In this document: positions 1 to 64,000 of the stretch, piece after piece
Layout: each line of letters begins with the position of its first letter
Position numbering within the stretch: position 1 is the first letter of the stretch
DNA from: Bacteroidota bacterium
Lineage (GTDB): Bacteria > Bacteroidota > Bacteroidia > UBA4408
Direction: 5' to 3'
NCBI GenBank assembly: GCA_963169745.1
Contig: CAUJCU010000009.1
Coordinates: 62,001 to 126,000 of the forward strand
DNA: 64,000 nucleotides
Position numbers and translations under genes: made by a program
The notes under the pieces: generated by a model
What the model was told of the DNA's origin: nothing
Database searches by the model: none
What the model saw: the letters and a program-made list of their open reading frames with translations, nothing else

Positions 1-938
1 GTTTTATGGAAGTAAGTTCTCATAGTATTGTTCAACACCGTATTAACGGATTGCAATTTACGGGAGCTGCGTTTTCAAATATTACCCATGATCATTTAGA
101 TTATCATGGAACGTTTGAAAATTATTTAAAAGCCAAAAAAGAATTTTTTGATCAGCTTCCATCCTCTGCATTTGCTTTAGTAAATCGTGACGATCGCCAT
201 TATTCGGTTATGATCCAAAATACAAAAGCTCAAAAAGTGACATGTGCACTAAATCAACCTGCCGATTTCAAAGCCAAAATAATTGAGAGCTATTTTGAAG
301 GCTTACACTTACAGCTTGATGGTGTTGAGGTGTGGACGAAGCTCATTGGCCGTTTTAATGCCTACAACATGTTAATGGTGTATGCTGTTGCTAGGTTGCT
401 TCATCAAGATAAAAACAAGGTGTTAACCGCTATAAGCTTATTAGAACCTGTAGATGGTCGTTTCCAGTTTATTCGTTCGGCCTCAGGAATTACCGGCATT
501 GTAGATTATGCACACACTCCTGATGCTTTACAGAATGTACTCAAAACAATTCAAGACATTAGAAATGGGAATGAAAAAATAATAACCGTAATTGGTTGTG
601 GGGGAAATCGAGATGCCATGAAAAGACCACTTATGGCCGAAATAGCTTGCAGCTTGAGTGATCGTGTTATCCTTACTTCAGACAATCCGAGAAACGAAAA
701 CCCCGATGAAATTATTGCCCAAATGATGGGCGGTGTTGGGGCTGCCTCTGTATCTAAAACCTTGTGTATTACCGATCGCAGACAAGCTATTAAAACGGCC
801 TTTGCTTTTGCTGCAGCAGGCGACATTGTTTTAATTGCCGGAAAAGGTCATGAAAAATATCAGGAAATAAATGGTGAAAAATATCCTTTTGATGACATGT
901 ATGAACTAAGTGAATTATTTAAAAACCAAACAACATAA
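1..938 (+). CDS. murE: UDP-MurNAc-tripeptide synthetase MurE, 5' truncated by window edge
   Basis: C-terminal two thirds of a cytoplasmic Mur ligase that adds the third peptide residue to UDP-MurNAc-L-Ala-D-Glu. The frame is open from base 3, so the Met at base 6 (MEVSSH) is internal: this motif lies mid-protein in MurE. Visible motifs are MEVSSH, HDHLDYHG, the YLKAKKEFF segment carrying the usually carbamylated lysine, and DNPRNENPDEI. The DNPR motif is the known signature of meso-diaminopimelate specificity, so the cell wall is probably A1-gamma type. The C-terminal AGKGHEKYQ motif is also intact. It is followed after 21 bp by mraY on the same strand, as in a dcw cluster. Confidence 0.95.
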   Translation, partial: FMEVSSHSIVQHRINGLQFTGAAFSNITHDHLDYHGTFENYLKAKKEFFDQLPSSAFALVNRDDRHYSVMIQNTKAQKVTCALNQPADFKAKIIESYFEGLHLQLDGVEVWTKLIGRFNAYNMLMVYAVARLLHQDKNKVLTAISLLEPVDGRFQFIRSASGITGIVDYAHTPDALQNVLKTIQDIRNGNEKIITVIGCGGNRDAMKRPLMAEIACSLSDRVILTSDNPRNENPDEIIAQMMGGVGAASVSKTLCITDRRQAIKTAFAFAAAGDIVLIAGKGHEKYQEINGEKYPFDDMYELSELFKNQTT

Positions 939-959
939 ACCTCAAAAGAAAATTTAAAT

Positions 960-2225
960 ATGCTGTATTATTTATTCGATTTTCTTGACAAAAAGTATGA
1001 CTTCCTGGGAGCCGGAGTGTTTCAGTACATCTCGTTTCGTGCTGCTATGGCTATTATTACTTCACTCATTATATCGCTGATTTTCGGGAAAAAAATTATT
1101 GCTTATTTACAATTGAAACAAGTAGGCGAAACGGTTCGCGACTTAGGCCTTGAGGGACAAATACAAAAACAAGGAACACCTACTATGGGTGGTCTTATTA
1201 TTTTGGGCGCTATTCTTATTCCTACCTTATTGTTTGCAAAACTTCATAATATTTATATTGTTTTGATGCTGTTTTCTACAGTATGGCTCGGATTAATTGG
1301 CTTCTTAGATGACTACATTAAAGTATTTAAAAAAGATAAACAAGGACTAAAAGGGATTTTTAAAGTAGTAGGTCAAGTAGGCTTAGGACTTATTGTTGGA
1401 AGTGTATTGTATTTTAACCAAAATATAGTAATTAAGGAAAAAATCAGAAACTCGAATGAAGTAGTTATTGATGGACATGTGTTTGAAAATACCGTAGATT
1501 CTCAAAATTTACCCAAATACTCTGCACAACACAAATCAACTAAAACCACCATTCCGTTTATTAAAAATAATGAGTTTGATTATGCCTCTGTTCTTAAGTT
1601 TTTAGGCAACAATTATCAAAATTGGGCTTGGCTAATCTTCATCCCTATGGTGGTTGTTATCATAACAGCAGTTTCTAATGGGGCTAATATGACTGATGGT
1701 TTGGATGGTTTAGCTTCAGGAACTTCGGCTATAATTGGCGCCACATTGGGTATCTTTGCTTATGTGTCGGGAAATACGGTTTTTGCCAATTACCTCAACA
1801 TAATGTACATTCCTAACTCCGGAGAGCTCGTAATTTTTATTGGTGCCTTTGTAGGAGCCTGTGTAGGATTTATATGGTACAATACATTTCCTGCTCAAGT
1901 TTTTATGGGTGATACCGGAAGTTTGGCTCTTGGAGGAATTATCGCAGTGTTTGCTTTAGCCATACGCAAAGAGTTGCTGATTCCTATTTTATGCGGAATC
2001 TTTTTAGTCGAAAACTTATCCGTTATGCTTCAGGTAGCCTATTTTAAGTATCAGAAAAAAAGAAAAGGAGTCGAATTTGCTCGGGCAAACCGCTTGTTTA
2101 AAATGGCACCGCTACACCACCATTATCAGAAAAATGGGTTTCATGAGGCTAAAATTGTTACACGCTTCTGGATTATTGGGGTCATGCTGGCTTTATTAAC
2201 CATCGTAACACTTAAACTAAGATAA
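960..2225 (+). CDS. mraY: Phospho-N-acetylmuramoyl-pentapeptide transferase (lipid I synthase)
   Basis: Polytopic inner-membrane enzyme that transfers phospho-MurNAc-pentapeptide from UDP to undecaprenyl phosphate, forming lipid I. Conserved family motifs are present: DDYIK (cytosolic Asp pair), [24 protein letters not shown] and the PLHHHYQ histidine cluster. At 421 residues it is about 60 longer than the roughly 360-residue E. coli type. The excess lies around residues 150-215, a hydrophilic insert (starting near NQNIVIKEK) between transmembrane segments. Longer MraY forms are, as far as I recall, common in Bacteroidota. ATG start at 960 follows murE by 21 bp; murD follows 4 bp after the stop. 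Confidence 0.96.
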
Positions 2226-2229
2226 ATCG

Positions 2230-3576
2230 ATGAACATAAAACCACATAGAATTGCTGTAATTGGAGCCGGAGAAAGCGGTGTTGGAAGTGCTGTGTTGGC
2301 GCTTAAGCAAGGTTATGAGGTGTTGTTAAGTGATGCCGGAACAATAAAACCAAAGTATAAAGAGTTGCTGCAAAAATATAATATTCCCTACGAAGAGCAG
2401 CAGCATAATGAAGCTTGGATATTATCGGCAAGTGAAGTAATTAAAAGCCCTGGTGTGCCCGAGAAAGCACCACTGGTTAAAAAAATTCGGGAAAAGGCAA
2501 TTCCGGTTATCTCCGAAATAGAATTTGCGGCTCGTTTTACCAATGCAACACTTATAGGTATTACAGGCACTAATGGTAAAACAACCACTACACTGCTTAC
2601 ATACCATATACTTCAAAAGGCCGGCTTCCATGTAGGTTTAGCAGGTAACATTGGAAAAAGTTTCGCTCTTCAGGTTGCTGAAAATAACTATGATTATTAT
2701 GTGTTAGAACTCAGCAGTTTTCAACTTGATGGAATGTTTCAAACACGGCTGCATATTGCTGTTTTGCTTAATATAACTCCCGATCACTTGGATCGGTATG
2801 ATTATGTGCTTCAAAATTATATTGACTCTAAGTTTAGAATATTACAGAACCAGAAAGCAACAGACTATTTTATTTACTGCTCTGATGATGAACTAGTACG
2901 GAATCAGCTTGCTAAAGTGCATACAGAAACACAAATACTTCCATTTAGCTTAAATAAAATAATGCAAGATGGAGCTTATGTTGAAAATGAAAATTTAATT
3001 ATAAACTATAACCCAAACCCTTTTATTATGTCTATTCACGAACTCGCATTGCAAGGCAAACACAATCAGTATAACTCCATGGCAGCAAGCTTGTCTGCCC
3101 GAATATTGGAAGTACGAAAAGAAATAATCCGGGAAAGTCTGGAAGATTTTGTGAATGTTGAACACCGATTGGAATTTGTTGCCAAAGTTCATGGTATTGA
3201 ATTTATCAATGATTCTAAAGCTACCAATGTTAATTCAACTTGGTATGCTCTTGAAAGCATGAACAATCCGGTAGTTTGGATTGTAGGTGGACAAGATAAA
3301 GGAAATGATTATGGAATGTTACTTCATCTTGTAAAAGATAAGGTAAAAGCTATTGTATGTTTAGGAAAAGATAATTCCAAAATTCACGATGCATTTAAAG
3401 GTGTAATTCCTGTTATTGATGATGCTTCAACAGCCGAAGAGGCTGTAAAAAAAGCATATCGCTTAGGTAAAAAAGGAGATACCGTATTATTATCACCTGC
3501 ATGTGCCAGCTTTGATTTGTTTGAGAATTATGAAGACCGCGGACACCAGTTTAAGCAAGCAGTTAGATCATTATAA
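2230..3576 (+). CDS. murD: UDP-N-acetylmuramoyl-L-alanine--D-glutamate ligase
   Basis: Cytoplasmic ATP-dependent ligase adding D-Glu to UDP-MurNAc-L-Ala. All three Mur ligase domains are present. The N-terminal Rossmann-type domain contains GAGESGVGSA. The central ATPase carries the P-loop GTNGKTTTT (about residue 114) and LNITPDHLDRY. The C-terminal domain starts near residue 300 with EHRLEFV, INDSKATN and LSPACASFDLFENYEDRG. The 448-residue length is normal. The conserved HR, NDSKATN and SPACAS(F/L)D motifs are intact, in contrast to the domain duplicate that follows 20 bp downstream. Confidence 0.96.
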   Translation: MNIKPHRIAVIGAGESGVGSAVLALKQGYEVLLSDAGTIKPKYKELLQKYNIPYEEQQHNEAWILSASEVIKSPGVPEKAPLVKKIREKAIPVISEIEFAARFTNATLIGITGTNGKTTTTLLTYHILQKAGFHVGLAGNIGKSFALQVAENNYDYYVLELSSFQLDGMFQTRLHIAVLLNITPDHLDRYDYVLQNYIDSKFRILQNQKATDYFIYCSDDELVRNQLAKVHTETQILPFSLNKIMQDGAYVENENLIINYNPNPFIMSIHELALQGKHNQYNSMAASLSARILEVRKEIIRESLEDFVNVEHRLEFVAKVHGIEFINDSKATNVNSTWYALESMNNPVVWIVGGQDKGNDYGMLLHLVKDKVKAIVCLGKDNSKIHDAFKGVIPVIDDASTAEEAVKKAYRLGKKGDTVLLSPACASFDLFENYEDRGHQFKQAVRSL

Positions 3577-3596
3577 ATTGTAATAAAAATTTGACA

Positions 3597-4172
3597 ATGG
3601 AAAAACATCAAAGCAGCAAAAGTGCTCTAAAAGCTACCTCTATGGAGAGGCTTTTAAAAATAAGACAAGACTTCATTAAAGAACGTTTTGAAATAAAATC
3701 GCAACAAGAGCATTATTTTGAAGTTGTTGCCAAAATTAATGGCGTAACCTATATTAATAATTCAGCTTCTACTGATGTGGACAGCGCATGGCTTGCTTTG
3801 GAAAAAGTTAATGGAAATATTATTTGGATTGCGGGAGGGGTTGATCGTGGGAATGATTACACCATGTTGCAAGAATTAGTAAATGACAAGGTACAGCATA
3901 TCATTTGTTTAGGTAAGCTCATTACAAACTTATATAAGGCTTTTGGGAACTTAGCGTGTAAAACTATCATCACTACATTAAGTACCGATGAGGCTGTGCA
4001 CCACGCTTCGTTATTAGCAAAAGCGGGAGATACTGTACTGTTCTCACCGGCATGTGCAAGTTATGATTTATTTGAAGGAATTGAAGATCGTGGTCATCAG
4101 TTTAAGCAATCTATTCATAGATTGCAGTCAGGTGAATTGTTTGAGAAATACCCACTATATCAGATAAAATAA
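3597..4172 (+). CDS. Stand-alone MurD C-terminal-domain paralog (probable pseudoenzyme)
   Basis: A 191-residue protein whose residues from about 15 onward align with the last ~150 residues of the MurD encoded just upstream, roughly half identical by eye (GNDY.ML, CLGK, SPACASYDLFEG, EDRGHQFKQ). It has no N-terminal UDP-binding domain and no ATPase P-loop domain. Two motifs intact in MurD are altered: EHR becomes EHY, and NDSKATN becomes NNSASTD, losing the lysine that contacts substrate in MurD. It therefore cannot be a complete ligase. The frame is open and substitutions are mostly conservative, which argues against a decaying pseudogene. ATG 3597 is preferred over TTG 3591. It sits between murD and ftsW with tight spacing. 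Function unknown; a regulatory or scaffold role is inference only. Confidence 0.8.
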   Translation: MEKHQSSKSALKATSMERLLKIRQDFIKERFEIKSQQEHYFEVVAKINGVTYINNSASTDVDSAWLALEKVNGNIIWIAGGVDRGNDYTMLQELVNDKVQHIICLGKLITNLYKAFGNLACKTIITTLSTDEAVHHASLLAKAGDTVLFSPACASYDLFEGIEDRGHQFKQSIHRLQSGELFEKYPLYQIK

Positions 4173-4186
4173 AGAAGGTGTACAAC

Positions 4187-5374
4187 ATGTTCGGGTTATC
4201 AGGCATAAAAGTGAAAGGCGATAAGGTAGTATGGATAGTTATTGTGTTGCTTTCCCTAATATCCTTACTTGTGGTTTATAGCGCAACAGGTTCTTTGGCT
4301 TATAAGAATAAGTCTGGTAATACAGAATATTATTTATTCAAACATGGCTTTATACTCCTTTTTGGATTTTTTTTGATGTACGTCACCCACAATATCCGAT
4401 ACACGTATTTTTCTAAAATATCTATACTGGTTATTCTCTTGGCCATTCCCTTGTTACTGATAACTTTAATGAAAGGCAGCAACCTGAACGATGCATCCCG
4501 TTGGCTGGCTCTTCCCGGCACATCACTTACTTTTCAAACATCAGATTTTGCAAAGCTTGCGCTTATCATGTATGTGTCTAGAGTGTTATCGCAAAAGCAA
4601 GAAAATATTAATAGCATAAAAGAAGCTTTTATTCCGGTAGTAATACCCGTAGTCATAGTTTGCGCTCTTATTCTTCCGGCAAATTTTTCAACAGCTGCAG
4701 TATTGTTTACAACATGTTTTGTGATGATGTTTGTAGGACGCATTCCATACAAGCATTTGCTCTCGCTACTTGGGATGGGTATAGTGGCAATTCTGATTAT
4801 CTTAACAGTAGGAAATTTTGCACCTAATGTATTTCCACGTTTTGGAACCTGGATGAAACGGATTGAAACATTTCGTAGTACAGAAAAGGAAGACAAAGGA
4901 AGCAATTTTCAGGTCGATCAGTCAAAAATAGCTATTGCTACTGGAGGTACATTGGGTAAAGGACCGGGAAAAAGCACACAACGTAATTTTTTACCGCACC
5001 CTTATTCTGATTTTATTTATGCCATCATTATTGAAGAGTACGGCCTTGTATTTGGGGTAATTATTGTATTGTTATATCTGATACTGCTTTTCAGAGGAAC
5101 ACGAATTGCCACGCAAAGCCCTAAAATGTTTGGCTCATTGCTGGCTTTTGGTTGTTCATTCAGTATGGTCTTTCAAGCTATGATCAATATGGCGGTTGCT
5201 ACTAACTTGTTTCCGGTTACGGGGCAGCCCTTACCCATGTTAAGCATGGGTGGTACATCCATTTGGTTTTCGAGCATTACTATTGGAATAATTTTGAGTG
5301 TAAGCGTAGGAGAAAAATCAAAAACAGAACTTTCTGAAACTGATACAGGTAAAAAGGAGGTTACTTATGCTTAA
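4187..5374 (+). CDS. ftsW: SEDS-family septal peptidoglycan polymerase FtsW
   Basis: Inner-membrane SEDS glycosyltransferase acting on lipid II at the division septum with a class B penicillin-binding protein. Hydrophobic segments run throughout. The family motifs HPYSDFIYAIIIEEYG and NLFPVTGQPLPMLSMGGTS are clear, and the gene sits between murD and murG as expected for FtsW rather than RodA. The start is uncertain. GTG at 4178 is in frame, but ATG 4187 has an AGAAGG-like sequence ending 8 bases upstream, so I use it. The 3' end overlaps murG by 8 bp, which suggests translational coupling. Confidence 0.93.
   Translation: MFGLSGIKVKGDKVVWIVIVLLSLISLLVVYSATGSLAYKNKSGNTEYYLFKHGFILLFGFFLMYVTHNIRYTYFSKISILVILLAIPLLLITLMKGSNLNDASRWLALPGTSLTFQTSDFAKLALIMYVSRVLSQKQENINSIKEAFIPVVIPVVIVCALILPANFSTAAVLFTTCFVMMFVGRIPYKHLLSLLGMGIVAILIILTVGNFAPNVFPRFGTWMKRIETFRSTEKEDKGSNFQVDQSKIAIATGGTLGKGPGKSTQRNFLPHPYSDFIYAIIIEEYGLVFGVIIVLLYLILLFRGTRIATQSPKMFGSLLAFGCSFSMVFQAMINMAVATNLFPVTGQPLPMLSMGGTSIWFSSITIGIILSVSVGEKSKTELSETDTGKKEVTYA
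5353..5360 (+). promoter_or_regulatory. Strong Shine-Dalgarno sequence before murG
   Basis: AAAGGAGG lies inside the 3' end of ftsW, six bases ahead of the murG ATG at 5367. Bacteroidota genes usually lack such sequences and most starts in this window have none, so this near-perfect ribosome binding site stands out. It fixes the murG start. Confidence 0.7.
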
Positions 5375-6470
5375 GGTAATTATTAGCGGGGGCGGCACCG
5401 GAGGTCATATTTTTCCGGCTATTGCCATTGCCAATGCTTTGAAAGATAAATACAACAGTGTTGATATTTTGTTTGTAGGTGCTATAGGTAAAATGGAAAT
5501 GGAAAAAGTACCTGCTGCTGGTTATAAAATTGAAGGTTTAAATATTACTGGAATTAAACGCAGCCTGTCGTTAAGTAATTTAGCTTTTCCTCTTAAACTT
5601 TTTAAAAGTATCCAACGTTCCCGAAAAATAATTAAAGACTTTAAACCTGATGTAGTAGTAGGAGTAGGAGGTTTTGCAAGCGGCCCACTGTTATATGCTG
5701 CTACTAAAATGAACATACCGGCTCTAATTCAAGAACAAAATTCATACCCGGGAATTACCAATAAATTATTGGCAAAACGAGTGCAATCAATTTGTGTTGC
5801 ATACGATAAAATGGAACAATTTTTTCCACATGAGAAAATCAAACTAACAGGTAATCCCGTTAGAACAGATATCTTGAATTTAAGCGGTAAACGAAACAGA
5901 GCCTTAGAGTTTTTTAAACTAAATGATAATAAAAAAACAGTATTTGTTACCGGAGGCAGCTTGGGAGCAAAAACCATTAACGAAACAATTTTAAAAAATC
6001 TGAATTTGTTTATCGAAAACGATATTCAACTCATTTGGCAAACTGGAAAATTATTTATTGCAACGGCCACTCAGGCTATAGAGCCATATAAGAATCAAGG
6101 CTTATATGTTTCTGATTTTATTTCAAAAATGGATTATGCTTATGCTATGGCCGATTTGGTTGTTTCACGTGCCGGAGCAAGTTCAATATCAGAATTGTGT
6201 AGCGTTAAAAAGGCAGCTATATTAGTACCTTATCCTTTTGCAGCCGAAGATCATCAAACCAAAAATGCACAAGCGTTAGTGAATTATAATGCTGCCATTC
6301 TTATTCCTGATAGTGAAGCAAATGAAAAACTGGGTAACACAATACTTGATTTAATTGGGCACGATGACAAAAGATTTAAGCTTGAAAATAATATTACTAA
6401 ACTAGATGTAAGCAATTCGGCCGAAGTAATAGCTGCTGAAGTTTTTAGATTAGGAATGCAAAATAAATAA
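5367..6470 (+). CDS. murG: UDP-GlcNAc:lipid I N-acetylglucosaminyltransferase MurG
   Basis: Peripheral membrane glycosyltransferase (GT-B fold) converting lipid I to lipid II on the cytoplasmic face. Recognisable family motifs in order are GGGTGGHIFPA (residues ~8-18), GVGGFASGP, QEQNSYPG, VTGGSLGA and SRAGASSISEL, the last being the UDP-GlcNAc binding region. The 367-residue length is typical. Its ATG overlaps the end of ftsW (arrangement ATGCTTAA) and murC begins 5 bp after its stop, so it belongs to a tightly packed operon. Confidence 0.96.
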   Translation: MLKVIISGGGTGGHIFPAIAIANALKDKYNSVDILFVGAIGKMEMEKVPAAGYKIEGLNITGIKRSLSLSNLAFPLKLFKSIQRSRKIIKDFKPDVVVGVGGFASGPLLYAATKMNIPALIQEQNSYPGITNKLLAKRVQSICVAYDKMEQFFPHEKIKLTGNPVRTDILNLSGKRNRALEFFKLNDNKKTVFVTGGSLGAKTINETILKNLNLFIENDIQLIWQTGKLFIATATQAIEPYKNQGLYVSDFISKMDYAYAMADLVVSRAGASSISELCSVKKAAILVPYPFAAEDHQTKNAQALVNYNAAILIPDSEANEKLGNTILDLIGHDDKRFKLENNITKLDVSNSAEVIAAEVFRLGMQNK

Positions 6471-6475
6471 CACCG

Positions 6476-7906
6476 ATGTTCAACTCTATAAAAATAGCCT
6501 ATTTTTTGGGTATTGGAGGAATTGGGATGAGTGCCATTGCCCGCTTTCTAAACACAATGGGAATTGCTGTTTATGGTTATGACCGTACTCCAACAGCACT
6601 TACAAATGAATTGATTAATGAGGGTATAACTATACATTTTGATGACGATGTTGCTCTTATACCCAATGCTGTTTTAGAAGCTCAACGAGATGAGTTACTT
6701 ATCATTGTTACTCCTGCAATACCGCATGATCATAAAGAGTACAACTACTTTAAAGCGCAGCAATATATAATTAAAAAACGGGCTGAAGTTCTCGGGCAAA
6801 TTACTCGAGTTGCCTATTCTGCTGCTGTTGCCGGTACACATGGCAAAACAACAACAAGCACCTTATTAACCCATATTCTTAAACATTCGGGCTATGATGT
6901 AACTGCCTTTTTAGGAGGTGTTGCAAAAAACTATAACAGCAATCATATTGTTTCACATTCCAATCAGTGGAAAAACAAAGATTGTACATCCTACAATACT
7001 AAGGTAGATGTGCTGCTTCCTATTGTGGTAGAAGCCGATGAATATGATCGCTCCTTCTTAACGTTATTTCCCGACATTGCAATTATTACTTCAGTAGATC
7101 CTGATCATTTAGATATTTATGGTGATGACTCTCATCTGAAAGAATCTTTTACATTATTTACAAAACAAATTAAAGAAAACGGAACCCTAATTTCTAAAAA
7201 GGGATTACAGTTCGCGCCTGAACTAAAGCCCAATGTGCAAGCTTATCACTACGCTTTAAATACCGAATGTGATTTTTATGCAGCCAACATTCGTATTGAA
7301 CAAGGCAAATATAAGTTTGATATTAAGAGTAGTATTGAGAATATTAATAATGTATGTTTAGGCTTACCCGGTTTGCATAATGTCGAAAATGCCATAGCTG
7401 CTGTTGCAGCAGCACAAATAATGGGAGTTTTGCCTTTTTCTATTAAGGAAGCACTTGAGTCATTTCAAGGTGTCCATAGGCGCTTTGATTATATTATTAA
7501 TACTCCAAACCTGGTTTATATTGATGATTATGCACATCATCCGGAAGAAATAAAAGCCTGTGTGCACTCTTTAAAAGAACTATTCCCACTGAAAAAAATT
7601 ACCGGAATTTTTCAACCTCACTTGTACAGCCGCACACGTGATTTTGCAACGGAGTTCTCCGAAAGTCTGTCACTCTTAGATGAGGTAATACTGATGGATA
7701 TCTATCCTGCACGTGAATTGCCTATTGAAGGGGTAAGCTCTGCCATGCTTCTAAATAATATTACAAGCCCTGAAAAAAGCCTTATGGGGCGCGATCAAAT
7801 TTTAGAACTTTTTAAAAATAAGAAGCCCGAAGTGCTTGTTACTATTGGAGCTGGAGATATTGATCAAATGGTTGAAACATTAGAAAAAGTATTAACCCAT
7901 GTTTAA
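6476..7906 (+). CDS. murC: UDP-N-acetylmuramate--L-alanine ligase
   Basis: Cytoplasmic Mur ligase adding L-Ala, the first residue of the stem peptide, to UDP-MurNAc. Motifs: GIGGIGMSAIARF (N-terminal Rossmann domain), AGTHGKTTTST (P-loop), VEADEYDRSFL, DDYAHHPEEI and FQPHLYSRTRDF. The three-domain length of 476 residues is normal. A short hydrophilic stretch of about 20 residues (NQWKNKDCTSY region, near residue 160) precedes the EADEYDRS motif. The last 8 bp overlap ftsQ (ATGTTTAA), the same arrangement as ftsW/murG. Confidence 0.96.
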   Translation: MFNSIKIAYFLGIGGIGMSAIARFLNTMGIAVYGYDRTPTALTNELINEGITIHFDDDVALIPNAVLEAQRDELLIIVTPAIPHDHKEYNYFKAQQYIIKKRAEVLGQITRVAYSAAVAGTHGKTTTSTLLTHILKHSGYDVTAFLGGVAKNYNSNHIVSHSNQWKNKDCTSYNTKVDVLLPIVVEADEYDRSFLTLFPDIAIITSVDPDHLDIYGDDSHLKESFTLFTKQIKENGTLISKKGLQFAPELKPNVQAYHYALNTECDFYAANIRIEQGKYKFDIKSSIENINNVCLGLPGLHNVENAIAAVAAAQIMGVLPFSIKEALESFQGVHRRFDYIINTPNLVYIDDYAHHPEEIKACVHSLKELFPLKKITGIFQPHLYSRTRDFATEFSESLSLLDEVILMDIYPARELPIEGVSSAMLLNNITSPEKSLMGRDQILELFKNKKPEVLVTIGAGDIDQMVETLEKVLTHV

Positions 7907-8723
7907 AAATAGGCAACAAAAGTTTAAAAGAATATGGGTGCTGGTAATTTGGGTGCTGGCTATTGCAGGTACATTACTACTCTGGGGTTTTGCAAATAAA
8001 GCTATGGATAAACAACCCTGTACAGATATTAAAATCAATATCAACCATACATCAGAACATGAATTTATTCAATATGATGACGTTCTGAATATGCTTAATG
8101 AAAAGAATAAAAAAATAACAGGTAAGCCTATGGAAACAATTTCTACAGCACCTCTTGAACAAATGTTTAACACAAATCCATACATCAAAAACACGGAAGT
8201 TTTTAAAACAATAAATGGCACTTTAAGCATTAATATTGATACCAAACGCCCTATTGCTCGAATTATAAATGTCTTGGGCGAAAGCTTTTATATTGACGAA
8301 AATGGTTTTTTGATGCCTTGGAGCAGTAACTACACAGCTCGATTGCCCGTTTTTACCGGACAAATATTTGAACGCTATGATGTGTGCTATGGCATAGATT
8401 ACAGCCGTACAGATATTAACGATTCGCTGTTAATAAAAAACAACATGTATGGCATTTATCGTCTTGCTAAATACTTGAATACAAGCGAATTTTGGAAAGC
8501 TCAAGTGGAGCAGGTTTATGTGGCAAAAAATGTTGAGCTAGTCCCTTTGGCAGGCAATCATATTGTTGTGTTAGGAGACTTTCAAGACATTGATGAAAAG
8601 ATGAATAAGCTTTTTGTTTTTTATAAACAAGGACTAAATTATGTAGGATGGAATAAATATGAAACAATTAACCTGAAATATAAAAATCAGATTGTTTGTA
8701 CAAAAGCAACAACAATTCAATAA
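7899..8723 (+). CDS. ftsQ: Cell division protein FtsQ/DivIB-like
   Basis: A 274-residue bitopic membrane protein with a basic N-terminus, one transmembrane segment at about residues 12-31 and a periplasmic remainder. The sequence is poorly conserved, as is usual for FtsQ. A POTRA-like stretch near residues 45-115 (YDDVLNML ... NTNPYIKNTEVFK ... LSINIDTKRPIARI) followed by FYIDENGFLMPW matches the FtsQ pattern. Assignment rests on this plus position between murC and ftsA. It overlaps murC by 8 bp, and ftsA starts 38 bp downstream. Confidence 0.88.
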   Translation: MFKNRQQKFKRIWVLVIWVLAIAGTLLLWGFANKAMDKQPCTDIKININHTSEHEFIQYDDVLNMLNEKNKKITGKPMETISTAPLEQMFNTNPYIKNTEVFKTINGTLSINIDTKRPIARIINVLGESFYIDENGFLMPWSSNYTARLPVFTGQIFERYDVCYGIDYSRTDINDSLLIKNNMYGIYRLAKYLNTSEFWKAQVEQVYVAKNVELVPLAGNHIVVLGDFQDIDEKMNKLFVFYKQGLNYVGWNKYETINLKYKNQIVCTKATTIQ

Positions 8724-8761
8724 AAGAAAATAACAAATAAGATATAGAAATATTTTTTACA

Positions 8762-10072
8762 ATGGCTAGCGAACAATACATAGTTGGTTTAGATGTGGGT
8801 ACTACCAAAATAGTAGCTATGGTAGGACGCCTAAACGAACATCGAAAAGTGGAAATACTTGGGCTTGGAAAAACAGAATCTGTGGGTGTCATGCGCGGTC
8901 AGGTTTCCAATATTGAGCAAACAGTAAGGTCAATTAAATTGGCCATTGAAGAAGCTGAACAAAAAACAGGAGTTCCAATTAAAGTGGTTAATGTGGGTAT
9001 TGCCGGACAACATATAAAAAGCCTGCAACACAACGGTATTCGAACACGCAATAACTCTGAAACCGAAATAAACCAACAAGATATTGATGCACTTATTGAT
9101 GATATGTATAAGCTGGCCATGGCCCCTGGCGAAGAAATTATCCATGTTATTCCGCAAGAGTATCTTGTAGATAATGAAGCCGGAATCAAAGAACCCATAG
9201 GGATTTGCGGAAGAAGGCTGGAAGCTAATTTTCATATCATAACCGGCCAAATTTCTTCCATTAATAATTTAGTGAAGTGTGTTAAAAAAGCTGGACTAGA
9301 AATAAGCGGTTTAACATTAGAGCCTTTGGCCTCTGCTGATGCCGTTTTAAGTAATGAAGAAAAAGAAGCGGGGGTAGTGCTTGTTGATATTGGTGGTGGT
9401 ACAACAGATATTGCTATTTTCCAAGACTCTATCATCAGACATACGGCAGTAATTCCTTTCGGAGGAAATATTATTACCGAAGATATTAAGGAAGGATGCA
9501 CCATTATTAAAAGTCAAGCCGAATTACTTAAAATAAAATTTGGATCGGCCTTAGTTGGCGATAATTTTGAAAATGAGATTGTTTCTATTCCAGGGCTCAG
9601 AGGCCGCGACCCCAAAGAAATTACATTAAAAAATCTAGCGCATATAATACAAGCACGTATGGAAGAAATAGTGGAGCATGTATATTATGAGATAAAAAAT
9701 TCGGGGTACGAGAAAAAGTTAATTGCTGGTATTGTCATTACAGGTGGAGGAGCCATGTTAAAAAATACCACGCAACTAGTAGAATACATAACCGGAATGG
9801 ATACACGAATTGGCTATCCAAACGAACACTTGGCAAAAAGTCTCGAAGATGTAGCAAGTCCATTATACTCCACTGGTGTGGGGCTGGTTTTACGCGGCTT
9901 TCAAGCCTTAAAAACCAATCCTGTCGATGATTCCCAAAATGGAACAGAGCCAGATACAACAGATACAGAAAAAATAAATATTACAGGACATTCAGACCCT
10001 AAAAAACAAGCTGGATGGTTAGAACGATTATTAGAAAAAACCCGTCAAATTTTTGATGAAGAAAGCCAATAA
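8762..10072 (+). CDS. ftsA: Cell division protein FtsA
   Basis: Actin-like ATPase that tethers FtsZ filaments to the membrane. N-terminal VGLDVGTTKIVAMVG is the phosphate-1 motif. VLVDIGGGTTDIAIF (phosphate 2) and GIVITGGGAMLKN (adenosine motif) follow. The C-terminus WLERLLEKTRQIFDE can form an amphipathic helix, as expected for FtsA membrane anchoring. At 436 residues the size is standard. It is followed by ftsZ after 30 bp. Confidence 0.96.
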   Translation: MASEQYIVGLDVGTTKIVAMVGRLNEHRKVEILGLGKTESVGVMRGQVSNIEQTVRSIKLAIEEAEQKTGVPIKVVNVGIAGQHIKSLQHNGIRTRNNSETEINQQDIDALIDDMYKLAMAPGEEIIHVIPQEYLVDNEAGIKEPIGICGRRLEANFHIITGQISSINNLVKCVKKAGLEISGLTLEPLASADAVLSNEEKEAGVVLVDIGGGTTDIAIFQDSIIRHTAVIPFGGNIITEDIKEGCTIIKSQAELLKIKFGSALVGDNFENEIVSIPGLRGRDPKEITLKNLAHIIQARMEEIVEHVYYEIKNSGYEKKLIAGIVITGGGAMLKNTTQLVEYITGMDTRIGYPNEHLAKSLEDVASPLYSTGVGLVLRGFQALKTNPVDDSQNGTEPDTTDTEKINITGHSDPKKQAGWLERLLEKTRQIFDEESQ

Positions 10073-10102
10073 CTTAAACCGATAAAATAAAAAATAAATA
10101 CT

Positions 10103-11629
10103 ATGGAAACATCACTTATGAACTTTGATTTGTCAAAAGAAACAAACTCCTCAATCATTAAGGTTATTGGAGTAGGAGGGGGTGGTTGCAACGCAGTGGA
10201 CCACATGTTCAGACAAGGTATTAAAGGGGTCGATTTTATCGTGTGCAATACCGATCAGCAAGCTTTAGACAAAAGCCCTGTTCCTACCAAAATTACCTTA
10301 GGGGCAACACTTACCGAAGGCCTTGGAGCAGGCTCTAATCCCGAAGTGGGTAAAAATTCAGCTATCGAATCGCTTGATGAAATCAAAGCCCTTTTAGGTC
10401 GTAAAACAAAAATGATTTTTATTACGGCCGGAATGGGAGGAGGAACCGGTACAGGTGCTGCCCCGGTTATTGCAGGTGTGGCTAAAGAAATGGGAATTTT
10501 AACAGTAGCTATTGTAACAATTCCTTTTGGATTTGAAGGAAAAAGAAGAAAGACACAAGCCGAAGAAGGCATTGAAGAACTTAAGAAAAATGTAGATACC
10601 TTGTTAATTATCTGCAACAATAAGTTACGTGAAATTTACGGAGATCTTAAAATGACCGAATCTTTTGGCCATGCCGATAATATTTTAACTATTGGAGCAA
10701 AAGGCATTGCTGAAATTATAACCGAAAAATTACACGTTAATACCGATTTTGCTGACATTCAAACCGTACTTAAAGATAGCGGGAAAGCGATTATGGGAAG
10801 TGCCCAAGCCGATGGTGAAAACAGAGCCTTGAAAGCTATTGAAAAAGCGCTGAACTCACCGCTGTTAGATGATAGTGAAATAAAAGGAGCACGCCATGTG
10901 CTCTTAAATATCAAATGTGGTTCAGGTGCGAATGAAATAAGTATGGATGAGTTTGGTGAGATTACAGATTATTTACAAGATGCTGCAGGAGGCACGGCTG
11001 AAGTGATTCAAGGCTGGGGTATTGATGAAACACTTGAAAACACTGTAGTGGTAACCATTATAGCTACCGGATTCAATAATAAAAGTGATAAAGCTAACGT
11101 TTTGAGCAATGGGCCTACCAAAAAAGTTACCGATTTATATGAAAATTCTTTGAATACATCAAATTTACTGATCACAAAAGAACAGCCTAATGACGAGAAA
11201 TCATCAGAGAAAAACATGCATAATTTGTACGAAGCAACACCAAAAGCTGATGAAAAAATACCTCAACCGATTTTGGAAGCACTAAATACAGAAGAACTAA
11301 AAGAGGAGCCTGTAAATGAAATAATTTTAGATATTCAAAGTTCTCGAAATAAGATAGATGAGAAACCTGCTATTGAATTCAATAACAAAGAGGAAATGCG
11401 TAGAAAGGCATTTGAACGTGCAGAAAAGCTCAAAGAATATGACTGGAAAGCCAAAAGAAATTTTTCTGAAATGGAGAAAGTTCCTGCCTACCAAAGAAAA
11501 AATGTACAACTAGAAAATACACCCCATTCTTCAGATTCGCAAGTATCACGCTTAACACTTTCTGAAGGAGAGGACAAGAAAACAGAAATACGTTCAAATA
11601 ACTCTTTCCTGCATGACAATGTGGACTAA
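10103..11629 (+). CDS. ftsZ: Cell division GTPase FtsZ
   Basis: Tubulin-like GTPase forming the Z ring. It has the tubulin signature GMGGGTGTGAAP, the GVGGGGCNAVDHM nucleotide site and the NTDFADIQTVL synergy (T7) loop. At 508 residues it is longer than the ~380-residue E. coli protein. The extra length is a charged, probably disordered C-terminal linker from about residue 330, ending in NSFLHDNVD, presumably the C-terminal peptide that binds FtsA. Linkers of this size are common in Bacteroidota FtsZ. Last gene of the dcw cluster, followed by a strong terminator. Confidence 0.97.
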   Translation: METSLMNFDLSKETNSSIIKVIGVGGGGCNAVDHMFRQGIKGVDFIVCNTDQQALDKSPVPTKITLGATLTEGLGAGSNPEVGKNSAIESLDEIKALLGRKTKMIFITAGMGGGTGTGAAPVIAGVAKEMGILTVAIVTIPFGFEGKRRKTQAEEGIEELKKNVDTLLIICNNKLREIYGDLKMTESFGHADNILTIGAKGIAEIITEKLHVNTDFADIQTVLKDSGKAIMGSAQADGENRALKAIEKALNSPLLDDSEIKGARHVLLNIKCGSGANEISMDEFGEITDYLQDAAGGTAEVIQGWGIDETLENTVVVTIIATGFNNKSDKANVLSNGPTKKVTDLYENSLNTSNLLITKEQPNDEKSSEKNMHNLYEATPKADEKIPQPILEALNTEELKEEPVNEIILDIQSSRNKIDEKPAIEFNNKEEMRRKAFERAEKLKEYDWKAKRNFSEMEKVPAYQRKNVQLENTPHSSDSQVSRLTLSEGEDKKTEIRSNNSFLHDNVD

Positions 11630-11649
11630 ACCATAAAGCACAGCATAAC

Positions 11650-11683
11650 AAAAAAGGGCATCTGAATTCAGATGCCCTTTTTT
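11650..11683. terminator. Bidirectional intrinsic terminator between ftsZ and groEL
   Basis: A perfect palindrome with arm GGGCATCTGAA (11656-11677), flanked by six A on the left and six T on the right. It therefore works as a rho-independent hairpin plus U-tract in both directions, ending ftsZ (plus) and groEL (minus). Confidence 0.93.
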
Positions 11684-11714
11684 ATTATTAAGCAATTCGG
11701 TATTAAAGCAATTT

Positions 11715-13352
11715 TTACATCATACCACCCATGCCACCCATACCTTGAGGCATACCACCTCCGGCAGGAGCTTCTTCTTTAATTTCAGCCAAAACACACT
11801 CTGTAGTTAATAACATGGCTGCAATAGAAGCAGCATTTTCTAACGCTACACGTGTTACCTTAGTTGGGTCAATAACTCCGGCTTCATACAAATGCTCGTA
11901 TTTATCCAGGCGGGCATTGTAACCAAAATCGGTTTTTCCTTCTTTTACTTTTTGCACTACAATAGAACCCTCTATTCCGGCATTAGCACAAATTTGGCGT
12001 AATGGCTCTTCAATAGCACGCTTAACAATAGCAAATCCGGTTGTTTCATCATCATTGTCACCTTTTAGTTTCTCTAATGAATCAATGGCACGAATATAAG
12101 CTACTCCACCACCCGGCACAATTCCTTCTTCAACAGCTGCACGAGTTGCATGTAAGGCATCATCAACACGGTCTTTCTTCTCTTTCATTTCTACTTCGGT
12201 AGCAGCGCCTACATAAAGCACAGCAACACCACCCGCCAACTTAGCCAAACGCTCTTGTAATTTTTCTTTATCGTAGTCAGAAGTAGTGGTTTCCATTTGG
12301 GCTTTAATTTGATTTACACGTGCTGTAATATCAGCCTTCTTGCCCGATCCTCCTACAATGGTACTGTTGTCTTTGTCAATAGAAATTTTCTCGGCCGAAC
12401 CTAAGTAACTTAAATCTGCATTTTCTAACTTAAATCCACGCTCTTCAGAAATAAGAGTACCTCCAGTTAAAATGGCAATATCTTCGAGCATGGCTTTTCT
12501 ACGATCACCAAAGCCCGGAGCTTTTACTGCACAGATTTTCAACGATCCGCGAATTTTATTTACAACCAATGTAGCCAAGGCTTCACCATCTACATCTTCG
12601 GCAATAATTAAAATAGGACGACCGGTTTGAACTCCTTTCTCAAGTATAGGCAACAATTCTTTCATGTTGGATATTTTCTTGTCGTAAATCAATACGAGCG
12701 GATTTTCTAAAACAGCTTCCATTTTATCAGCATTGGTTACAAAGTATGGAGAGATATAACCTCTGTCAAACTGCATACCTTCAACTATTTCAACTGTAGT
12801 TTCGGTACCTTTAGCTTCTTCAACAGTAATTACTCCTTCTTTTTTAACCTTTTCCATAGCATTTGCAATTAACTTGCCTATTTCAGCGTCATTATTAGCC
12901 GAAACAGTAGCTACTTGCTCAATCTTTTTAATATCATCGCCTACTTTCTTTGACTGTTTTCTTAAGTTCTCTACTACAGCAGCAACTGCTTTGTCTATAC
13001 CGCGCTTTAAGTCCATAGGATTGGCTCCGGCAGCCACATTTTTTAAACCGGCTGCAACTATAGCCTGAGCTAATACAGTAGCTGTTGTGGTACCATCACC
13101 GGCAATATCGGCAGTTTTTGAAGCTACTTCTTTAAGTAACTGAGCGCCCATATTTTCTACCGTTTCTTTTAATTCTATTTCTTTAGCTACTGTTACACCA
13201 TCTTTAGTAATTGTTGGGGCACCAAATTTTTTATCTATAATAACATTACGCCCTTTTGGACCTAAGGTTACTTTTACAGCATTTGCAAGAGCATCTACGC
13301 CTTTTTTCATTGCGTCACGTGCTTCAAGGTTAAAAGTGATTTCTTTTGCCAT
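11715..13352 (-). CDS. groEL: 60 kDa chaperonin GroEL
   Basis: ATP-driven cytoplasmic chaperonin, 545 residues. The N-terminus [17 protein letters not shown]-site TLGPKGRNV and [11 protein letters not shown], and the C-terminal GGMGGMM tail are all diagnostic. It lies 35 bp downstream of groES and is presumably co-transcribed from the promoter ahead of groES. No CIRCE element (TTAGCACTC inverted repeat) is visible upstream of groES, so control by HrcA is not supported by the sequence. The start at 13352 gives MAKEITF, the usual family start. Confidence 0.98.
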
Positions 13353-13387
13353 TGTGTCTTTATTTTATTATATTGTTTATTGGGTTA

Positions 13388-13666
13388 TTAAATAATTGCG
13401 AAAATGTCGCTTTCGCGCATAATCAAATATTCCGTTCCTTCTACGTTAAGTTCGGTACCTGCGTATTTTCCATACAATACGGTATCGCCTACTTTTACAG
13501 TCATAGGCTCATCTTTTTTTCCGTTCCCAACAGCTATGATTTTTCCACGTTGTGGTTTTTCTTTGGCTGTGTCCGGAATAATAATTCCACCGGCAGTTTT
13601 TTCTTCAGCAGCAGCCGCTTGTACCAGTACGCGGTCGGCTAATGGTTGTATTTTTACTTTTGACAT
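13388..13666 (-). CDS. groES: 10 kDa co-chaperonin GroES
   Basis: Heptameric lid of GroEL, 92 residues. The conserved N-terminus [11 protein letters not shown], the mobile-loop region [18 protein letters not shown] and the C-terminal [13 protein letters not shown] are all present. First gene of the groES-groEL operon on the minus strand. The 236 bp upstream of it (13667-13902) hold the terminator of the next minus-strand gene and otherwise no gene; I see no clear TAnnTTTG box there. Confidence 0.98.
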
Positions 13667-13841
13667 TTGTAATTTATTTTAGGTTAAACAATTAATTTAT
13701 ATTTCGACTGCATCTGCATTTCATAAACTATGCCATTAAAGATAATCGTGTTTTTTCTGTCATATTTTCCATTTAAAAAATCAGGTGCAGTAATTTTGTC
13801 TATTATGGCTGACAATTATGCAGCACATTGTTGGTTTTTAT

Positions 13842-13876
13842 AAAAAAAAGCGAATGAGTTATCATTCGCTTTTTTT
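13842..13876 (-). terminator. Intrinsic terminator of the PpiD-like gene
   Basis: Hairpin with arm AGCGAATGA, a four-base loop and complementary TCATTCGCT, flanked by eight A (left) and a T-run (right). It lies about 27 bp beyond the stop of the minus-strand gene at 13903-16005. The symmetric A/T runs would also terminate plus-strand reads. Confidence 0.85.
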
Positions 13877-13902
13877 ACTATATTGGAATAAAAAATATAA
13901 GA

Positions 13903-16005
13903 TTAGAAAAACACAGCTCTCTTATCCTCAATATCTGCTTTGTCTTTTAGCGCATCAAATATTTCGTAATCTACTCTTTGGCGAGCTGTGGTTGTTAAAT
14001 TGCTGGCATTGCTTTTATAATCATCTGTACTTGCTGCAGGCTCTGAAAATTCAGATATAAAATATAAAAATACAGCATTATCTCCTTGTGTAGCTTTACT
14101 GAGCACTTTAGGCTTTGATCCAAAAACAGCACCCATAACATTGGCCTCACGACCATAATTCGCTAGCATACCATTAAGGAAAGATTGATTGAGACCCGCT
14201 TCTACTTGCAAATTCAAGGCTTGTGCAACTTGCTCTAAAGTGGCTCCCGATTTTAATTTCGAATCAAACTCAGCAATAAATTTATCTGCTTTCTTCTGCT
14301 TTTTAGCTTCAGTTTCTACTAAATCTTTTACCTCTTCTAAAGGAAGTGTTCCTTTTTCTTTTATTTTAGATAGCATGGCTACTATATAGCGGTCTCCTAT
14401 CTGAAACACAGGTGAAACTTCATCTTTCTTTGCACCATAGGCCCAACGAACAACATCTCGGGTATTTTCTATACCATTAAAACTATGCTCAATTTCTCTT
14501 AAATTATCTGCACTTCTTTTATTTAATCCTTGCTCTTTAATGGTCTTTTCAAAGCTTTCTTTGTTTTGATTTTTACCTGCAAATTCACTTGCTTTACCAT
14601 AATAATACTGATAAGTTGTTGAACTTGGCGTTACAGCTAAATCTATTGTTGATACCAATAATCTTTTAGACTCTTTTCCTTTGTCCATAACTTCAATTAG
14701 GTGTACCCCAAATTGACTTTGAACAACTTGTAACTCTCCTTTAGCACCAAAAAAGCAGGCATCATTAAAAGGTTTCACCATCATACCTTCTTTAAACCAA
14801 CCTAAATCGCCCCCTTTAACAGCCGATCCCGGGTCTTTAGAAAATAATTGAGCCATCTCTTCAAACTTTTTACCCGATTTAATTGCTGTTTTAATACTGT
14901 CAGTTCTTTCTAAAGCCTTTTTAGCATCACCATTTTCTATACTTATTAAAATATGACGGGCTTTAACCGAATCGGGCATCATTTTAGTCCCCGAAAGTTT
15001 TGAGAGCTTATATAAATTGTTCTCCATATATGGCCCTACAACAGTTCCTATGGGTGACCGTGACAAACTATCAAAATACATAAATCCGGAATTGAAACCT
15101 ATATAACGGTCAACAAAACGATTATCTGAGTTTTGATTCACAAAATCAGAATCATTTTCGGCAGCTATAAATTCAGGTTTTAGTTTCTCTAAACTTTCGG
15201 CAATAGCACTCCTGTCGTCATTTGAAGGGGTTACCATGTACTCTACATAGTCAATACCACGAACTGTTTCCTTTTGCTTGTATTTGTTTTTATTTTCATT
15301 GTAATATTTCTTCAAATCATCATCGGTAACTGTAATGGTACTATCAGCAATATCACTATACTTTTTGGCAGCAAACTGGAATGAGGCGGTTTTGGTAGTG
15401 CCTATGTAGTTTCTTTTTGCTTCAGCTTTTGTTACATAAATACCTTTCTTTACCATAGCAGTATATTTCTGCGATACTCTTTCTTCTTTTATTGCTTGTT
15501 CAAAAATAATCCAGCGGCCTTTAGTTTCACCGGTCTCATCTTTTTCCATGTTTTTTAAGAAAGTAACCACTTGTGTAGGGTTAAACTGTTGTGTTTGCGG
15601 GTCTGTAAAAGCCTGTTTAATTTGAGGGTGTGGGTCTTTCCCCTGAATCATATCAAACAGCTCATCGGTACTAACGCCAATGCCTAACTTTTCATATCGT
15701 GGTTTCACAATGTATTCGATTAACAATTGATTCCATACCTGCATACGAAGCGATTCGCGTGTGTTTTCATCAATAGTGTTTTTTTGACTCTGTTGCTTTT
15801 GATTCGTTTCTGCTTGATCCATTTTGCTCTGAAATTCATCAATGCTTACATCATGCCCATTGATAATAGCTATCTTGCTGCGATCAGAAACAGATAGTCC
15901 TTGCCTTGATTCGAGGGCACCTTCCAAAATAAAAACCAATAAGGCAATAGCAATAATTGAAACAAGTAATCCGGAACGATTGCGGATTTTAGTCAGTAGC
16001 GTCAT
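13903..16005 (-). CDS. Membrane-anchored periplasmic peptidyl-prolyl isomerase (PpiD/SurA-like)
   Basis: A 700-residue folding factor. A short cytoplasmic N-terminus is followed by one transmembrane segment (about residues 12-30), a SurA-N-like helical region (about 44-200) and a parvulin/rotamase domain at about 348-439 (VKARHILI ... GGDLGWFKEGMMVKPFNDACF ... FGVHLIEV). The remainder is chaperone-like. Single N-terminal anchor plus one central parvulin domain is the PpiD architecture, so it probably helps outer-membrane and secreted proteins fold in the periplasm. In a genome with large T9SS substrates that is a plausible job. Single gene with its own terminator. Confidence 0.88.
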   Translation of the reverse strand: MTLLTKIRNRSGLLVSIIAIALLVFILEGALESRQGLSVSDRSKIAIINGHDVSIDEFQSKMDQAETNQKQQSQKNTIDENTRESLRMQVWNQLLIEYIVKPRYEKLGIGVSTDELFDMIQGKDPHPQIKQAFTDPQTQQFNPTQVVTFLKNMEKDETGETKGRWIIFEQAIKEERVSQKYTAMVKKGIYVTKAEAKRNYIGTTKTASFQFAAKKYSDIADSTITVTDDDLKKYYNENKNKYKQKETVRGIDYVEYMVTPSNDDRSAIAESLEKLKPEFIAAENDSDFVNQNSDNRFVDRYIGFNSGFMYFDSLSRSPIGTVVGPYMENNLYKLSKLSGTKMMPDSVKARHILISIENGDAKKALERTDSIKTAIKSGKKFEEMAQLFSKDPGSAVKGGDLGWFKEGMMVKPFNDACFFGAKGELQVVQSQFGVHLIEVMDKGKESKRLLVSTIDLAVTPSSTTYQYYYGKASEFAGKNQNKESFEKTIKEQGLNKRSADNLREIEHSFNGIENTRDVVRWAYGAKKDEVSPVFQIGDRYIVAMLSKIKEKGTLPLEEVKDLVETEAKKQKKADKFIAEFDSKLKSGATLEQVAQALNLQVEAGLNQSFLNGMLANYGREANVMGAVFGSKPKVLSKATQGDNAVFLYFISEFSEPAASTDDYKSNASNLTTTARQRVDYEIFDALKDKADIEDKRAVFF

Positions 16006-16469
16006 CTTTTTTTGTTGTATTATAATTTAGGGCTGCGAATATACAAATTGTTGCATATAAAGTGTAATTTAAAATGCAAAATCCTGAAAATAATTCTTTT
16101 GTGTATGTTTTTTGTGAATGATAATAAGCGTATTAATTTTAAAAATAATACAGCTAAAAAATTCATTTAATGCTGTTTTTAATAATAAATATGAGGAGAT
16201 AAATAAGCTAATTTATTGAAATATAAGCAAAAAGAAAACCCCAGTTCGCGTTCATAACTAATTTTTTATCAATCTTTTGGAGTGATTAGAACAGTATAAG
16301 CCCCTTATTAAGCACTAAATTAAGCAAGTGCCTTGTAGAAAAGAGTTAGCTTGTTAGGGCATTCGATGTATGCTGTTAAAGTAAAGCCTTGTATTTTTTA
16401 AAAATTGAATAGGGAATGGAAATTAAAGTGCTCTTTCAAATTCATTTGCTATCATCACAATAGATTTTA
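16006..16469. other. 464-bp intergenic region without recognisable gene
   Basis: AT-rich gap between two minus-strand genes. It must hold the promoter of the PpiD-like gene at its left end and the 3' flank of hemB at its right end. I found no exact TAnnTTTG box, no strong hairpin with a U-tract, no tRNA-like sequence and no open frame worth calling. Confidence 0.5.
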
Positions 16470-17453
16470 TTAAATGGCATTAGCTTTCAATTTCAGGGCA
16501 TATTCTTTAGCAAAATAGCTAAGTATGACTTTAGCTCCGGCACGTTTTATGGAGATTAAGCTTTCATACATTGCCTTATCGTTGTCTATCCACCCATTTT
16601 GTGCAGCGGCTTTAATCATGGCATACTCACCACTTACATTGTAGGCTGCAATGGGAACATTAAAGTGATCGTGTAACGATTTAATAACATCTAGGTAAAG
16701 CAGAGCCGGTTTTACCATCAAGAAATCGGCACTTTCATTAAAATCTAAATAGGCCTCCAACAAAGCTTCTTTTTGATTAGCCGGATTCATCTGATATGTT
16801 TTTTTATCTCCAAATTTTGGTGTAGAATCAAGCGCATCGCGAAATGGGCCGTAAAAAGCACTAGCGTATTTAGCTGTATAAGCCATTATCGAAACATCAG
16901 TAAAACCTTCTTTATCCAATTCCTCACGTATGTACTTCACACGCCCGTCCATCATATCGCTGGGGCCCACTATATCGGCTCCTGCATGTGCCTGCGCTAG
17001 GCTCATACGCCCAAGTACAACTAAGGTCGCATCATTTACAATAACTCCGTCTTCAACAATGCCATCGTGCCCATCACTGCTGTAGGGGTCCATAGCAACA
17101 TCGGTCATCAAACAACATTCCGGAAAGTATTTCTTTATTTCACGAATTGTTTTTAGATAGATCCCCTGCTCATTATAACTCTCCGTAGCATATTTATCTT
17201 TCAACGATTCATTTATATTCGGAAACAAGGCAAAACTCTGAACTCCTAATTGCATACAATGCTCTACTTCTTTCAACAGCATATCACTACTCAAACGTGA
17301 AATTCCGGGCATTGACGCAATCGAACTGCTTTGGTTTTTTCCTTCAATCAAAAATAAGGGAAAAATGAGGTCGTTTACCGATAAGTAAGTTTCTTGTACC
17401 AAATTACGTATGGCGGCACTTTTGCGATTTCTTCGTGGACGATGTACTATCAT
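16470..17453 (-). CDS. hemB: Delta-aminolevulinic acid dehydratase (porphobilinogen synthase)
   Basis: Condenses two 5-aminolevulinate molecules to porphobilinogen in haem synthesis. It is 327 residues with the two active-site lysines in MAYTAKYASAFYGPF (K195) and ADFLMVKPALLYLD (K248, Schiff base). The metal-site stretch TDVAMDPYSSDGHDG carries aspartates where zinc-type enzymes have cysteines, so it belongs to the Asp-rich, magnesium-type class. Third gene of the hemA-hemCD-hemB run, starting 13 bp after the fusion gene stops. Confidence 0.96.
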   Translation of the reverse strand: MIVHRPRRNRKSAAIRNLVQETYLSVNDLIFPLFLIEGKNQSSSIASMPGISRLSSDMLLKEVEHCMQLGVQSFALFPNINESLKDKYATESYNEQGIYLKTIREIKKYFPECCLMTDVAMDPYSSDGHDGIVEDGVIVNDATLVVLGRMSLAQAHAGADIVGPSDMMDGRVKYIREELDKEGFTDVSIMAYTAKYASAFYGPFRDALDSTPKFGDKKTYQMNPANQKEALLEAYLDFNESADFLMVKPALLYLDVIKSLHDHFNVPIAAYNVSGEYAMIKAAAQNGWIDNDKAMYESLISIKRAGAKVILSYFAKEYALKLKANAI

Positions 17454-17466
17454 AAATGAAAAAATA

Positions 17467-19047
17467 TTAAATAGCTATTTTATAAATGGCTTGTAACAAA
17501 CCTATATCATCAAAACTCAGGGGCAAAATGCACTTCCTAACTCCATACTTTTTTAATGTAGCCTCTGTGGCACCTCCCAAAGCTACAACTTTACTTCCTT
17601 CGTGCAGGGTGTTCGTTTTAAAAAAAGCATCTACATTGCTTGGACTGGTAAAAACATAAATTTGTGCCGGGTTGGTCTCGGTATATAAATTTTCAATGGT
17701 TTCATAAACAGGTAGGTTATAAACTTGTTCCTTCTTTATAAACTGGTTTTGAATACTTCGCAGGCTCCCTTTGGCTATGGGAAATAACACACTAGCCTTA
17801 CCCACACGGGCTACAAATTGTTTCCCTACAATTTTGGTATCGGTTGATTGTCCAATAAAATCAGCCCTTTTCCCGAATTTACGAAGGGCATCGGCAGTAC
17901 TTTTACTAATAACTCCGTATTTCTGTTGTTGTAGCTCAGGCTTTTGTTTGAAAAAATATTCAACGGCATGTTTACTACTAAAAAAAATCCATTCGGTAGC
18001 CTGAATTTCCTTAATGGGAATGGGGTTAAAGTGTATCAATGACTTCCCGTTAACTTCAAAGCCTTGTGCATCTAAGCTTTGATATAATAATTGTTGTTTA
18101 TGAATGTTTCGTGTAATAAACACCGAATGTGGTTTTATTTGATTCAGGTGTTGAACAATATTTTCAGCTAAATGTGGTGCTTCATTACTTTCAAAATAGG
18201 CGTATAAAGGAGCTTTTGAACTGCTTGCTGCTTTTGATACCCAAACGCTGAAAAACTCCTGATCCTCTTCATCTATCTCCTTTTCGCAATAAACGCCTAA
18301 GGGCAACTGACAGCCACCTTCAAATAAATGCAAAACTTTTCGCTCAATACCCGATTTTAGGGCTACCTCAGAATTATTAATTTTTTGAAGCAGCTCCTTC
18401 AATTGATGGTCATCTTCTCGTATTTCAAGAGCTAAAACTCCCTGAGCAGGAGCAGGAACAAAGTGTTTAGGAGAGAGCTTCTCAATTTCAAATTCATCTA
18501 AGTTTAACTGTAAGCGAGTAATTCCGGCTGATGCCATCATAATGGCATCATATAAACCCGATTTAAGCTTTTGAATTCGTGTGGCTATATTGCCTCTTAA
18601 ATCATGAATTTGAATATCGTTTCTAAAGGCCCTAAGCTGCGATTTTCTTCGTGCCGATGATGTCCCTACACGGGCTCCAAACTTTAAGTTCCACAGCATT
18701 TTTTCATCAAATGCTTCTTTTCTAATGAGGATTATTTCTGAAGGATCTTCCCGTTCTGAAACAGCAGCAACACAAAGCCCAACAGGTATTGTCGTTGGTA
18801 AATCTTTATGCGAGTGCACGGCCATGTCAATATTTTTTTGGAGTAGCGCTTCTTCCAGCTCTTTAGTAAAAAAGCCTTTACCTTCCATTTTGTCAAATGA
18901 AAGCTCTTGCACTTTATCTCCTTGTGTTTTTATAATTTTTAGTTCACTCGAAATGCCCTGATCCCAAAGTTTATTCTTTATATAATTGGCCTGCCACAGA
19001 GCCAGCTCGCTCCCACGAGTTCCTATAATGATGTTATTACGATGCAT
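17467..19047 (-). CDS. hemC-hemD: Fused hydroxymethylbilane synthase / uroporphyrinogen-III synthase
   Basis: A bifunctional 526-residue protein. Residues ~5-305 are porphobilinogen deaminase: IIIGTRGSELALWQA, HSHKDLPT, VGTSSARRKSQL and GGCQLPLGVYC with the dipyrromethane-cofactor cysteine C246. From about residue 312 (SVFITRNIHKQQLL) to the end it resembles uroporphyrinogen-III synthase, with WIFFSSKHAVEYFF and YVFTSPSNVDAFF, the usual HemD pattern. The fusion places two consecutive haem steps, the second needed to trap the unstable hydroxymethylbilane, in one chain. Flanked by hemA (52 bp upstream) and hemB (13 bp downstream). Confidence 0.93.
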   Translation of the reverse strand: MHRNNIIIGTRGSELALWQANYIKNKLWDQGISSELKIIKTQGDKVQELSFDKMEGKGFFTKELEEALLQKNIDMAVHSHKDLPTTIPVGLCVAAVSEREDPSEIILIRKEAFDEKMLWNLKFGARVGTSSARRKSQLRAFRNDIQIHDLRGNIATRIQKLKSGLYDAIMMASAGITRLQLNLDEFEIEKLSPKHFVPAPAQGVLALEIREDDHQLKELLQKINNSEVALKSGIERKVLHLFEGGCQLPLGVYCEKEIDEEDQEFFSVWVSKAASSSKAPLYAYFESNEAPHLAENIVQHLNQIKPHSVFITRNIHKQQLLYQSLDAQGFEVNGKSLIHFNPIPIKEIQATEWIFFSSKHAVEYFFKQKPELQQQKYGVISKSTADALRKFGKRADFIGQSTDTKIVGKQFVARVGKASVLFPIAKGSLRSIQNQFIKKEQVYNLPVYETIENLYTETNPAQIYVFTSPSNVDAFFKTNTLHEGSKVVALGGATEATLKKYGVRKCILPLSFDDIGLLQAIYKIAI

Positions 19048-19099
19048 ACTTTTCGGGGTTTAATAATGTCAAGGTAAGGTTACGACAGGATAATGTAAA

Positions 19100-20320
19100 T
19101 TATTTCAACATAATTCCCTTGGCCATTTTTAGAGGAACACTAATATATTTTTTCTCAACATAACCCAGAACTTTGTTCAGTACAGCTTTAGAGCCCTCAT
19201 CCAGCTTTTCTATTTCTTTAGCAAATACATGCTGAAGGGCATGTTCTGTTATTTCTTTTACTTTTTCTGGAACTTGCTGCATAGCTATTTCTACCTGACG
19301 CTCTTTATAAACACGTTTTAATGCTTCTAAATGATGTTCAATAATTTCATAGCAGTGATGCAGTTCCTTTTTACGCTCCGATATATTTTTGGCAGCTATT
19401 TCCTGTAATAATGGAATATCAATAAATGTAAGGTTATTTTTATAACGAATGTTGGGGTCAATATCATTGGGAACCGAAAGGTCAATAATTATTTTTCTAC
19501 CTGTATCGTTTTGAGTTAGTTTACTATAAATTTCGGAGCTAACAATGTGATTAGTTGCTCCTGTGCAGGATATAAGAATATCAAATCCTTCGGTAAAATG
19601 CTCGAGCTCAGATAAAGCGAAAGCGCGCCCTTTTAGCTCCGATGCCAATGTTTGTGCATGCTCTAAGCTACGGTTAAAAACCTCAAAACTACCAAAATGG
19701 TGTTTTTTTAAAAATTTGGCCATAAGCCTGTTTGTTTGCCCGGCTCCTATAATCAAAACACGAGCGTGCTGCTGAAACAAATTTTCTTTAAGTTTTTGAT
19801 AAGCCAACGATACAATAGAAACAGGCTTACCTGCTATTTGCGTATGCGTATAAATTTCTTTTGCCGTTAAAATAGCTTGCCTAAACACTAATCGTAATAC
19901 GTCACCACACAGGTGTAAGGCTTGGCACTTTTCGTAAGCATTCCGTACTTGGGTAATTATTTCTCTCTCACCCACCACCAATGAATCTAATGATGAAGCC
20001 ACTTCAAATAAATGCTGTACAACTTTTTGTTCCTTTAGAACTAAGCATTTCGGTATAATTTCATCCCAATCATCAACCGCCAGTTGAGGATTAAATTTTT
20101 GCAAAAAACGATGTACATAGTGTAAATTAACCTCCTGCTGCGTAGTAAAATAAAACTCTACCCGGTTGCATGTTGATAAAAACACGAGTTCTTGTAAATC
20201 ACAGAAATCTTTAATTTCTTCAAGCCGTTGGGCATAATCATAATCGTTAACATGAAAACACCCAATTCGATCAACCGGGATATGGTTATGGGTAAGGGCT
20301 ATGCAATATAGGTTATTCAA
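19100..20320 (-). CDS. hemA: Glutamyl-tRNA reductase
   Basis: First committed enzyme of the C5 route to 5-aminolevulinate: it reduces glutamyl-tRNA to glutamate-1-semialdehyde with NADPH. The catalytic cysteine sits in STCNRVEFYF (C51). SLVVGEREIITQVRNAYE and the NADPH-binding RVLIIGAGQTNRLMA are clear, and the C-terminal half is helical (dimerisation domain). The 406-residue length is normal. First gene of the haem run. The 262 bp upstream to the ABC gene hold no clear gene. Confidence 0.96.
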   Translation of the reverse strand: MNNLYCIALTHNHIPVDRIGCFHVNDYDYAQRLEEIKDFCDLQELVFLSTCNRVEFYFTTQQEVNLHYVHRFLQKFNPQLAVDDWDEIIPKCLVLKEQKVVQHLFEVASSLDSLVVGEREIITQVRNAYEKCQALHLCGDVLRLVFRQAILTAKEIYTHTQIAGKPVSIVSLAYQKLKENLFQQHARVLIIGAGQTNRLMAKFLKKHHFGSFEVFNRSLEHAQTLASELKGRAFALSELEHFTEGFDILISCTGATNHIVSSEIYSKLTQNDTGRKIIIDLSVPNDIDPNIRYKNNLTFIDIPLLQEIAAKNISERKKELHHCYEIIEHHLEALKRVYKERQVEIAMQQVPEKVKEITEHALQHVFAKEIEKLDEGSKAVLNKVLGYVEKKYISVPLKMAKGIMLK

Positions 20321-20582
20321 TTTTGTAATTTTGCTTCACGAAATAGCAAATCACTTCAGTACTTTTTGTCATGGCAGTGTCATTACAGTTTGATGGGGTT
20401 TTTAATAGCCTTCTCACGGTCTTTGTAATACCCTTATTTACAAGAGATAAGAACAAATTTTGGGGATAATTTTTAATGATTTCAAATTAGAAAAGTATCA
20501 TTTTTCTAAAAAAAACAGGACTGAACACCATTAAAAGGAATACCTATAAGTAAATACATGAGCTGCTCTAGCAAGCCCATTC

Positions 20583-22385
20583 TTATCCAACTGTTACCTG
20601 ATTTTGAAGCTTACTTAAACTTTGGTAAAGGCCTCCCTGTAAGCGCATAAGATCTTCGTGTGTGCCGCTTTCTACAATGTTCCCTTTATCTAAAACAATT
20701 ATTTTATCGGCATGGCGAATGGTTGATAGGCGGTGTGCAATAACGATTGATGTACGCCCTACCATCAAATTGTCTAAAGCATCTTGCACCATTCTTTCCG
20801 ATTCTGAATCTAAGGAGCTGGTTGCTTCGTCTAAAATGAGTATTGCTGGGTTTTTAAGCACAGCACGAGCTATAGCTATGCGTTGACGTTGACCACCAGA
20901 GAGCTTTAAACCTCGGTCACCTACCAGGGTGTCAAACTTTTCAGGAAAATTTTCAATAAATGCTAAGGCATTGGCTTTTTGGGCGGCCTCTTTTACTTCT
21001 TCTAGGCTGGCACCCGGTTTTCCATAAGCAATATTTTCTTTAATAGAGCCTCCAAATAAAATAACATCTTGTGGTACAATAGCCATATTGTTTCGAAGTG
21101 CTGTTAGAGCATAATTCTTACTGTTTATTCCATCAATCAAAATTTCTCCGCTGTCGGGGTCATAAAAGCGAAGCAACAAACTTACCATGGTGCTTTTACC
21201 CGAGCCGCTTGGCCCAACAATAGCAATGGTTTGACCCTTATCGGCCTGAAAAGATACCTTTTTTAAAACAGGTACCTCTTGTCGCGATGGATAAGTAAAA
21301 GCTACCTGATTAAACTCAATCTGTCCTTTTAAAGATACTAATTGCCCGTTTTGTCCATCTATTTGTAAGGGCTCTGCTTTTTCATCTAAAATTTCAAATA
21401 CACGCTCAACGGCTCCAACAGCTTTTTGAATTTGGGCATACAATTCGGCAATCCCTCCAAATGAGGCACCTACAAAGGCCGAATATAAAATAAATGAAAT
21501 TAGATCACCAATAAGGAGTTGGTTGCGTGAAGCCAAAACTACGCCATACCAAATAACGGTAACTATAGCCCCAAATAAGCAAAATATGACAAATGATGAA
21601 AAAGATCCCCGGTATTTTCCTCCCAATATACCTATTTTAATAATTTCCTGGGTGCTTAAAGTATAGCGTTTGTTTTCATAATATTCATTAGCAAAGGCTT
21701 TAACATTGGTTATTCCTTGCAAGGTTTCTTCAATAATAGTGTTCGATTCGGCAATTTTTTCCTGCACTTTACGCGATGTTTTTCTGATAAAGCGTCCAAA
21801 CATTACGGCAGCAATGGCTACTATAGGTACTATGGCTAACATAAGAAGCGTAAGTTTGGGCGAAATAATAACTAAAAATATTAAACCTCCGGTAACCAAA
21901 ATAAACTGCCTAAGAAATTCGGCAATGGTGGTTGTTAAGGTATCTTGAATTTGGGCTATATCGGCCGACATGCGTGAGTTTAAATCGCCCACCCTTTTTT
22001 GAACAAAATAACTCATGGGCAATGTAATTAGGTGAGCATAAACCTTTTGCCTTAATGTGGCTAAAGTGTTTTCGGTGTAATTTACAAATAAATAAACTCT
22101 AAAGTACGAAAAAATACTTTGACCTATCAATACTAAAATAAGGAGTGCACCAATGCGATTTATATCGCTAAAGTCCTTATTTTCAATCGTTTTTACCAGT
22201 TTCCCTAAAAGTAAAGGGAACAACAGGGCAGTAGCCCCTGTAAGCAGCAAAAAAAACAGTCCTAAGTAAAGCTTCCATTTATGTTTCCCGATATAGGAAA
22301 ATAACCTTTTTGTTTTTTCAAGAGCCTTTTTATCTAATTTAGCTTTAGGAAGCTCTTTATCAGATAAGTCATTTTTGCGGGCCAT
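20583..22385 (-). CDS. ABC exporter, fused membrane and ATPase domains (MsbA-like)
   Basis: A 600-residue half-transporter. The N-terminal membrane domain has about six transmembrane segments (residues ~35-320). The ATPase carries Walker A GPSGSGKST, Q-loop PQDVILFGGSIKENIAYG, signature LSGGQRQRIAIARA, Walker B ILILDEATSSLD and H-loop IVIAHRLSTIRHAD. This architecture fits lipid A flippase MsbA or a multidrug/lipid exporter; sequence alone does not separate them. It stands alone, divergent from the T9SS gene at 22630, with a TAnnTTTG box just upstream. Confidence 0.9.
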   Translation of the reverse strand: MARKNDLSDKELPKAKLDKKALEKTKRLFSYIGKHKWKLYLGLFFLLLTGATALLFPLLLGKLVKTIENKDFSDINRIGALLILVLIGQSIFSYFRVYLFVNYTENTLATLRQKVYAHLITLPMSYFVQKRVGDLNSRMSADIAQIQDTLTTTIAEFLRQFILVTGGLIFLVIISPKLTLLMLAIVPIVAIAAVMFGRFIRKTSRKVQEKIAESNTIIEETLQGITNVKAFANEYYENKRYTLSTQEIIKIGILGGKYRGSFSSFVIFCLFGAIVTVIWYGVVLASRNQLLIGDLISFILYSAFVGASFGGIAELYAQIQKAVGAVERVFEILDEKAEPLQIDGQNGQLVSLKGQIEFNQVAFTYPSRQEVPVLKKVSFQADKGQTIAIVGPSGSGKSTMVSLLLRFYDPDSGEILIDGINSKNYALTALRNNMAIVPQDVILFGGSIKENIAYGKPGASLEEVKEAAQKANALAFIENFPEKFDTLVGDRGLKLSGGQRQRIAIARAVLKNPAILILDEATSSLDSESERMVQDALDNLMVGRTSIVIAHRLSTIRHADKIIVLDKGNIVESGTHEDLMRLQGGLYQSLSKLQNQVTVG

Positions 22386-22404
22386 AAATTTTTTTTTAGG
22401 GGAA

Positions 22405-22412
22405 CAAAAGTA
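22405..22412 (-). promoter_or_regulatory. Candidate -7 box for the ABC exporter
   Basis: On the minus strand this reads TACTTTTG, a match to the Bacteroidota -7 consensus TAnnTTTG, about 20 bp before the start at 22385. No TTG at the -33 position was found. Confidence 0.4.
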
Positions 22413-22593
22413 GAGTTTTCCATTTTTTTATATCCTAAAAAAATAAAAAAGCAATTTTTAATCTTGTTAAAACCTCTATTGATTTGTAAAAACTCTTTTG
22501 TTATTTCGAAAAATTAAGAAAACCACAGTTATTTTTAAGAACGACTACTTTTTCAATTAAAAAAAATAACTAACATTGTGCATGACAAAATCG

Positions 22594-22601
22594 TATTTTT
22601 G
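22594..22601 (+). promoter_or_regulatory. Candidate -7 box for the T9SS/PorP gene run
   Basis: TATTTTTG matches TAnnTTTG and lies 28 bp ahead of the ATG at 22630. A TTG at 22576-22578 is upstream, but the 15-bp spacing is shorter than usual. Confidence 0.45.
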
Positions 22602-22629
22602 TTAGAAAACAAAAAATATAAATATATAG

Positions 22630-25371
22630 ATGAAAGCAACTTTTCATAAAATACATAAACTTCTATTATATACTCTTTTTTTATTTTTAATTCATCCAAC
22701 CCATATTTTTGCACAATTCTGGACCGAAGATTTTATCCCCACAAATACAGTTCCGAACAGTGAGGCCAATGGTTATGCCGGTGCAAACGGAACTTGGACA
22801 GTTACTAACTTGCCCGGAAACACCGGGGCCGATGCCAATAAGTTTTTTATTAGTTGTACCGAGGCCGGAATGATTGCCGGAGTTTGTGGTGCTGGCTGTA
22901 ATGCAGGTCCGTTTCCGCCAACCACTCCTTTAATTGGTCAAAGCTTACATGTAGGAAGTGTTCCCTCTATGTTTGCTATACTATGCCCCAATGGAGATTG
23001 TGGAGCTACTTACAGTGCGGGTGATGGAGGCTTGGGTTTTTCTGATGCCTCTACGGAAATAAGGGCTGAATCGCCCACGATTAACTGCTCCGGACAAAGC
23101 AATATTACGGTTACCTTTAATTATATTGAATTTGGCGATGCCTCTATAGACAACGCTTCATTTTGGTATTTTGACGGAGCAACTTGGGCGCAGCTTTTAG
23201 ATATGCCCAAAACCTCTTGTGGTGATGGCTCCGGAGGGCCTTGTAATGCAGTTCCTTGTGACGGAATGTCACAGGGCTTATGGACTGCTTCAACTTCAAT
23301 TGCTCTCCCTGCATCGGCCAATAATAATGCTAATGTTAAAGTTGGATTTCGATGGGTTAATGATAACGATGGTCAGGGAACTGATCCTTCATTTGCCGTA
23401 ACTAGAATTCAATTAACCTCTCCAACTACTACCAACACAATTACAGCCGGAACCCTTGTGGGGCCTTTTTGTGCCGGTGCAACAGTACAATTACCTTTTC
23501 AAAGTACCGGTACTTTTACAACGGGAAATGTTTATACAGCACAATTGAGTGATAATGCCGGAAGCTTTGCTTCACCCGTAAACATAGGAACTTTTCCCAG
23601 TACGGCCAATGTGGGTAACATAACCATAACAATTCCTCCGGGTACTCCTGCGGGCACCGGATATATGATACAAATAGTATCTAGCAATCCTTCAGCAACC
23701 TCTAATGCCATAGGCCCTTTTACCATTAATCAATCGGTACCTCTTAGTGTAACAGTTACCGCCAACCCAAGTACGCCCATTTGCCCCGGACAATGTGTAG
23801 ATTTTACTGCTACTCCCACCAACGGTGGTACAGCGCCTACTTACCAATGGCAAATAAACGGAGTTAATGCTCCTGCACCTTCTACCAGTAGCACTTATAC
23901 CAATTGTAATTTACAAAATAACGACCAGGTTACTGTTATTGTTACTTCAAACGAAGCCTGCGTAACCAATTCTCCGGCTACTTCAACACCAGTAAGCATT
24001 ACGGTAACCAATTCGCTGCCTTTTAGTGTTAGCTTAACGACCATACCCAACCCTTTAGCTATTTGTGCCGGTGACACGGTAGAACTTACCGCCAACACCA
24101 TTAACGGGGGCACGGCTACCTATATTTGGACTGTTAACGGAACAACTATTCCTGGCTTAACATCTCAAAGTGTGTTATATGGTGGCAATCCTGTGCCTTT
24201 GGTGGACGGTACACAAATATGTGTTATATCTTCGTCTTCACTTACCGGATGCGTAACAAATTCACCGGATACCGCCTGTGCTACCGTATCTATTGTAACC
24301 AGCGTTATTCCTACGGTTACTATTACGGCCGATACCTTACAGATTTGTGCCGGTGGTACGGTAAATTTTACCTCTGCAATAACCAATGGAGGCAGTGCAC
24401 CAGGCTACCAATGGCTCATCAATAATAACCCGGTACCTGCACCTGCCGGAACAGGTAGTAGTTTTTCAACAGCTACGCTCAATCCTGGCGATGGAGTTAG
24501 TTTACAATTAACTTCCAGTTCGTCTTGTGTTTCTAACCCAACAGCATTCTCTAATGTAGTTAGTGTTAATGTACTACCCTTTTTAACACCTTCTGTTACT
24601 ATTGCTCCCGGTACAGGAATATGCCCCGGCCAGAATGTAACTTTCTCGCCTTCTACCAACGGTGGAGGAACAAACCCTAAATTTTTCTGGTATTTAAATG
24701 GTACAAACTTATTAGGAACTACGGCTTCATTAACGGTTAACACCTCTGTTTTTGACGAGGGAGACACTGTGACTTGCACCATGGTGAGTAACTATTTATG
24801 CAAATCTATTGATACCGTTTATTCCAATAAATATGTGGTGCATATATTGGCTGCAGCTACTTTAGATTTGGGCCCTGATGTAAGTATTACCTATGGCGAA
24901 TCACATAAAATGGATCCTGAAATTAATGGTCCGGTTGCTACTGGTGTTTACTTATGGACTCCTGATTCTACATTATCTTGTAATACGTGTTTAATACCTA
25001 CGGCAACCCCAACCATAACAACCGATTTTGTTATGGTTTATCGAAACTCGAATGGCTGCGCAGCTCGCGATACAATAAGAATAGAAGTAAAACCCAACTA
25101 TGATGTTTTTATACCTTCCGGATTTTCGCCCAATGGCGATAATGTAAATGATGCCTTTTACGTACGAGGCGCCTATATTAGATCTGTAAACATGAAAGTT
25201 TGGGACAAATGGGGAGAGCTTGTTTTTGAATCACCTTACTTGTATTATGGATGGGATGGCACCAACAAATATAAAAATGTGAACACAGGGGTTTATATTT
25301 ATTATGTAACTGTGGTGTTTATTGATGGTACTACAAAAGAATTTAAAGGTAATATTACCTTATCGAGATAA
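22630..25371 (+). CDS. Large secreted T9SS type-B protein with Ig-like repeats
   Basis: A 913-residue exported protein. Signal peptide at about 1-28 (IHPTHIFA|Q). The N-terminal part has a jelly-roll-like stretch (about 90-265), then a module (NTITAGTLVGPFCAG ... TGNVYTAQLSDNAG) shared with the protein at 26510. At least four Ig-like domains of roughly 80-90 residues, each with a paired-cysteine pattern (PICPGQCVDFTA ... YQWQINGV), follow. A short module with SCNTCLIPTATP precedes the C-terminal type-B sorting domain, about 824-913 (FIPSGFSPNGDNVNDAF ... WDKWGE ... GNITLSR). Type-B domains direct export by T9SS and, in SprB, surface retention with SprF help. Adhesin-like; no enzyme domain seen. 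Confidence 0.88.
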   Translation: MKATFHKIHKLLLYTLFLFLIHPTHIFAQFWTEDFIPTNTVPNSEANGYAGANGTWTVTNLPGNTGADANKFFISCTEAGMIAGVCGAGCNAGPFPPTTPLIGQSLHVGSVPSMFAILCPNGDCGATYSAGDGGLGFSDASTEIRAESPTINCSGQSNITVTFNYIEFGDASIDNASFWYFDGATWAQLLDMPKTSCGDGSGGPCNAVPCDGMSQGLWTASTSIALPASANNNANVKVGFRWVNDNDGQGTDPSFAVTRIQLTSPTTTNTITAGTLVGPFCAGATVQLPFQSTGTFTTGNVYTAQLSDNAGSFASPVNIGTFPSTANVGNITITIPPGTPAGTGYMIQIVSSNPSATSNAIGPFTINQSVPLSVTVTANPSTPICPGQCVDFTATPTNGGTAPTYQWQINGVNAPAPSTSSTYTNCNLQNNDQVTVIVTSNEACVTNSPATSTPVSITVTNSLPFSVSLTTIPNPLAICAGDTVELTANTINGGTATYIWTVNGTTIPGLTSQSVLYGGNPVPLVDGTQICVISSSSLTGCVTNSPDTACATVSIVTSVIPTVTITADTLQICAGGTVNFTSAITNGGSAPGYQWLINNNPVPAPAGTGSSFSTATLNPGDGVSLQLTSSSSCVSNPTAFSNVVSVNVLPFLTPSVTIAPGTGICPGQNVTFSPSTNGGGTNPKFFWYLNGTNLLGTTASLTVNTSVFDEGDTVTCTMVSNYLCKSIDTVYSNKYVVHILAAATLDLGPDVSITYGESHKMDPEINGPVATGVYLWTPDSTLSCNTCLIPTATPTITTDFVMVYRNSNGCAARDTIRIEVKPNYDVFIPSGFSPNGDNVNDAFYVRGAYIRSVNMKVWDKWGELVFESPYLYYGWDGTNKYKNVNTGVYIYYVTVVFIDGTTKEFKGNITLSR

Positions 25372-25407
25372 AAATTTAAACTTTAAGAACTACTCAAAAT
25401 AGAATAT

Positions 25408-26451
25408 ATGAAGAAACTACTTACTTTTACAATGCTTGTGTGCGCTACAGGAGTGTGGGCACAGGATATGCACTTTTCTCAGTATCTTACTTCACCACTA
25501 AATTTGAATCCGGCTTTAACCGGAGTTATGAACGAAGATATTAGAGTGGCCAGTAATTATCGTAATCAGTGGAAAAGCATTAGTGCCGAACCATACCGCA
25601 CCATATCTGCCGCTATTGATGGAACCTTGCCACCAAAAAAGAAAACCAACGATTTTTTTGGCTTGGGACTAGTTGTAAACAGCGATAAAGCCGGAGCTTC
25701 ACAACTTTCTATCAATCAAGTTAATTTGTCAATGGCTTATAGTAAAATGCTTGTACCCTCAACCGGAGGAATCATGTCTTTTGGCTTTCAGGCCGGTGCC
25801 GGGCAAAGGAGTATGAGTTATGATGCGCTTACCTGGGATAAACAGTATAATGGAGTTAAATACGACCCAGCTTTACCTTCGGGCGAAAGTCCAATTGGAA
25901 GTGCTCTAACTTATTTAGATGTATCAGCAGGTGTAAACTGGAGTCAAACATTTGGAAAAAATTTCCGCTTAAGCACCGGAGCTTCTTTATGGCATATTAA
26001 TAAACCCAGTATTTCTCTTTCTAAAGTTGCCAAAGACCCTTTGTATATGAAGTTTGGGTTTAATGCGGTGGGGCAATATACCTTACGGTCACGCCCGGGA
26101 ACCTCTTTTTTACCGAGTATTGTTTATTTTCAACAAGGAACACAACGTTTACTTAATGCCGGTTTTGGCTGGAGATATCGTTTGGTTGAACAATCTAGAT
26201 ACACCGGTTGGGTAACTGAAACGGCTTTGGTAGCCGGTATCTATTACCGCTTGCAGGATGCAACATTTGTGAATTTACGCATTGACTGGAACGATTTTTC
26301 ATTTGGCGTAAACTATGACTTTAATATATCAACCTTGCAAATTGCAAGCAGCAGCAGGGGGGGTATGGAGTTTTGCGTAATGTATAAAAAAGCACTTTTA
26401 CAAAAGCAAAGATATAACCCTAAGCAAGGTGTAAAATTTGTTCAATACTAG
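25408..26451 (+). CDS. PorP/SprF-family outer-membrane protein
   Basis: A 347-residue outer-membrane beta-barrel protein with signal peptide (MKKLLTFTMLVCATGVWAQ). The family hallmark DMHFSQYLTSPLNLNPALTGVMNEDIRVASNYRNQWKSI follows immediately. Alternating hydrophobic strands run to the C-terminus. PorP/SprF proteins work with the type IX system; SprF is needed for surface delivery of the type-B substrate SprB, and homologues often sit beside type-B substrate genes. Here it lies between two such substrates (36 bp after one, 58 bp before the other), so it probably serves them. Confidence 0.92.
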   Translation: MKKLLTFTMLVCATGVWAQDMHFSQYLTSPLNLNPALTGVMNEDIRVASNYRNQWKSISAEPYRTISAAIDGTLPPKKKTNDFFGLGLVVNSDKAGASQLSINQVNLSMAYSKMLVPSTGGIMSFGFQAGAGQRSMSYDALTWDKQYNGVKYDPALPSGESPIGSALTYLDVSAGVNWSQTFGKNFRLSTGASLWHINKPSISLSKVAKDPLYMKFGFNAVGQYTLRSRPGTSFLPSIVYFQQGTQRLLNAGFGWRYRLVEQSRYTGWVTETALVAGIYYRLQDATFVNLRIDWNDFSFGVNYDFNISTLQIASSSRGGMEFCVMYKKALLQKQRYNPKQGVKFVQY

Positions 26452-26509
26452 AAGCAAATTGGAAATAATTTAGTTGTAATTTTTTAAAAATCTGAATAAT
26501 TCATTAAAT

Positions 26510-29500
26510 ATGAAACGAATACTTATTAACTTAACAATTCTATGTTTTTTGCTCTTAACAGTTGATAATCAGGCACAAACAGTAATTTTTTCAGAAAATT
26601 TTGACGGTGCTCTTAACTGGACCTTAAACACTCCGGGGGCTTCTCTTATAAGCGGTTCTACTCCTGTACCAGGGGGCTCACCCAATACTTGGGCTGTAAA
26701 TAATAATGATGCCGGGGATCCAGATAGAACCATTGATTTTACAAACAATTTACATATTACTTGTTCTGGATTTATATGTAACATATTAGGTGCACCCGGC
26801 CCTGTTTATAATGCTAGCGGGCCTGCTAATAGAACCAATACCGCTGCGGTAATGAGTACCGATATAGCGGCTGCTGCTTTTGTAGGCGCTGGGCCCTTTA
26901 CTTTATCTTTTCAATGGAAGTGTAAGGGCGCTTCAAACCCAACTAATGGTTCGGCACGTTTAATATATAGCGTTGACGGGGGAACTACTTGGACAGAAAA
27001 TACCTTTAATTACAATTACAGTGCAGGTTACCCAGCAATCAGTACGGCTACTATTGATATGGATACCCTAACTGGTTTTACACCGGGGGTAAACAATATC
27101 CGTTTAGGCTTTCGTTGGTTTAATGATGGTACCACTGGACATGTCGATCCACCGATGATAGTTGATAACATTCAAATTACCATACCTAGTGTAAGTAACA
27201 CAATTACTACGGGTATTATAAGCGGCAGCCCTTTTTGCCCGGGAAGCACATTTAATGTTCCTTTTACCTCTACCGGAACATTTAATACCGGAAATATTTA
27301 TACGGCTCAATTAAGTGATGCCTCAGGAAGTTTTGCCTCACCCACAGCAATTGGAACGCTAAACAGTACAGCCAATACAGGAAGTATTCCGGTTACAATA
27401 CCGGGGCTTACACCTCCCGGAACAGGCTATACCATACGTGTAGTTTCCAGCAACCCGGTAGCTACCGGTACGGTTACTTTACCTTTTACCATATTAGCTC
27501 CGGTTACACCAACATTTAATGCTATTGCTAATTTATGCCAAAATGCTACGGCACCTGCTTTGCCAAGTAGCTCTACCAACGCTACCCCTATTAACGGAAC
27601 CTGGAGCCCGGCTGTAATTAACACCGCAACAGTAGGAACAAGTACCTATACTTTTACCCCTAATGCCGGCCAGTGTGCTGCAACAACTACAATGGATATT
27701 ACTATTGTGGCTCCGGTAACACCTACTTTTAACCCTATTGGCCCTGTTTGCCAGGGAACAGCAGCCCCGAATTTACCCGGCAGTTCAACCAACAGCACCC
27801 CCATAACCGGAACCTGGAGCCCGGCAACGGTAAGCACAGCTACTGTGGGCATTACCACTTATACCTTTACGCCTAACGCTGGTCAATGTGCCACAACAGC
27901 AACTTTGAGTATTGAAATTACAGCACCTAATATTACACCAACATTTAACCCTATTGGCCCGCTTTGTATAAATGCTACAGCACCAAGTTTGCCGGGCAGC
28001 TCAACCAATGCAACCCCGGTTACAGGAACCTGGAGCCCGGCCGTTATTAATACCGCCAGTGCAGGTATTACCACTTATACCTTTACGCCCAATGCCGGAC
28101 AATGCGCTTTAACAACTACTTTAGATATTGAAATAACAGGATCAATAACGCCTACATTTGCAGCTATAGGTCCTGTTTGCCAGGGAACAGCAGCACCAAA
28201 TTTACCCGGCAGTTCAACCAACAGTACCCCCATTACCGGAACCTGGAGCCCGGCAACGGTAAGTACAGCTACTGTGGGCATTACCACTTATACCTTTACA
28301 CCTAACGCTGGTCAATGTGCCGCAACAGCAACTTTAAGTATAGAAATTACAGCACCTAATATTACGCCAACATTTAACCCAATTGGCCCGCTTTGTATAA
28401 ATGCTACGGCACCAAGTTTGCCGGGTAGCTCAACCAACGCAACCCCGGTAACCGGAACCTGGAGCCCGGCCGTTATTAATACCGCCAGTGCTGGTATTAC
28501 CACTTATACCTTTACGCCCAATGCCGGACAATGTGCTTTAACAGCTACATTGGATATCGAAATAACCACCTCAATAACACCTACTTTTGACCCTATTGGG
28601 CCATTGTGTTTAAACAGTACAGCTCCGGCCTTGCCAACAAATTCAACAAATTTACCGGCTATAGCCGGAACTTGGAGTCCGGCTACGATTAATACATCGG
28701 CTCTGGGAACTACCGTGTATAACTTTACTGCCAATCCGGGACAGTGTGCTTCAAACACCAGCATTTCGGTTGAAATAACAAACAGTATGACACCTACATT
28801 TGCTGCCATAGGACCGGTTTGTCAAGGCACAACAGCACCTTTGTTACCAAGCAGCTCAAGCAATAATCCGGCTATAACCGGAACCTGGAGCCCGGCCGTT
28901 ATTGATGCCAACACGCTGGGTACTGCAACCTATTTATTTACTCCCGATCCGGGACAATGCAGCACTACCTTGACTATGGATATTGAAGTTATTCCGGCTC
29001 CACCGGCCCCAAGCATTTCAATTGCTGCCAATACCACTACAATATGTGCCGGTGATATGGTTAATTTTACAGCTACACCAAATTCAAGCAACCCGGGCGA
29101 TGTGATTCAGTGGTATATTAATAATACTATTGTTACAGGAGCAACAGGCTTGTTGTTTAGTTCCAACACATTAAATAATAACGATCAAATTACGGCTGTG
29201 TTTACACCATCTTCAAGCTGCCTTAGTGGACAAACAGCAACTTCCAATTTAATTGTAATTACAGTAAACCCAAGTGTTACACCAACTATTTCTATTAATG
29301 CTACTTCAACACAAATTTGCGAAGGACAAAGTGTTACATTTAACAGCAATATAACGGGTGGGGGTACTAGTCCTCAAATACAATGGTTTGTAAACGGAAA
29401 TGCGGTAAGCGGAGCTAATAATGCTTCATTTACCTCAAGCAGTTTAAGTAACTCTGATGTGGTAACGGCTCAGCTAATAAGCAGTTCGGGCTGTGCTTCG

Positions 29501-30328
29501 CCTAATACAGCAAACTCTAATTCATTAGCAATAATTGTAATTCCAATGGGTACACCTACCATTACCATTGAAGCTAATAGAACCGTAATTTGCGTTGGGC
29601 AAACCGTAATACTAAATGCTACACTAACATACGGTGGTCCGGCACCTCAGTTTCAATGGCACGTTGGGGGCAATACCTTTACCACTACTACAGCCACTTT
29701 TACCGTTAGCGGTTTAACTTCATCTGCAGATGTTTCTTGTACCCTGGTAAGTAATTATTTATGTGTTACCAGCGCTACGGCACAATCAAATACAATTTCT
29801 ATACAACTAAACCAAATACCTTCAGTAACATTAAGCCCAAGTGTTACCATACATGAAGGAGAAAGCACCGTTTTAACAGCTACTGCACCGGCAGCTATGA
29901 CTTATATGTGGGTTCCTTCCGAAAGTTTAAGCTGTAGCGATTGTTTAACACCTACTGCTACACCTGAGCAAACCACAGTTTACAATTTTAGTGCTACCGA
30001 TCCGCTTACCGGATGTGCTGGTGTTGACTCTGTAAGTGTAACTGTTATTCGTACTTTTGATATTTGGGTGCCTTCAGCTTTCAGTCCGAATGATGATCAT
30101 GTTAATGATGTTTTATATGTTCGCGGAAATAATGTGAAAAATTTCACCTTTAGAGTATTTGATCGTTGGGGAAATAAATTATTTGAAACAAGCGATTTGA
30201 AGACTGGTTGGGATGGCGAATATCAAGGTCGTAAAGTAAATGCCGGAATTTTGGTTTATACACTTACGTATGAATTAAAAGATGGAACATCACAAACTAT
30301 AAAAGGAAATATAACCGTATCTAATTAA
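26510..30328 (+). CDS. Very large secreted T9SS type-B protein with seven 71-residue repeats
   Basis: A 1272-residue exported protein. Signal peptide about 1-22. A jelly-roll-like N-terminal region (NFDGALNWTL ... MIVDNIQITI) is followed by the module NTITTGIISGSPFCPG ... TGNIYTAQLSDASG shared with the protein at 22630. Seven tandem repeats (about residues 330-828), each containing TPTF.(P/A)IGP.C and GTWSPA and ending Y.FT...GQC, come next. Then three Ig-like domains, an SCSDCLTPTATP module and a C-terminal type-B T9SS domain (VPSAFSPNDDHVNDVLY ... FDRWGNKLFE ... KGNITVSN). Probably a surface adhesin or filament. Repeats 2-3 and 4-5 are near-identical at DNA level. Confidence 0.88.
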   Translation: MKRILINLTILCFLLLTVDNQAQTVIFSENFDGALNWTLNTPGASLISGSTPVPGGSPNTWAVNNNDAGDPDRTIDFTNNLHITCSGFICNILGAPGPVYNASGPANRTNTAAVMSTDIAAAAFVGAGPFTLSFQWKCKGASNPTNGSARLIYSVDGGTTWTENTFNYNYSAGYPAISTATIDMDTLTGFTPGVNNIRLGFRWFNDGTTGHVDPPMIVDNIQITIPSVSNTITTGIISGSPFCPGSTFNVPFTSTGTFNTGNIYTAQLSDASGSFASPTAIGTLNSTANTGSIPVTIPGLTPPGTGYTIRVVSSNPVATGTVTLPFTILAPVTPTFNAIANLCQNATAPALPSSSTNATPINGTWSPAVINTATVGTSTYTFTPNAGQCAATTTMDITIVAPVTPTFNPIGPVCQGTAAPNLPGSSTNSTPITGTWSPATVSTATVGITTYTFTPNAGQCATTATLSIEITAPNITPTFNPIGPLCINATAPSLPGSSTNATPVTGTWSPAVINTASAGITTYTFTPNAGQCALTTTLDIEITGSITPTFAAIGPVCQGTAAPNLPGSSTNSTPITGTWSPATVSTATVGITTYTFTPNAGQCAATATLSIEITAPNITPTFNPIGPLCINATAPSLPGSSTNATPVTGTWSPAVINTASAGITTYTFTPNAGQCALTATLDIEITTSITPTFDPIGPLCLNSTAPALPTNSTNLPAIAGTWSPATINTSALGTTVYNFTANPGQCASNTSISVEITNSMTPTFAAIGPVCQGTTAPLLPSSSSNNPAITGTWSPAVIDANTLGTATYLFTPDPGQCSTTLTMDIEVIPAPPAPSISIAANTTTICAGDMVNFTATPNSSNPGDVIQWYINNTIVTGATGLLFSSNTLNNNDQITAVFTPSSSCLSGQTATSNLIVITVNPSVTPTISINATSTQICEGQSVTFNSNITGGGTSPQIQWFVNGNAVSGANNASFTSSSLSNSDVVTAQLISSSGCASPNTANSNSLAIIVIPMGTPTITIEANRTVICVGQTVILNATLTYGGPAPQFQWHVGGNTFTTTTATFTVSGLTSSADVSCTLVSNYLCVTSATAQSNTISIQLNQIPSVTLSPSVTIHEGESTVLTATAPAAMTYMWVPSESLSCSDCLTPTATPEQTTVYNFSATDPLTGCAGVDSVSVTVIRTFDIWVPSAFSPNDDHVNDVLYVRGNNVKNFTFRVFDRWGNKLFETSDLKTGWDGEYQGRKVNAGILVYTLTYELKDGTSQTIKGNITVSN
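27497..28993 (+). repeat. Array of seven ~213-bp tandem coding repeats
   Basis: Seven in-frame units of 71-72 codons: 27497-27709, 27710-27922, 27923-28138, 28139-28351, 28352-28567, 28568-28780 and 28781-28993. Each encodes TPTF...IGP.C...APxLP, then GTWSPA, then GQC. Units alternate in type, and two cysteines per unit are conserved. Confidence 0.92.
27710..28567 (+). repeat. Two near-identical 429-bp copies (double-unit duplication)
   Basis: 27710-28138 (units 2+3) and 28139-28567 (units 4+5) are almost identical, differing by scattered substitutions (for example ACA/GCA-type changes and the first codons of units 2 and 4). The 429-bp period is exactly 143 codons, so it was copied in frame. 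Confidence 0.88.
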
Positions 30329-30360
30329 TTTTTGTTGTTTTCAATTTAGTTAGGTTTGGG

Positions 30361-30392
30361 AAGGCTGTCCGTATGGACAGCCTTCTTTTTTT
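30361..30392 (+). terminator. Intrinsic terminator after the T9SS/PorP gene run
   Basis: Stem AAGGCTGTCC, loop GTAT, stem GGACAGCCTT, then C and eight T. It lies 32 bp beyond the stop at 30328 and is unidirectional, as the left flank has no A-run. The rest of the gap to 30597 shows nothing notable. Confidence 0.92.
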
Positions 30393-30597
30393 GAAGGATA
30401 AAAAAGGCAATTTACAACCTGTGCCTAGGTATCGTTACGAACTTACTATATCAATTTTTAAAACAAGGCTGGTAACATCATATTAGCCGTGTGTAAACTA
30501 TAATAAGGAAGCGGCATAGCTTTTAAAAAGGCTTTACATAAACGTACCTTTTTTAGCCGAAAATAGAGCGTGAAGTAAAAATATTTTTCTTAAAAAC

Positions 30598-31662
30598 TTA
30601 GTGCAGTATTTTAAACAACATCTCACGCATTAATTCTCCTCTATCGGTGTGTCCACCATCAATGCCTTTACTTCGCATATCATAATCATGGAGGTATCCG
30701 ATAATGCGTACCAACTTATCAAAAGAATATTTTTTTGAGGCTATTTCCAGCTCTTTGAGTTGCGGAAAATTAACTACCATTTGCGACTTTACAGATTTTT
30801 CCGATTTGTCGGGTATTGTTTGGTAATGGAGCAATCTTGCAAAATAGCTGTATAATACGGCAATATTTTTTTCAAAGGGATGGTCTTTAGGGTTATGGGC
30901 AAAATAATCAACAATACGATTGGCTTTTAAAACATCTTTTTGTGTTATGGCACTTTGTAATTCGTAAATATTAAAATCTTTACTAATTCCTATAAAATGC
31001 TGCACATCACTAGGCGTAATCTCAGCATCGTTTTTTTTGTTGATTCTTAATTTATTTATTTCGTTTACAATACGACTCAAATCGTTCCCCAAATGATCAG
31101 AAAGCATTTGAATGGCCTTGGAGTTTATTTTTATTTTATTTTGTTCCGTGTATTGGCTAATCCACTCAACAAGTTTATATTCTTTTACCTTTTCAGATAT
31201 AAAATGAACAGCATTTTGATCTATAGCTTTTCCTAAAGTAGTTCGCTTGTCAATAGTTTTATATTTATAACAAAAAACCAAAATGGTGGTATTTTGAGGT
31301 TGACGCAAATACTCTTCTAAAGGGCTAATGCTGGTTTCCTTACTCCCTCTTTTCGATTTTACTTTAATATCAATGTTTGCAGTAAGATTTTTTACCTCCT
31401 GTGCTTCACGAACAATAATCACTTGCTTTTCGGCCATCATAGGAAACCTTTTAGCAGCACTTATGATACTCAATAAATCGGTATCTTTCCCATACAAAAT
31501 AGTTTGGTTAAACTCTTTTTCATGTTCCTCAAGTACATGGCTCTCTATATATTCGGCAATTAAATCAATGTAATAAGGTTCATCACCTTCCAAAAAATAA
31601 ACGGCTTTGTATTTTTTTTCTTGTAACGACTTGATTATATTTTCAAAACTGGGCTTAAGCAA
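30598..31662 (-). CDS. holA: DNA polymerase III delta subunit
   Basis: A 354-residue clamp-loader subunit that opens the sliding clamp. N-terminal VYFLEGDEPYYIDLIAEYI is the usual HolA start (degenerate AAA+ fold). Also characteristic are RFPMMAEKQVIIVREAQ and the three-domain helical C-terminus (NDLSRIVNEINKL, ISKDFNIYELQSAI). No Walker A lysine is expected in delta. Gene order is AMP nucleosidase then holA on the minus strand, separated by 40 bp. Confidence 0.9.
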   Translation of the reverse strand: MLKPSFENIIKSLQEKKYKAVYFLEGDEPYYIDLIAEYIESHVLEEHEKEFNQTILYGKDTDLLSIISAAKRFPMMAEKQVIIVREAQEVKNLTANIDIKVKSKRGSKETSISPLEEYLRQPQNTTILVFCYKYKTIDKRTTLGKAIDQNAVHFISEKVKEYKLVEWISQYTEQNKIKINSKAIQMLSDHLGNDLSRIVNEINKLRINKKNDAEITPSDVQHFIGISKDFNIYELQSAITQKDVLKANRIVDYFAHNPKDHPFEKNIAVLYSYFARLLHYQTIPDKSEKSVKSQMVVNFPQLKELEIASKKYSFDKLVRIIGYLHDYDMRSKGIDGGHTDRGELMREMLFKILH

Positions 31663-31702
31663 GAGATTTTCGTATTAACTTATGGGGCAAGGAATAGCTT
31701 GT

Positions 31703-32473
31703 TTAAAAACGCAAATGTTTTACGGTGTTTTTATTGTGTATTAACTGATGTAATGATTGAATTCCGATTTTCAAGTGTATATCAACAAAATTTTCAGTTA
31801 TTTTTTTATCACTTTCGGTTGTTTTAACTCCTGTAGAAATCATGGGTTGATCGCTTACCAGCAATAAAGCACCGGTAGGAATTTCGTTAAAAAATCCGGT
31901 GCTGAATATAGTGGCAGTTTCCATGTCAATACCCATTACTCGTAGTTTTCTTAAGTAATCTTTAAATTCATCATCATGTTCCCAAACACGTCTGTTAGTG
32001 GTATAAATTGTACCCGTCCAATAATCTCTTTTAAACTCTCTAATGGTGGTGCTTACGGCCTTTTGCAAACTAAAAGCAGGCAATGCAGGCACTTCGGGAG
32101 GAAAGTAATCGTTTGAAGTTCCTTCACCTCGTACGGCAGCTATGGGAAGTATTAAATCGCCTAAAGCATTTTTCTTTTTTAGCCCTCCGCATTTTCCTAA
32201 AAATAAGCATGCTTTAGGAACTGCAGCACTCAATAAATCCATAACAGTAGCAGCATTGGCGCTCCCCATACCAAAATTAATAATGGTTATATCATCGGCT
32301 GTGGCATTGGGCATAATTTTATCCATACCTTCAACCGGGACTTTGTTCCAGTCTGCAAATTTTTTTACATAGTTCTGAAAGTTGGTTAGTAAAATATACT
32401 TGCCAATTTTGTCAATACTCAAACCCGTATAGCGTGGCAACCAATTGGATACAATTTCTTCTTTACTTTTCAT
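31703..32473 (-). CDS. AMP nucleosidase (short Bacteroidota form)
   Basis: A 256-residue phosphorylase-fold (PNP/UDP family) enzyme predicted to hydrolyse AMP to adenine and ribose-5-phosphate. The core is visible: NFGMGSANAATVMDLL (phosphate loop), LGKCGGLKKKNALGDLILP, MGIDMETATIFSTGF (the conserved Met-Glu of the nucleoside site) and LLLVSDQP (acid near the base). It lacks the ~180-residue N-terminal regulatory domain of E. coli Amn, as short homologues do. Other nucleosidase specificities of the fold are possible. A TAnnTTTG-type box lies about 55 bp upstream. Confidence 0.8.
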   Translation of the reverse strand: MKSKEEIVSNWLPRYTGLSIDKIGKYILLTNFQNYVKKFADWNKVPVEGMDKIMPNATADDITIINFGMGSANAATVMDLLSAAVPKACLFLGKCGGLKKKNALGDLILPIAAVRGEGTSNDYFPPEVPALPAFSLQKAVSTTIREFKRDYWTGTIYTTNRRVWEHDDEFKDYLRKLRVMGIDMETATIFSTGFFNEIPTGALLLVSDQPMISTGVKTTESDKKITENFVDIHLKIGIQSLHQLIHNKNTVKHLRF

Positions 32474-32525
32474 AATTTAATATTTCAACTTTATCTAAAA
32501 ATTGCCTTTTAAAGAATTAAGAACT

Positions 32526-32533
32526 CAAAGGTA
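32526..32533 (-). promoter_or_regulatory. Candidate -7 box for the AMP nucleosidase-holA pair
   Basis: Minus-strand reading TACCTTTG matches TAnnTTTG, with start codon at 32473. No -33 TTG seen at the expected distance. Confidence 0.4.
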
Positions 32534-32735
32534 AGCAAAAGCTTTTAATTTATTTTTCGACTTTTTGTTTGACGAAAAATTCCTTTTTTTAAGCACTTTT
32601 GTATTCAATTTTTCTTAATTTAACACTTCTGCTTTTGCCTTTTATTGCTTGCAAAGCGTGTAGCTTGTTAAAGAACACAGTGTTATTTTATTTGTCAATT
32701 ATAGAAAATCTTTTTCTATGACAAAAAATTATCAT

Positions 32736-32743
32736 TAACTTTG
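32736..32743 (+). promoter_or_regulatory. Candidate -7 box for the DUF6580-like gene
   Basis: TAACTTTG matches TAnnTTTG, 37 bp before the ATG at 32781 in the divergent gap 32474-32780. The remainder of this 307-bp gap is AT-rich with no gene seen. Confidence 0.42.
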
Positions 32744-32780
32744 ACTTTTCTAAATCAAATTAAAGCATTTCTTAATTATT

Positions 32781-33335
32781 ATGATTAAAAATTCACAAAA
32801 ACCTATATTCATTATAGCGGCTCTTGTTTTGGTTTCACTTAGCCGTTTATTGCCACACTTGCCTAACTTTACTCCAATTGCTGCTATTGCCTTATTTGGC
32901 GGAGCGTATTTAAACAATAATCGGGTAGCCTTTTTAACCACCTTTGCAGCTTTGTTTTTGAGTGATTTGTTAGTGAATACGATACATTACAATAATTATG
33001 ATGTTATAGGATATTTTTCGGAGCCTTATGTTTTATCGGTTTATCTTTCATTTGCACTTACTGTCTTTATGGGAATTTCTTTAAAGAGTAACATTACTGC
33101 AAAGCGCATAGGGCTATTGTCACTCAGCTCGTCACTAATTTTTTGGTTGGTTACCAATTTAGCTTGTTGGCCGGGTAATCCCTTATACTCCCAAGATTTA
33201 TCTGGTTTAATGGCGTGCTATATTGCAGCTATTCCATTTTTAGGAAATGTTGTTGGTGATTTATTTTATAATACGATACTTTTCGGAGCTGCATATATTG
33301 TTTTCACTAGCGCACCCAGCAAGGTAAAAGCATAA
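32781..33335 (+). CDS. DUF6580-like integral membrane protein
   Basis: A 184-residue protein with about five hydrophobic segments and a conserved-looking first part, SRLLPHLPNFTPIAAIALFGGAYL, which I recognise as the hallmark of a small Bacteroidota membrane family (DUF6580). WLVTNLACWPGNPLYSQDLSGLMACYIAAIPF is the other conserved block. Fold and size resemble substrate-specific components of small-molecule (vitamin-type) transporters, but this is only a resemblance. Monocistronic: own candidate promoter and a terminator 20 bp downstream. Confidence 0.75.
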   Translation: MIKNSQKPIFIIAALVLVSLSRLLPHLPNFTPIAAIALFGGAYLNNNRVAFLTTFAALFLSDLLVNTIHYNNYDVIGYFSEPYVLSVYLSFALTVFMGISLKSNITAKRIGLLSLSSSLIFWLVTNLACWPGNPLYSQDLSGLMACYIAAIPFLGNVVGDLFYNTILFGAAYIVFTSAPSKVKA

Positions 33336-33354
33336 ATTGTTTTTATTTTTATTT

Positions 33355-33391
33355 AAAAAAAGTCGTCTTATAAAATAAGGCGACTTTTTTT
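33355..33391 (+). terminator. Intrinsic terminator after the DUF6580-like gene
   Basis: Stem AGTCGTCTTAT / ATAAGGCGACT (one G-U pair) with a three-base loop, preceded by A-run and followed by seven T. Confidence 0.88.
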
Positions 33392-33505
33392 GTTTGTACG
33401 CCATAACTTTAAATTATTATTTCTGTTTTTCAAAGTGTATTAAAAACACTTTTAAAAGGATTAAAATAAAGCAATTTTATCTGAAATTCACATCTAAAAA
33501 TAGCC

Positions 33506-33513
33506 TATATTTG
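33506..33513 (+). promoter_or_regulatory. Candidate -7 box for the GAPDH gene
   Basis: TATATTTG matches TAnnTTTG, 46 bp before the ATG at 33560, leaving a leader of roughly 40 bases that contains a run of seven G. Confidence 0.45.
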
Positions 33514-33559
33514 TCGTCCAAAATGGGGGGGAAATAATTTATTAACATATCATTATCTT

Positions 33560-35023
33560 ATGGAAACATTACAAACAAAATCAGATTATGAATTAAAATT
33601 AGTAGATTGGATTAATGACGAAAAAGCGGCCATTAAACTAATTAATGTTACCGGCCATTTGTGGTTTGATAAATCGGTTGAACTGATTTTATTCCGCAAC
33701 CAGTTGGTTGACCGAAGTGCCAGTGAAATTTTAAATTTACACCAGTATGCCAACACGGTAGTAAAAAAGCCTATTCATGTGAAAGACACATTGGCTTTGG
33801 CCGAAGCCATTGATGCATTACCCAAAATTTCGGCTGCCCGAATTGATATCGGTCGTTTGGCATCAGAATGGATGCAGGAAAAGCCATCGGGAATCAATGT
33901 GCAGGATTTTGTAAAAAAGCAACTTAAAGATTTTATAGAGCATAAAGGAGCCGATTTTGTACCTAAAGATGTGGTGTTGTTTGGTTTTGGTCGTATAGGT
34001 CGTTTGGCCGCAAGAGAATTAATTGCACAGGCAGGCAAAGGCGAGCAGTTGCGCTTAAGAGCTATAGTTACACGTTCAAATTCAAATGAAGATATAACAA
34101 AAAGAGCCGATTTATTGCGCACCGACTCCGTTCATGGACCATTTCCGGGAACGGTTATTGAAGATTTTGAAAATAAAGCACTTATTGTAAATGGCCATAA
34201 AGTTGAAATGATTGCCGCTTCAAAGCCTGATGAAGTAGATTATACGCAATATGGTATTAACAATGCCTTACTTATAGATAATACAGGTATTGCACGTGAC
34301 CGCGAAGGACTGGCTAAGCATTTAAAATCTAAAGGTGTGAGTAAAATATTACTTACTGCCCCGGGTAAAGGAGATATTCCTAATATAGTACATGGTGTTA
34401 ACAATGGAACATGGAATAGTGATGAATCTATATTCTCTGCTGCTTCTTGTACTACCAATGCTATTGTGCCTGTTTTAAAAGTAATATCAGATACATTAGG
34501 AATAGAAAGAGGGCATATTGAAACGATTCACTCTTATACCAACGATCAAAACTTATTAGATAACTATCATGTCAAATATCGGAGAGGTCGTTCGGCTGCC
34601 CTCAACATGGTAATTACCGAAACAGGTGCTGATAAGGCAGTAGCTAAAGTATTGCCACACTTAGCAGGTAAACTTACCGGAAATGCCGTGCGGGTACCAA
34701 CTCCAGATGTTTCATTGGCTATACTAAATTTGAATATCAGCAAAAATACATCAAAAGATGAGGTAAATGAAATTATGCGTAATGCTGCCTTAAACGGGAG
34801 TTTGGTAGAACAAATACAGTACTCTATTTCCAATGAGCTCGTATCAACTGATTTAGTTGGTAATTCATGCGCTTCAATATTTGACAGCCCGGCTACTATT
34901 GTTTCAAAAGATGGTAAAAGTTTAGTACTTTATGTATGGTACGATAACGAATATGGATACACACGCCAGGTAATACGACTTTCAAAAGAACTGGCCGGAG
35001 TAATCAGAATGAGATATTATTAG
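33560..35023 (+). CDS. Glyceraldehyde-3-phosphate dehydrogenase, long form
   Basis: NAD(P)-dependent enzyme of glycolysis/gluconeogenesis. The dehydrogenase domain starts near residue 135 with VVLFGFGRIGRLAAREL (Rossmann fold). The catalytic cysteine C297 lies in SAASCTTNAIV, and the protein ends with WYDNEYGYTRQV. At 487 residues it exceeds the standard ~335 by an N-terminal helical extension of about 130 residues without a motif I know. Long GAPDHs of this kind occur in Bacteroidota and some gamma-proteobacteria. Monocistronic, with promoter-like box and strong terminator. Confidence 0.93.
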   Translation: METLQTKSDYELKLVDWINDEKAAIKLINVTGHLWFDKSVELILFRNQLVDRSASEILNLHQYANTVVKKPIHVKDTLALAEAIDALPKISAARIDIGRLASEWMQEKPSGINVQDFVKKQLKDFIEHKGADFVPKDVVLFGFGRIGRLAARELIAQAGKGEQLRLRAIVTRSNSNEDITKRADLLRTDSVHGPFPGTVIEDFENKALIVNGHKVEMIAASKPDEVDYTQYGINNALLIDNTGIARDREGLAKHLKSKGVSKILLTAPGKGDIPNIVHGVNNGTWNSDESIFSAASCTTNAIVPVLKVISDTLGIERGHIETIHSYTNDQNLLDNYHVKYRRGRSAALNMVITETGADKAVAKVLPHLAGKLTGNAVRVPTPDVSLAILNLNISKNTSKDEVNEIMRNAALNGSLVEQIQYSISNELVSTDLVGNSCASIFDSPATIVSKDGKSLVLYVWYDNEYGYTRQVIRLSKELAGVIRMRYY

Positions 35024-35046
35024 TTCTATCTTTATCAGAACATCCT

Positions 35047-35086
35047 AAAAGCGGGCTGAGATTAATAATATCAGCCCGCTTTTTTT
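35047..35086 (+). terminator. Intrinsic terminator after the GAPDH gene
   Basis: Stem AAGCGGGCTGA / TCAGCCCGCTT around an AT-rich loop, preceded by A-run and followed by seven T. Confidence 0.92.
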
Positions 35087-35278
35087 ATAATCAAAAAGAA
35101 AATTAAGATTAACAAGTGTTCCTGGTTCAATAATCAATGAATTACATGCGCTAAAAAAATAATTTCAACTATTTTTTGTTAGAAGATTTAAAATTCTTAG
35201 GTTTACCTTATAATTTGGCTAACAATTTTGGGAGTAAAATCGTAGCATAATAAAGTCATCAAAAAAATATACGATTAA

Positions 35279-37663
35279 ATGAACTTTAATAAATTACCTA
35301 AGCTTACTCTACTGCTGCTTTTTATATTTGTTAATAAAGGGTTTTCACAAATTGTTATCACAACCAACACCTATACCACTCCTAATCCTGCTGTTAGTCT
35401 TGTAAACAATGTTTTATTAGGTTCAGGTGTTACGGCAAGTAATATTCAATTTACACCGGCTGCAAATTCAAATTCTCAATTAGGTTTTTTTAAAGGAGCA
35501 AATTCTAACTTAGGTTTAGATAGTGGTTTGGTTCTTTCAACCGGATTGGTTACTGATTTTATGCCGGGTTCATTTGGTATAGGTATTACCAATACAATTA
35601 TGGGTAATGCCGATTTACTAAACGTGGCCAATTCAGTGCCCCCACTTATTGGACAAAACTTTTCAGTTTCTCAAGTTTTTGATGTAGCGGTATTAGAATT
35701 TGATTTTGTTCCCGCTTCAGACACCGTTCGTTTTAGATATGTATTTGGTTCAAATGAATACCAAACCTTTATAAATACAAGTTACAACGATGTTTTTGGC
35801 TTCTTTATAAGTGGCCCTGGTATTACTGGTCCTTATGCTGGAAATTCAAAAAACATTGCGGTTGTACCCAATTCTAATCCTCCTTTACCAATTACAATTA
35901 GCTCGGTACAACCCGCTTTAAATGGCTTTTATTATATTGATAATCCTGCCAATACAACCATAGCTTTAAACGGTTTTACTAAAGTAATTACGGCCATGTC
36001 ACCGGTTACTTGTGGCGAAACTTATCATATTCGCTTGGCTATTGCTGATGGGTCAGATGGGGCATTAGACTCAGGAGTATTTTTAGAAGCCAATAGCTTC
36101 AGCAGTCAGGGACTTCAACTATCGAGCTCAGTGAGTATGGGAGGCTCAGATACAGTTTTGTATGAAGGCTGTGGAGTAGCCACTATTAATTTGGTTCGTC
36201 CCGGAGACATTACTGAAGGAGATACCATTCATTTTGTTATAGGCGGAACACCCAATAATGGTGATTACACTAATTTTGCGGATAGTTTGGTGTATTTGCC
36301 CGGACAACAAACAGCAGCTATTACCATAACGGCCTATCAGGATAATATTCAGGAGGGAACAGATACCATTACTATTACCACCTTAGGAAATGCTTGCTCT
36401 ACACAAATATCAAAACTAACACTATATATTAAAGATGTTCCTCCCATTTTTGCTAACGCAGGAAATGATACTACCCTAAATTGTGCCGGTGACCCGGCCT
36501 TTTTACATGCCTCGGCTAACGGAGGAATTTTAGGTTACCAATATACTTGGTTAGGAGGTTTAGGAAATACCCGAACCATTACGGTTAATCCTATGCAAAC
36601 TACATCATACATAGTAATGATTCAAGATACTTGTTTGCAGGTTGTAGATTATGATACGGTTGTAGTTCACATCCCTCAAGTTAACCCTATTTTGGTAACC
36701 GCTTCCGATAATCAAGATATTACCTGCCCTAACGACCCGGTTACTTTTACTGCTGAAGCCTCGGGGGGCACACCACCTTATACCATGTTTTGGCAAAACC
36801 CTTATACGCTTGGAAATACAGCAACATTCACAACTCCTGTTGACCAATGGTACGTAGTGGAAGTTACAGATGCCTGTCATATTTTACATGGCTATGATAC
36901 CGTAAAAGTTAACCTTATAGAATTTAACCCTTTAACTGTTTTTTTACCCGAAGAACTTAATATATGTCTGGGCGAAACCGCAACAGCCCAAGCGCAGGTT
37001 TTTGGCGGAGTTAAGGACTATTTGTATAGTTGGACTAATATAAATTCTTCTTCCCCTTCAATTACAGTTAGCCCTGCAAATACCTCAATATACTCCGTAC
37101 ATGTATCTGATTTTTGTAATAATACAGCCTCAGCCACTGTAAAGGTAAATATTAATTATCCGGTTGCTGATTTCTCTTATGAAGCAAATCCGGTAAACGA
37201 TTATGATATTAACTTTACCAACCTGTCTTTAAATCCTGTAACAAATTATTGGGATTTTGCTGATGGTAATTTTTCGGATGAAACACACCCAACGCATATT
37301 TATGAGGATAGCGGAAGTTACTCTGTGAGCTTAATAATGCAAGATATAAAAGGCTGTATTGATACGGTAAAAAATACGGTTTGGGTCAATCCGGAACTTA
37401 GGGTGCTCATTCCAAATGCGTTTACACCCAATGGCGATGGGCTAAATGATGAATGGGAAATTTATGGACAAGGTATAGTTGAATTAAATTTTATTATTTT
37501 TGACCGCTGGGGAGGAAAAATATTTGATAATGGTGGTGTACTCAATAATAAAAAATGGCTTGGTCAGAATGCTTCGCAGGGGGTATATTCGTATTATATT
37601 ACAGCTAAAGGATTTTCAGGTAAACTATATCATAAATACGGCTCAATAAATTTAATCAGGTAA
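35279..37663 (+). CDS. Secreted T9SS type-B protein with choice-of-anchor-L domain (paralog 1)
   Basis: A 794-residue exported protein with signal peptide about 1-23 (NKGFS|Q). Residues ~24-280 form a choice-of-anchor-L-type domain: GLDSGLVLSTG, FDFVPASDTVRFRYVFGSNEY, DVFGFFISGPG, YHIRLAIADGSDGALDSGVFLEA. A Calx-beta-like stretch (about 300-385: GDTIHFVIGG ... YLPGQQTAAITITAY) and Ig/PKD-like modules follow, including a PKD domain with YWDFADGNFSDETHPTHIY. It ends in a type-B T9SS sorting domain (LIPNAFTPNGDGLNDEWE ... FDRWGG). First gene of a three-gene plus-strand run; 13 bp from the next gene. Confidence 0.88.
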   Translation: MNFNKLPKLTLLLLFIFVNKGFSQIVITTNTYTTPNPAVSLVNNVLLGSGVTASNIQFTPAANSNSQLGFFKGANSNLGLDSGLVLSTGLVTDFMPGSFGIGITNTIMGNADLLNVANSVPPLIGQNFSVSQVFDVAVLEFDFVPASDTVRFRYVFGSNEYQTFINTSYNDVFGFFISGPGITGPYAGNSKNIAVVPNSNPPLPITISSVQPALNGFYYIDNPANTTIALNGFTKVITAMSPVTCGETYHIRLAIADGSDGALDSGVFLEANSFSSQGLQLSSSVSMGGSDTVLYEGCGVATINLVRPGDITEGDTIHFVIGGTPNNGDYTNFADSLVYLPGQQTAAITITAYQDNIQEGTDTITITTLGNACSTQISKLTLYIKDVPPIFANAGNDTTLNCAGDPAFLHASANGGILGYQYTWLGGLGNTRTITVNPMQTTSYIVMIQDTCLQVVDYDTVVVHIPQVNPILVTASDNQDITCPNDPVTFTAEASGGTPPYTMFWQNPYTLGNTATFTTPVDQWYVVEVTDACHILHGYDTVKVNLIEFNPLTVFLPEELNICLGETATAQAQVFGGVKDYLYSWTNINSSSPSITVSPANTSIYSVHVSDFCNNTASATVKVNINYPVADFSYEANPVNDYDINFTNLSLNPVTNYWDFADGNFSDETHPTHIYEDSGSYSVSLIMQDIKGCIDTVKNTVWVNPELRVLIPNAFTPNGDGLNDEWEIYGQGIVELNFIIFDRWGGKIFDNGGVLNNKKWLGQNASQGVYSYYITAKGFSGKLYHKYGSINLIR

Positions 37664-37676
37664 CAATAAGTAAAAT

Positions 37677-40085
37677 ATGAAATCAAAAAAACTATTCTTT
37701 ATCTTTCTTGCTTTAATCCTGTTAGGATATTCTAGTGGGATTCAGGCTCAGTTAATTATTAACAATACAACCTACACAACCCCTAGTGCTGCCGAAAGCC
37801 TAGTCAATAATATTTTATTAGGGCAAGGTGTTGTTGCCAGTAACATAACCTTTACTCCGGCAGCAGGTTCTACTATTCAATTGGGTTTTTTTAATGGCAT
37901 AGGCAGTAATATTGGTTTGGATAGTGGTATTGTGCTATCAACCGGAAACATAATGGATTTAGCACCGGGAGGTATGGGCACTGGTCAGCCTCCGGGAGGC
38001 TCTGATCAAGACTTATTAACTTTGGCTAACTCGGTACCCCCATTAATAGGGCAGAGTTTTTCTGTTAGTTCAACCAATGATGTTGCTATTCTAGAGTTTG
38101 ACTTTGTGCCTTCGGCTGATACCGTTAAGTTCAGATATGTATTTGGCTCTGATGAATATACTACATGGATTAATAGCCAATATAATGATGTTTTTGGATT
38201 TTTTATTAGTGGTCCGGGAATTACAGGTCCGTTTACCGGAAACTCACAAAATATAGCCTTTGTTCCGGGAACTAATCCTCCACTTCCTATTACTGTTAGT
38301 TCTGTACAACCGGGGTTAAATGCTCAATACTATATTAGTAATACCTCGCAAAGCACGGTTGCTTTAAATGGTTTTACCACTGTATTTACAGCTATATCGC
38401 CCGTTGTTTGCGGTGAAACCTACCATATTCGCTTAGCAATAGCCGATGGGTCCGACAGTTCCTTAGACTCAGGTGTGTTTTTAGAAGCCTCAAGTTTTAC
38501 TTCAAATGCGGTTAACTTAGTTTCAAATACCGTAAGCGGTGACACTACTTTAGTTGAAGGATGTACTGATGGTACCTTTACATTTTATCGCCCAGGATCT
38601 TTAGCAGATAGTTTGTTACTTCCCATAACTGTAACAGGTACAGCCACAGCCGGTGCTGATTACAATGCGCTTCCGGATACGGTTATTTTCTTACCCGGAC
38701 AAAATACGGTACAATTTACTGTAAATCCAATAAATGATGGGGTGTCTGAAAATCCGGAGTCTATTATTGTTTCTTTTACTCAAGATGCTTGTGGTACACT
38801 ATTTTTTACTTCTAGTTTATGGATTATTGATTTAGTCCCAGTTACGGCATCAACGCAAGACACTGCACTCGTATGCCCCAATACACCTATCACTATTTCT
38901 GCGCAGTATAGTGGGGGAGGACCGCCTTATTCTGTAGTTTGGAGTACAGGCGAAACAACGAATTCTATACAAGTAAATCCAGCTACCACAACAACATATA
39001 GCTATACGGTAACTGATTTTTGCAGTCCAGATTCGGCTGTAGGTACCGTTACAGTGGACATCCCGGTTTTCTCTCCATTAACATTAACCGGAACAGCAAG
39101 CAATGTGCTATGCCCCAATGGTACGAGTCAATTGACGGCTACTGCAACAGGTGGTTTTCCGGGCTATACTTACATTTGGACATTAAATGGAAACATAGTT
39201 AGTGACTCAGTAAGTATGACTTCAATCCCTTTGTCTAACGATACCGTATATGTGGTAACCGTAAACGATGCTTGTGGTACTCCTCCAGTAAGTCAAAATG
39301 TTACCGTTACTACGGTGCCTTACGTAGCCATTAACTTAGATTTAGGGGCAGATATTACGGTACCTTGCCCAAACACAGGAGTAAATTTAGTTCCAGCATT
39401 TAGTCAAGGGGCTGCACCTTATATTTTTAACTGGAGTAATGGAGCTGTACCTATTTCGGGTGATAGTGCAGCTATTGCACAGCCGGCTGTTTCAACTACT
39501 TATTATTTAACTATGACTGATGCTTGTAATCAAGCTCCGGTAAAGGATTCGGTTAAAGTATTAATAGCCGTAAATCCTGAATTGCTGGCTAAGGCAAGCA
39601 AGGATACTACGGTGTGCAAAGGGAATCCGGTAACGCTAAGTGTAATAGCCGAAGGAGGTGCCGGTTCATATAGCTATTTATGGCAAGACTTGACTACTTT
39701 AGCCGGGTTCGATAATAATACCGGTGTATCAATAAGTCCAATTATTGAAAACACCATAAGCTATTTGATTACTGTTACAGACTTATGCGGAGTTACTGCA
39801 ATTGACACAGTAAATGTACCCCTAAGAACAGATTGTGATGTAGTTGTTCCTAATATTATAACTCCTAACGGTGATGCCGAAAATCAATATCTTGTGTTTA
39901 CGAACATAGAATTATTTCCTCAACCTAAGCTCGAAGTTTTTAATCGCTGGGGAAACAAGATATATGAGTCTGATAATTATCAGAACAATTGGGCTCCTGT
40001 TGAGCTTAATCCGGGAGTTTATTATTTTACCTTAGAGTTGGGTACTATTGACCCTAAAAAAGGGTTCTTTCAAGTAATTAAGTAG
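37677..40085 (+). CDS. Secreted T9SS type-B protein with choice-of-anchor-L domain (paralog 2)
   Basis: An 802-residue paralog of the preceding protein. The N-terminal ~280 residues are highly similar (GLDSGIVLSTG, FDFVPSADTVKFRYVFGSDEY, DVFGFFISGPGITGPF, YHIRLAIADGSDSSLDSGVFLEA), while the repeat region is diverged. Signal peptide about 1-24 (SGIQA|Q). A Calx-beta-like stretch (GTATAGADYNALPDTVIFLPGQNTVQF) is followed by Ig-like modules. The C-terminal sorting domain is recognisable (VVPNIITPNGDAENQYLVF ... FNRWGNKIYES) but ends FFQVIK instead of the more usual GxIxLxR-type end. Probably cell-surface and adhesin-like. Confidence 0.87.
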   Translation: MKSKKLFFIFLALILLGYSSGIQAQLIINNTTYTTPSAAESLVNNILLGQGVVASNITFTPAAGSTIQLGFFNGIGSNIGLDSGIVLSTGNIMDLAPGGMGTGQPPGGSDQDLLTLANSVPPLIGQSFSVSSTNDVAILEFDFVPSADTVKFRYVFGSDEYTTWINSQYNDVFGFFISGPGITGPFTGNSQNIAFVPGTNPPLPITVSSVQPGLNAQYYISNTSQSTVALNGFTTVFTAISPVVCGETYHIRLAIADGSDSSLDSGVFLEASSFTSNAVNLVSNTVSGDTTLVEGCTDGTFTFYRPGSLADSLLLPITVTGTATAGADYNALPDTVIFLPGQNTVQFTVNPINDGVSENPESIIVSFTQDACGTLFFTSSLWIIDLVPVTASTQDTALVCPNTPITISAQYSGGGPPYSVVWSTGETTNSIQVNPATTTTYSYTVTDFCSPDSAVGTVTVDIPVFSPLTLTGTASNVLCPNGTSQLTATATGGFPGYTYIWTLNGNIVSDSVSMTSIPLSNDTVYVVTVNDACGTPPVSQNVTVTTVPYVAINLDLGADITVPCPNTGVNLVPAFSQGAAPYIFNWSNGAVPISGDSAAIAQPAVSTTYYLTMTDACNQAPVKDSVKVLIAVNPELLAKASKDTTVCKGNPVTLSVIAEGGAGSYSYLWQDLTTLAGFDNNTGVSISPIIENTISYLITVTDLCGVTAIDTVNVPLRTDCDVVVPNIITPNGDAENQYLVFTNIELFPQPKLEVFNRWGNKIYESDNYQNNWAPVELNPGVYYFTLELGTIDPKKGFFQVIK

Positions 40086-40121
40086 CGTGGTGTGATTTTG
40101 TAACATTTTTATTGTTTTGTT

Positions 40122-42779
40122 TTGTGGGCTGCTAGGTCTCTATATATTGTCCTTGTTTGTTTCTTAATGCCCTTAAGCGTTTCGGCAACACATATTGTAG
40201 GCGGAGAGATTTATTACACATGCCTGGGAAACAATAATTACAAGATAACACTTAAACTTTATCGTGATTGCTTTAATGGGCAAGCCCCTTTTGATGCTCC
40301 TGCTTATGTTGGCATTTTTAATGCATCGGGTACCTTGCTTAATACATTAAGTATGTTCCATAACGGGGCCAATCCGGTGCCACCAACCATTATTAGTCCT
40401 TGTTTGATTCCGCCTTCGGATATTTGTGTTGAAGAGGCTGTTTATGAACAAATAGTAAACTTACCACCACTTACCGGAGGGTATAATTTGGTTTACCAAA
40501 GATGTTGCCGCAATGGAACTATTACTAATTTGGACGATCCAGGAGCTACAGGTTCCAGCTATTTGGCACACATACCCGATCCGGCTATTGCAACTTGCAA
40601 CAGCAGCCCAAGATATACTAACTTTCCTCCTTTGTTTTTATGTAGTAATGTAAGTTTTAATTTTGACCATACAGCTACCGACCCCGATGGAGATGAGTTG
40701 GTTTACAGCTTTTGTGAGCCTTTTGCCGGTGCTTCTACTCTTGACCCGGCTCCCAATCCACCAAGCGCCCCACCATTACCTCTGGTAAATTATTTACCAA
40801 CCTATTCGGCTACTTACCCCATTGATGCCAACCCGGCATTAGTGATTAATCAAAATACCGGATATATTACCGGAACTCCAAATACCATTGGGCAATATGT
40901 AGTTGGTGTATGTGTTAGCGAGTACCGTAATGGGGTTTTAATTAGTACGAATAAACGCGATTTTCAATTTAATATTTTATCTTGTAATGCTGCTATTGCC
41001 TCAATTCCGGCTCAAACAGTTTTTTGCGATGGCTATACGGTTGACTTTAATGGAGCTGCCAGTGTAAACTCCAATACTTATTTTTGGAATTTTGGTGACC
41101 CCACTACTACTGCCGACACATCTAACTTAATAAGCACAAGCTATACTTACCCCGATAGCGGCATTTATAATGTTATGCTTGTAGCTTATGACCCTGCTGG
41201 AAACTGCTACGATACTTCTTATGCTGTGTTTGAAGTGTACCCTAAGCTAAGCCCTGATTTTAACCCGCCTCCCGGTCAATGCTTTGAAGGAAATAGTTTT
41301 AATTTTACCGCATCAGGACAATTTACCAATGATGCATCATTTTTATGGAATTTTGGAGTAAACTCACTTCCTGCAACAAGTGCACAACAAAACCCCAATA
41401 ACATACACTTAGGCTTGCTGGGAACCAACCAGGTAACTTTAACAGTTTCACAATACGGGTGTACCGAAACGCTTACTAAAACACTCCCAACCGTAAGTAA
41501 ACCAACGGCTCAAATATCGGCTGCCAATCAATATTGTGTTGGATATGAGATTCAGTTCGAAAACAATTCAGATAGTGCCAATGCTTGGATGTGGAATTTT
41601 GGCGTTAATAATGTACTTTCTGACACCAGCCACTTGTTTCAACCCCAATATATTTACCCCGATTCAGGAATTTATACGGTATCGTTAATTGCTTATAACC
41701 AGTGGTTTTGTAGCGACACAACACAACTTAATTTTTGGGTCTTCCCATTACTAAATCCATTAATTTCAGGAGCCGAAGATCAATGCTTTTTGGACAACAG
41801 TTTTAATTTTCAAGCTGCTGGGGCATATACCAGTGATGCTACTTTTGAATGGAACCTTGGAAACACAGCCTCCGTAGCCACTTCTTCGAGTGCAGATGTA
41901 TCTAACATCGTTTATTCGCAGTTAGGGGTATATCCTATAAGCTTAACTGTGAGCCAGTATGGCTGTGTTAAAACGGTTACCGACTCGGTAGGATTATACG
42001 ACAGCCCAAAGGCAAAATTTAGTATTTCAGGTGGTTTAGGTTGTGCTCCGGTTTATGTACAACTAATTGACAGCAGTACTGCTGCAACGCCTATGATTTA
42101 CAACTGGAATTTGGGAGATAACAGCAGCATGAATACCCCCAATCCGAGCCATTCGTACGAAAATCCGGGTAATTATACCATTACACTAACTGTAATTACA
42201 ACTACTGGATGTAAGGATACCTCTACTTTTGTTTATCCTAATGCTGTTCAGGTAATAGCATATCCACAAGCGGGTTTAGTAGCCAATCCTACCGAGGCCA
42301 GCATTTTTGATCCGTTTATTACATTTTCAGATATATCGCAAGGGGCAACGAATTGTGCTTTGCAGTTTAGTGATGGAACATATACGGAACAGTGTAACTA
42401 TACGCACACATTTACCGATACCGGTTTTTTTAAAGTAACTCAAATCGTAAAAAATGAGCTAAACTGTATAGATAGCACCAGCATTACTGTATATATATCG
42501 CCCGAATTCAGATTGTTTATACCAGATGCTTTTACCCCTAACGGAGATGGCCTGAATGATGTTTTCTTACCTTCATCAATAGGAGTTAAAGAGTACACTT
42601 TCCAGATATTTAATCGCTGGGGCGAAAACATTTACCACACTAACGGGCTGCATGATGCATGGGATGGGACTTACAATGGTGTTGCCTCACCACAAGGGGT
42701 TTATGTGTATATTCTTTCGCTCATTGATATCAAGGGAAACAGCCGATCTTATCAAGGAAAAATAGTTTTACTGAGATAG
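40122..42779 (+). CDS. Secreted PKD-rich T9SS type-B protein, probable TTG start
   Basis: An 885-residue exported protein. The signal peptide (SLYIVLVCFLMPLSVSA|T) is followed by THIVGGEIYYTCLGNNNYKI, an N-terminal module I have seen in Bacteroidota surface proteins. It has about four PKD-type domains (FWNFGDPTTTADTSN, WMWNFGVNNVLSDTSH, YNWNLGDNSSMNTPNPSHSY) and a C-terminal type-B sorting domain (FIPDAFTPNGDGLNDVF ... FNRWGENIYHT ... GKIVLLR). No ATG precedes the signal peptide in frame before the stop at 40101. TTG 40122 is the only sensible start seen, as the first ATG lies within the hydrophobic core. Third of the 35279-42779 run. Confidence 0.85.
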   Translation: MWAARSLYIVLVCFLMPLSVSATHIVGGEIYYTCLGNNNYKITLKLYRDCFNGQAPFDAPAYVGIFNASGTLLNTLSMFHNGANPVPPTIISPCLIPPSDICVEEAVYEQIVNLPPLTGGYNLVYQRCCRNGTITNLDDPGATGSSYLAHIPDPAIATCNSSPRYTNFPPLFLCSNVSFNFDHTATDPDGDELVYSFCEPFAGASTLDPAPNPPSAPPLPLVNYLPTYSATYPIDANPALVINQNTGYITGTPNTIGQYVVGVCVSEYRNGVLISTNKRDFQFNILSCNAAIASIPAQTVFCDGYTVDFNGAASVNSNTYFWNFGDPTTTADTSNLISTSYTYPDSGIYNVMLVAYDPAGNCYDTSYAVFEVYPKLSPDFNPPPGQCFEGNSFNFTASGQFTNDASFLWNFGVNSLPATSAQQNPNNIHLGLLGTNQVTLTVSQYGCTETLTKTLPTVSKPTAQISAANQYCVGYEIQFENNSDSANAWMWNFGVNNVLSDTSHLFQPQYIYPDSGIYTVSLIAYNQWFCSDTTQLNFWVFPLLNPLISGAEDQCFLDNSFNFQAAGAYTSDATFEWNLGNTASVATSSSADVSNIVYSQLGVYPISLTVSQYGCVKTVTDSVGLYDSPKAKFSISGGLGCAPVYVQLIDSSTAATPMIYNWNLGDNSSMNTPNPSHSYENPGNYTITLTVITTTGCKDTSTFVYPNAVQVIAYPQAGLVANPTEASIFDPFITFSDISQGATNCALQFSDGTYTEQCNYTHTFTDTGFFKVTQIVKNELNCIDSTSITVYISPEFRLFIPDAFTPNGDGLNDVFLPSSIGVKEYTFQIFNRWGENIYHTNGLHDAWDGTYNGVASPQGVYVYILSLIDIKGNSRSYQGKIVLLR

Positions 42780-42808
42780 TGTTTCCCTTCCTTGTAAACT
42801 ACTTTTAT

Positions 42809-43483
42809 TTAAACTTGCTCCAAGGTTATCTCCTGAACTGAAGATTCATCCTTTAGGGTATCAATTATGGCATTTAATTTAGTCCAATCTAAGTTCTCAC
42901 CTGCTAAGATACAAAGGTATTGTGCTTTATCTTTATCAAACGAGAAAGTCTGAATTTTAAGTTTGTAATGGGTTGTAATATTTTTTAAAATAGGACTCTC
43001 TGTTAAGTTTTGTCGGGCTATTATTTTAATTTTTTTTTGGGAGAACTTATTTATATAAAACCTTTCTAAAGGCTGTAAAGCCCATAAAATAACTAATGCA
43101 ATAACGGTCGTTGCTCCGGCAGCAAAATACAAACCGCTTCCAGTTGCTAAACCAATAGCAGCTACAGTCCACAATCCGGCTGCAGTAGTTAAACCTCTAA
43201 TGGTTCCCTCTTTTGAAAATAAAATTGTTCCGGCTCCAATAAAACCTATACCACTTACCACTTGAGCGGCTATTCTTGAGGGGTCAAAAGAAACATGCTC
43301 TAAGGGCAAAACTTCGGCAAAGCCAAAGGCCGATACAATAATTACCAAGCAAGATCCTACACAAACCATCATGTGTGTTCTTAGCCCGGCAGCCCAATGT
43401 TTCCTTTCGCGTTCTAATCCTATGAGAGCGCCAAATAAGGCTGCTAAAAGCAAACGAAATATAATTTCTTTTTCAGCTAACAT
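42809..43483 (-). CDS. MgtC/SapB-family membrane protein
   Basis: A 224-residue protein: four to five transmembrane segments (residues ~5-145) then a soluble ~75-residue C-terminal domain. LLLAALFGALIGLERERKHWAAGLRTHMMVCVGSCLV and SGIGFIGAGTILF are the MgtC/SapB signature. Members are linked to growth at low magnesium and to regulation of the ATP synthase in some pathogens, but most environmental members are uncharacterised. Convergent with the 40122 gene, 29 bp between stop codons, no hairpin seen between them. Confidence 0.9.
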   Translation of the reverse strand: MLAEKEIIFRLLLAALFGALIGLERERKHWAAGLRTHMMVCVGSCLVIIVSAFGFAEVLPLEHVSFDPSRIAAQVVSGIGFIGAGTILFSKEGTIRGLTTAAGLWTVAAIGLATGSGLYFAAGATTVIALVILWALQPLERFYINKFSQKKIKIIARQNLTESPILKNITTHYKLKIQTFSFDKDKAQYLCILAGENLDWTKLNAIIDTLKDESSVQEITLEQV

Positions 43484-43579
43484 AATTCAAAGGCAAGAAG
43501 TTTTGAGAAGAAAAATGTATGATCAAACGTACGTATTTTTTTTGTTTTTATTGGTATGAAGCTTATTCATAAATTGGAG

Positions 43580-43960
43580 TTATTCGAAATTTGGGATTAA
43601 TGTTTTTTGCTTTTTTCTTGATACCACCTTATGGCTTCGATCAGATACTTTCACAACAAGCGTTGTAACTATGGTGCAACCATTTGTTTTTCGGTATCTC
43701 CTTTTATGGCTTTGTTTATAGCTTTGAGAAATTGCCGTCCAATGTCCGGTTTGTGCATCATAACTTATTTTTGGTGCCATGGAAGGGATATGCTGTATTT
43801 CGTTTAAAGAATATTCATCAGGAACGAGAAGCAGCTTTTTTTGGAAAAGCAGCCCGAGAATAGCTGCTGTATCTGAATGAGCCCTATTGATATGACTTTG
43901 TGCATCTGCAAGATGTGTGAACAGCACGCTTAGTATGAAAGCCCAAATAAATAAACGCAT
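43580..43960 (-). CDS. Small secreted basic protein of unknown function
   Basis: A 126-residue protein with a clear signal peptide (MRLFIWAFILSVLFTHLADAQ, cleavage about residue 20-21) and a mature part rich in Lys, Arg, Ser and His towards the C-terminus (SYKQSHKRRYRKT, SHKVVSRKKQKT). There is one cysteine and no lipobox. I recognise no domain. The signal peptide and uninterrupted frame support a real gene. It is flanked upstream by 284 bp (43961-44244) in which I see no gene, promoter box or hairpin. Confidence 0.6.
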   Translation of the reverse strand: MRLFIWAFILSVLFTHLADAQSHINRAHSDTAAILGLLFQKKLLLVPDEYSLNEIQHIPSMAPKISYDAQTGHWTAISQSYKQSHKRRYRKTNGCTIVTTLVVKVSDRSHKVVSRKKQKTLIPNFE

Positions 43961-44244
43961 TTTTTTAGTTCATAATGTATATAGAGTGGGTAATATTGCA
44001 TAAACTGTCCAAGGTAAAAGCCCCCCAAATGTTGTCTTATATGGTTAAACCTAAAAAATCTAATGTGCTATCTAGTGTAGTATTTCCAGAGTTCTAAGCC
44101 CATTTTGCAGCAGTTTCTTAGTTTTTAATTTACTTCTCGTTTGTTTTGATACTTCATGGTAGTTTTTTACGCAACTTTATTAGTTGTATTTTCCTTGTTT
44201 TTTAAGTCAGGTAAAGTAATTGTTTGCATACTTTTAAACCGATT

Positions 44245-44679
44245 TTAGAGTTCTTTTGTCATTAAGAAATGTTGTATTGTATTAAAAAGAAGAAAGGTTT
44301 TTTCTTGTACTCTATATCCTTGGTTTTGATAAAAAGGCAATGCATTTTCACGCGCTTGTAAAAATATTTTTTCAACTTTATTTTGTCGTGCTTTTTCTTC
44401 TAAATATTCTAGTATAGCTTTTCCTGCACCTGTTCTTTGATATTGTTGGGCTACAGCCATATATCTAACTTGAGCGCTTAAATTTTCAAAAACGGTAAGC
44501 CTTCCTACGCCAATTACTTTTTCTTGATCCCAAGCGGCTGCGTGAAAAACATGATTTAGGTCTTCCATTTCATCTTTTACAGTTGTTATATCTTTATGCC
44601 ATGGTGCTCTAAGAATAAGCCATCTCAAATGAAAATACTGTTCCCATTCACATTCTGTTTGAGGAGATTTAATGAGCAT
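44245..44679 (-). CDS. GNAT-family N-acetyltransferase
   Basis: A 144-residue acetyl-CoA-dependent acyltransferase of the GNAT fold, similar in layout to the ElaA/YjcF group. The acetyl-CoA pyrophosphate loop is QYQRTGAGKAILEYLEEKA (Q/R-x-x-G-x-G/A), followed by KIFLQARENALPFYQNQGYRVQ, the typical strand-helix pair. Substrate unknown. It starts 40 bp beyond the stop of the DUF6089-like gene and may be transcribed with it. Confidence 0.87.
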   Translation of the reverse strand: MLIKSPQTECEWEQYFHLRWLILRAPWHKDITTVKDEMEDLNHVFHAAAWDQEKVIGVGRLTVFENLSAQVRYMAVAQQYQRTGAGKAILEYLEEKARQNKVEKIFLQARENALPFYQNQGYRVQEKTFLLFNTIQHFLMTKEL

Positions 44680-44719
44680 AAAGAAAAGATCTTATTAAGC
44701 AAGACCTTTATGAATGAGA

Positions 44720-45616
44720 TTAGAACTTAACCCTTGATTTACTGGTTCCAGTAAGTTTGTAGCTAACATGAAGCCAAGCAAGCATAAAAGAGTCATTATA
44801 AGTTAACTCTCCTCTTTTTTCACCGGGGTTTGTTCCACCTTTAATAGGAGCCTCTCGTGTAGGCGTAGTTGATGGGTCGGCAAAATAAGCTGCTATATCA
44901 CCATATGCTGCCCGTATAGCTTTGTTATCGTAATAATAAGTACTTACATCATCAATGTAATCGGTAAAGGTTTGGTATATTGAATATTCTAATCCGACAC
45001 TCCATTCGCGGGTAATAGGATATTTGAAACCCACCCCTAATGGAATGCAGAATTGTACTAATGAGTAACTTTTTGCCTCACTATTGGGCAATCCTTGACC
45101 TTCGGTGTGTAAAGGTTTTAGTTTGTACCATTTATTATCAATATATTTTGATTCGGGGTTAAAGTAGAACAGACCGGCACCTCCAAAAAAGTATATGTTT
45201 AAAGGAAATTTTTTACCTCTACGAGCGTATCTTGATTTTACTTTTTCTTCTATAACCGAATATTCAAAATGAGCACTTGCGGTAAAAATATTGGTTCGAA
45301 AACTTAAATTTCTGTTGTTGCGCGCAGGTTCAGCAGTAAGCAAATCGTTTCCGGTGAGGCGTGTCCATCCTCCAAAACCTTTAACGGCAATAGTAGGTGA
45401 TATTTTATAGCGATAGCCACCGGCAACAAGAGGACGAGTCATTGAAATTTCCAAATCTTTCATAAGGTGTGTACCAATTTGATCAGCACCTCCTAAATCA
45501 CCTAAAAAATTAGATGCTCCGGAACCCAAAAGTACCTCTTTCCTGTATTTTTTCCATTGCTGTCCCATTGAAAAAAAAGGCAAAAGGAGTAAACTTATTA
45601 ATATATATTTCTTCAT
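44720..45616 (-). CDS. DUF6089-like outer-membrane beta-barrel protein
   Basis: A 298-residue protein from the chosen ATG at 45616, where a good signal peptide begins (MKKYILISLLLLPFFSMGQ). The frame extends upstream to 45685, but that would bury the signal. The mature part is strand-rich with amphipathic strands and aromatic girdles, and starts EVLLGSGASNFLGDLGGADQIGT. I associate this, with weak certainty, with DUF6089. Probably an outer-membrane protein of unknown role. It follows the lipoprotein gene at 45695-47338 by 78 bp. Confidence 0.8.
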   Translation of the reverse strand: MKKYILISLLLLPFFSMGQQWKKYRKEVLLGSGASNFLGDLGGADQIGTHLMKDLEISMTRPLVAGGYRYKISPTIAVKGFGGWTRLTGNDLLTAEPARNNRNLSFRTNIFTASAHFEYSVIEEKVKSRYARRGKKFPLNIYFFGGAGLFYFNPESKYIDNKWYKLKPLHTEGQGLPNSEAKSYSLVQFCIPLGVGFKYPITREWSVGLEYSIYQTFTDYIDDVSTYYYDNKAIRAAYGDIAAYFADPSTTPTREAPIKGGTNPGEKRGELTYNDSFMLAWLHVSYKLTGTSKSRVKF

Positions 45617-45694
45617 CCTTAAATATATTCGTCTGCGAATGTAAATATTATTTTTATTAAAAACAACCTCGTTTGATAAATCCATAATAATTCA

Positions 45695-47338
45695 CTAAAA
45701 TTTGAATCGAAGCTTTGCACGTCCCGAAATTTTTAAATCCAGTCTATAATCCGAGTAAATTTTTACATTTTTATTCCCATTGTCATAAGTACTAGCTGCT
45801 GCTCTTACATATATTTTCCGAACTTGCTTTAAGCGTTGAATTTTTTCTTCAGGATAGTTTATTTCCGACACTTTGATTGTTGGACTTGTTACTCGCCCAT
45901 CGGCACCTACATTGCCAGATGCCAACACTACTGGATCCTGTAAAAGAGAGTCAAGTACCTGACCCGAATCGTCAGCAAAGTACACCTGAACTTTGGTTTC
46001 AATAGGGAATCCATTGTTAAAAAACAGCTTGAGACCTAATGATTCTAATTCATCAACATCAATAAACTTAAATTGAATAGTATCCTGAAAAAGTAAATCT
46101 TTTAATTTTCCTTCTAATGGAAGATTTATGTCCACATCCAGCTTAAAACGACTGCTGTCTTGAATAAAATTTTGCATTTGTACTGATGGGGGTGGGGGGT
46201 TGGAAAGAGCGTCAACCTTATAAATTAAATACTTTGGCATGTTTCCCAGAGCATCTAAAATATTGCTGTTTGAAGAAGTTAAGAGAATGGAGCTATTAGC
46301 GGATTGACCTATCTGTTGGGGAGTATTAATAGGTAAAGGATTGTTAAAAATAGGACTTGTTATTGGAATAATTGGAGTTTGTGAATTAGGGCTGTAACCT
46401 TGCAGCTTTTCAAAATTTGCTCTTATTGGAACACCAAAAGAATTAGAAATGTTTATAGCCATACTGGCATTAACAAGTGAAAATGAGCCACTAGATAAAC
46501 TATTATTAAACAGTAAAACTTGAATCGTATCGGTATCAGGGGCAACTAATTTTTGACCAATAGACCCATATAAACGACTGAAAGTAATATTAGACATACT
46601 CATGATTATGTCCATATTATTATGTCCTGAGGTGATAGCTGTATTCCCTTTTGTGAGTTTTAAGCCATACACCACTTTTAGGGTATTTGGTAAACCCCCT
46701 GAATGCATGTTTATAGTATAGCCTGATAAATCAAAATTTGCATTTTGCGTTACCGGGTTACTACCTGCTGCCGGTAGGTTTACTATTGTTGAAAAAGAGT
46801 TCCCATTTTTTTTAGCATCCGGAATTTGAATAGTAACTTCTGACGGATGTTGAAATGCGGAGGTCAGATTCAATACAAGAAGGCATGATTTTAAATGCAG
46901 AGAATCAATATAAGAATCTGAAGAACCACTATTAAAATTAAAAGTATTGGAAATGGCAGGATTTAAGGTATAACTGGAGCTATCCGGAAGAAGATTAAAG
47001 GCGCTTACTGCGGTATTAGGTAAAGAAAAATTAAAAGAGAAAGGCTGGTCGGGGATAGCAACCACCTCATCGGCCCGCATAGAAAATAAATTTCCCTTAT
47101 AAACTAAAGTTATAAAGTTATTAGCGTCAACTTGGATATTATTGTTACTGTTGCTTAGGGTTAAAATGTTTTTTAACGACATTGAAGAGTTCACAAGAGG
47201 AATAGCCAAATCAGGCTTCCAATAGGACTTACTCAGTTTCTTAAAATCAAAATTACCCTTAAGACATGAAGATGAAAATAACCATACAACTATCCCTAAA
47301 AAGACAAGCGTAAATACATTACTTCGGTTATTACCCAT
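45695..47338 (-). CDS. Large lipoprotein of unknown function
   Basis: A 547-residue protein with a hydrophobic N-terminus ending in a lipobox-like FSSSC, so it is probably lipid-anchored and periplasmic or surface-exposed. The mature region is strand-rich with many Asn/Ser, repeated segments of alternating hydrophobicity (IDSLHLKSCLLVLNLTSAF, NMDIIMSMSNITFSRLYGS) and no enzymatic motif I can identify. It may pair with the beta-barrel protein encoded next. The start at 47338 has an AGGAG-like sequence nearby on the opposite strand only, so no ribosome binding site helps. Confidence 0.75.
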   Translation of the reverse strand: MGNNRSNVFTLVFLGIVVWLFSSSCLKGNFDFKKLSKSYWKPDLAIPLVNSSMSLKNILTLSNSNNNIQVDANNFITLVYKGNLFSMRADEVVAIPDQPFSFNFSLPNTAVSAFNLLPDSSSYTLNPAISNTFNFNSGSSDSYIDSLHLKSCLLVLNLTSAFQHPSEVTIQIPDAKKNGNSFSTIVNLPAAGSNPVTQNANFDLSGYTINMHSGGLPNTLKVVYGLKLTKGNTAITSGHNNMDIIMSMSNITFSRLYGSIGQKLVAPDTDTIQVLLFNNSLSSGSFSLVNASMAINISNSFGVPIRANFEKLQGYSPNSQTPIIPITSPIFNNPLPINTPQQIGQSANSSILLTSSNSNILDALGNMPKYLIYKVDALSNPPPPSVQMQNFIQDSSRFKLDVDINLPLEGKLKDLLFQDTIQFKFIDVDELESLGLKLFFNNGFPIETKVQVYFADDSGQVLDSLLQDPVVLASGNVGADGRVTSPTIKVSEINYPEEKIQRLKQVRKIYVRAAASTYDNGNKNVKIYSDYRLDLKISGRAKLRFKF

Positions 47339-47383
47339 AATGAAGCATTAAAGGAGTAAATTTAAGAAATATTTATGAAATAT

Positions 47384-47416
47384 AAAGGGCTTGTTAAAAT
47401 ATTTAACAAGCCCTTT
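47384..47416 (-). terminator. Hairpin after the RND efflux operon
   Basis: Perfect inverted repeat with 15-base arms (AAAGGGCTTGTTAAA) and a three-base loop, starting 10 bp beyond the RND stop on the minus strand. The tract after the stem is T-rich but broken (TTTATATTT), so it is a weaker U-tract. Confidence 0.75.
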
Positions 47417-47425
47417 ATTGGATAC

Positions 47426-50400
47426 TTAGTTTTTACGGAGGACTAGCCCAAGTTTTTTCTTGAGTTTGTATGAGAGCAAATACATTGCCGGAACCAGAAA
47501 TAGGGTTAACAGGGTGCCAAAACTTAATCCAAATATCATAGTCCAACTTAGAGGCCCCCAAAAGGCCACATTATCACCACCAAAGAAAATATGGGGTTTA
47601 AAGCTCTCAAATAACGAAACAAAATCAATATTAAAACCCACAGCTAAGGGTATAAGCCCTAAAATGGTGGCTGATGAAGTAAGAATAACAGGAGTCATCC
47701 GCGTTCTACCGGCTTCAACTACGGCATCTTCAACGGCAACCCCTTGTTCAATGAGTAAATCGGTAAACTCCACCAGCAAGATACCGTTTCTTACAATAAT
47801 ACCCCCAAGAGCTACCACCCCAACACCAGTCATAACCACTGAAACACTCATATTAAATAAGCTTAAGCCCAAAAACACACCAATAACACTAAAAATAATT
47901 TCAGATAATATGATTATTGGCTTACTGATAGAGTTAAACTGGGTTACAAGAATTAAAAACATAAGCCCAAGTGAAATTAATAATGCTTGTCCTAAAAAGG
48001 CGCTTGTTTCTTTTTGTTTTTCTTGTTCGCCACTCATACTTACTGCGATTCCTTGAGGGAGCTGAAAGTTTTTTAGTGCCGATTGAACCGTGCTTACTAC
48101 TTCATTAGCTGTGTAGCCGTTTAAGACGTTTGAGTCAATAGTAATAATTCGTTTTTGATTTTTTCTTTTAATACCTCCAAAAGTATTGGTATATTTTATT
48201 GTGGTTACTGTACTTAAAGGGATTTGCCGAATCATACCACCCATATTCATATCTCGGTAGGTAATTTTTAAATTTAAAAGGTCATCAATATTATTTCTTT
48301 GATCTTCTCTGTAACGTATTTGAATAGGGTATTCATCATTGTCATCTCTATACTTTGAGGCTTCGATTCCGAATACTGCATTTCTAATTTCCATTCCAAT
48401 TTGTCCTGTGCTAATACCTTCGCGGTTGGCGCGCTCACGATCTATTTTAATTTCTATTTCGGGTTTTATATTTTGCAAATCACTTTTTAATTCTTCAATT
48501 CCGGGTATTTGAATGGAATCGAGATATGTTTTTAGTTTTTTGGAAGTTTCTACTAATTGATCCATATCATCGCCTGTAATTTCAATACTAACAGGTTTCC
48601 CAACTGGTGGACCATTGGCTTCTTTGTCAACAATAATTTCGGCCCCCGGAATACCCTTAACAACTTGACGAATTTTTCCTAGGTATGCCGCAGTAGATTT
48701 GCCTTCACGTTTCTCAAACTCTACAAAGGCAACGCTTACTTTGCCCTTATGAGGTGCCGTACTTCTATCGCCACTATTGGGATCTGTGGCTCCAATGGCC
48801 ACATTACTAATAATACTTTCTACGATAGGATTGGGTTTGCCATCGGGTGAGATTACTTTAAAAATTCGATCCTCTACTATTTTAGTAATAGAATCGGTGT
48901 AGTTAACGGATGTTCCTACTGGCAAAGTAATGTATGTGTATATAAAGTTTGGTTCATTTTCAGGGAAGAACACTACTTTTGGCTTCACAATTCCTAATAA
49001 TATTACACTAAATACTAATAAACAGCAAGCACTTATTAGCAGCCAAATTGGCCTCTTACCAATTATTAATTTTTTCATAGTTTTTTCATAACTATTTTGT
49101 ACTGAGGGCCAAATACCATTTTGAAATTTAAAAATTGCTTTTTGAAGAACAAAACGATTCAGTACTGTTAAGAATATTAGAAATATTACAAAATTACCCA
49201 TTGCAATGCTCCCTAATAAATAGCAGATAAGTGCCACTACTGCCAAAATAATTATATTTATTTTTAAGCCTTTTAGTTTTTTAGCTTTTACTTCAGGGAG
49301 GTTTTCATCTTCGTGTGGTTTCATAAACTGCACGGCAAAAACCGGGTTTATAATATAGGCTACAAGTAAAGAAGCGAGTAAGGTAATAATTAAAGTTACT
49401 GGTAAATAAAACATAAACTTACCAATAACTCCTTTCCAAAAGGCTAATGGAATGAATGGTGCTAAAGTTGTTAATGTTCCGGTAAGTACGGGTAGAAATA
49501 TTTCGCCTGCAGCAACTTTTGCTGCCTTTTTTATTTCTACTTTTCCGTTATCATATATACGATGTGTGTTTTCGATTACTACAATAGCATCATCTACCAC
49601 AATACCTAATGCCAGTAAGAATGCAAAGAGAACTATCATATTTAGTGCAAAGCCTAAAGAAGGGAAGGTGAGAAAAGCCACGAAGCAGCTTAGGGGAACT
49701 GACAATGCCACAAAAAAAGCATTGGTTACTCCCATAAAAAACATCAAAATTAAAAGTACTAATACAAAGCCAATAATAATCGTGTTTATTAAATCTTTTA
49801 GGGTAGTTCGTGTACTGGTGCTCTGATCTCCGGTAATGGTAATTTTTAAATCTTTTGGAAATCTTTCTGCTTGTAATTTTTCAACTGCACCCCGCACTTT
49901 ATCTGACGTTTCAATTAGGTTTTCGCCCGAGCGTTTAATAATATTTAATGTAATTACTTTTTCGTGGTCTAAGCGCGCATAACTTTCACGTTCTTTGTAA
50001 CTGTCTTTTATCTCGGCTATATCTTTAAGAAAAACGATAGCACCACTTTGCGAACGAATAACAAGTTCATTGATAAGCGCCACATCTTTAAATTCACCCT
50101 TAATGGCAATACTTCTTTTCATATTATCCATATCTATCTGGCCCCCGCTTATGGTCATATTTTCGTAACCAATAGCACGCTGAACATCTGCCATAGTTAC
50201 ATCAGCAGCTTCCATTTTATATCGGTCAACGTTTACCTGTATTTCACGATCTAAGGCACCTACAATGTCAACACGGGTTATTTCTTTCATAGCCTCACAC
50301 TCATCCTTAATATCTTCGGCATAGTTTTTTAGCTTTTTCAAATCAAAATTTCCGGAAATATTTACATACATAACCGGCATGTCAGAAAAATTTACTTCCT

Positions 50401-50809
50401 GTACATTGGGTTCTTTTGTAAGCGTAGTAGGCAAATTGGTACGCGCTTTATCAACAGCATCTTTTACCTTTTGTTTGGCTTCAGCAACATCTACATCAGT
50501 GTCAAACTCTACTATAATATTACTAAAGTCTTGAATAGAGTTAGATGTTAATTTTTCAACCCCTGAAATAGCTTTTATTTCTTTTTCAATAGGTTTGGTA
50601 ATTAAATTTTCTATATCGTAAGGAGATGTTCCGGCATTAATTGTGCTTACATAAATAGTTGGAATAACCACATCAGGAAATTTTTCTTTCGGCAAATTAT
50701 TGAACGAAACTATTCCTACAAGGGTAATAATAACCGTTAAAACAAAAATACTTGTTTTGTTATTGATACTCCAGGTGGTTGGTTTAAATTCTTTTTCTAA
50801 GTCTTTCAT
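47426..50809 (-). CDS. RND-family efflux transporter permease
   Basis: A 1127-residue inner-membrane pump, driven by proton motive force, that works with the adaptor and TolC-type channel encoded upstream. N-terminal TSIFVLTVIITLVGIVSF (TM1), two large periplasmic loops, and the TM4 charge motif GIVVDDAIVVIENTHRIYD are typical. An additional hydrophobic pair at about residues 515-555 (LKINIIILAVVALICYLLGS, VIFLIFLTVLNRFVL) sits between the two halves, making it longer than AcrB (~1049). Substrate cannot be read from sequence. Fourth gene of the operon, followed by a hairpin. Confidence 0.93.
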   Translation of the reverse strand: MKDLEKEFKPTTWSINNKTSIFVLTVIITLVGIVSFNNLPKEKFPDVVIPTIYVSTINAGTSPYDIENLITKPIEKEIKAISGVEKLTSNSIQDFSNIIVEFDTDVDVAEAKQKVKDAVDKARTNLPTTLTKEPNVQEVNFSDMPVMYVNISGNFDLKKLKNYAEDIKDECEAMKEITRVDIVGALDREIQVNVDRYKMEAADVTMADVQRAIGYENMTISGGQIDMDNMKRSIAIKGEFKDVALINELVIRSQSGAIVFLKDIAEIKDSYKERESYARLDHEKVITLNIIKRSGENLIETSDKVRGAVEKLQAERFPKDLKITITGDQSTSTRTTLKDLINTIIIGFVLVLLILMFFMGVTNAFFVALSVPLSCFVAFLTFPSLGFALNMIVLFAFLLALGIVVDDAIVVIENTHRIYDNGKVEIKKAAKVAAGEIFLPVLTGTLTTLAPFIPLAFWKGVIGKFMFYLPVTLIITLLASLLVAYIINPVFAVQFMKPHEDENLPEVKAKKLKGLKINIIILAVVALICYLLGSIAMGNFVIFLIFLTVLNRFVLQKAIFKFQNGIWPSVQNSYEKTMKKLIIGKRPIWLLISACCLLVFSVILLGIVKPKVVFFPENEPNFIYTYITLPVGTSVNYTDSITKIVEDRIFKVISPDGKPNPIVESIISNVAIGATDPNSGDRSTAPHKGKVSVAFVEFEKREGKSTAAYLGKIRQVVKGIPGAEIIVDKEANGPPVGKPVSIEITGDDMDQLVETSKKLKTYLDSIQIPGIEELKSDLQNIKPEIEIKIDRERANREGISTGQIGMEIRNAVFGIEASKYRDDNDEYPIQIRYREDQRNNIDDLLNLKITYRDMNMGGMIRQIPLSTVTTIKYTNTFGGIKRKNQKRIITIDSNVLNGYTANEVVSTVQSALKNFQLPQGIAVSMSGEQEKQKETSAFLGQALLISLGLMFLILVTQFNSISKPIIILSEIIFSVIGVFLGLSLFNMSVSVVMTGVGVVALGGIIVRNGILLVEFTDLLIEQGVAVEDAVVEAGRTRMTPVILTSSATILGLIPLAVGFNIDFVSLFESFKPHIFFGGDNVAFWGPLSWTMIFGLSFGTLLTLFLVPAMYLLSYKLKKKLGLVLRKN

Positions 50810-50837
50810 AAATTATAGGACTATGTATTTGATATTT

Positions 50838-51962
50838 TTATTTTGTAACAAGTGCGTCTCCCTGGTTAAGTTCCTGATAGCCTGTGGTAATAACCTTATC
50901 AGCCGGATCTAAACCAGAAAGTATCTCAATATTTCCGTTATAGGAAAGCCCTACTTGAACTTTTCTTCTCTCGGCTATTAGTTTGTTTCCTTGATTTACA
51001 GCTATCATTACAAATTGCCCCTCTTCGCTATTTTGAACGGTATTTATCGGAACCACTATGGTATTCTCTTTTCTGTAGTCAGCAATTTTTACAATAGCCA
51101 TCATATTAGGATGCAAATCTTGATTGCTTTCTAATGCTACTTCAACGGTAAAGCTTCGAGTAAGCGGATTAATTACTTTGCCGCTGTAGGTAACGTGTGC
51201 TTTTATTTCTTTGTTGATATCCGGTAAAACAATAGTTACATCATTTCCTTCTTTTACTCGACTGGCATAAGACTCTGCTATATCAGCTTTGGCTTTTAAA
51301 GTACTCATGTTAACAATGCGTATGGCCGGGGCTCCAGGGGCTGTGGTTTGTCCTATTCTCAACATAACATCATCAATAATTCCGTTAATTGGAGATTTAA
51401 TTTTAGTCATTTCCAGTTGCTCGTATAACGAAGCCAGTTTTTTATCTAATGATTCTTTTTGGGTTTTTGCTTGTAAATACTGCACTTCGGTGCCAATTTT
51501 TTGTTCCCATAAACTTTTTTGCTTTTCGTAAAGTGTATTTGCTAAAGCCATCCCGGTTTTCAATTCATCAATACCGGCCACTATGGTTGCATTGTCTAAT
51601 TCGGCTAATAATTCACCCGTTTTTACTTGTTTTCCGGTCTTAACATAAATCTTACTAACATTACCGGGCATTTTGGCACTAATCGTAATATTCTCATCAG
51701 CATCAATCTTTCCTTGAATGTCAATAAAATGAATAAACTCCTGAGGTTTTACTTCAGTAAAGAGTATATTTTTATATTTTGTCAAGTCTGTATTTTTTCC
51801 TTCTGCTAAAATAGATGCCTCTAAATCTTTAATTTTTGCAGCAAGTTCACTTTGTTGTTTTTTGAGCTTTTCGAGTTGGGCTTGTTTCTTGTCTATATTT
51901 CCTTTATTGCCGCATGATACGAATAGGATTGTGGCAGAAATAAATAAAAGAGCTTTTTTCAT
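50838..51962 (-). CDS. RND efflux periplasmic adaptor subunit (membrane fusion lipoprotein)
   Basis: A 374-residue adaptor bridging the RND pump and the outer-membrane channel. Lipobox LFVSC gives C17 as lipidation site. A coiled coil follows (IDKKQAQLEKLKKQQSELAAKIKDLEASI), then a lipoyl-like half (GNVSKIYVKTGKQVKTGELLAELD), a helical hairpin, the second lipoyl half (KIKSPINGIIDDVMLRIGQTTAPG), and beta-barrel and membrane-proximal domains. It lies 27 bp before the C-terminal end of the TolC gene and 28 bp after the pump start, in the same operon. Confidence 0.93.
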   Translation of the reverse strand: MKKALLFISATILFVSCGNKGNIDKKQAQLEKLKKQQSELAAKIKDLEASILAEGKNTDLTKYKNILFTEVKPQEFIHFIDIQGKIDADENITISAKMPGNVSKIYVKTGKQVKTGELLAELDNATIVAGIDELKTGMALANTLYEKQKSLWEQKIGTEVQYLQAKTQKESLDKKLASLYEQLEMTKIKSPINGIIDDVMLRIGQTTAPGAPAIRIVNMSTLKAKADIAESYASRVKEGNDVTIVLPDINKEIKAHVTYSGKVINPLTRSFTVEVALESNQDLHPNMMAIVKIADYRKENTIVVPINTVQNSEEGQFVMIAVNQGNKLIAERRKVQVGLSYNGNIEILSGLDPADKVITTGYQELNQGDALVTK

Positions 51963-51989
51963 AATGTGTATAGGGTATTATTGTTTTTA

Positions 51990-53336
51990 TTATTTAATAT
52001 TTCCAAGTGCTTTATCTAAATCGGTTTTACTTACTAAAGCATCATAAATAGAGGCATAGTAATTTACCAGTGTTTCGCGGTATGAAGCCTGAGCATTTAT
52101 AACTTCTAAATTAGACCCAAGTCCTTGTTCATATTTTATTTTAGTTGTTTGATAAACATTTTCGGCAAGTTCAATGTTTCGAGTCTGAATTTTTAACGTG
52201 GCCAAAGCGTTGGTATAGGATGTATTGGCATTATTGGTTTCTAATACAATTGCTTTCTGCGTTTGATCTAGGCTGTTTTTTGATTTGAGTAAGCTTATCT
52301 TAGCTTGTTGAATACGGTAATTTTTTTGAAGGCCATCAAAAACAGGCAAGTTTAAGGTAACCCCAATTACGCCAATAGGAAACCATTTTTGCTTGGTATC
52401 AAAAATATCAAACTGAGTTCTTTGTGCTTGAGCTGTGGCCGACCCATAGGCTACCAAATTAGGTAAATAGCTTAAGCGATATCTTTTTAAATCCAACTCA
52501 TTCAGTTTGTTTTGTGTTTCTAATAAAGAATACTCAATGCGTGATGAAGGATTGGCTTTTACGTTAGTATATGCTGTAAGTTTATTTAAAAAAGTTCCTA
52601 AGGAATCGTTAAGTTCAATGGTTTGATCGGGATTCATTCCCATTTGAAATTTTAGTAAAGCTTCACTAAGATGAATTAGTCGGGTTGTTTTTTCCTTTTC
52701 AACCAATAAGTTATTGTAATTTACTTCTACCCGATCGAGATCAATTTTTTCGATAAAACCATTGTTGTACAAGGTTTTCATTTCTTTTTGCATTTGTTCT
52801 AAACGAGTAATATTTACATCAATTAATTTAAAACGCTCTTTGGCTACCAAAACACCATAATAGGCTTTTGATACACTACTAATAGTTTCTATTCTGGTTC
52901 TTGACTCGGCCTTTTGGGCAAGCTCCATATACGTTTTTGATGCTTGTAAGCCTACTAAATAATCGCTGTTAAAAAGTAACTGACTTGCTGAGATTCCGGC
53001 TGTAGCGTTATACTGAGTCCCGAATTTTAGTGGGATGAATGTGCCTTTAGGTCCACCAACAAACTCGGCAGGAATTAAAGAAGTAGGTAAGGCTACATAA
53101 TCTTTTAAATCAAAACTACCGTTAACTTGTGGAAGCCCAATTCCGGTTACTTCATTCTTTTTTGCTTTAGCTAAATCAACATCTAATTTTGCATTAACTG
53201 AAGCAGTGTTGTTTTTAACGGCATACTCTTGTGCTTGCTGTAAAGTAAACGACTGTGCCTGGGCCGTTTCGTAACCAAAAAGGTAAAGGAATGCTGCACA
53301 CAAAAAATAGGGAGTTGTTTTTTTTGCTTTTTTCAT
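51990..53336 (-). CDS. TolC-family outer-membrane efflux channel
   Basis: A 448-residue outer-membrane protein with signal peptide (FGYETAQAQ). The tandem-repeat layout has long helical stretches (LQQAQEYAVKNN near the mature N-terminus, AELAENVYQTTKIKYEQGLGSNLEVINAQASYRETLVNYY near the C-terminus). The KYEQGLGS motif is a hallmark of TolC family proteins. Second gene of the TetR-TolC-adaptor-pump operon, starting 17 bp after the TetR stop. Confidence 0.93.
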   Translation of the reverse strand: MKKAKKTTPYFLCAAFLYLFGYETAQAQSFTLQQAQEYAVKNNTASVNAKLDVDLAKAKKNEVTGIGLPQVNGSFDLKDYVALPTSLIPAEFVGGPKGTFIPLKFGTQYNATAGISASQLLFNSDYLVGLQASKTYMELAQKAESRTRIETISSVSKAYYGVLVAKERFKLIDVNITRLEQMQKEMKTLYNNGFIEKIDLDRVEVNYNNLLVEKEKTTRLIHLSEALLKFQMGMNPDQTIELNDSLGTFLNKLTAYTNVKANPSSRIEYSLLETQNKLNELDLKRYRLSYLPNLVAYGSATAQAQRTQFDIFDTKQKWFPIGVIGVTLNLPVFDGLQKNYRIQQAKISLLKSKNSLDQTQKAIVLETNNANTSYTNALATLKIQTRNIELAENVYQTTKIKYEQGLGSNLEVINAQASYRETLVNYYASIYDALVSKTDLDKALGNIK

Positions 53337-53353
53337 ACTATGCTTGTGGTAAA

Positions 53354-53968
53354 TTATTCTTCTTCATTTAATTCTTTATATTTATTTAAAATTTTATGCC
53401 CTTTTAGGGTACAAACTCCATGCAAAAAATGATCAAATAGTTGCTGCTGTACCTCTACCAGGCTGAATTTATCAGGTGGAAAAGTTGTAAAGTTTATGGC
53501 TAACTCAATTTGTTCCAAACGCAAACGGGATATAATTTTTATATTCATATCATCTCGATATAGTTTTAATTCCTGACCTTTTTTTAGGTTTTGTTCTATT
53601 ATTATAAGAATTTGACTTTCTTTAAAAGATTTAAATTTTTGATAAGCTACAGGATGATACTTTTGTAAATCATGAAAAAGTATTGGGGCTATTTTTGAAA
53701 AAATGGATGTCATAAGCCTCATACTTTCAATTATTTCATGAATGGGATCGTTACTTTCCAAAATAATTCTTTCCATTCGCTCCTGATTCAATACCAAAAC
53801 AAAGTCCATCAACCTTTGAATCAAATCATCTTTATCGGTAAAATGCTGATAAATTGTTTTTTTGCTCATACCAAGATGTTTGGCTATATCATCCATAGTA
53901 AGTGATTTTATTCCTAATCTAAAGACTAAATCTTGTGTTCCTAAAAGTATCTTTTCGTCTGTAGTCAT
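53354..53968 (-). CDS. TetR/AcrR-family transcriptional regulator
   Basis: A 204-residue repressor-type protein from ATG 53968 (a TTG at 53980 is in frame but less likely). The helix-turn-helix is at about residues 22-45: LTMDDIAKHLGMSKKTIYQHFTDKDDLIQ. The helical C-terminal ligand domain has no recognisable specificity. First gene of the efflux operon, so it probably controls its own transcription along with the pump, responding to an exported compound. Inference from gene order and family. Confidence 0.9.
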   Translation of the reverse strand: MTTDEKILLGTQDLVFRLGIKSLTMDDIAKHLGMSKKTIYQHFTDKDDLIQRLMDFVLVLNQERMERIILESNDPIHEIIESMRLMTSIFSKIAPILFHDLQKYHPVAYQKFKSFKESQILIIIEQNLKKGQELKLYRDDMNIKIISRLRLEQIELAINFTTFPPDKFSLVEVQQQLFDHFLHGVCTLKGHKILNKYKELNEEE

Positions 53969-53990
53969 TTTATAAACCAAAAATCGAGCG

Positions 53991-53998
53991 CAAAACTA
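53991..53998 (-). promoter_or_regulatory. Candidate -7 box for the TetR-efflux operon
   Basis: Minus-strand reading TAGTTTTG matches TAnnTTTG, about 23 bp before the ATG at 53968, supporting that start. A long AT-only inverted repeat (TTAAAAAA at 54014, TTTTTTAA at 54032) lies just upstream but is too low in complexity to call an operator. Confidence 0.45.
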
Positions 53999-54066
53999 TG
54001 GAAACTATTATTGTTAAAAAAGTTTTTTTAGTTTTTTAAATAGGATTAAACTCTTTTTAACAAAAT

Positions 54067-54100
54067 AAAAAAAGCGGAGTATAAAAACTCCGCTTTTTTT
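54067..54100 (-). terminator. Intrinsic terminator after metK
   Basis: Stem AGCGGAGT / ACTCCGCT with six-base loop ATAAAA, flanked by A-run and seven T, so usable in both directions. It lies 23 bp beyond the metK stop and separates metK from the TetR operon. Confidence 0.9.
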
Positions 54101-54122
54101 ATTTTGTTGTATTAAAATGAGA

Positions 54123-55403
54123 CTAAGCTGTTACTGCTTTTTGCTCCTCTAATTTGAATTCATTTTTCAGTTTATCAACATAATCCAGCTTTTCCCAGCT
54201 AAATGTATCATACTCTTTACCATTAACGGAAACTTTTCCTGGCGTACGCCCCATGTGACCATAGGCTGCAGTTTCACTGTAAATAGGATTTTTTAGACCG
54301 AATCGTTTTACGATTGCGCTTGGGCGCATATCGAATATTTTTGAAACTCTTTCAGCAATTTCTCCATCACTTAGTTTTTTATTTTCACTATTGCGTGCTT
54401 TGGCTGTATTGTATGTGTTTATATATAGCCCAACGGGTTGTGCCACTCCAATAGCATAAGCAACTTGTACTAAGGCTTCATCACAAACACCAGCAGCTAC
54501 TAAATTCTTGGCTATATGTCGTGTGGCGTAAGCAGCACTTCTGTCCACTTTGGAAGAATCTTTTCCTGAAAATGCTCCTCCACCATGTGCCCCGCGACCT
54601 CCGTATGTATCTACAATAATTTTACGACCGGTTAACCCGGTGTCACCATGCGGCCCACCAATTACAAATTTTCCGGTAGGATTAATATGATACTTAATGT
54701 CGTTTCCAAATAGTTTTTTTACCCGGGCAGGAAGCAGTTTCTTTACTCTTGGTATCAAAATATTTAAAATATCATCTTTAATCTTACGCAGCATTTTTTC
54801 GTCAGTATCAAAATCATCGTGCTGGGTAGAAATAACAATAGTTTCAATTTTTTCTGGTTTTCCTTTGTCCGAGTATTGAATGGTTACTTGTGACTTGGCA
54901 TCCGGACGCAGGTATTTCATTTTTTTATTTTCTTTGCGGATGGCACTAAGTTCTTTAAGTAAAAGATGCGATAACTCCAAAGGAAGCGGCATATAATTGT
55001 CTGTTTCGCGACATGCATAGCCAAACATCATACCTTGATCTCCGGCTCCCTGATCTTCCTCATTGGCCCTCTCAACACCTTGATTAATATCTGATGATTG
55101 CTCGTGAAGTGCATTTAAAATTCCGCAACTTACCGAGTCAAACTGATATTCAGATTTATTGTACCCTATTTGATTAATAACTTTACGTGCAATATGTTGC
55201 AAATCTACATGGGCTTTAGCTTGGTTATTGCATTTTATTTCTCCGCCAATAACTACTAAGCCCGTAGTAACAAAGGTTTCACAAGCTACTTTGGCGTTGC
55301 TATCATAAGTTAAAAATGCGTCAATTACAGCGTCAGAAATTTGATCTGCAACTTTATCTGGGTGACCTTCAGAAACAGACTCAGAAGTAAATAAGTATGA
55401 CAT
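54123..55403 (-). CDS. metK: S-adenosylmethionine synthetase
   Basis: Makes S-adenosylmethionine from ATP and methionine. At 426 residues it has [30 protein letters not shown], the [12 protein letters not shown] hexapeptide region and the phosphate-loop [19 protein letters not shown], all diagnostic. About 25 residues around 155-210 ([14 protein letters not shown] ... [14 protein letters not shown]) are longer than in E. coli (384). No SAM riboswitch fits the 86-bp gap upstream. Last of a minus-strand run after gldA. Confidence 0.97.
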
Positions 55404-55489
55404 AGTACGGGTTGAATTTTAAAAATTAAAAAAGTGCTGCGAATATAGTAATTTTTTATCAAAATAATTAGGTAAAAAAAGTGATTTTA

Positions 55490-56398
55490 TCAAGAATTAG
55501 TTAATTTTTGAAAGATATCTTCCAAGCTTAATTCTTGTATTTGCATACTTAAGATTGTATAATTTTGGGAAAGTGCAAATTTCATTATTTCTTGACGGAT
55601 ATCATGTTGTTTTGAAAAACTTAAGTGCCAAGAGTTTCCTGATTTTTTTTGTACTGACAAAACACCAGAAATATTTTGAAGTTCGGCTAAAGTAATTGGG
55701 CGATCGAATTCGACTTTTAAAATAGAATTTTTATTATGGTTAGTTTGAAGTGTGTGCGTATCGCTGTTAGCTACAATTTTACCTTTATTAATGATGGTAA
55801 TATTATCGCAAACGGCTTTAACTTCCTGTAAAATATGTGTTGAGAATAATACTGTTTTTTCTTTTCCCAGCTCTTTAATAAGATTGCGAATTTCGATAAG
55901 TTGATTGGGGTCAAGTCCAGTAGTGGGCTCATCTAATATGAGTACTTGAGGGTTGTGAATTAAGGCCTGAGCCAAACCAACTCGTTGGCGATAACCTTTA
56001 GATAAAGCACCTATCTTTTTTCGTTGTTCTATGGTTAGTCCGGTTAACTCAACCATTTCTTTTACACGGATATCTATATTTTTTATTTTATGAACACCTG
56101 CAACAAATGCTAAATATTCTTTTACATACATATCTAAGTATAAAGGATTGTGCTCTGGTAAATACCCTACATTTTTTTTAACTTCATAACTATTTTCTTG
56201 AACATCAAGTCCGCAAACCTTGGCTACTCCAGAGTTTGGGGGGACAAAGCAGGTCAAAATTTTCATCATTGTTGACTTTCCAGCCCCGTTAGGTCCTAGA
56301 AAGCCGGTAATTGAACCCTTACTCACTGAAAAACTTACTTGATCGAGAGCTTTTTGATGACCGTAAAGTTTACTTATATTGTTAACTTCAATAGACAA
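55490..56398 (-). CDS. gldA: ABC transporter ATP-binding protein, GldA-like
   Basis: A 302-residue cytoplasmic ATPase. Walker A is FLGPNGAGKST (residues ~34-43), signature LSKGYRQRVGLAQAL, Walker B VLILDEPTTGLDPNQ, H-loop LFSTHILQEV. The C-terminal ~80 residues are a diverged extension. This is the GldA type (gliding motility ABC component), whose partners GldF/GldG are normally encoded elsewhere; neither is in this window. An ordinary ABC-2 type exporter ATPase is the alternative. It lies 42 bp after the exosortase-associated gene and is probably co-transcribed with it. Confidence 0.82.
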   Translation of the reverse strand: MSIEVNNISKLYGHQKALDQVSFSVSKGSITGFLGPNGAGKSTMMKILTCFVPPNSGVAKVCGLDVQENSYEVKKNVGYLPEHNPLYLDMYVKEYLAFVAGVHKIKNIDIRVKEMVELTGLTIEQRKKIGALSKGYRQRVGLAQALIHNPQVLILDEPTTGLDPNQLIEIRNLIKELGKEKTVLFSTHILQEVKAVCDNITIINKGKIVANSDTHTLQTNHNKNSILKVEFDRPITLAELQNISGVLSVQKKSGNSWHLSFSKQHDIRQEIMKFALSQNYTILSMQIQELSLEDIFQKLTNS

Positions 56399-56440
56399 AA
56401 TTCAGTATTTTTAAAGTGTTAAAACGAAATTGAAACTATA

Positions 56441-56926
56441 TTATTGTTGTGATTTAGAGTTCATATTTTCAAGTTTTAAAGCAGGAATAATAATCATAAT
56501 TATAAAGGGAGATTGTAATAGTCCGGTAAGGTTGCGCGTAAACAAATATCCTTTTTCAAAATGGTTTAGTGCCAAGCCCCCAAAATAGGTAAATACGGAT
56601 AGTATTAAAACTATACCATAAGCCCAAAGCACCCACTTAATAGGCTTAAAACTACCAGTAAAAATATAAACCGTAGCTATACTTAATAAAAAATAGAAAA
56701 TTATGAAGGCAGCAGTGAGAATATATTTAAAATAATATAATTTCATATAGGGCCATGAGTTAAAATAGGAGAGCCAAGAAGGAAGGGTGTAGTCGTAGTT
56801 TTTAAAATATAATTTATACAACTGACTATTAATACTCATAAAGGTTGCGTCTCTCAGAAATCCAAGAGCAATAAAAACTACAATTAAGATAAAAATGAAG
56901 ATACTATCTTTTAAACTAAATTTCAT
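56441..56926 (-). CDS. Exosortase F-system-associated membrane protein
   Basis: A 161-residue protein with four predicted membrane spans (residues ~8-25, ~65-90, ~95-115, ~135-152), starting 15 bp after xrtF. The pattern (FLRDATFMSINSQLYKLYF near the start, FEKGYLFTRNLTGLLQSPFIIMI near the end) matches the small protein that regularly accompanies XrtF, known as exosortase F-associated. Its role is unknown; a partner of the transpeptidase is a reasonable guess. Confidence 0.82.
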   Translation of the reverse strand: MKFSLKDSIFIFILIVVFIALGFLRDATFMSINSQLYKLYFKNYDYTLPSWLSYFNSWPYMKLYYFKYILTAAFIIFYFLLSIATVYIFTGSFKPIKWVLWAYGIVLILSVFTYFGGLALNHFEKGYLFTRNLTGLLQSPFIIMIIIPALKLENMNSKSQQ

Positions 56927-56941
56927 AATTAAAAGTAGTTT

Positions 56942-57490
56942 TCAGACCTTAACTTGTGTATTTCTAGTATTGGAAAATTTATTAGCCCATAAGAGCCAAA
57001 GACCAAAAACACAGGCGTAAACCAATATGGTGAAGGTATAGGTATGATTAAAGGCTAAAGTGTTGGGAGCATAATACACAATAAGACAAAGGCTTACAAT
57101 TCTTAGGATGTTAATTATATGAATTAGAATCATACCGGAAGGAATAAACCATAATTTGTTTTTAATACTCCCCGGATAGGCTATAACAAAACCTACAAAA
57201 AGTGCAAAAAGTGTTATTCCATTACAAGGGTCACCTACCCACAAGCCATGAGTGCCATCAACACCAATAACTGTAATATTATCAGTACTAACTGTTTTAT
57301 AGTCAATTGTTCTAAATCCCCCTAAATCTAATACTAATGAACTCCAATAAGCTAAGTTTTCAGAAACAATATTGTCAAGCGTGCTTTTTGGGTGTAACCA
57401 CAAATCGTACAGAATGTACCAAAACAAATAAAGCCCGAAGGCTTTAATGAGAAAAAACAGAATTTTATTTTCTGTCAAATATTTTAACAT
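56942..57490 (-). CDS. xrtF: Exosortase family protein XrtF
   Basis: A 182-residue polytopic inner-membrane transpeptidase-like protein. The three exosortase active-site residues are visible: Cys89 in GDPCNGIT, Arg130 in HIINILRIVSL and His149 in AFNHTYTFT. Exosortases and archaeosortases cut proteins at a C-terminal tripartite signal (motif, hydrophobic segment, basic tail) and probably attach the product to a membrane lipid. The short single-domain form and the adjacent exosortase F-associated gene indicate the Flavobacteriia-type XrtF. The gene before it (15 bp) encodes the likely substrate. Confidence 0.92.
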   Translation of the reverse strand: MLKYLTENKILFFLIKAFGLYLFWYILYDLWLHPKSTLDNIVSENLAYWSSLVLDLGGFRTIDYKTVSTDNITVIGVDGTHGLWVGDPCNGITLFALFVGFVIAYPGSIKNKLWFIPSGMILIHIINILRIVSLCLIVYYAPNTLAFNHTYTFTILVYACVFGLWLLWANKFSNTRNTQVKV

Positions 57491-57505
57491 CAGTAAAACT
57501 ATGCT

Positions 57506-57745
57506 CTAAGCTTCCTTTTTCGAGGATTTAATCAGTTTTCTTCCACCCAAAGCTAGTCCGGCTGCAAATAAAAAACCTATTCCTCCATCAATAGGAATAC
57601 AAGGAGGAGGCCAACAAGGAGGACCACCACCACCTGGAGGCGGGGGAGGACCTACAACTGGAGGACCCGCTGCGAATAAATCGGGGGTGAATATCAATAA
57701 TGCTACTAAGGCAATGCTAAATCCTAAAAGTACTTTCTTTTTCAT
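57506..57745 (-). CDS. Tiny proline/glycine-rich exosortase cargo (PID-CTERM-like)
   Basis: A 79-residue protein made of three parts. A signal peptide (residues 1-25, ending TPDLFA) leads to a mature stretch of about 25 residues almost wholly Pro and Gly (VVGPPPPPGGGGPP) with cysteines C44 and C49. A C-terminal sorting signal follows: the motif PIDGG (51-55), a hydrophobic span (about 56-67) and a Lys-rich tail (RKLIKSSKKEA). That tripartite end is what exosortases recognise; the PID motif resembles what I recall as PID-CTERM. It is encoded directly before xrtF, with its own promoter. After both cleavages only ~25-30 residues remain. Identity and role otherwise unknown. Confidence 0.83.
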   Translation of the reverse strand: MKKKVLLGFSIALVALLIFTPDLFAAGPPVVGPPPPPGGGGPPCWPPPCIPIDGGIGFLFAAGLALGGRKLIKSSKKEA

Positions 57746-57762
57746 CTAACAAAAATTTCGGA

Positions 57763-57795
57763 CAAACATAAAGAAAAAACTTGAATTAAATACAA
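57763..57795 (-). promoter_or_regulatory. Candidate promoter of the exosortase F module
   Basis: Minus-strand -7 box TATGTTTG (57770-57763) matches TAnnTTTG, with TTG (57795-57793) 22 bp upstream as a -33 element. The start codon at 57745 leaves a leader of roughly 12 bases. This is the only candidate in the window with both elements at plausible spacing. Confidence 0.55.
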
Positions 57796-57890
57796 GGGTT
57801 TGATTATTTTTTTTTGAAGAGGGCAAAATTTTATTGTTAATAATTATATACTTTGTCTAAAGAATTTATGTAATTGTCTATACTTTACAT

Positions 57891-57911
57891 AGTTGTTAAT
57901 GTACAGTTGTT
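57891..57911. repeat. Short direct repeat AGTTGTT-N7-AGTTGTT upstream of the cargo gene
   Basis: Two exact 7-base copies with 14-base period (57891-57897 and 57905-57911) in the 252-bp gap between the rplS terminator and the exosortase cargo gene, about 120 bp before the candidate promoter. It could be an activator site or chance in AT-rich DNA. Confidence 0.3.
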
Positions 57912-57997
57912 TTGATAAATAAGACTTTTGAATGATATATTTTAAGCCGTTTTAAAACAATACTATGTGTTCTAAAAATATTGTTAACTATACAAAC

Positions 57998-58036
57998 AAA
58001 AAAAACTCCATGAGATATTACTCATGGAGTTTTTTT
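57998..58036 (-). terminator. Intrinsic terminator after rplS
   Basis: Stem ACTCCATGAG / CTCATGGAGT with six-base loop, A-run on the left and seven T on the right, 27 bp beyond the rplS stop. Separates rplS from the exosortase module. Confidence 0.92.
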
Positions 58037-58062
58037 GTTAAACGGATTATCTTTGATAATAA

Positions 58063-58410
58063 TTACATCTTTTTTTCGCGGATACGTGCTTTTTTACCGG
58101 TTAATCCACGTAAGTAAAATATTTTAGCTCGTCTTACTACCCCAACCTTATTGAGTTCAATTTTTTCAATTGCTGGTGATGCTAATGGAAGTACACGCTC
58201 TACACCAATACCATTAGAAATCTTTCTTACGGTAACTGATTCTCCTGCACCAACACCGTGACGTTGAATAACAACACCTTGGAATAGCTGAATTCTTTCT
58301 TTGCTACCTTCTTTAATTTTATAATGAACAGTAATGGTATCGCCAGATCTAAAGTTTGGCATTTCTTTTTTTACGTTGAACTGTTCGTCAACAAACTTAA
58401 TAATATCCAT
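58063..58410 (-). CDS. rplS: 50S ribosomal protein L19
   Basis: A 115-residue ribosomal protein at the 30S-50S interface. [36 protein letters not shown]-like [19 protein letters not shown] and the C-terminal [18 protein letters not shown] are family hallmarks. Monocistronic as judged by the terminator after it and a 70-bp gap before it. In many bacteria rplS follows trmD; that is not so here. Confidence 0.97.
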
Positions 58411-58480
58411 GATTCAACTATTTTAGCCTTAAAATTTGGGAGCGCAATATTACAAAAAATATTTGTAATCAAAAAATATT

Positions 58481-59899
58481 TTAAAATTCAATTTCTTTCA
58501 GCAGTTTCTTATATGCACTGTTTTGTTGTAAAAAAGTAAACTCTACTTGATCTCTGATTCTGTTTTTGTTATTCAAATCTAAATCTACAGCATTTTTTAA
58601 GTTTTGAATGGTACTCAAGGTATCTAATTGAGAACCGGAAATTAGGGCTTTAAAAAAGTAAACTTCGGCATTTTTAGGGTCAGCTATTTGGTAACATGAG
58701 GTGTAAAATTCAGCAGTTTTATAATCTTTTGCCACAATACAGCGTGTACTGAGACTGTAACACATTAAACTGGCATACCCTAATACTCTTTTATACATAG
58801 GAGCATAAGGCGTTTTTTCTTCAGACTGTTTTTTGAGTATAATTATTTTAGATTGCCAGGTATTAAGTGTCGTGTTTTTCGTAAGAATATTCCCTAGCTC
58901 TTGCTGTAGTTGAATTTCTGTTTCATTTATTTTAAGAAGCTCATTTTTTTGTTTGATATACATGGGGTTTGAAACCAAGGTGTCGGTATTGTATTGAGAG
59001 GAATAATTCGAAAACATTTGGGTACTTTTTTGTAGAATTTGAATTTCGTTTACCGCATCCAAGTAACGTTCGCTTTTTAACAAATGGTCAATTATTTGGG
59101 TTTCATCGTGAATAAAAAGTTCTATAAAATATGAGTTTGCTAAATCCGGATTGAGACTGTAACTTTTTAAATTTAATAAAAGGAGTGCTTTTTTCATTAT
59201 GGGTATAGAACACCATTCATGAATTCCTTCAAATTCAAGATAATAGTGGGTTAAGGTGCTCCCATTTAAGAAATTTTCAATATTTATCATTTCTGCACGA
59301 TTCATATCTCCTGTCCCTGAAATACCTATAAAAACGGCTTGTTGTTGTAACATTTGTTCTAAATTTTGTGTTCCTGCGCTGTTGGCAATAACTCCCGAAA
59401 TTTGATGATCATAAGAGGCCAAAGCACAACTTACTCTTGCGCCACCCGAAAAACCAGCTACATACATGCGCTTATTATCGATACTAAAATTTTGCAAGCT
59501 CATGTTTTTAAGATATTTCCATATTTCTATAGACGCATCAAATGCCTGCCCATTTTTTGAAACATTGGAACCAATAAATATAAACCCCAAAGAATCTGCT
59601 AATGATTTATATTTTATAATTGGAAGTGCCCCATTGCCTCCAGAATCAAAGAAGTAAAGTACAGGCCAGGTAATGTTTCTGTGATATTTCTTAGGTAAAT
59701 AAATGGCAAAGCTGTTTAATACATCGTTGTTTATTAACACCTTTGATGCCAAAACACCCGGTTTTATACTGTCTGAAATAGTATAAGCTGCTGTTATTTG
59801 TTCTGGTTTTTTATCTGATAAGTTACCTTGATTTGTTTGACAAGCAAGGAGAAGTAAACACCACCAGAAAAAGCAAAGGGAAAGCGCAGCAGTCCGCAT
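58481..59899 (-). CDS. Lipoprotein with alpha/beta-hydrolase domain and helical C-terminal repeats
   Basis: A 472-residue protein. Lipobox CLLLLAC gives C20 as lipidation site. Residues ~45-235 resemble an esterase/PHB-depolymerase-like alpha/beta hydrolase: FAIYLPKKYHRNITWPVLYFFDSGGNG, the nucleophile elbow AGFSGGARVS (S151) and a probable catalytic His in EGIHEWCS (H227), with D198 a possible acid. The C-terminal half (about 250-472) is helical with TPR-like spacing (KDYKTAEFYTSCYQIADPKNAEVYFFKALI). Substrate unknown. It starts 10 bp after the omega-amidase gene, so it shares an operon with the two enzymes upstream. Confidence 0.75.
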   Translation of the reverse strand: MRTAALSLCFFWWCLLLLACQTNQGNLSDKKPEQITAAYTISDSIKPGVLASKVLINNDVLNSFAIYLPKKYHRNITWPVLYFFDSGGNGALPIIKYKSLADSLGFIFIGSNVSKNGQAFDASIEIWKYLKNMSLQNFSIDNKRMYVAGFSGGARVSCALASYDHQISGVIANSAGTQNLEQMLQQQAVFIGISGTGDMNRAEMINIENFLNGSTLTHYYLEFEGIHEWCSIPIMKKALLLLNLKSYSLNPDLANSYFIELFIHDETQIIDHLLKSERYLDAVNEIQILQKSTQMFSNYSSQYNTDTLVSNPMYIKQKNELLKINETEIQLQQELGNILTKNTTLNTWQSKIIILKKQSEEKTPYAPMYKRVLGYASLMCYSLSTRCIVAKDYKTAEFYTSCYQIADPKNAEVYFFKALISGSQLDTLSTIQNLKNAVDLDLNNKNRIRDQVEFTFLQQNSAYKKLLKEIEF

Positions 59900-59909
59900 G
59901 ATTTAACTA

Positions 59910-60716
59910 TTAAAGATTGAGCTCATAAGCATCAGCATCGTGAATTGCCGGAAAGTTTTTTCTGAAATTTTGAAGTGCCGTAAGATTAAGGGTCACTGTT
60001 TCAGTACAGGCAATTGAGGAGGGGGTACTACTAATTACTTCGCCCAAATAATTAAGCACTACAGAGTCTCCGGTGTAACTAATATTGTTTCCATCTACTC
60101 CTATTCGGTTTACACCCAATACATAACATTGATTTTCAATAGCACGGGCAATTAATAAATTTTTCCATGCGTAACTTCGTTTCTCTGGCCAGCTTGCAAC
60201 ATATATCAACACATCATACTGGTGTGTTCGTTCAAAATTGTTACCCCATTTTACATTGCGGCTCCATACCGGGAAACGTAAATCATAGCATATCAAAGGA
60301 CAAATTTTCCATTGATCAATACTTGCCACCAAACGGGTTATGCCTTCGGCATAATGTTGGTTTTCATTGGCCATTCTAAAAAGGTGTCTTTTGTCATATT
60401 GTTCAAAAGTACCTTGTGGTGTTACCCAATACAGGCGGTTGTAATAATTCCCTTTGTCTTTTATAACGGAACTTCCGGTAATAACTGCATTGCTTTTTAG
60501 AGCCATCTTTTTCATCCATTGTAAAGTTTCACCTTCAGGAGTGTCGGCTACTTTTTCAGGTTCCATGGTAAAACCTGTTGTAAACATTTCCGGTAAAATA
60601 ATAAGATTTGAAGAGTTTTGAAGAGCATTTATTTTATCTTCAAACTCAACAAAATTATCTTTCGGGTTATGCCAATGAAGGTCAGATTGAATGAAGCTGA
60701 TAGTTAAATTTTCCAC
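59910..60716 (-). CDS. Omega-amidase / nitrilase-family amidohydrolase (YafV-like)
   Basis: A 268-residue cytoplasmic C-N hydrolase. The Glu-Lys-Cys triad is visible as E43 in IILPEMFTTGFTM, K109 in EQYDKRHLFRM and C143 in PLICYDLRFPVWSRN. These exact surroundings match the YafV/Nit2 omega-amidase branch, which hydrolyses alpha-ketoglutaramate, the by-product of glutamine-dependent transamination. It lies 11 bp after the aminotransferase gene, so the pair would complete a glutamine transaminase / omega-amidase route in methionine recycling. Confidence 0.9.
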   Translation of the reverse strand: MENLTISFIQSDLHWHNPKDNFVEFEDKINALQNSSNLIILPEMFTTGFTMEPEKVADTPEGETLQWMKKMALKSNAVITGSSVIKDKGNYYNRLYWVTPQGTFEQYDKRHLFRMANENQHYAEGITRLVASIDQWKICPLICYDLRFPVWSRNVKWGNNFERTHQYDVLIYVASWPEKRSYAWKNLLIARAIENQCYVLGVNRIGVDGNNISYTGDSVVLNYLGEVISSTPSSIACTETVTLNLTALQNFRKNFPAIHDADAYELNL

Positions 60717-60727
60717 TGTATTATGAC

Positions 60728-61894
60728 TTAAATGTTACATAGAATTTTAGCCGCCTTTTCAAGGGTTTCATTGCTTTTTGCAAAGCAGAAGCGAAGTACT
60801 TTATTATCTTGAGGCTTATGATAAAATACAGAAACGGGTATAGCCGCTATTTTTTGCTGAGTTACCAGTAAATCGGCATATTTTAGGTCGCTTTCTTTAC
60901 TTATAGTGTCATAACCAAGCAACTGAAAATAGGTTCCTTTACAAGGCATAACTTTAAATCGAGACCCTTTGATTAGTTCTCGGAAGTAGTCTCTTTTTTG
61001 GAGATAAAATTCAGAAAGCATCGTGTATTCTTCAGCCCTTTGGTTGAAATCGGCTAAAGCCATTTGAAAAGGATGATTAGCAGAAAAAACCATAAATTGA
61101 TGCACTTTTCTGAATTCGGTCATTAGGTTTTTGGGGGCAATACAATAGCCTAATTTCCAACCTGTGGCATGGTAGGTTTTACCAAAAGAAGATACGATAA
61201 AGCTGCGTTCGGCCAACTTGGGAAAACGAGCTACGCTTTGATGTTCGTAATTTTCAAAAATGATGTGTTCATATACTTCATCACTGAGAATTACAATATC
61301 TGTATTTTGAGTAATTTTTTCGAGCTTCATTAAATCACTTGCCGACAAGATGCTTCCAGTAGGATTATGAGGTGAATTAATAATAATCATTTTTGTTTTT
61401 TGCTTAATTAGCTTTTTTACCTCTTCCCAGTTAATTGAGTAATCGGGAAAATTAAGCTGTGCAAAAATTGGTTTACCGCCATTTAATTCTATAGAGGGAA
61501 CATAACAATCGTATGCCGGGTCAAATACAATAACTTCATCGCCTTCTTTAACCACTGCTGAAATAGCAGTGTGTATAGCTTGTGTGGCACCCGATGTTAT
61601 GGTAATTTCGCTTTCCGGGTCATAAATGCACGAATACAAATTGTTTACTTTCTCTGCAATAGCCTCACGCAACTTCATAACTCCAGCCATAGGTGCGTAC
61701 TGATTATAACCCTGTTTCATATATTTACTAACCATATTAATAAGGTCAGAAGAAACAGGAAAGTCAGGAAATCCTTGTGATAAATTAATGGCCTGATTAT
61801 CTTGAGCTTTTTGACTCATTATTGTAAATATGGTGGTGCCTATAGTAGGGAGCTTTGAATTTAAGGCTCCGGGATATTTCATCATATTAAACAC
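60728..61894 (-). CDS. PLP-dependent aminotransferase, methionine/glutamine type (YbdL-like)
   Basis: A 388-residue fold-type I aminotransferase. AINLSQGFPDFP and YNQYAPMAG (substrate region), INSPHNPTG, VILSDEVYEH and the PLP lysine K239 in SSFGKTYHATGWKLGYC are characteristic of the kynurenine/glutamine transaminase group that includes E. coli methionine aminotransferase YbdL. Together with the omega-amidase gene downstream this suggests 2-keto-4-methylthiobutyrate to methionine conversion using glutamine. The Met at 61882 (MKYPG) is an alternative start matching the family's usual N-terminus. Confidence 0.9.
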   Translation of the reverse strand: MFNMMKYPGALNSKLPTIGTTIFTIMSQKAQDNQAINLSQGFPDFPVSSDLINMVSKYMKQGYNQYAPMAGVMKLREAIAEKVNNLYSCIYDPESEITITSGATQAIHTAISAVVKEGDEVIVFDPAYDCYVPSIELNGGKPIFAQLNFPDYSINWEEVKKLIKQKTKMIIINSPHNPTGSILSASDLMKLEKITQNTDIVILSDEVYEHIIFENYEHQSVARFPKLAERSFIVSSFGKTYHATGWKLGYCIAPKNLMTEFRKVHQFMVFSANHPFQMALADFNQRAEEYTMLSEFYLQKRDYFRELIKGSRFKVMPCKGTYFQLLGYDTISKESDLKYADLLVTQQKIAAIPVSVFYHKPQDNKVLRFCFAKSNETLEKAAKILCNI

Positions 61895-61907
61895 ATATTT
61901 AGGAACT

Positions 61908-61915
61908 CAAAATTA
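61908..61915 (-). promoter_or_regulatory. Candidate -7 box for the aminotransferase operon
   Basis: Minus-strand reading TAATTTTG matches TAnnTTTG, 14-25 bp before the possible starts at 61894 and 61882. No clear -33 TTG. Confidence 0.4.
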
Positions 61916-61983
61916 ATAAAAATGACACAGAGCTGGCTATAATTTTATAAACAGTAAATAAAGAATGAAAAGGATAAGAGCTT

Positions 61984-61991
61984 TATATTTG
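61984..61991 (+). promoter_or_regulatory. Candidate -7 box for nadD
   Basis: TATATTTG matches TAnnTTTG and lies 46 bp before the ATG at 62038, in the 143-bp divergent gap shared with the aminotransferase operon. Confidence 0.42.
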
Positions 61992-62037
61992 TATTTACTA
62001 TTTTGTACACTACACCAATTACGAAATCCCAACCACT

Positions 62038-62613
62038 ATGAAAACAGGCTTGTTTTTTGGCTCTTTTAATCCCATTCATAACGGACATTTAATATTGGCC
62101 AAATTTATTTTGAATGAATATGACTTAAAGGAAATATGGTTTGTGGTAAGTCCTCAAAATCCGTTAAAAGAAAAAAAATCATTGTTAGAGGAGCATCATC
62201 GTTTGCAATTAGTTCGGATAGCTGTTGAAGATGAACCTCAATTTAAAGTTTCGGATATTGAGTTTAAGCTAAAGCAACCTTCATACACCATAGACACCTT
62301 AGTTCATTTAACTGAAAAATACAAAAGACCCTTTGTATTAATTATGGGTAGTGATAGCGCCCATAGTTTGCCTAAGTGGAAAAATTATAATGCTTTATTA
62401 GATGGTTATGAGGTTTATGTATATCCTCGTCCTGGGGCTCCTACAGAAACGATTCCTTTGAAGCACAAGAATATAAGAATAATAAATGCACCACAAATTG
62501 AGTTGTCGGCTACATACATCCGTAAATCACTAAAAAGCAAAAAAGATGTTCGGTTTTTATTAACCGAAAAGGTGTATCAATATGTTTATGAAATGCATTT
62601 TTACGAAAAATAG
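62038..62613 (+). CDS. nadD: Nicotinate-nucleotide adenylyltransferase
   Basis: A 191-residue cytoplasmic nucleotidyltransferase that makes nicotinate adenine dinucleotide from nicotinate mononucleotide and ATP in NAD synthesis. The nucleotidyltransferase motif is GLFFGSFNPIHNGHLILA (HxGH-type), LIMGSDSAHSLPKWKN follows, and LSATYIRKSLK is the C-terminal SxTxxR motif. Length is normal. It stands alone between the divergent aminotransferase operon and the htrA gene; no hairpin follows it in the 155-bp gap. Confidence 0.93.
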   Translation: MKTGLFFGSFNPIHNGHLILAKFILNEYDLKEIWFVVSPQNPLKEKKSLLEEHHRLQLVRIAVEDEPQFKVSDIEFKLKQPSYTIDTLVHLTEKYKRPFVLIMGSDSAHSLPKWKNYNALLDGYEVYVYPRPGAPTETIPLKHKNIRIINAPQIELSATYIRKSLKSKKDVRFLLTEKVYQYVYEMHFYEK

Positions 62614-62768
62614 TATTTTCAGCTCGTGCTAAATTGTTTTTTAAGCTTAGGATTTTTTACTTAACAAAAATTTGAACTTGAATTAACAACTTTTTATCTG
62701 TCATTTAACTATTATGGATTGCTTTTTGTAAAAGCTATAAGTATCGTTTAATTTAATATTTCAGAAAT

Positions 62769-64000
62769 ATGAAAAAGATAGTTAGTATAGCAATGGCAGT
62801 TTTAGCCGGATTTGCTGGAGCCGCCCTATTTAATCAGTTTAAAGGTAATGGAGCATCAAAGCAGCCATTATTTAGTGCAGAGAGTAAAGTTCCTGTTAAA
62901 AATGTTTTATTTACTAGCGGGGCAGCTCCGGAAAATATTGTGAATTTTGAAGATGCTGCTGAAAAGACAATACATGCGGTAGTTCATATTAAAACCTACT
63001 TCAAAGAAGACAGCTTTAATGCAGACCCTTGGTATCAATTCTTTTTTGGTGATAATCCCTATAGAAAAAACGGGCCTCAGCAAATGTCATCTGGTTCGGG
63101 TGTTATTATATCTGACAATGGATACATAGCAACAAATAATCATGTAATTAATAATGCCGAGAGAGTTGAGGTTACCTTAAACAACAACAAAACCTATAAT
63201 GCTGAAATTATTGGTCGAGACCCCAATACTGATTTAGCCTTATTAAAAATTAATGAAACAGGTTTACCATATATTATTTATGGCAATTCTGATATCGTAA
63301 AAGTTGGTCAATGGGCATTAGCTGTAGGTAATCCCTTTAATCTAACCTCTACGGTTACTGCAGGAATTATTAGTGCTAAGGGGCGTAGTATTAATATTTT
63401 GGAGGCCAATACCAACAAAGGGGCTTATCCCATAGAATCTTTTATTCAGACAGATGCTGCGGTTAACCCCGGAAATAGTGGAGGGGCTTTAGTAAATACC
63501 TCAGGAGAGTTGATTGGCATTAACTCGGCAATTGCATCAAATACTGGTTCCTATGCCGGTTATTCGTTTGCAGTGCCGGTAAACATAGTAAAGAAAGTAA
63601 TGGCCGACTTATTAGAATTTGGTACTGTTCAGCGTGCTTTTATAGGCGTAAGTATTAGAGAAATTGATAGTAAACTTGCAGAGGAAAAACATCTGAGTCA
63701 ATATCAGGGTGTATATGTGGCAGGTTTAACCGAGGGGGGTGCTGCTGATTTAGCAGGGATTAAAGAAGGTGATATTATTACAAAAATTGCAGATGCTCGG
63801 GTTAATAGCTCTCCAGAGTTACAGGAGCAAGTTAGTAAGTACCGCCCAGGTGATAAAATTGACCTTACCGTTATTAGATCAGGTAAAGAAAAACTGATGA
63901 CTTTGGTATTCAAAAATCGAAATAACAATACAGATTTGGTTAAAGTAGAGAAGTCAAGTGTTGTTAGAGCTTTGGGTGCAGTTTTTGAGCCCGTAAGTAA
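62769..64000 (+). CDS. htrA: HtrA/DegP-type periplasmic serine protease, 3' truncated by window edge
   Basis: The frame runs open from ATG 62769 to the window end (410 codons) with no stop, so the C-terminus is missing. N-terminal hydrophobic signal or anchor (MKKIVSIAMAVLAGFAGAAL). The protease domain has the catalytic triad H125 (ATNNHVINN), D155 (DPNTDLALLK) and S237 (NPGNSGGALV). A first PDZ domain starts near residue 290 (FIGVSIREI ... GVYVAGLTEGGAADLAGIKEGDII). A second PDZ is expected beyond the edge. Role: degrades or holds misfolded envelope proteins. Confidence 0.94.
   Translation, partial: MKKIVSIAMAVLAGFAGAALFNQFKGNGASKQPLFSAESKVPVKNVLFTSGAAPENIVNFEDAAEKTIHAVVHIKTYFKEDSFNADPWYQFFFGDNPYRKNGPQQMSSGSGVIISDNGYIATNNHVINNAERVEVTLNNNKTYNAEIIGRDPNTDLALLKINETGLPYIIYGNSDIVKVGQWALAVGNPFNLTSTVTAGIISAKGRSINILEANTNKGAYPIESFIQTDAAVNPGNSGGALVNTSGELIGINSAIASNTGSYAGYSFAVPVNIVKKVMADLLEFGTVQRAFIGVSIREIDSKLAEEKHLSQYQGVYVAGLTEGGAADLAGIKEGDIITKIADARVNSSPELQEQVSKYRPGDKIDLTVIRSGKEKLMTLVFKNRNNNTDLVKVEKSSVVRALGAVFEPVS

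Follow-up and report, generated by a model that had tools for sequence, protein, structure and literature searches.

The three-gene unit described here, from a Bacteroidota bacterium of the UBA4408 lineage, is best read as an exosortase X (XrtX)/PID-CTERM operon whose small cargo would be processed by XrtX into a micropeptide accessory to type IX secretion system (T9SS) type A adhesins of the RemA/RemZ kind – a reading to which we assign a probability of about 0.6. The accessory role is proposed because PID-CTERM genes are coupled to RemA/RemZ-like genes, with full cassettes in relatives.

The unit lies in a window of 64,000 nucleotides (the whole stretch of DNA that was analysed), on the minus strand, flanked by rplS and gldA, and its three open reading frames are arranged as the initial annotation had described: the cargo gene (57506..57745; a PID-CTERM microprotein of 79 aa) is followed by the exosortase gene (56942..57490; 182 aa) and then by that of a small membrane protein (56441..56926; 161 aa), with intergenic gaps of 15 bp each. 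The candidate promoter proposed for it, with both −33 and −7 elements, is also present. Its −7 element, TATGTTTG (57763..57770, minus strand), starts 25 nt before the cargo ATG, and a TTG serving as the −33 element lies 22 nt further upstream (about 57795–57793, minus strand); each of the four species in the genus keeps TAnnTTTG between −25 and −29 (the other three at −28 or −29). A sigma-70-type promoter scan was uninformative, with 17 promoters against 13.8 expected. Upstream, the rplS transcription terminator (57999..58036, minus strand) had been said to close off the unit on that side, and it is indeed a strong 16-pair hairpin with a T run. Downstream, gldA (55490..56398, minus strand; 446 bits against TIGR03522, cutoff 402.6) begins after a 42-bp gap and is the next gene after the unit in each of the four congeners (relatives' loci L068, L069 and L071), an adjacency kept only within the genus. 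As no terminator was found in the 42-bp gap region and the gene order is conserved, the transcript may continue into gldA, with which the three genes are thus possibly co-transcribed.

On model scores, the enzyme fits exosortase X far better than XrtF, the subfamily to which it had been assigned: it reaches 200.1 bits against the NCBIfam exosortase X model (NF046081, cutoff 170) and 96 bits against XrtF (TIGR04128, cutoff 90) – enough to pass, yet a far weaker fit – and the XrtF assignment is accordingly rejected. What survives of the original description is the kind of system, namely an exosortase beside a likely substrate and an associated membrane protein, together with the catalytic residues Cys89, Arg130 and His149, which do not vary across 18 aligned relatives. 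A classical XrtF system with an F-type companion protein, in favour of which the score above the TIGR04128 cutoff could be cited, is highly improbable given the 200 bits for XrtX, a sorting signal of the PID-CTERM type and a companion that matches only the XrtX-associated family.

This companion, the third gene product, resembles the XrtX-associated protein below the family cutoff: its residues 9–152 match positions 5–146 of the 147 in NF046082 at 53.1 bits, with a cutoff of 75. It is the sole NCBIfam match, no XrtF-companion match being found there at E ≤ 1, so the earlier identification as the small protein that accompanies XrtF falls away. Its co-occurrence with an exosortase, in contrast, holds up: a search of 248 Bacteroidota genomes recovered the associated protein from five, its gene lying immediately 3′ of XrtX in every one, and the proteins of two of these genomes (G072 and G166) pass the NF046082 cutoff. 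An AlphaFold2 model (pLDDT 91.5) predicts a mostly helical membrane protein, for whose fold comparison with the PDB found no relative.

The enzyme–cargo pairing is already catalogued in NCBIfam (NF046081, NF046080 and NF046082). Like that system, the window has three adjacent genes, with enzyme and signal above their cutoffs; unlike it, the associated protein scores below its own. Exosortase systems of the PEP-CTERM/EpsH type combine a tripartite C-terminal signal with a Cys-Arg-His enzyme, both of which recur here, whereas PID in place of PEP, microprotein cargos and a coupling to T9SS adhesins set the window's system apart. Closer in taxonomy is XrtF of Flavobacterium johnsoniae (Fjoh_1448/1449), likewise a Bacteroidota exosortase with a small associated protein, although the XrtF model gives the window's enzyme a far lower score than the XrtX model does; F. 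johnsoniae strains deleted for xrtF or the associated gene form much less biofilm and colonise surfaces far less well, the substrates being unknown (PMC10936215).

The cargo itself consists of a signal peptide-like N-terminus, a Pro/Gly-rich mature part with PPCWPPPC, the PIDGG motif, a hydrophobic span and a basic tail. The complete tripartite sorting signal that had been ascribed to it from sequence logic agrees with a catalogued one: residues 51–73 score 37.1 bits against NF046080 (PID_CTERM; cutoff 26), and CWPPPCIPIDGG is conserved in other genera. With a dN/dS of about 0.07–0.16 across four congeners, the cargo is under purifying selection, and the cargo–exosortase adjacency, whose conservation had been named as a check, is seen again in five of seven genomes from the order and also in other families; for these two reasons, the unit is more than a chance arrangement.

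In the survey of the 248 genomes, XrtX-model matches occur in 78 (32 above cutoff), a count to be taken as an upper bound because low-scoring matches include other exosortase subfamilies; some relatives' enzymes also score low against the model (about 60 bits in G033). PID-CTERM proteins are present in 42 genomes, all 42 of which have an XrtX-model match, compared with 36 of the 206 others (p = 3e-26). They are microproteins throughout Bacteroidota: the 98 measured – a set outside which lies a 995-aa open frame in G166 – span 55–102 aa (median 67), and from predicted signal cleavage to PID there are a median of 14 residues, about what remains after both predicted cuts, with start codons and cleavage sites assigned by a simple rule. 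On these lengths, the idea that PID tags large proteins for sorting was rejected as the general case. A microprotein of regulator size, co-encoded with XrtX at the window's locus, might also be read as a small membrane subunit that is never cut and regulates XrtX rather than serving as its substrate; we consider this very unlikely, as PID-CTERM genes occur in multiple copies, mostly at a distance from XrtX, their products keep a complete sorting signal, and the perfect co-occurrence with XrtX is as expected of substrates.

Some PID genes have features of their own. In those at L039, L040 and L062, the signal-like stretch is preceded in frame by a Cys-rich, zinc-ribbon-like segment at the N-terminus, with uncertain start codons. 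In G029 and G107, two genomes of the same class, PID genes (L059 and L060) share one housekeeping position, between polyprenyl synthetase-like and riboflavin synthase-like genes, without an adhesin neighbour.

The coupling to adhesins emerges from the gene directly upstream of PID. From 123 PID loci taken, 105 were re-read by motif pattern, and 102 have a gene within 1.2 kb upstream; it encodes a T9SS type A tail in 74 of the 102, the pre-tail module of RemA/RemZ in 77 and either of them in 78. The controls – 310 genes in 20 unselected regions of 20 kb each within these genomes, which replaced downstream genes, the loci ending at 1.5 kb – yielded the tail in 9 cases and the module in 1. With the loci used for model building left out, the tail is found in 51 of 79 (p = 5e-34) and the module in 55 of 79 (p = 1e-46), p-values that assume independence between loci, an assumption that related genomes violate; counted per genome, one or more linked loci are present in 34 of 43.

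For the shared pre-tail module, about 280 residues long, the proteins scanned gave no match to a Pfam or NCBIfam family. The module profile does match RemA of F. johnsoniae at 1079–1350 (E = 1e-32) and RemZ at 745–1028 (E = 1e-31; PDB 8gl6/8gl8); in the RemA/RemZ structures, good resolution is confined to the RemZ CTD (PMC10994853). The module's AlphaFold2 model is confident (pLDDT 90), and comparison of this fold with the PDB found nothing. Type A tails exceed the TIGR04183 cutoff of 23 in five of six module proteins tested, with none in that of L198, a locus without PID; the notion that T9SS proteins next to PID lack a signal of their own was rejected, as they end in such tails.

The gene before most PID genes, then, encodes a module homologous to that of the RemA/RemZ adhesins and usually a type A tail, whereas no such gene stands at the window's locus; conversely, we know of no PID partner for RemA/RemZ of F. 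johnsoniae. The module is also found well beyond the system, in 98 of the 248 genomes, many of them without PID or XrtX. The adhesins therefore do not need the system, and strict dependence of the module on XrtX was rejected. In the window's own genome, which has PorU, SprA and GldK as well as six module proteins of about 2300–2800 aa, neither PID gene is beside an adhesin: the window's genus has lost the adhesin from the exosortase locus or moved it.

In relatives, by comparison, the unit begins with a T9SS adhesin gene, which makes its earlier designation as a minimal module misleading. A cassette of adhesin, PID, XrtX and associated protein occurs in G251 (L067/L197) and in a Flavobacteriales MAG (L240), one of adhesin, PID and XrtX in G115 and G033, and L242 has an adhesin, PID and a short XrtX relative. 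The latter (L242:2611–3078), behind the adhesin–PID pair, is only 155 aa long and possibly truncated or frameshifted. At L241, PID, XrtX and associated protein lie beside Wzc-like and sugar-aminotransferase genes (functions read from the sequence by eye), and in G253 XrtX is directly preceded by the gene of a module protein of 1032 aa (L198:1780–4878, minus strand) in which no T9SS tail was recognised, no PID gene being found.

The term minimal is misleading for the window's genome too, as it encodes one more XrtX-like enzyme and one more PID-CTERM microprotein, neither of them near the locus. The enzyme (L006:7360–7947, plus strand; contig C2 at 187 kb) scores 139.8 bits, below the cutoff of 170; its catalytic residues are intact, it adjoins aspartate-semialdehyde dehydrogenase, and it is conserved in the genus. 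The microprotein is 59 aa long and is encoded on C2, 71 kb from the second XrtX. Across seven genomes of the order, XrtX1 is present in all; PID class A (XrtX1-linked, with PPCWPPPC[IV]PIDGG in most) in five; XrtX2 in five, and PID class B, with a PIDGGLSLVxxCAxYGAKKI-like motif, in exactly those five. Albeit from few genomes, this hints at two enzyme–substrate pairs, the substrate of the second XrtX probably being PID class B. Directly upstream of class B in four congeners (L089:9140–10618, L090, L094 and L095) lies a gene for an OafA-like membrane acyltransferase, itself preceded in two of the four by that of a giant T9SS protein.

How the window's unit might work can be drawn in part from established exosortase knowledge, by which Sec would export the 79-aa microprotein, its C-terminal span would keep it in the inner membrane, and XrtX, whose Cys-Arg-His triad would lie at the outer face, would cut near the PID-GG motif and probably join the new C-terminus to an acceptor. 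The cut would release a Pro/Gly-rich peptide of about 25–30 residues with two cysteines (CWPPPC), and the small membrane protein may assist XrtX. From the gene neighbourhood, we infer that the released peptide would help to mature, anchor or present a RemA/RemZ-like T9SS adhesin. Adjacency does not prove contact between microprotein and adhesin, and counting against the accessory role are the missing adjacency in the window's own genome, the module elsewhere without the system, the G253 module protein before an XrtX with no PID found, and the low XrtX-model scores of some relatives' enzymes.

A doubtful but weightier competitor has it that the enzyme–substrate pair is real and the microprotein an independent product – a matrix- or exopolysaccharide-linked peptide, for instance, or a peptide signal – with adhesin adjacency reflecting only that surface genes are regulated together. 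Roughly one PID gene in four has no adhesin gene ahead of it, the L241 unit adjoins sugar-aminotransferase and Wzc-like polysaccharide genes, and exosortases elsewhere go with exopolysaccharide loci (PMC7468200); yet shared regulation sits poorly with a link to one module family within T9SS proteins (77 of 102 loci against 1 of 310 controls) that recurs across several families, PID usually following the adhesin gene directly. The accessory reading, which we prefer, could be extended further, such that XrtX-processed, acceptor-linked micropeptides act in trans as tethers or maturation factors, the CWPPPC of class A forms a disulfide with the adhesin or the gliding track, and each XrtX paralogue serves its own PID class; this whole scheme strikes us as unlikely. 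The cysteine pair of class A recalls the twin cysteines by which F. johnsoniae SprF bonds to GldK (PMC12635249), but most PID proteins outside class A are without such a pair, which is why the disulfide idea is speculative.

No publication on the XrtX/PID-CTERM system, its tiny cargos or the T9SS adhesin link was found in the literature searched; that the cargo is a microprotein, and that it is coupled to T9SS adhesins, thus appears to be undescribed there. Bacteroidota exosortases are needed for biofilm in at least one species, and the present analysis indicates both a concrete substrate class – microproteins leaving about 14 residues – and a concrete client, the T9SS adhesins. Both can be tested in the full cassettes of relatives, and the function of Bacteroidota exosortases thereby becomes testable; the results also suggest cooperation between a sorting system of the inner membrane and the type IX system of the outer membrane.
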